IMG/VR virus record: IMGVR_UViG_3300021962_000830
Coordinates: 1 to 20,293 of that record
Source of the DNA: a virus
Reading direction: 5' to 3' (one strand)
Length of the DNA stretch: 20,293 bases
The notes beneath the pieces are model-generated. The model was given only the letters and a program-made list of their open reading frames with translations. It was not told the DNA's origin and did no database searches. Shown here piece after piece: positions 1 to 20,293 of the stretch. The number at the start of each line of letters is the position of its first letter. Within the stretch, counting starts at the first letter, position 1. The position numbers and the translations under genes were made by a program.

Positions 1-2630
1 TGACTAATACAAATCGGCAAGCCCTCAAGCCCGGTGAAATTCGGCTCGATTATATCCCTATCGATTGGCCGCTGACCCCGCTCGGTCCAAACAAAGATCC
101 TTACATTGCTGGCTGGCAAAATAAGCCCTATAGCCCCCAGGAAATCGAGAGTGAAGTCCTGGCTGGTCGCTGTAAAGCTGTTGGTCTGCTTGGTGGTCCG
201 GTCTACAACCATCCCTATGGTTTGGTTTGGGTTGATGTCGACGGCCCCACCGTCTACAAACTCATTGAAGATCTCTCTGAGCTGTCCTTTGCGGAAGCTC
301 TTCCTTCAACGCTGACCATCCTCAGTGGTAAAGAGGGTCGCGAACGGAAGTTGTACCGTTTGTCACGAGATCAACACAAACAATTTGTACGAAACAAGTA
401 CACCTGGCACGCAGAAGGAACAAAAGAAAAACTTGAAATTCTTTGGAAGCGTCACCAGGGTGTTCTCATGGGTTTGCACCCTGAGACCGAGGGTTACTTC
501 ACCGCTCTAGATCAAGGGTTTGAGTGGATCCAGGAGTTGCCAGAATTTCCGGAATGGCTACTGAATGCAATCGTTCAAAAGAACATCAAACAAGGTGTTC
601 CCGCTAAAGAAACCACTCGCATTGTCGGTCCTTCTTTTGCCATCAACGCAGAGATTGACCTAGAGCGTGACATGCAGTTGGCGCTGGAGGCTATGTGGGG
701 CATGCCGCCAGAAGCAGCAGATGACTACGACATCTGGATCACTGTTGGTCAGTCGCTTCACTCGTTAGATGAATCGCTGCTTGATCATTGGGATGAATGG
801 TCCCGGCAGTCGGATAAATATCAAGAAGGTGAATGCCATCGGCGGTGGCGTTCCTTCTCCAAAGGTGGTGGACGTGGTGTCGGTTCTCTAATCCATGTCG
901 CCAAAGAGAACGGTTGGAAACCGTCAGAAAATCACAAAGCAATGAACGTAGATGACACCATGCTTGATCACGTTGCAAAATTATTAACCGAATTGGAAGA
1001 GGACTTGGGTTTGGCTCCAGTTGCTGAAAAGGAGACAGATGAAGGCGAAACAAAGGTTTATCGTCGTCGAAGCAGTCCTAACTATGGTGGAGGAAATGGT
1101 GCTAAACAAAAAACTCGCAATCCATCCTCGGATGTAATTGCATCAATCTTGTTGCAAAATTATCAGGGCAATCTTCGGTATAGCCAGTCGCACGGTGCAT
1201 TCTTTATGTATCAGTACCACAGCAAAGGACTGTGGTCACAACTATCGGAATATGAAGTAAAAGGTGATATCAAGGGTCAGCTTGATTCCATCAAGGATGG
1301 TCTGCTGCACAGTGGCTACTCGATGAATCTCATCTCCGACTTAATGGAGCAATTAAGGATCTCAACAATTTTTGATGATTGGTACGAGGGTAATGATTAC
1401 CTGCTATTTACCAATGGCATCTTGAAGGTTGACAGCAGGGAGCTGCTTCCCTTTGACCGGGAGATGTACATCACTCAACAACTACCATACGAATACGATC
1501 CATACGCAGGTTGTGAGCCCATCATTAAATGGTTGAAGTCCACGCAACGTGACAGCTGGGGTCGGGTCCAGGTGCTGCGTGCTTGGCTTCGTGCCGTACT
1601 CCTGAGTCATTCAGATATTCAAAAGTTTGTTGAGATTGTTGGCCCCGGTAAGTCCGGTAAATCCACTTATTCCAACCTTGCTCATGCATTAGTTGGTGAT
1701 GACAACGCCATGATCTCCTCGCTGGAGCATCTGGAAAAGAACCGATTTGAAACTGCTAACCTTTACAAAAAGAAACTTCTGCTCTTCAATGATGTTGAGC
1801 GTTACGGCGGATCGGTCTCCGTCTTAAAAGCAATTACAGGTCGTGACTTGATTCGTAATGAGCGCAAGTTCCAGGCCGGCAGCCAGAAACCATTTAAATT
1901 TAATGGTCTGGTCATGATCACGGCAAACGAACCCATCCAAACTACTGACCCAACCTCTGGTTTAGCTCGTCGTCGTCTCACCATTCCATTCGATCAACCG
2001 TTCACAGGCAGTTCTGCAGAACAGAAAACCTTGATCGATATGGATGATCATGGTCGTCCCTTTGGGGAATTTGCGTCTTTACTTCCAGGTCTTGTGAATT
2101 GGGTTCTCGATATGTCTGCGGCTGAGATGCGTGAATACCTGATGGAGACCAATGAGAAAGTTGATTTCTTTGCCAAGCATCACCGTGAACAAATCCTTAA
2201 ATCCAACCAAATCCTTGATTGGATGCAGCATTGTGTGGTCTTTGACGCAGGGATTGCTACTCCTGTTGGCCTCGCAAAACACGCTCCGGGTGGCGTCTCC
2301 AACTTGTACATCAACTGGGACAAATGGCTGTATGCCAGTTACTGTGAATTCTCACGTGGTTCAAACAGCAACATCCTTGGTCGCAGCCGGTTTGAATCCC
2401 TACTGATGGATGTATGTGTGCATCAACTTAAATTAAATGTCTACCAATTCAAAAACAGTCGCGGAATGCGTGTTGTCAACATCGCACTACGGGCATCTGG
2501 TCCCAAGTACGAACAGTATCCGTCCTTGGTAGAAGTTGGTTTAAATAAAGAAGAATGGCGTACTTTCTATGGTGACGTGTTAGATAAAACATCTGATGCG
2601 ACAATGGAAGAGGTAGCAAGCGAACTGTGA
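1..2630 (+). CDS. Prim-pol / SF3 helicase replication protein (5' end cut by one base)
   Basis: Probable replicative primase-helicase: it would synthesise primers and unwind DNA at the phage fork. The window opens with TG ACT AAT. If the missing base is A, the reading frame begins exactly there, giving about 876 residues starting M-T-N-T-N-R. Counting from that Met, the prim-pol domain contains DWPLTPLG (about 22-29) and the acidic motif VDVDGP with D79 and D81. A primase-C-terminal (PriCT_2-like) region follows at about 226-310, with WITVGQSLHS and a Trp-rich stretch. The C-terminal half is an SF3/D5-type ATPase: Walker A GPGKSGKST (548-556), Walker B LLLFND (593-598), sensor Asn in ITANE (N643) and an ARRR arginine cluster shortly after. 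Its last codons overlap speD by 4 nt (GTGA), so the two are probably co-translated. Domain assignment is from motifs; a starting Met upstream of the window cannot be excluded. Confidence 0.9.
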   Translation, partial: TNTNRQALKPGEIRLDYIPIDWPLTPLGPNKDPYIAGWQNKPYSPQEIESEVLAGRCKAVGLLGGPVYNHPYGLVWVDVDGPTVYKLIEDLSELSFAEALPSTLTILSGKEGRERKLYRLSRDQHKQFVRNKYTWHAEGTKEKLEILWKRHQGVLMGLHPETEGYFTALDQGFEWIQELPEFPEWLLNAIVQKNIKQGVPAKETTRIVGPSFAINAEIDLERDMQLALEAMWGMPPEAADDYDIWITVGQSLHSLDESLLDHWDEWSRQSDKYQEGECHRRWRSFSKGGGRGVGSLIHVAKENGWKPSENHKAMNVDDTMLDHVAKLLTELEEDLGLAPVAEKETDEGETKVYRRRSSPNYGGGNGAKQKTRNPSSDVIASILLQNYQGNLRYSQSHGAFFMYQYHSKGLWSQLSEYEVKGDIKGQLDSIKDGLLHSGYSMNLISDLMEQLRISTIFDDWYEGNDYLLFTNGILKVDSRELLPFDREMYITQQLPYEYDPYAGCEPIIKWLKSTQRDSWGRVQVLRAWLRAVLLSHSDIQKFVEIVGPGKSGKSTYSNLAHALVGDDNAMISSLEHLEKNRFETANLYKKKLLLFNDVERYGGSVSVLKAITGRDLIRNERKFQAGSQKPFKFNGLVMITANEPIQTTDPTSGLARRRLTIPFDQPFTGSSAEQKTLIDMDDHGRPFGEFASLLPGLVNWVLDMSAAEMREYLMETNEKVDFFAKHHREQILKSNQILDWMQHCVVFDAGIATPVGLAKHAPGGVSNLYINWDKWLYASYCEFSRGSNSNILGRSRFESLLMDVCVHQLKLNVYQFKNSRGMRVVNIALRASGPKYEQYPSLVEVGLNKEEWRTFYGDVLDKTSDATMEEVASEL

Positions 2631-2977
2631 GCAACGGCCGTCATCTTATCCTTGATCTGTACGACTGCGATCAAGCTCTTCTTGATAATTACGAAGAGCT
2701 TGAACGGTTGCTTCAGGTGTCACTTAACATGGCGGGTGCCAAAATCTTGCGGATTTTTGGTGAACAATTCCAGCCGCAAGGCGTGACGCTACTGGCATTG
2801 CTGGCGGAATCTCATGCTTCCATCCATACTTGGCCTGAGTTGGGGTATGCAGCTATTGATCTTTATACCTGTGGAGACACCACTAACACGCATAGGGCAG
2901 CCGAATTTTTAAAAACTAAACTCAAAGCAAATCAATCAACAGAAAAAGAGTTAGTGCGTTCTATAACTCCTCAATAA
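2627..2977 (+). CDS. speD: S-adenosylmethionine decarboxylase proenzyme
   Basis: Decarboxylates S-adenosylmethionine to give the aminopropyl donor for spermidine synthesis; a cytosolic pyruvoyl enzyme. The 116-residue length fits the short bacterial/archaeal class. The diagnostic segment is ESHASIHTWPE at 61-71. Self-cleavage between E61 and S62 would turn Ser62 into the pyruvoyl group. H67 and C82 (in LYTCG) lie at the spacing of the processing His and the catalytic Cys of the family. The start is GTG inside the primase-helicase stop (GTGA), so translation is probably coupled. Phage polyamines may help neutralise packaged DNA or support replication; that role is inferred. speD is known as an auxiliary metabolic gene in cyanophages. 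No spermidine synthase is seen here, so the product would feed a host enzyme. Confidence 0.93.
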   Translation: MSNGRHLILDLYDCDQALLDNYEELERLLQVSLNMAGAKILRIFGEQFQPQGVTLLALLAESHASIHTWPELGYAAIDLYTCGDTTNTHRAAEFLKTKLKANQSTEKELVRSITPQ

Positions 2978-3010
2978 TTTGTATACTATTTTCAGTCAAT
3001 AAAAAATTAA

Positions 3011-4276
3011 ATGGCTGAAAATAAACCAAAGCTCCTGTGGGTGGGTGACATCGTTGCCACTACGGGTTTTGCGCGTGTCACTGAAAACGTATTGAGCCGT
3101 CTAAAAGATAAATATGAAATTCATGTGCTGGGGTGCAACTGGCATGGTGATTACACACCTCTTCAGCAGGAATACTTCATGTACCCTGCCTCCAACATGT
3201 ACCAGAATCAGCCCTTTGGAGAGGCTCGGATTCGTGAAATCACGGAAAGAATTCGCCCCGATGTAATTTTTACAATCAACGATTGTTGGATCATCAATAA
3301 TCAATGGACTCAAATCCGGGATCTACGCAATGAAATCGGATTTAAATTTGTTGGCTACTACCCCATGGATTCCTATGGGTGGTACGGCTGTTTGGGTGAC
3401 ACCATGAACGAATGGGATGCAGCAGTTTGCTACACCAAATTTGGTGCGCAAGAAACTATTTCCGCTGGTGTGAACAAACCAATTTGGGTTGTTCCTCATG
3501 GCGTTACCCCTGGTCAGTTCTATCCAAAAGATCGGGACACCTGCCGTAAGCAGCTTGGATTGGATCCGGATGACTTTATTGTTTTCAACGGTAACCGCAA
3601 CCAATTCCGAAAGCGTATCGACATCACAATCTCGGCATTTGCAAAATTTGCCGTAGGTAAACCAGATGCCAAGCTTTATTTGCACATGGGCCAGAAGGAC
3701 CAGGGCTGGGACATCATGCCGTTGTTCCATCGGGAAATGGCGCGTCAGGGCTTAGATCCCAACAATCGGATCATCATGACGACACCTACTTCTCATGGTC
3801 CATCCGTTGATGTGGAACTTCTTAATACCATCTACAACTGTGCCGATGTGGGTGTTAACACCTGTAAGGGTGAAGGTTGGGGTCTTGTGAACTTTGAACA
3901 CGCTGCCTGCCGTGTTGCTCAGATTGTACCGGACCACACCTCATGTAAAGAAATTTTTGAAGACGCTGGTCTTTTGATTCGCAATCTACATGCAGATGTA
4001 GATACAAACTTTGGTCGAATCATGCCCTGCCCAGACGACAATCATTTGGCTGAGCTGCTGACTGAACTTTACGAAGATCCTAAAAAGCTTGATCGAGTAG
4101 CGCAGGCTTGCTACGAGCGCGTCACTGATCCTTGCTTTAACTGGAATACGGTTGCATCTGATTTTGACGAGGTGTTCCAGGAAGTCTTGGCTAAGAAAGA
4201 GGAACCGCAGATCAAGGTCAGCAAGCGGAAGGGTAAGAAGGACAAGAAGAAGGAACTGGCTGAGGCAAAGGCATGA
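3011..4276 (+). CDS. GT4-type (GT-B fold) glycosyltransferase
   Basis: A 421-residue group-1 glycosyltransferase that would transfer a sugar from a nucleotide-sugar donor to an unknown acceptor. The N-terminal Rossmann half starts LLWVGDIVATTGFARV. The C-terminal donor half has FNGNRNQFRKR (about 194-204), typical of the phosphate-binding loop after the interdomain linker. It also has GEGWGLVNFE, in which E288 and E296 form the E-x7-E motif of GT4 enzymes. The last 25 residues are very Lys-rich (KRKGKKDKKKELAEAKA) and probably disordered. The ATG lies 33 nt after the speD stop; no convincing Shine-Dalgarno sequence precedes it. The end overlaps the cupin gene by 4 nt (ATGA). Sugar and acceptor cannot be read from the sequence. 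Confidence 0.85.
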   Translation: MAENKPKLLWVGDIVATTGFARVTENVLSRLKDKYEIHVLGCNWHGDYTPLQQEYFMYPASNMYQNQPFGEARIREITERIRPDVIFTINDCWIINNQWTQIRDLRNEIGFKFVGYYPMDSYGWYGCLGDTMNEWDAAVCYTKFGAQETISAGVNKPIWVVPHGVTPGQFYPKDRDTCRKQLGLDPDDFIVFNGNRNQFRKRIDITISAFAKFAVGKPDAKLYLHMGQKDQGWDIMPLFHREMARQGLDPNNRIIMTTPTSHGPSVDVELLNTIYNCADVGVNTCKGEGWGLVNFEHAACRVAQIVPDHTSCKEIFEDAGLLIRNLHADVDTNFGRIMPCPDDNHLAELLTELYEDPKKLDRVAQACYERVTDPCFNWNTVASDFDEVFQEVLAKKEEPQIKVSKRKGKKDKKKELAEAKA

Positions 4277-4614
4277 CCTACGCCGAAGAACGGCCCTGGG
4301 GTTGGTTTGAGACGCTTGTCTCTAGTACGACGTACAAGGTAAAGCTGATCTCAGTTAAGCCCAACTCAAGACTCAGTCTTCAAAAGCACGAGCACCGTTC
4401 GGAACACTGGGTGGTGGTGAAGGGCACTGGTGTAATCACTGTGGAAGACGCGGAAATCCTCGCCTCCCCCGGTACCACTGCCTTCATCCCCGTTGGTGCT
4501 GTCCATCGCCTTGAGGCTGGTGATTCGGAGCTTGTGCTTATTGAGGTCCAGAGGGGGGCCAAACTGTATGAGGATGACATCACTCGCCTTAGCGACGACT
4601 ACGGTCGCAAGTAA
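4273..4614 (+). CDS. Stand-alone cupin of the phosphomannose isomerase type II / GDP-mannose pyrophosphorylase C-terminal family
   Basis: A 113-residue cupin resembling the phosphomannose isomerase half of bifunctional ManC/AlgA-type enzymes. RPWGWFETL at 7-15 matches the family's opening motif. The metal-binding stretch LQKHEHRSEHW supplies H39, H41, E44/H45, and H79 in GAVHRLE is the distal ligand. The tail DDITRLSDDYGRK is the usual family ending. The likely role is interconversion of mannose-6-P and fructose-6-P, or a related sugar-phosphate isomerisation. Only the cupin is present, with no nucleotidyltransferase domain, so it may instead be a non-catalytic or different sugar isomerase. 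The start overlaps the glycosyltransferase stop (ATGA), which ties it to sugar transfer. It is the last gene before a strong terminator. Confidence 0.83.
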   Translation: MTYAEERPWGWFETLVSSTTYKVKLISVKPNSRLSLQKHEHRSEHWVVVKGTGVITVEDAEILASPGTTAFIPVGAVHRLEAGDSELVLIEVQRGAKLYEDDITRLSDDYGRK

Positions 4615-4647
4615 GGGTATAGTCTATGCGGAGACGATCCGGGTGGA

Positions 4648-4676
4648 GGGAGCTGTTGGACGCAGCTCCCTTTTTT
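4648..4676 (+). terminator. Rho-independent terminator after the speD-GT4-cupin operon
   Basis: Perfect 8-bp GC-rich stem: GGGAGCTG (4648-4655) pairs with CAGCTCCC (4663-4670) around a 7-nt loop, followed directly by six T (4671-4676). It lies 33 nt after the cupin stop and should end the operon read from the left. Confidence 0.93.
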
Positions 4677-4976
4677 CATGCATCAAACACCCCTTTTTTT
4701 ACGCATCAAATCTCATGTTAAGACCAAAGCAAGGTGCGTAAGAACAGAGAATAGGACCCCGCGTATTCCCCCCCTAAGGCGAATGACAGTCTGAATAAAG
4801 GGTGTAATTTTAAAAAGTTTGCTGAGAAAGCAAAGAGAAATAAAACACGTACACTTTGGTCAAGCGGCGTCATTTAACTATAGATAAAGAATTAAAACCC
4901 TTATTCTTAGTTTTTTCTGCACCCTTGACTCCCTTGGGGGCCTCTATTACTATGTTTCAGGTGCCAAAGAGTCTCA
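4677..4976. other. Non-coding interval between two plus-strand operons
   Basis: About 300 nt without a convincing gene; reading frames here are short and show no recognisable motif. It holds a second T-run (4694-4700) between two copies of GCATCAAA, an AT-rich 6-bp hairpin (TTTGCT 4818-4823 with AGCAAA 4829-4834), and near its right end a sigma70-like promoter (listed separately). No tRNA was found: a D-arm-like string GGTCAAGCGG near 4858 has no partner T-arm. Confidence 0.6.
4925..4953 (+). promoter_or_regulatory. Sigma70-like promoter upstream of the HNH-like gene pair
   Basis: TTGACT (4925-4930, five of six matches to the -35 consensus), a 17-nt spacer, then TACTAT (4948-4953, four of six matches to TATAAT). 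Transcription would start near 4960, just before the first possible start codon at 4977. It follows a strong terminator, so the downstream genes need their own promoter. It suggests use of host RNA polymerase; not proven. Confidence 0.5.
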
Positions 4977-5342
4977 GTGTCCCGCAACCACAAGGAGATG
5001 CCGCCCCTCTGGAGGGTGCAAGAGCTTTTCTTGCTGTCGGATAGGTACCCCAGTGGGCTGGAGTGGCGTGTCAAAAAAGCCTGCAACGCTGCTGGAACCC
5101 AAGCGGGGCGCCTCAATAAGAAAAGTGGCTATTACATGGTTTGTATCGATAATGTTGTCTACCTCGCTCACCGTGTGGTCCACTACCTACGTACTGAAGT
5201 GGATCCAATTGATACAGATATTCTGCACGAAACATCAAATAAAGATAAAGACAATCGTTTAAAACTAATCGTCAATACAAAATATTCTAAAAAACAATCG
5301 GCCAATGTACAACATGAACTTTATGTACCTTTCTCTTGCTAA
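4977..5342 (+). CDS. HNH endonuclease-like protein
   Basis: A 121-residue protein resembling small phage HNH nucleases, which cleave DNA and often act as homing endonucleases. Visible family features are GYYMVCIDNVVYLAHRVVHY (51-70), matching the usual lead-in with an A-H-R triplet (H65), then LHETSNKDKDNRLKLI (83-98) with H84, N88 and N93. The DNR signature is typical, but the spacing from H84 to DNR is one residue longer than I expect for the consensus. The start is uncertain: GTG at 4977 lies about 17 nt after the predicted transcription start, while ATG at 4998 has AAGGAG immediately before it with no spacing. All candidate starts keep the domain. Its stop overlaps the next gene as TAATG. 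The Lys/Asn-rich C-terminus shows no motif. Confidence 0.6.
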   Translation: MSRNHKEMPPLWRVQELFLLSDRYPSGLEWRVKKACNAAGTQAGRLNKKSGYYMVCIDNVVYLAHRVVHYLRTEVDPIDTDILHETSNKDKDNRLKLIVNTKYSKKQSANVQHELYVPFSC

Positions 5343-6004
5343 TGGCAAACCTACATCGATCAGAAAAAAAGCTAATTGAAGCTGTAAAATTCCGCTTCCT
5401 TCCGGCTATTGATGATCTTGATAACGTACAACTTGATGAAGCAGGTTACTACAGGGGTTTTGTTTGTCCCCATGGACATGTGATTCGAGACAAGCAGGAG
5501 AACTGGTGTTATCACTGCGTTCACAAAATTCAATCCAACCTCTGTGGTTTTGACCTGAATTATCTTCACGTTGAATATAAAGCTAAATATGAAAAACTTT
5601 GGAAAAAAATAACAATTGGTGCCACAGATGAGTGCTGGCTTATCGATACACCTGGACCGTATACACCAAAGCGTGTGTGCATGCCGTCTTATCGCTCGGC
5701 TTACAGCCACCAAAAATCAGAAAACCTGAGCTTCCACAAAGCTATCTACAACTGTGCCTGGGGGGACGTGGGGGGTATGGTCGTGACGCGTTTATGCGGA
5801 AACCCAAGGTGTGGTAATCCTTTGCATATGGTTTCTAGCTGGAATAAACTCTTTCCACCAGAGTCCATCCATCCGTTTGTGCTTGAGTTCCAGGCGGAAA
5901 AACTAATGGCCTATGGGAAAAATAAAGATAATCCATTAATTTTTAATCAATCGTTTCGTAATGCAATAACCTTTCCTAAACATGTACAAATACCACTTGA
6001 GTAG
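5342..6004 (+). CDS. Zinc-finger protein with HNH-like C-terminal half
   Basis: A 220-residue protein with two zinc-binding-looking parts. C42, H44, C56 and C59 (CPHGH then CYHC) form a probable zinc knuckle. The later segment FHKAIYNCAWGDVGGMVV and LCGNPRCGNPLHM (C152, C157, H162) closely follows the phage HNH pattern in which H-x-C-D-N-P-x-C-x-N-P-x-H closes the nuclease site. The residue two before C152, usually the catalytic His, is R150 here, so cleavage activity is doubtful. ATG at 5342 is chosen because it forms TAATG with the upstream stop; a TTG two codons earlier is possible. Coupling with the other HNH-like gene suggests linked expression. It could be an inactive DNA-binding relative. 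Function unknown. Confidence 0.68.
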   Translation: MANLHRSEKKLIEAVKFRFLPAIDDLDNVQLDEAGYYRGFVCPHGHVIRDKQENWCYHCVHKIQSNLCGFDLNYLHVEYKAKYEKLWKKITIGATDECWLIDTPGPYTPKRVCMPSYRSAYSHQKSENLSFHKAIYNCAWGDVGGMVVTRLCGNPRCGNPLHMVSSWNKLFPPESIHPFVLEFQAEKLMAYGKNKDNPLIFNQSFRNAITFPKHVQIPLE

Positions 6005-6031
6005 AATATATTGATAGGTTAAACATAATAG

Positions 6032-6769
6032 ATGGCTCATCAAATCCCTCAAGATCAAAGAACTCAACATAACCCTTTTAACATGGGTCAATTTGATCAA
6101 CTTTCTTTGCGTAGTATAAAAGGAACATTGGGACCTAAAAATTTAATTGTTGGAAGACGAGATACAAATCAAAGCTCCAATGGTGGATTTGGAGGAGGTG
6201 CTTACAATAACTGGTTTTCTTTTACACTTACCTCTAAAGGTTGGGTTATTGTTGCTAAAGCAGGAGATAAAAAATCTTATTTTAATACCTCTATTTATGA
6301 TCTAAATATTAATCCAATTGAGGGCCGGGGTATTTTTCAGGATGACAGTATTCAGGTAACAATTGACGGCAAAGTATATAATCCTTACGTTGGACATGTT
6401 ATGGACGCACAGTCTGATCTATACAACACTTTTGATCCCAATCGTTTGGACACAGGAGATGAACGCTATTATCCCCTGGACCAGGGTACATATTTACTTT
6501 GTGTTTCAACAACACGTAACGAAACGTTAAAGTACGAAGTTGGAGTAATTATTGAATTTGTAGATCCAGATTTTGATCTTCTTTTATCCAACTATGAATT
6601 TTTGTTGCTAGAAAATAATGATACATTTGAAAATGATCGTTCTGAGATATACGAAGGTCAAGATGCTCACGACCATTCTTTAAGTGAGTGGGAAAAAGCA
6701 TGGTCTCGTGACAATCATCCAGACCACACTTTCCCTTCTTATTTTGTTCCCTTGGCTACAGCGCCGTGA
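6032..6769 (+). CDS. Hypothetical protein, 245 aa, possibly structural
   Basis: I do not recognise this family. The protein has a Gly/Asn-rich N-terminal part (GGFGGGAYNNW near 51-61). A core of alternating polar and hydrophobic residues follows, including WFSFTLTSKGWVIVAKAG and TYLLCVSTTRNETLKYEVGVI, which look like beta strands. The last 50 residues are acidic and contain several Asp/His pairs (DAHDHS, DNHPDH). No signal peptide or membrane segment is evident. The beta-rich, soluble character would suit a virion or fibre-associated protein, but that is inference. Base composition is visibly more AT-rich than in the genes to the left. The stop overlaps a possible small gene as GTGA. Confidence 0.72.
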   Translation: MAHQIPQDQRTQHNPFNMGQFDQLSLRSIKGTLGPKNLIVGRRDTNQSSNGGFGGGAYNNWFSFTLTSKGWVIVAKAGDKKSYFNTSIYDLNINPIEGRGIFQDDSIQVTIDGKVYNPYVGHVMDAQSDLYNTFDPNRLDTGDERYYPLDQGTYLLCVSTTRNETLKYEVGVIIEFVDPDFDLLLSNYEFLLLENNDTFENDRSEIYEGQDAHDHSLSEWEKAWSRDNHPDHTFPSYFVPLATAP

Positions 6770-6906
6770 TTAATTTTTACAATTGGTTTATCTGTAAACT
6801 TTCTAAACGTTTTCACCTTGGGACTCCCTTGCCAACACAAAAAAAATTTGAAAACTACTGTACAAAATATCCGTGGGAGCGTAGCTGTAGGGTTTATGAA
6901 GATTAA
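6766..6906 (+). CDS. Small hypothetical protein, 46 aa
   Basis: A GTG at 6766 overlaps the upstream stop (GTGA) and opens a 46-codon frame ending at TAA 6904-6906. The product starts MINFYNWFICKLSKRF, basic and aromatic, and ends ENYCTKYPWERSCRVYED with two Cys spaced nine apart. The GTGA coupling repeats the arrangement at primase-helicase/speD, and the frame fills what would otherwise be a gap. Support is positional and compositional only; function is unknown. Confidence 0.5.
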   Translation: MINFYNWFICKLSKRFHLGTPLPTQKKFENYCTKYPWERSCRVYED

Positions 6907-6934
6907 ATAAAATACTTTATATTATCAACTAGAA

Positions 6935-6942
6935 TATAAAAA
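6935..6942 (+). promoter_or_regulatory. Possible T4-late-type promoter element TATAAAAA
   Basis: Seven of eight matches to the T4-type late consensus TATAAATA, 16 nt before the ATG at 6959 in an AT-rich gap. Such a motif is expected often by chance in AT-rich sequence, so this is weak. Confidence 0.2.
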
Positions 6943-6958
6943 GATCTGGAGATCAATT

Positions 6959-7123
6959 ATGCATGATTTTAATCGTTACTTAGAAGTTGCACTTGCCATT
7001 CATGCGGCTTGTTCTGCAATTTGTGCGCTCACGCCAACCCCTAAAGACGACGCAGCTGTTCGCAAGCTGTACCGTCTTATCGAAATCTGTGGTTTAGTTG
7101 TTGGCCGAGCTAAACAACGTTAA
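6959..7123 (+). CDS. Small hypothetical helical protein, 54 aa
   Basis: ATG at 6959, with CTGGAG about 9 nt upstream as a plausible ribosome site. The 54-residue product has a first half rich in Ala/Ile/Leu/Cys (LEVALAIHAACSAICAL, residues 8-24), then TPTPKDD, then an amphipathic helix-like stretch (VRKLYRLIEICGLVVGRAKQR). Hydrophobic segments are too short and interrupted for a confident membrane call, although a small holin-like or membrane-associated role near the endolysin is conceivable. Its stop TAA (7121-7123) interlocks with the stop of the convergent minus-strand gene. Confidence 0.62.
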   Translation: MHDFNRYLEVALAIHAACSAICALTPTPKDDAAVRKLYRLIEICGLVVGRAKQR

Positions 7124-7281
7124 TCGGGTAGGGCTTGAAACCAAAAACAAGTTCCTCCTTCTTTTTCTACCCAATCTCTCGTTGCGTAAGCCTGTTCTTT
7201 TGACAGGGTTACGCATTTTTTTTCTTTGCCAACCTCCCAACAAATATTTACCCTAATGTAGGGTTCTTTGTATTTTTTCAT
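7120..7281 (-). CDS. Small hypothetical protein, 53 aa
   Basis: Starts at ATG 7281-7279, one base after the endolysin stop (TGA-A-ATG), so it is probably translated with it. The product opens MKKYKEPYIRVNICWEVGKE and continues with TLSKEQAYATRDWVEKEGG before ending WFQALPD. This reads as two beta strands, a helix and a final strand. A TTG at 7335 would extend it by 18 residues into the endolysin gene, which is less likely. Function unknown; position suggests an accessory to lysis or simply the last gene of the late transcript. Confidence 0.68.
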   Translation of the reverse strand: MKKYKEPYIRVNICWEVGKEKKCVTLSKEQAYATRDWVEKEGGTCFWFQALPD

Positions 7282-7282
7282 T

Positions 7283-8299
7283 TCAGTAATCCCATCGAAT
7301 TCGTTGCCGTCCTTCTCTAATTCCAAGGTGAACAAAACCTTTCAGCGCCCCATATCCTAGGGAGTAAGGCCAATTCTTGTTACACCAATCTTGAACAACG
7401 TAAATATTTGCCCCTTCAATGTAAAAATCAATGGCTCCTTTTGAGGGCGCATTGTAAGTGTGTTCACTATTCTTAGATCCACCTACTTGTGTGTTAATAG
7501 GTTCAGGTCGAGAAGCACTAGTAATGATCAAAGGTTTATTACCAAACGCTACTCTAACTTTTTCAAGAAACTCACATAACTCCAGGGCGGTATCACATTG
7601 GTACTGCTTGCTAAAGCGCCGTGCTTCTTGATTGAGAGTTAATTCTCCATACGTGATATTCGGTGTGACTTTATAGGTGAAAGGGCTCCAGGGGTTAAAG
7701 CGATCTTTTTTAGTTTCTTCTAATTTTTTCTCAATGTTACCGGGAGCGCCTATCTCCCTGTCCATGATCTGAATTAACTTAGTACTGTAATCAGGATCCG
7801 TTGCATATTTTTCAACGACTAATAATTGAGCACACTCATTACGTGTCTTGGCACGATTAACTCCTTTAAAACGACCAAAATCTTTATACCACCGATCAAC
7901 TAAATAAAAAACACACGTTTCTAAATCGGGAAAATCAATAAAACTGTCGGTAATTGTAATCCACTTTCCGTTAATAAATTCTTGTGTGCTAACTGCACTC
8001 CCTGATCCTTTTAATCCAAAAAAATTATTCTTTCCAGATGTATGTTTGCCCCAGCCTGATTCGAGTGCCCATTGTGCAGCGACACATTCAGGCCATTTGC
8101 TACCTGCTGTTTTAGCTGCGGCAAGAACACCGTCCCAAGTGTTACCAACTTCAACAACAGGCTTGGGTAATGTACGGTATTTAGATGCAAACGTCTCCAG
8201 GACATTAGGAGATATCTGAGTCTGGAGCCAGTCCCATGCATCGATTTGATGCTTCTCTCCTTTGTAAAACTTTGCTGCTTCTTTAAGTAAAATTGACAT
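7283..8299 (-). CDS. Bifunctional endolysin: glucosaminidase-like domain plus M15 peptidase domain
   Basis: A 338-residue peptidoglycan hydrolase with two catalytic modules, expected to act on the host wall at lysis. The N-terminal module (about 55-185) resembles FlgJ/LytG-type N-acetylglucosaminidase (GH73): AAQWALESGWGKH with probable catalytic E80, then NNFFGLKG and an ordered run of helices through VEKYATDPDYSTKL. The C-terminal module (about 215-338) resembles M15 D-Ala-D-Ala carboxypeptidases/endopeptidases: SASRPEPIN, GGSKNSEH, GAIDF and GFVHLGIR, with likely zinc ligands H280, D291 and H324. The H280-D291 spacing is longer than the common H-x6-D, due to a four-residue insert. No signal peptide is visible, so export would need a holin. 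The following 53-aa gene is nearly contiguous. Confidence 0.87.
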   Translation of the reverse strand: MSILLKEAAKFYKGEKHQIDAWDWLQTQISPNVLETFASKYRTLPKPVVEVGNTWDGVLAAAKTAGSKWPECVAAQWALESGWGKHTSGKNNFFGLKGSGSAVSTQEFINGKWITITDSFIDFPDLETCVFYLVDRWYKDFGRFKGVNRAKTRNECAQLLVVEKYATDPDYSTKLIQIMDREIGAPGNIEKKLEETKKDRFNPWSPFTYKVTPNITYGELTLNQEARRFSKQYQCDTALELCEFLEKVRVAFGNKPLIITSASRPEPINTQVGGSKNSEHTYNAPSKGAIDFYIEGANIYVVQDWCNKNWPYSLGYGALKGFVHLGIREGRQRIRWDY

Positions 8300-8336
8300 A
8301 TTAATCTTTAGTTTTTTTTACTCTAGGTCAAGTCAA

Positions 8337-8996
8337 TTAACTAACAATTTCAATTGGTGTACATCTACCAGGTTTTTCGCGATACCATTTTGTGATGATA
8401 TATTTACTTCCTTTTAATACTGGAAGTGCTTCATGCATTACATCAATGTTTGGAGTTCCGTCAATATAAAGATTATTCCAGGCAAGAGCCATTCCTTGTA
8501 CTGGTGTAAAACAGCGACCAATTAATGGGAAATCTGTTTGTCCTCCTTCTTCTACAGCATTAAGATAAACCATGACCGTCCATGTTCTCTGCCCACCAAT
8601 ACTACAGTTTTCCAAGTATTCATCTCCTTCTGGATCAAACCAATCATTATGTTCTTTAAAGTATTGGCCTGGGTCATAACGTTGACCTTGGATAGGTTCT
8701 GAATATTCTGGATCAACGCCAAGTACATCAGAAAAATAAATATCTAGATCTTCTACCAATTGAGCATTCACGTCAAACAGATGACAAGTTCTACTTGTTC
8801 TGTAATTGTTGTTTCCAAATGTTACTTCAGAAGGAACAAGCATTTTGTCAATATTTTTAATGACAAATTCACAATAATCTTTTGTTAAAAATCCGGGGAT
8901 CTCATAAAACTGAGCCAATGGGGTATCCAACTTCCAGGCTCTGGGATGCCTTGAAGAATCTGTTATGCCAAGGTGGTACCAATCGTTGTAGTCCAA
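8337..8996 (-). CDS. 2-oxoglutarate/Fe(II)-dependent oxygenase, prolyl 4-hydroxylase type
   Basis: A 219-residue dioxygenase that would hydroxylate a substrate using O2, 2-oxoglutarate and Fe(II). The iron triad is visible: H116 and D118 in KEHNDWF, and the distal H188 in VMHEALPV. K198 in KGSKYIITKWYRE is at the usual 2-oxoglutarate-binding position ten residues on. GGQRTWTVMVYLN and GGQTDFPLI are typical of the P4H-alpha/procollagen-lysyl group, which acts on protein side chains; free amino acids or other substrates are possible. The start must be TTG (8996-8994): there is no ATG before the domain, and the upstream stop is 9 nt away with TTAGG in between. Related oxygenases are common in cyanophages. 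Clustering with glycosyltransferases hints at hydroxylation before glycosylation. Confidence 0.87.
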   Translation of the reverse strand: MDYNDWYHLGITDSSRHPRAWKLDTPLAQFYEIPGFLTKDYCEFVIKNIDKMLVPSEVTFGNNNYRTSRTCHLFDVNAQLVEDLDIYFSDVLGVDPEYSEPIQGQRYDPGQYFKEHNDWFDPEGDEYLENCSIGGQRTWTVMVYLNAVEEGGQTDFPLIGRCFTPVQGMALAWNNLYIDGTPNIDVMHEALPVLKGSKYIITKWYREKPGRCTPIEIVS

Positions 8997-9005
8997 GTTT
9001 TAAAC

Positions 9006-9701
9006 CTAAGGATTAACGTTTAACAGTTGTTTAAAATTACCTGTATATATTTTGGGGCCAACATGCATGCACGTAGATGTGGTATTAATCCAAATATCGT
9101 GCCCCAAATGTTTAATTTTTTGGCATAAATAAATATCTTCTCCAATAAAACCTTCTGCAACAAAATCATATTGACAGATGTTGTTTAGTTCTTTGCCACG
9201 GAATACAGTCTTAGTGCTATTTGCCGCAAGGTCTTTCAATACTTTCTTGCTTAACTTTAAACAACTGGTGCTTACACCATCTGCCTTGAGCCAATCACCT
9301 TCCATCTTGGGTTCTTCTTTAAAAAAGATATCGTAACTTTCTTGATCTGATTTCTTGACGGTTGGGATAGCAACAACGTCTTTTTCACTTTTTACGACAG
9401 TAATAAACGCCTGTGGATCGCAATAAACATCTGAGTCGATGAAGACAAGCGAATCAAAATCCCCCTGGATCGCAACAGTTAAGATTTCGTTACGTGCCAT
9501 GGGGAGGATGCTCTCATATGAGAGAAGTACCATATTCACTTCAATGTCGTTGAGGAGAGCGAGCTTACCGATCTCATGAAGTGCGTAGGAGTACCAGGCA
9601 TCGACCCTCCCATCGAGTGCCGGTGTACCGACTAGTACGCGTTGCTTCCTGTTCTGATTTTGTTTAGCAGGTTTTGCCACTGGATAAACCTTTTTTCCCA
9701 T
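9006..9701 (-). CDS. GT-A type (GT2-like) glycosyltransferase
   Basis: A 231-residue protein with a GT-A nucleotide-sugar transferase pattern. Numbering from ATG 9701, RVLVGTPALDGRVD begins the core, and VFIDSDVY supplies a D-x-D metal-binding motif (D89/D91). VSTSCLKLS and GEDIYLCQKIKHLGHDIW (E188, D189) match the acceptor/catalytic region of GT2-like enzymes. A His follows in CMHVG. A TTG two codons upstream is the alternative start. The first 70 nt overlap the end of the upstream GT4 gene in another frame, with no later start that would keep the first strand. It belongs to a run of sugar- and methyl-transfer genes and is followed at 9 nt by the 2OG oxygenase. Donor and acceptor are unknown. 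Confidence 0.82.
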   Translation of the reverse strand: MGKKVYPVAKPAKQNQNRKQRVLVGTPALDGRVDAWYSYALHEIGKLALLNDIEVNMVLLSYESILPMARNEILTVAIQGDFDSLVFIDSDVYCDPQAFITVVKSEKDVVAIPTVKKSDQESYDIFFKEEPKMEGDWLKADGVSTSCLKLSKKVLKDLAANSTKTVFRGKELNNICQYDFVAEGFIGEDIYLCQKIKHLGHDIWINTTSTCMHVGPKIYTGNFKQLLNVNP

Positions 9702-10564
9702 GTCCAATTTTTGTTGTAAAACTCAATTTGCTCAAGAAGACGTTCCTGGTTTTGCTTAGACCAGTAGTTGTCAATTACTCTGTTTAAGACAATAGCGTAA
9801 TTTTGAGCAAGTCGGTCATGATCGTTGTCGTAACAAACAAATTCTCCGTATTCACCACAGGTTTCAAAGAGTGCTCCATAGTTGGTAACGACTGCTTGAC
9901 ACCCAGCGCACATCGCTTCAATTGCTGAGATGCAAGAAGTTTCTTCAAAGGTACTGGGGTAAGCAAAGATATGCGCGTCTTCCAGGGCGGTGCGGATCTC
10001 TTGATTGGGTGCGTAACCTTTGACGTTGATGCCGGAAGTTTTTTCTAGTTCTTCAAAAAGCTGATCAAAGCGTCCTGTCACGGATTGAGCAAAAGCTGGT
10101 CCGTAGATGACAGTAGAAGAGTAAACGTCAAGTTCAATGTCATCTCGATTAAGGAGGCGGAATGCTTTCAAAAGAACATGCAGTCCGCGCCAAGGGGTTG
10201 ATGTGTAGATCAACTTGAGCTTGCCTTTGGGTTTTGGCTTGATATCAAATGCTGTTGTCGCGTTCTTAATAACGACTGATTTCCAAGGCGGTGCATTAAA
10301 TTTTTCTCTGAATTTTTCGTAGCACCAGTGGGAGTCGTAAACAAAACAATCAACGGTATCCACAAAAGAAGGGCTGCGCATTCCTTGAACATTTTCTTGG
10401 TCGTAACTCAGTTCTTGCAGAAGAATGTTCTTTTTACCAGGCACAATAAGTTCTGGCTTGCAGATAGAAACAATTAAGTTGATTCCTGTAAAATCTAAAT
10501 TTTCTTTTAGTGTATCGACCAGGATTTCAGTCCCGCCTTTTGGCTGTGTTGGGATCACGTTCAA
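9632..10564 (-). CDS. GT4-type glycosyltransferase
   Basis: About 310 residues, GT-B fold. The N-terminus reads NVIPTQPKGGTEILVDTL with the GGTE acceptor-domain motif. The donor domain has LIYTSTPWRGLHVLLKAF and FEETSCISAIEAMCAG, where the second and third Glu form E-x7-E. The start is hard to fix. TTG at 10564 gives M-N-V-I-P and GTG at 10558 gives M-I-P; ATG at 10603 or 10612 would deepen the overlap with the FkbM gene. I chose TTG because it keeps the strand before GGTE with a short overlap (38 nt). The 3' end overlaps the GT-A gene by 70 nt. It is a second GT4 enzyme, visibly different from the one at 3011-4276. The acceptor may be a virion protein or surface glycan (inferred). Confidence 0.82.
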   Translation of the reverse strand: MNVIPTQPKGGTEILVDTLKENLDFTGINLIVSICKPELIVPGKKNILLQELSYDQENVQGMRSPSFVDTVDCFVYDSHWCYEKFREKFNAPPWKSVVIKNATTAFDIKPKPKGKLKLIYTSTPWRGLHVLLKAFRLLNRDDIELDVYSSTVIYGPAFAQSVTGRFDQLFEELEKTSGINVKGYAPNQEIRTALEDAHIFAYPSTFEETSCISAIEAMCAGCQAVVTNYGALFETCGEYGEFVCYDNDHDRLAQNYAIVLNRVIDNYWSKQNQERLLEQIEFYNKNWTWEKRFIQWQNLLNKIRTGSNAY

Positions 10565-11153
10565 ACAGGAAATCAACCTGGAGTAACTGATTATTCTGAT
10601 CATACAGGACATCAAAGATATCCATGAGCCTGTATCCAATTTTATTTAGATAAGAGATCACCTCACCGGCCAAGGGTGCGCCTTGGTTGTACTGCTGAAT
10701 TGAAGTTTCAATTAACAAATAAGTAGGCTGTGTTTTTGTCAGGTATTTCTTCCCGCCTTTCAAAATATCAAGCTCTGAACCCTGCACATCTAACTTAATA
10801 AAATCAAATGCAGGGAAATTTAAATCGTCCAGTGCATACGCCCACTTCTTAAGAACCAAGGGATCTTGGTAATAGACGGTGTTTTCGCGGTAGACAGAAC
10901 TGCCGGTTGTGCAAGCATCCTCTGACAATGTATAAAAATCTATTTGCTTGGTCTTTTTACTGAGTAAATAAAAGTCGGTATCAAAATCTAGAAGGAAAGG
11001 CGCTTGACGCTCGTCTCCTTCAATGCATTTAATCTTTGAGCCTGGGAATAGCTCTTTGATTAGACGCGCAAATTCACCACGATAAGCTCCAACATCTAAA
11101 ACGCTTTTAATGGGCTGCTTTAAATGTTGAAGCCTATGTCGAAATCTCTGCAC
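10527..11153 (-). CDS. FkbM-family SAM-dependent methyltransferase
   Basis: A 208-residue class I methyltransferase. VLDVGAYRGEFA (18-29) is the SAM-binding motif I, and IKCIEGDER contains the acidic residue E45 that binds the ribose. FDFIKLDVQGSELDILKGG (about 115-133) is the signature of the FkbM group, whose members often O-methylate sugars or antibiotics. The C-terminal strand QVDFLFERD is also typical, so the reading frame is real to its end despite the overlap with the next gene. The start is GTG (11153-11151), 10 nt after the upstream stop. Placed before two glycosyltransferases, it may cap or modify a glycan by methylation; that is inference from position. Confidence 0.87.
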   Translation of the reverse strand: MQRFRHRLQHLKQPIKSVLDVGAYRGEFARLIKELFPGSKIKCIEGDERQAPFLLDFDTDFYLLSKKTKQIDFYTLSEDACTTGSSVYRENTVYYQDPLVLKKWAYALDDLNFPAFDFIKLDVQGSELDILKGGKKYLTKTQPTYLLIETSIQQYNQGAPLAGEVISYLNKIGYRLMDIFDVLYDQNNQLLQVDFLFERDPNTAKRRD

Positions 11154-11163
11154 AGATCTTGTA

Positions 11164-11475
11164 TCAGCTCAGAGAAGTGATATCAAAATCGTTCAGTTTT
11201 TCTTCGGTTGGGGTTCCGGTCATGCTTCCGTAAAAGCTGTCAAACACCATGTCCAGATGCACGGTGTTGCAAAAACCTAGCAGTTCAGACTTGGTGAAAT
11301 CAGAAGGTTCTTTGTTGAGATACTCAACGTCTGCTCCACAACTAAAATCTTTGATCAGACCATTGCAGCTATAAACAACGGTAAGATCCCATTGCTTAAC
11401 TTTACCGTTGGTTTTAACAGTAGGGATGGCCTTGGAAAGGGCTTTGGTGGCACCAATAGCGTTAATAAAAGCCAT
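11164..11475 (-). CDS. Hypothetical protein, 103 aa, in the fibre cluster
   Basis: I do not recognise a named family. The protein opens MAFINAIGATKALSKAIPTV, contains VKQWDLTVVYSCNG and VEYLNKEPSDFTKSELLGF, and ends DFDITSLS. The pattern suggests a compact beta-strand domain with one helix and no signal or membrane segment. It lies between the S74 fibre and the FkbM gene on the same strand, with 61 nt on one side and 10 nt on the other. A small virion or fibre-assembly protein is possible. No Shine-Dalgarno sequence precedes the ATG; the leader ends in TTTAAATA. Confidence 0.72.
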   Translation of the reverse strand: MAFINAIGATKALSKAIPTVKTNGKVKQWDLTVVYSCNGLIKDFSCGADVEYLNKEPSDFTKSELLGFCNTVHLDMVFDSFYGSMTGTPTEEKLNDFDITSLS

Positions 11476-11536
11476 TATTTAAACAGGTGTTTTTTAAATC
11501 ATAGCAGCAGTTTAAACCTAGTCCAAATCAAATTGC

Positions 11537-14428
11537 TTAAGTCACAATGTGATTGAGAAACGCTTCTTCCAGATTTTCCAGGCGTGTGGAAAGTTCTTGT
11601 ACAGCTTTTACCAAAATTGGATAGGTCTTCATTGTATCAGCTTCCCACATTAAAGGATTGTCTTTATGGACAAGACGTGTGTATTGCTGTGTACCAAACT
11701 GCTGTTCAACTTGATCCAGCTCTTGGGCAATAAACCCAAAATCTTTACGACCTTTTCGAGAGCCATCACGTGTTGCCCAATCAAATTTTACAGGACGCAA
11801 CGCTTTAATAAACGTTACGCCAAATGGCAGATCTTCAATATTGGTTTTGTCTCTTATGTCTGAAAGGGTTGAAATTGTTGTATCAGCACAACGTAAGTTA
11901 ACAACGTTGGCGTCACCAAGTGTAAATTCACCAGTAACTGTTGCAGCAGAAGCCTGAGCCTGGTTACCAATACATGTGTTGTTAACACCTGTGGTAATTG
12001 TGCTCCCTGCGTTATCACCAATTGCAACATTTTGATTTCCTATTGTATTGATGCGTAAAGCGCCAGAACCTATTGCTATATTGGAAGCACCTGAGGTATT
12101 AAAAAATAAAGCGTTTGGACCTATGCCAATGTTATTACTGCCTGTCGTATTAGAGTATAAACAACTACCGCCAATGGCAATATTATAGCTGCCAGTTGTA
12201 TTCGAGAATAGAGCCTGATAACCAACTGCAGTACTCTCAATACCTGTTGTATTAGTGCGCAGGGCTTGATAGCCGACCCCAACCATATTGCCAGATTTGT
12301 TATTTTCCAACGCAAAGGAACCAACTGCAGTACTAGCTGTTCCTGTTACATTTAAACGAAGAGCGCTCCCTCCAATGGCGGTATTGTAATTACCTGTTGT
12401 ACTAGTCTGAAGAGTACTATTTCCAATGCCAACATTGGTTGTGCCAAATGTATTACCAATTACTGCAAAAGAGCCAATACCAATATTATTGGTACCTGAT
12501 GTATTACCGTTTAAAGCAAGGTAACCAACAGCTGTATTATTGGTGCCTGTTGAGTTAACGGATAAAGCACTGTTTCCAATTGCAACATTAAAACTTCCTG
12601 TTGTATTATTAACCAACGAAGTAACTCCAACGGCGGTATTGTTTGTACCAGTTGAGTTGGTAAACATGGATGATCTGCCGATAGCAGTATTATCAGCGCC
12701 TGTTGTATTTGTTTGCAACGCACCGTAACCAACCGCGGTCATTCTGCTGCCCGCCGTATTATAAAATAAAGCGTTAGCACCAATAGCTGTATTTTCAGTA
12801 CCTGTTATGTCAGTGGTTAATGCAGAAGATCCAACGGCGGTATTGTAATTACCTGTTACGTGAGCCTTACCTGCTTGATAACCAAAAGCAGCATTAGCAA
12901 AAGCAGTTGTGTTAGCGTTTAAGGCTTCATATCCAACCGCGGTATTACCACCAGCTGTACTATTGGAGCGCAGCGCATTAAAACCAACCGCTACGTTAGC
13001 AGTTGCTGTATTAAGACGTAATGCATTTGCGCCAACAGCAACGTTAGCAAATCCAATTAAATTTGTATATAAACCACTGAGACCAATAGCAATATTTTGA
13101 CCGCCTGATGTATTACTGTATAGAGCCTGATAACCAATCGCAACATTCTCAGCGCCTGTTGTATTAAACGTTAATGCAACAGAACCTACTGCAACGTTTC
13201 GATTGCCTGATGTATTACTATCTAAAGACTGATAGCCAACTGCAGTATTATCGCTACCAGTTGTGCTTAATAAACCTGCCTGATAACCAATAAATGTATT
13301 ATTAACGCCGGTATTAACATTGCCAGCTTGATAACCTAAAGCAGTTTCAAAAGGACTTGCAGAATCAGTAATGCCGGATAAGCTGGATCCTGCTGTTACC
13401 GCTGCCCATGTGGTGGTTCCATTTCCATTTGTTTGTAAATAAAATCCTGATGTTCCAGTTATTGTAGGAAAACTGTATAGACCATATGGTCGAATATCAC
13501 CACTACCACTGATAACGATTACATCACCGGAAGCTCTGTAAATACTGCCAGAAATCTGATTCGTAAAAACACCGGTTGCAAAATTGGCAGTAGTTCCAGT
13601 TACCGTTACACCTGTAATAGATGTAAAACTACCGGCATTCCCTGTAATGGTTGCACCAGACAGCTGACTTGTAAATACACCATTTACACCATTGAGATTG
13701 GTGGCAAAAACCGTTGTGCCAGTGATGCTTGCACCAGATAACAGGTTAGTAAAGACACCATCTACGCCATTTAGGGTAGTGGCAGAAACCGTGGTGCCAG
13801 TAATTGTTGCACCGGACAATTGAGTTGTGAATACACCACTTACGCCATTAAGAGTGGTAGCAGAAACTGTGGTACCAGTTATCGTTGCACCAGATAACTG
13901 GTCACTGAAGACACCACTTACACCGTTAAGGGTGGTAGCAGAAACCGTAGAACCGGTAATTGTTGCACCAGATAATTGGGTGCTGAATACACCACTTACG
14001 CCATTAAGAGTGGTAGCAGAAACTGTGGTACCAGTTATCGTTGCACCAGATAACTGGGTGCTGAATACACCACTTACACCGTTGAGAGTAGTGGCAGAGA
14101 CCGTTGTACCAGTGACGGTTGCACCGGATAACTGGGTGCTAAAGACACCGCTTACGCCAGTAATGCTTGTTGCAGCAACCGTAGAACCGGTAATTGTTGT
14201 TCCAGATAATTGCGTTGTAAATACACCTGTTACGCCTGTAATACTGGTGGCAGAAACGGCGACACCCGTAATAACGTTTCCAGATATTTGTGTAGTAAAA
14301 ACGCCACTCGTTCCTAAAACGTTTGCGCCGCTAACACTATTAATAAATACACCAGTTTGTCCCGTAATGGTGTTCAGGGAAAAAATATTTCCACTGCTGG
14401 AATCGTAAGAGCTATATTTGATGGCCAT
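11537..14428 (-). CDS. Tail fibre with repeat arrays and C-terminal S74 intramolecular chaperone
   Basis: A 963-residue fibre expected to trimerise and bind the host surface. Residues about 35-290 hold nine 26-residue repeats of the type GVFSTQLSGATITG followed by TTVSATTLNGVS. A 48-residue module with SGSGDIRPYG follows. Next come about 28 repeats of 17 residues (NTAVGYQAL then SNTTGS-like), resembling the beta-roll head repeats of trimeric adhesins. The last 108 residues are a Peptidase_S74 chaperone: S856-D857 marks the self-cleavage site, K861 is the partner of the Ser-Lys dyad, and LRPVKFDW and KDFGFIAQELD are family motifs. Cleavage would release the C-terminal coiled coil after trimer folding. 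The N-terminus lacks the attachment-like domain seen in the upstream fibre. The ATG overlaps that gene's stop (TGATG), so translation is coupled. Confidence 0.9.
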   Translation of the reverse strand: MAIKYSSYDSSSGNIFSLNTITGQTGVFINSVSGANVLGTSGVFTTQISGNVITGVAVSATSITGVTGVFTTQLSGTTITGSTVAATSITGVSGVFSTQLSGATVTGTTVSATTLNGVSGVFSTQLSGATITGTTVSATTLNGVSGVFSTQLSGATITGSTVSATTLNGVSGVFSDQLSGATITGTTVSATTLNGVSGVFTTQLSGATITGTTVSATTLNGVDGVFTNLLSGASITGTTVFATNLNGVNGVFTSQLSGATITGNAGSFTSITGVTVTGTTANFATGVFTNQISGSIYRASGDVIVISGSGDIRPYGLYSFPTITGTSGFYLQTNGNGTTTWAAVTAGSSLSGITDSASPFETALGYQAGNVNTGVNNTFIGYQAGLLSTTGSDNTAVGYQSLDSNTSGNRNVAVGSVALTFNTTGAENVAIGYQALYSNTSGGQNIAIGLSGLYTNLIGFANVAVGANALRLNTATANVAVGFNALRSNSTAGGNTAVGYEALNANTTAFANAAFGYQAGKAHVTGNYNTAVGSSALTTDITGTENTAIGANALFYNTAGSRMTAVGYGALQTNTTGADNTAIGRSSMFTNSTGTNNTAVGVTSLVNNTTGSFNVAIGNSALSVNSTGTNNTAVGYLALNGNTSGTNNIGIGSFAVIGNTFGTTNVGIGNSTLQTSTTGNYNTAIGGSALRLNVTGTASTAVGSFALENNKSGNMVGVGYQALRTNTTGIESTAVGYQALFSNTTGSYNIAIGGSCLYSNTTGSNNIGIGPNALFFNTSGASNIAIGSGALRINTIGNQNVAIGDNAGSTITTGVNNTCIGNQAQASAATVTGEFTLGDANVVNLRCADTTISTLSDIRDKTNIEDLPFGVTFIKALRPVKFDWATRDGSRKGRKDFGFIAQELDQVEQQFGTQQYTRLVHKDNPLMWEADTMKTYPILVKAVQELSTRLENLEEAFLNHIVT
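11931..13351 (-). repeat. Tandem 51-bp coding repeat, about 28 copies
   Basis: Encodes 17-residue units with the core N-x-A-[VI]-G-x-x-A-L-x-x-N-T-[TS]-G. I count 28 units by eye, two of them 16 residues long. Units differ in DNA sequence, so this is an old, protein-level array rather than recent DNA amplification. It forms the shaft of the S74 fibre. Confidence 0.88.
13550..14330 (-). repeat. Tandem 78-bp coding repeat, nine to ten copies
   Basis: Encodes 26-residue GVF..QLSGATITG repeats. DNA similarity is high in the middle of the array: positions 13828-13901 and 13984-14057 are identical over 74 nt, two periods (156 nt) apart. The unit between them differs. This points to recent duplication or gene conversion within the fibre. 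Confidence 0.88.
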
Positions 14429-16686
14429 CAGTCAATTACCCAACCTTGTGAAAGATTTGCATAGATCAACCTAAAACGAGCGTTTAAATCGTCAATCTGC
14501 AAATCATCTGCTACACCCATTATATTATTCCCATTTCGCAAAAGAAGCCCAGTAGTTGTATTACTTCTGTTGATAACTCCCACATAACTACCCGTGGCGG
14601 GTGCTGCGGGTAGTGTAATCGATGCTCCACTGATTAAAACATAATATGTATTAGAAACACCGGTAATATTTTCCGTAATTACACTAATGTTTTCTGCAGC
14701 TGAAGGGATTTGGATTTCAACCCAGCTCGTTGTTCCATTTGCATTAGTAGATAAAACATAACCGGAAACGCCTGTTCCTACTGGAAAACTGTATGCGCCA
14801 TAAGGCCGGATGTCGCCAGAACCACTGATAATTACAATGCCGCCACTCGCGTAATATGTATTTCCAGAAATTAACCCAGTTGTAAAGATACCGCTTGCAA
14901 ATGCTCCACTTCCAGAAACAAAAAGATTTCCACTGGTGAGCAAACCGGAACCAAAAATTCCGCTACCACTTACAGTAAGATTTCCAGTTGTTGACGCTGT
15001 AAAGTTTACATTTCCAGCGTTAAGTGTTCCAAAAGTACCTACGGTTGCATTAATAGAATTTCCGGTAATGGCATTGCCCGAGATGTTTGAAAATGTTCCT
15101 GAAATTCCGGAAATGACTGTAAATAAACCAGTGACACCAGTTACTAGTGGCGAGTAGATTCTATTTGCGAAAGTTCCACTAACTCCTGTCAGATGTGTAA
15201 ATAGTCCTGTAGAACCTGTAATGGTGGCACCTGACAAATCAGTAAAAACACCAGATCGAAATGTTCCGGATGTACCCGAAATCGTGCCGCCTGTAATTGT
15301 ATTCCCGCTGATGGAATTAAACGTTCCTGTTACAGCGGTAAATGAAGTTGCTTGAATTGTATTTCCTGTAATTAAAACACCGGATATTAAACCGGTTGCA
15401 TTAAGGGAGGAACCTGTGGCCGTATCAAAAATAAACGTTTGACCTGTAACCGTATTCCCTGAAATTGTTCCGGAAACAACGAGGCCTGAGCTGATAATTC
15501 CGCTTCCCAATACAATTAAATTACCATCAGCGGATAGGTTACCCGTAGTGGAAATCGAAGGAATTGAAATGGTATTCGTAAAAATACCTGTTGTAGCCGT
15601 AATTGTTGTAAATTGACCACTTGTCCCGGTGATAGTGGCTCCGCTGATATTGGCTGTACTTGTAAGGCTACTAACAGTTACTGTGTTAAAAAGACCTGTT
15701 ACGCCGGTAATAACAGCCCCGGATAATCGATCCGTAAAAACACCGGTAACTCCTGTAAGATGCGGAAATATCCCTGTTGCACCACTGATAAAAGAAAAAG
15801 TTGCAGTATTTCCAGAAACACTTTGTCCTGTAATATTTGTGAATGCACCTGTTGTTCCTGTGATCGTTGTTCCAGATGCAATGGTGAATAAACCGGTTAC
15901 TGCGTTTAGGTTTGTAAATTGTCCCGTTACACCCGTAACTATTGCGCCAGAAACACGTGAAGTGAAAACACCTGTTACGCCTGTAATCTGATCAAAGAGT
16001 CCTATATTTCCTGTAATAACAGCACCGGACAAACGGCTTGTAAAAACACCGGAAATGCCAGTAATGTTTGCAAAAGCGCCTGTATTTCCTGTAACAGTTG
16101 CACCGGATAAATAAGAAGTAAAAACACCAGTGACACCAGTGATGCTGGTTCCATTAATGTTTATTCCAGTAATATTGTCCCCTCTAATAAGTTGACCTGT
16201 AATACCACTTGCGGCAATTGCATTTCCAGTGATTGTCGCACCGCTAAACGTTGTTGCTGTAACAGTGCTAAAACCTGCACTTGTTGATTGTAATGAAATG
16301 AAGTAACCACTAACACCATTAATATTGGTACCAAGAATGCTGGCACCTGTAATTGTTGTACCGCTAATGCTGCCGGTACTACTAAAATTATTGATAACAA
16401 CGTTATTAAGATTTACTGTTCCCGTTCCAGCGCTTGTTATATTGCCTTGAACAGTTAAGCTACCTGAAACATTCAGGTTATTCTCAATGCTTAAATTGTT
16501 GCTGAGAGCGCCGCCAGTTAACTGAAGATAATATTTGTTTAAGTAAGCCTTATGTTCTTGGAATGTAAATTTCTTATTTTTTAATCCTGGGTCAACTTCT
16601 GAAACGTGGACAACAGTAAACAGATCGGCATCTTGAATGTCGAAAGAGGTAATCGAAGGCAGATCCGTAATGCGCCTGTTGGCCAC
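14428..16686 (-). CDS. Tail fibre / baseplate-attached fibre protein with beta repeats
   Basis: A 752-residue structural protein. The N-terminus RRITDLPSITSFDIQDADLF, ending with a KKFTFQEHK stretch, resembles the attachment domain of phage fibres. Residues about 60-640 are Gly/Ser/Thr/Ile-rich beta repeats built on a 26-residue unit (GVFTSRLSGAVITG-like). This is the same family as in the downstream fibre, but more diverged. A SGSGDIRPYG module follows (about 608-655), then a different C-terminal domain that ends RFRLIYANLSQGWVID, a pattern common at fibre C-termini. There is no S74 domain. The start is GTG (16686-16684), with GAGAG about 8 nt upstream. A late-promoter-like AATAAATA sits 49 nt upstream. 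TGATG couples it to the S74 fibre. Confidence 0.86.
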   Translation of the reverse strand: MANRRITDLPSITSFDIQDADLFTVVHVSEVDPGLKNKKFTFQEHKAYLNKYYLQLTGGALSNNLSIENNLNVSGSLTVQGNITSAGTGTVNLNNVVINNFSSTGSISGTTITGASILGTNINGVSGYFISLQSTSAGFSTVTATTFSGATITGNAIAASGITGQLIRGDNITGININGTSITGVTGVFTSYLSGATVTGNTGAFANITGISGVFTSRLSGAVITGNIGLFDQITGVTGVFTSRVSGAIVTGVTGQFTNLNAVTGLFTIASGTTITGTTGAFTNITGQSVSGNTATFSFISGATGIFPHLTGVTGVFTDRLSGAVITGVTGLFNTVTVSSLTSTANISGATITGTSGQFTTITATTGIFTNTISIPSISTTGNLSADGNLIVLGSGIISSGLVVSGTISGNTVTGQTFIFDTATGSSLNATGLISGVLITGNTIQATSFTAVTGTFNSISGNTITGGTISGTSGTFRSGVFTDLSGATITGSTGLFTHLTGVSGTFANRIYSPLVTGVTGLFTVISGISGTFSNISGNAITGNSINATVGTFGTLNAGNVNFTASTTGNLTVSGSGIFGSGLLTSGNLFVSGSGAFASGIFTTGLISGNTYYASGGIVIISGSGDIRPYGAYSFPVGTGVSGYVLSTNANGTTSWVEIQIPSAAENISVITENITGVSNTYYVLISGASITLPAAPATGSYVGVINRSNTTTGLLLRNGNNIMGVADDLQIDDLNARFRLIYANLSQGWVID
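14900..16280 (-). repeat. Diverged 78-bp-period coding repeats in the upstream fibre
   Basis: Repeated protein units of about 26 residues with cores such as GVFTSRLSGAVITGN, best preserved between about 15690 and 16140; other units are shortened or interrupted. The same core appears in the neighbouring fibre. Limits are approximate. Confidence 0.65.
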
Positions 16687-16703
16687 GTATACTCTCGCAA
16701 ATC

Positions 16704-16721
16704 CTATAACTAAAATTATAG
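16704..16721. repeat. Short inverted repeat between one-TM gene and fibre gene
   Basis: CTATAA (16704-16709) and TTATAG (16716-16721) are perfect complements around CTAAAA. On the minus strand it contains a perfect TATAAT (16720-16715), but no matching -35 element was found. It could be an operator, an AT-rich hairpin or chance. Confidence 0.35.
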
Positions 16722-16734
16722 TTTAGGTTTGCTG

Positions 16735-16742
16735 TATTTATT
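16735..16742 (-). promoter_or_regulatory. Possible late promoter for the fibre operon (AATAAATA)
   Basis: The minus strand reads AATAAATA at 16742-16735, fitting an N-A-T-A-A-A-T-A late-promoter pattern proposed for T4-like cyanophages. It overlaps the stop codon of the upstream one-TM gene and lies 49 nt before the fibre GTG. Placement is good; the motif is short and AT-rich, so chance is possible. Confidence 0.4.
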
Positions 16743-17085
16743 TGACCTTTATTTCAATTTGAGGTAACATGCGAGACCCAAGTCCCCATAAACCTTGAAC
16801 ACCTAAAACAATTCCACAAGACAAAAGAAGTACTAAGCCAAGTTCTGCGACTGTAAAATTACGTCTTAAATAAACGATTTGTGGCTGTTGAGGCTGTTGC
16901 GGAATAATGGACGGGGGAGGAGCTGCCAGCCGTTGGGATTGGGCTAGATCTGTATTTTGCTCGCCCAGGGATTCGGCAATTGCCCTTTCCCTTGCGATCG
17001 TTTTAAACATTTCAATTTGCTCTCTAGACAGCTTTGGACGAGGAGTAAATTCCGAGGGTCCATCACTTTGAATTTGCTGTTCCAT
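16738..17085 (-). CDS. Hypothetical protein with one C-terminal membrane helix, 115 aa
   Basis: Unknown function. The first 60 residues are charged and helix-prone (REQIEMFKTIARERAIAES). A Pro/Gln-rich linker follows (APPPSIIPQQPQQPQ, about 55-69), then a basic YLRR and one predicted transmembrane helix from about 78 to 100 (ELGLVLLLSCGIVLGVQGLW). The tail is short and basic. By the positive-inside pattern the long N-terminal part would stay in the cytoplasm. A membrane role in lysis (holin/spanin-like) or assembly is conceivable, but it lacks the usual two- or three-helix holin layout and is far from the endolysin. It is the first minus-strand gene, divergent from the HTH gene with 54 nt between. 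Confidence 0.75.
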   Translation of the reverse strand: MEQQIQSDGPSEFTPRPKLSREQIEMFKTIARERAIAESLGEQNTDLAQSQRLAAPPPSIIPQQPQQPQIVYLRRNFTVAELGLVLLLSCGIVLGVQGLWGLGSRMLPQIEIKVK

Positions 17086-17102
17086 CTTGGTAACAAACCG
17101 TG

Positions 17103-17110
17103 TCTAAATA
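17103..17110 (+). promoter_or_regulatory. Possible late-type promoter element TCTAAATA
   Basis: Seven of eight matches to TATAAATA, 29 nt before the ATG at 17140, in the 54-nt gap between divergent genes. Weak on its own; a promoter for the rightward operon must lie in or near this gap. Confidence 0.3.
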
Positions 17111-17139
17111 CATTAGCATTTAAGCAAAACAACTGAGGT

Positions 17140-17619
17140 ATGTCTTACGGAATTCGCAAAGGATTAGAGGATGTCGCACACGAATTAAAAGGAATTCGTA
17201 ACATTCTCTCAAGCATCTGGGCTCTTCAAGAGGGGGCGGGTGAAAAAGGTAGCATAAATCCAGAGCTTTATGCTGACGAGTACATTTCTACCGAGGAATG
17301 CGCACGAAGATTGTCTGTAACAGATCAGACGATACGAAACTGGATTGCAATTGGCAAGAAAAATAAAGATGGGAAAGGTTGGATTGAAGGCGTTCATTAC
17401 GTCAACATAAATCCTGGTTATGCAAAAAAGAACAAGCTACGCATTCCATGGAACCAGCTGATCCGTTCTTTTGCTAAGAATACAGAGCTTTCCTTTAAAC
17501 ATTATAAAGATCGAGGGAACGAAAAACTTTATAAATTTAATGAGCATTCCCTTGACGTTTATTTGTCCTCTTTAGAAAAAGATCAAAATGCAGAAGAAGA
17601 TAATATCACTAGCTCATAG
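17140..17619 (+). CDS. Helix-turn-helix DNA-binding protein (MerR/excisionase-like fold)
   Basis: A 159-residue protein. Residues 1-27 (ending LKGIRNILSSIW) look like an amphipathic helix. Residues 48-71 form a clear helix-turn-helix: YISTEECARRLSVTDQTIRNW resembles the HTH_17/excisionase and MerR-type reading head. GKKNKDGKGWIEGVHYVN then looks like a wing, and RIPWNQLIRSF may be the following strand and helix. A Lys-rich linker and an acidic C-terminus end the protein. A TGAGGT sequence sits right before ATG. As first gene of the divergent rightward operon it could regulate the intergenic region at 17086-17139, or act in replication or packaging. No integrase is seen, so the fold should not be read as evidence of lysogeny. 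Confidence 0.75.
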   Translation: MSYGIRKGLEDVAHELKGIRNILSSIWALQEGAGEKGSINPELYADEYISTEECARRLSVTDQTIRNWIAIGKKNKDGKGWIEGVHYVNINPGYAKKNKLRIPWNQLIRSFAKNTELSFKHYKDRGNEKLYKFNEHSLDVYLSSLEKDQNAEEDNITSS

Positions 17620-18070
17620 ATTTGAGTCTTTTTCGATAGAGGAAGTCACTTTAGAAAACCATAGGGAGATGCTGCCTCTCTCCCTCGCTCTGCAAGTAGA
17701 AGCTTTCTTGCCCCCCGAAGGCTCTTTCGATACTGAATGCTTGCGGCGCTATTTAAAAATTATTCGCACTTACGAAGAGGAGGATGTAAATTCCAGTATG
17801 ACGCTGGCTAACCGGTTGCGTTTTGCTTTTCGCGATATGCAACCTGACACTATTTGCAATAAGTTTCCAATTGCAGAGCTTCCTTTGAAACGGCGCTTAC
17901 GTTGCGTTGCGGAGTATTTAATTCGTTCTGGAGAATTTGATAAGCTTCGCGACGAGAATGGTAAACTCATCAAAAAGCGTGGAATTCTTGGTAAACTTGT
18001 GGTCATCTATCAACCACTTCCAAAGCTTCAAGAAGTTTTACAAAAACAAGGGCTGACATCCAATGAATAG
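17588..18070 (+). CDS. Hypothetical protein, 160 aa
   Basis: Unrecognised. ATG at 17588 overlaps the HTH gene by 32 nt in another frame. The protein is charged and soluble, with probable helices at LRRYLKIIRTYEEEDVNSSM and KRRLRCVAEYLIRSGEFDKLRD. It then has RGILGKLVVIYQPL, which could be a winged-helix beta hairpin; so a DNA-binding role is possible but unproven. A later start (Met28) would remove the overlap but lose the helical N-terminus. Its stop overlaps the next gene by 8 nt, placing it firmly in the operon. Confidence 0.75.
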   Translation: MQKKIISLAHRFESFSIEEVTLENHREMLPLSLALQVEAFLPPEGSFDTECLRRYLKIIRTYEEEDVNSSMTLANRLRFAFRDMQPDTICNKFPIAELPLKRRLRCVAEYLIRSGEFDKLRDENGKLIKKRGILGKLVVIYQPLPKLQEVLQKQGLTSNE

Positions 18071-18449
18071 ACGAGAAAGATTAATTGCTCAGGCTGTTGG
18101 TCCTGACATGGATGAAACCAAAGTCAAGATGTTAGACGCAACTGTGCGTTTAATTCTTGGTGATATGGGCGAGCATTACTGCAAAATGTGGGATGCAGAA
18201 GGCCCTGGCGTCATGGTTTTCCAACCTAAGACCAAAGAAAGGTCCATGTTTTTTTGGACTCTTAAGGAAATTCATTCTGCTCAAGAGGAGTGCGAACGTG
18301 GTAATGATGGGGATTTGGCTGAAAGCTTTAGACGGATTTTATCGGCTGCACAAAAAATTGACCCAACAGAAAAAGCCGGATATGTCATTAATGATGATGA
18401 AGGCATCCGTTATTTTGAAGTCGATTACAACAAGGCGACCGATAACTAA
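18063..18449 (+). CDS. Hypothetical protein, 128 aa
   Basis: Unrecognised. It starts MNRRERLIAQAVGPDMDETK, has a central MVFQPKTKERSMFFWTLKEI and an acidic second half (EEDG-type clusters, ending EVDYNKATDN). No membrane segment, signal or Cys cluster. It overlaps the preceding gene by 8 nt and the following one by 1 nt (TAATG), so it is translated within the same operon as the HTH protein, the Dam-like protein and probably dCTP deaminase. The acidic, small character would suit a DNA-mimic or regulatory partner, but nothing in the sequence shows that. Confidence 0.76.
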   Translation: MNRRERLIAQAVGPDMDETKVKMLDATVRLILGDMGEHYCKMWDAEGPGVMVFQPKTKERSMFFWTLKEIHSAQEECERGNDGDLAESFRRILSAAQKIDPTEKAGYVINDDEGIRYFEVDYNKATDN

Positions 18450-19036
18450 TGGCCATTACTAAAAGCGGCATGCGCCGCGAAGATCTTGAATTGGTTACCA
18501 ATGCAGATCTGGTTGCTGCCGCTCATGGCTTAATGGGCCATATCGATCTGGACGTTGCAAGTTCAGCTTTTGCCAATGAATATGTCAACGCAAAACAATA
18601 CTACACACCGAGCGATGACGGATTAAACGATCAAGAATGGTTTGGAAAAGTTTACCTGTTTCCGCCCAGTGGCACATACTTCTGGGATAAAAAGAATGAA
18701 CGCTGGAAGATGACCAGGGCTTGCTCCTCAACCTTGACATCATCTCACGCTGTGTGGTTTAGACGTTTATTCAAAGCCTGGTTTCATAATGAAATAGAAG
18801 AGGGTTTGTATTTTTCCAACTGCCCTGACATGTTTCGTTATGAACAGCGACTCTTTGATTTTCCTGTTTGCATTCTCAGGACGGTTCCCTCATTAGTTGC
18901 ACGTACCAACGAAGGAATCAAACGGCATAACACATGCACTTCCTTTTTGGTTTATCTGCAACCAAAAGACAATATCGGAGAAGCGACCCAGCGTTTTATC
19001 GATATTTATTCCGAAAAAGGTCGCGTTCTCTGCTGA
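18449..19036 (+). CDS. Dam-type DNA N6-adenine methyltransferase-like protein with altered catalytic motif
   Basis: 195 residues resembling the phage N-6-adenine-methyltransferase (Dam, PF05869-type) family. IDLDVASSAFANEYVNAKQYY (32-52) matches the LDVAAS segment. YTPSDDGLNDQEWFGKVYL gives the DDGL..W pattern, and the region from WFRRLFKAWF onward follows the family's C-terminal layout. Where a catalytic NPPY or DPPY is expected, the protein has FPPS (71-74), so the target-adenine site is altered at both outer positions. It may be inactive, use another substrate, or bind DNA only. The ATG overlaps the upstream stop (TAATG). It precedes dCTP deaminase by 32 nt. Confidence 0.68.
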   Translation: MAITKSGMRREDLELVTNADLVAAAHGLMGHIDLDVASSAFANEYVNAKQYYTPSDDGLNDQEWFGKVYLFPPSGTYFWDKKNERWKMTRACSSTLTSSHAVWFRRLFKAWFHNEIEEGLYFSNCPDMFRYEQRLFDFPVCILRTVPSLVARTNEGIKRHNTCTSFLVYLQPKDNIGEATQRFIDIYSEKGRVLC

Positions 19037-19068
19037 ATACCTTATATTGAGAAAGCTTTATTGGGTCT

Positions 19069-19656
19069 ATGAGCGTTCTCTGCGATAAAGAAATTCGTCG
19101 TCTTGCTGAAGACGAAGAGATGATTGCGCCTTTCCAGGATCGTCTTGTCAGTAAAGAAAATGGGCGTCGTATTCTCAGTTATGGACTGAGTTCCTACGGA
19201 TACGACATTCGTCTGTCGCCAGAGCAATGCTTGATTTTTGGGCGCATCTCCGAAGGCGAGTGTGATCCCAAAGACTTTAAGCCTGAGATCCTAACCAATG
19301 CCGAACTTTTAGAGGACGAGAAGGGCAAATATTTTCTGTTGCCTCCTTATGGATATTGTTTGGGCGTGGCACGTGAGCGCCTCAAACTTCCTCGTGATGT
19401 GACCGTGGTGGCGGTCGGTAAATCTACATACGCCCGTTCAGGTATTCTCGTGAACATCACCCCGGCCGAAAGTGGTTGGGAAGGTTATCTCACTTTGGAG
19501 ATCAGCAACTGCACGGGACTTTTCAATCGCATTTACGCCGATGAAGGCGTGACTCAGCTGCTGTTCTATCGCGGGAATCCTTGCGAAGTGAGTTACCAAG
19601 ATCGCAAGGGTAAGTATCAAAACCAAGCCCCAGAGGTAGTCTTTAGTAAAGTCTGA
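19069..19656 (+). CDS. dcd: dCTP deaminase
   Basis: Converts dCTP to dUTP, feeding thymidylate synthesis during phage replication; bifunctional members also release pyrophosphate to give dUMP. Of 195 residues, SYGLSSYGYDIRLS (about 37-50) is the first family motif. GKSTYARSGILVN is the subunit-interface loop, and TPAESGWEGYLTLEISN carries the catalytic Glu of the T-x-x-E-x-G-W-x-G pattern. KYQNQ near the end fits the nucleotide-binding tail. The length matches Dcd rather than the shorter dUTPases. ATG is preceded by a 32-nt gap after the Dam-like gene. The stop TGA sits in TGATCA, which also holds the stop of the convergent gene. Monofunctional or bifunctional type cannot be decided by eye. 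Confidence 0.92.
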   Translation: MSVLCDKEIRRLAEDEEMIAPFQDRLVSKENGRRILSYGLSSYGYDIRLSPEQCLIFGRISEGECDPKDFKPEILTNAELLEDEKGKYFLLPPYGYCLGVARERLKLPRDVTVVAVGKSTYARSGILVNITPAESGWEGYLTLEISNCTGLFNRIYADEGVTQLLFYRGNPCEVSYQDRKGKYQNQAPEVVFSKV

Positions 19657-19666
19657 TCAACTAAAG
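19641..19666. repeat. Inverted repeat across the convergent dcd / disordered-protein junction
   Basis: CTTTAGT (19641-19647) is complementary to ACTAAAG (19660-19666), with a 12-nt loop containing both stop codons in TGATCA. No T-run follows on either strand, so it is not a standard intrinsic terminator, though it could protect or end both messages. Confidence 0.35.
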
Positions 19667-20118
19667 GAATCGCGCCAGCTATAGGGTCTGCCGGTACTGG
19701 ATTGTGGTTTATTGGGGTAGTTAACACTGCCCCTCCCCCCTGGTGCATCTCCCAGGCTTGGAAGAACAACCCCACCACGAGAAGACGGATACCTGCCAAC
19801 CGAGTTTCCCATGATCGGATAACGTGTCTCTGCTTGTGCCCTGTGTTTTCCAGCGAGTCGAGAAGCCTTCATAAAACGTGAGACTCGGTTCTGTTGAATT
19901 TCGTTGGCTGTATCTGCCGCATTGGCCGTAGCTCTTTCTCCAGGATCTAAACGTCGCAAGTCAACGTCGTATTGACGTTCTGGCGTCAGGTCTGTAACTT
20001 CACCACCTGAGGATCCAGAATCTTGCCTGGGATCATATTGCAAGCGTCCTCTGTATCCAATCGATGTGTCGACTGGATCGTTGGCGTTTTCTCTACGTGG
20101 GTTATAAAATCTTGCCAT
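19657..20118 (-). CDS. Hypothetical Gly/Pro/Arg-rich, probably disordered protein, 153 aa
   Basis: Unrecognised. It starts MARFYNPRRENANDPVDTS. A central charged helix-like region (about 60-95: ATANAADTANEIQQNRVSRF, then KASRLAGKHRAQ) separates two low-complexity parts. The C-terminal 55 residues are rich in Gly, Ser, Pro and Arg (GGRGSVNYPNKPQSSTG). No membrane or signal segment. Composition suits a flexible virion or DNA-associated protein, or a scaffold-like protein; that is speculation. It abuts dcd with no gap and diverges from the gene at 20160 with 41 nt between. Confidence 0.7.
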   Translation of the reverse strand: MARFYNPRRENANDPVDTSIGYRGRLQYDPRQDSGSSGGEVTDLTPERQYDVDLRRLDPGERATANAADTANEIQQNRVSRFMKASRLAGKHRAQAETRYPIMGNSVGRYPSSRGGVVLPSLGDAPGGRGSVNYPNKPQSSTGRPYSWRDSFS

Positions 20119-20159
20119 GTTAATATTGTAATCGAAGCAATTCGGGCCAAGATATTCTC

Positions 20160-20293
20160 ATGCACGGTTCTGCAGACTACAATGATGGGCTCGGTCAGAA
20201 CATCATTGATGAGCTTATGTGTCGTTGTTTAAATCAGGCAACTTTTGGTACTGATCTCGACAACGAAGAAAATGATGTGCCATTATATGATCA
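20160..20293 (+). CDS. Start of an unidentified gene, runs off the window
   Basis: ATG at 20160 opens a frame with no stop through 20293 (44 complete codons). The visible product starts MHGSADYNDGLGQNIIDELM and is acidic. The frame is closed upstream by a TAA at 20121 with no other ATG between, so the start is reasonable. Too short to assign a family. Confidence 0.5.
   Translation, partial: MHGSADYNDGLGQNIIDELMCRCLNQATFGTDLDNEENDVPLYD

Follow-up and report, generated by a model that had tools for sequence, protein, structure and literature searches.

The virus contig analysed here (IMG/VR record IMGVR_UViG_3300021962_000830), whose whole length of 20,293 bases is called the window below, carries two adjacent fibre genes, which contain copies of one module and then end in different ways. 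This raises the questions of how two neighbouring fibres came to share a module and whether the module is the place at which fibre tips are exchanged. A first-pass annotation had proposed that a duplication was followed by swapping of the tip, and that tips could be exchanged at the module.

The first fibre, U (14428..16686; this and the other features of the fibre locus are on the minus strand), is an ORF of 752 aa with a GTG start, the parts of which were set by comparison with about 80 relatives. It begins with a conserved anchor of about 59 residues (aa 1-59, beginning MANRRITDLPSI; 16510..16686). A search of IMG/VR with the anchor profile A4 matched 507 stretches, of which the best 80 were kept; the second fibre has no such anchor, so the attachment-like N-terminus is confined to the upstream protein, as had been annotated. 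The anchor is followed by a shaft of GVTGVFTxxLSGATITG repeats (14965..16509), in which autocorrelation was 1.9-fold at lags 26 and 10, that is, the 26-residue motif is present but irregular. Between the shaft and the module lies a collar in which SGSGxFxSGxxTSGxxS occurs twice (14866..14964), and the alignment of U proteins showed that the collar is common to those with and without the module. The module copy of U was delimited by sequence comparison (aa 608-655, 144 nt; 14722..14865), and the tip, which we call the R-tip, by comparison with relatives (about 97 residues, containing RNGNNIMG and ending RFRLIYANLSQGWVID; 14431..14721). The R-tip is also found in the IMG/VR loci L014, L090, L130 and L065, and a distant form of it in S-CAM1 and in PHROGs of unknown function; a Pfam search with the U tip gave no convincing match.

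The second fibre, D (11537..14428), is an ORF of 963 aa whose ATG start has one base in common with the TGA of U (TGATG, at 14428), and the same junction occurs in L009 and L014. One-base spacing of this type was seen in 22 anchor-gene loci, overlapping contigs counted, and most of the others have 26-49 nt between the genes. No slippery sequence for a frameshift fusion of U and D was seen by eye at the overlap. The D shaft (13644..14257) is a clean tandem array of 26-residue (78-nt) repeats (78 nt x 7.9 by TRF; autocorrelation 5.1-fold at lag 26). The earlier description of 26-residue repeats ahead of both modules thus holds for D, but in U the repeats are irregular and the module is directly preceded by the collar rather than by a 26-mer. 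After the D module (aa 294-341, 144 nt; 13406..13549; sequence comparison) come 17-residue repeats, GYQALxxNTTGxxNTAV (11909..13363; autocorrelation and PHROGs matches), and a Peptidase_S74 chaperone domain (aa 856-909; 11702..11863; Pfam PF13884, E 2.7e-11, 44 bits against a Pfam cut-off of 22), which identifies D as an S74 fibre. D contains the stretch SDIRDK, and self-cleavage and trimeric maturation by S74 are predicted. The repeat number of D varies: the protein has 963 aa in the window and 1072 aa in L009 (4721-7939), a relative of about 95% nt identity, in which there are fewer 26-mers and more 17-mers. Between window 11537-14428 and L009, the repeat count has thus shifted over a short time scale.

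The two modules align without gaps with 32 of 48 residues and 90 of 144 nt identical. Their Smith-Waterman score of 183 compares with 28.5 +/- 5.7 for shuffled sequences (maximum 55), and the similarity ends within a few residues past the final W. The positions, lengths and approximate identity given in the first-pass annotation were therefore confirmed, as were the different ends, namely the 17-residue repeats plus S74 in D and the tip of about 97 residues in U.

To place the window, its core genes were compared with those of known phages. A comparison of the primase with its counterpart in Synechococcus phage S-EIV1 (KJ410740.1) gave 65% identity across 98% of the protein, and the core genes of S-EIV1 are in the same order as in the window, with primase, S-adenosylmethionine decarboxylase (speD) and a glycosyltransferase on one side of a two-gene fibre locus and dCTP deaminase on the other. 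On the basis of these homologous genes in the same order, the window is evidently from an S-EIV1-like Synechococcus phage. Its hosts would be freshwater cyanobacteria, judging from the kinship of the contig with S-EIV1, which the title of Chenard et al. (2015, cited in PMC9382816) presents as a widespread freshwater cyanophage lineage. No close isolates other than S-EIV1 were found in the collection searched. The S-EIV1 fibre gene AHV82255 and the next CDS, at 768-2573, are the counterpart of the window pair: the anchor (VSNRRISEF) and the kind of shaft are the same and the second gene has an S74-like end, whereas the first-fibre tip is another one (SGVVSGGTSGFVIQGPLIILP) and the second gene starts differently (MAYGTVKVDNIT). 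The module is absent from both S-EIV1 fibre genes.

A search of IMG/VR with U, the 103-aa gene next to D, the anchor and the module gave more than 150 loci, many of them overlapping. In about 80 related contigs the position of the locus is constant and its content variable, with one N-terminal anchor and many tips. The window, L009 and L014 have U with the R-tip and a second gene starting MAIKYS. In L010-L012 and L022/L023 there is a single fused fibre, which has the anchor of the first fibre and an S74 end. L026 and L031, with partial copies in L024-L030, have a different first-fibre tip followed by a propeller-like repeat protein; this second gene (L026 6967-8574, L031 7905-9515; starting MSLLASYLL, about 535 aa, with beta-propeller-like repeats) shares one base with the first fibre gene and represents a second fibre of another kind in the same position. 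In L013, a 100-aa gene (3349-3651) consists of the anchor and a short end, NTWKRTGLSSW, with almost no fibre, and the next gene encodes a 1429-aa S74 fibre that starts MAYGTLKVD and is without the module. L144 and L141 carry several short fibre genes per contig, more than one of them with its own module copy, which suggests arrays of alternative fibres.

Shaft repeats are prone to misassembly, and D differs in repeat number between the window and L009, so one might ask whether faulty assembly of repetitive fibre genes has produced the two-gene and fused states. We regard this as extremely improbable: several independent contigs, and the isolate S-EIV1, have the two-gene state; the fused state was found in three contigs that are nearly identical and come from different data sets and, as a second genotype, twice more; and between L015 and the window the agreement is 99.5% along 19 kb, with no gap.

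The relation of the tips to the history of the phages was followed on a tree of six upstream flank genes from 84 contigs. The results showed that the tip class has changed at least 19 times on this flank tree, and that the rows of the window type (R-tip plus a MAIKYS second gene) fall in three places on it, a single clade being rejected (p-AU 3e-32). In colinear blastn chains, the left flank and the U shaft of the window match L056, L053, L052 and L044 at 71-74% nt, and these matches stop 10-53 nt short of the U module. Beginning with the collar, the window matches L021 and L130 at 71-72% nt (blastn), and the match to L056/L053 returns, at 76-78%, inside the endolysin gene (7283-8299), about 6.7 kb further on. 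Relative to L056/L053, the exchanged tip-side cassette (8143..14919, minus strand; colinear blastn chains) comprises the U module and tip, D, the 103-aa gene, an FkbM methyltransferase, two glycosyltransferases and a 2OG oxygenase.

In 9 of 12 trios, MaxChi placed the switch in U at aa ~590-600 (14887..14919, minus strand), which is 8-18 residues ahead of the module; for the other three (L021 with L056, L044 or L052/L053) the break lies at aa 555-575, 35-55 residues earlier, the exact breakpoints being fuzzy because the shafts are repetitive. The MaxChi values were 67-118, against at most 24 in shuffles, none of 500 reaching the observed value; the break was found again with L004 as query, and trios of phages that share a tip, used as controls, gave 3.9-11.6. 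Hence one shaft carries different tips with a breakpoint that can be located, and the U module with all that lies beyond it has, as these comparisons clearly indicate, been swapped in from another lineage. With the left crossover before the U module, the module, tip, second fibre and downstream genes would have entered together, as about 6.7 kb. Since the parents are about 70% alike in nt, the exchange is an old one, which may be blurred by changes made since. The breakpoint mapping and the metagenomic search for swapped tips that the first-pass annotation had suggested were thus both fruitful, the latter including the fused fibres.

Several genes travel with the tip. At window 8337-11475, the 103-aa gene (11164..11475, minus strand), which adjoins the S74 tip in relatives, the FkbM methyltransferase and the two glycosyltransferases go together with the S74 tip; the 2OG oxygenase gene is an addition seen in the window. 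These companion genes are shared with L010, L013, L014/L021 and L022 as a block of 72-74% nt. Since sugar-modifying genes travel with a Ser/Thr-rich fibre, the fibre may be glycosylated. No neighbouring invertase or reverse transcriptase was found among the proteins scanned in this 20-kb fragment.

A duplication of one fibre gene in this phage, after which both copies kept the module and the tips were swapped, would agree with the adjacency of the genes, their similar shafts and the 32 of 48 identical module residues. Codons differ, however, at 20 of these 32 residues, and the longest identical DNA is 12 nt within the modules and 20 nt within the genes. Each window module has nearer relatives in other phages (L090 and L130 for U, L014 and L010 for D), the two ranking only 8th or 13th for each other. 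In the module tree, whose 46 columns are too few for firm groups, second-fibre modules of different phages group together (support 91/76), and a sister pair of the two window modules is not formally rejected (p-AU 0.14) because so few columns carry little signal. Moreover, the second fibre arrived as part of the cassette. We therefore consider such a duplication quite unlikely. Judged from their sequences, the modules are an old, saturated pair with nearest kin in other phages, and the 12-nt limit makes present-day recombination between them in one genome unlikely. What stands of the original proposal is that tips and second fibres have been exchanged and that swapped variants exist; a recent duplication is not supported.

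In the fused fibres L010-L012 and L022/L023, the first-fibre shaft is followed by the module and then by the S74 tip of the second fibre. The switch was located within the module, at nt 11-60 of 138 in most trios, and the break scores beat all shuffles in nearly all of them. On the flank tree, a grouping of L010 with L022 in a single clade is not rejected (p 0.226). The breaks in the fused fibres, the window break just before the module and several other pairs breaking 6-30 residues before it are what one would expect if the module DNA were a dedicated exchange point, a recombination hot spot for tip swapping. Yet in a set of 17 pairs that are phylogenetically independent and differ in their downstream parts, only 4 breaks fell near the module (-35 to +46 residues of its start), where 2.65 are expected if breaks are uniform (P=0.27); the remaining breaks were mapped immediately behind the anchor, to the middle of the shaft or to places far upstream. 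Tip swapping is also seen in fibres that lack the module (L148/L161, L099/L103), and the module is conserved as protein, not as DNA. A hot spot is thus unlikely, and the idea that the module is a special point of tip exchange was not borne out, since breaks occur all along the fibre gene and are not concentrated at this conserved motif. The module appears to be the joint only sometimes; in the window, the joint would be the collar, and the module travelled with the tip side.

A further question is whether the module has any meaning of its own. In 33 module proteins, near-identical copies removed, mean pairwise identity is 0.43-0.78 in the module and falls to about 0.15 to its left and right. 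After the module comes the R-tip in 11, a Y-tip in 8, a short end in 6, 17-residue repeats plus S74 in 4, more shaft in 3 and another end in 1. The module is present in first and in second fibres, and in some relatives it sits in mid shaft rather than before the tip. At its place, L056, L044 and L052 have an alternative adaptor (WLDADxSNWVAFxAP and on to VTWVLPSGDATTSGYALISDASGNLTW), which in L053 lies further on, and L087, L078 and L074 have no adaptor there in the U alignment. The alternative adaptor resembles the linker ahead of the repeats in L026/L031.

If the module were a ubiquitous filler of unrelated fibres, its sharing would be meaningless. Its C-terminal half, GTSGYxLSTNGDGTTSW, does resemble short stretches in unrelated phage proteins (T2S2 ORF46, S-CRES1 gp86, S-B05) and recurs in the alternative adaptor of L056/L044. 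Against this, a search of 50,697 phage records with the full module gave a single match, of 46%, with a profile fit limited to the C-terminal half, and 42 of 47 strong module loci in IMG/VR show the S-EIV1-like anchor and flank genes, the remaining five being contig pieces without visible flanks. These two counts argue for a lineage-specific adaptor and make a general filler very unlikely: wherever flanks are visible, the full module is confined to the lineage. We concluded that the module is probably a family-specific adaptor between shaft and tip, with a C-terminal half of a commoner type.

We propose that U and D make up the fibre locus with which an S-EIV1-like cyanophage recognises its host. 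U would be anchored through its conserved N-terminus and carry the repetitive shaft, and D would be a second fibre, translated in overlap with U and matured by its S74 chaperone. The module would join a shaft of the GVTGVFTxxLSGATITG type to one of several interchangeable ends (R-tip, Y-tip, 17-residue repeats with S74, a short stub or more shaft). Related phages would exchange tip-side cassettes by recombination, the crossovers at one end falling in the repetitive shaft and collar and those at the other end in conserved core genes. The ancestor of the window would have had its left crossover in the collar just before the U module; in the fused relatives a switch inside the module would have brought the S74 tip onto the first fibre. 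The fibres would be trimeric, the tips would bind receptors, the module would act as a structural adaptor, and co-infection would supply the partners. The account as a whole, a host-recognition locus with an adaptor module and recombinational exchange of tip-side cassettes, is in our judgement highly probable.

AlphaFold modelling of the U collar, module and tip (six sequences) reached pLDDT 32, which gives the adaptor and trimer reading no support. The anchor model (54 sequences) reached pLDDT 60, with no Foldseek match in the PDB at E<=0.001 (best E 5.8); a sequence search of the PDB gave no match for the anchor and only chance-level matches for module plus tip.

A wider reading, held tentatively and thought doubtful, is that in S-EIV1-like phages the module is the standard coupling piece of both fibres, with tips moving from second to first fibre and back. 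If so, single recombination events would convert two-fibre virions to one-fibre virions (L010, L022) and back, and host recognition would be rebuilt by shifting finished tips between two sockets of one virion. In the S-EIV1-like fibre locus, nature has made dozens of tip swaps on one shared backbone, and flank trees put them in order, so that it can be asked where crossovers fall, which genes travel with the tip and how a second-fibre tip becomes part of the first. The module also supplies testable adaptor boundaries for fibre biochemistry.

Modular fibre exchange is already known. In T-even phages, conserved stretches are the sites at which fibre tips are exchanged (Tetart et al. 1998, cited in PMC10408124). 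As far as that citation describes it, the exchange resembles the present one in that tips vary, shaft and attachment stay, and conserved protein motifs lie at the joint; it differs in that the breakpoints here are not enriched at the module and whole neighbouring genes are swapped too. In tailspikes of E. coli phages, conserved DNA motifs lie before and after the receptor-binding domain (PMC10408124). The conserved anchor, exchanged C-terminal domain, conserved joint and exchange between lineages are alike, but those motifs are conserved DNA across genera, whereas the module is conserved at the protein level in one lineage. Domain mosaicism is general in receptor-binding proteins (PMC10684548), and whole host-recognition modules move between Alteromonas phages (PMC10579305); interchangeable fibre domains and mobile recognition modules are common to these cases and ours, which concerns another phage group and in which the same tip is on the first or the second fibre depending on the phage. 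The locus described here is thus a natural, well-resolved new example of a known principle. What sets it apart is a putative protein-level adaptor common to two fibres of one virus, and a tip that apparently belongs to the first fibre in some phages and to the second in others.
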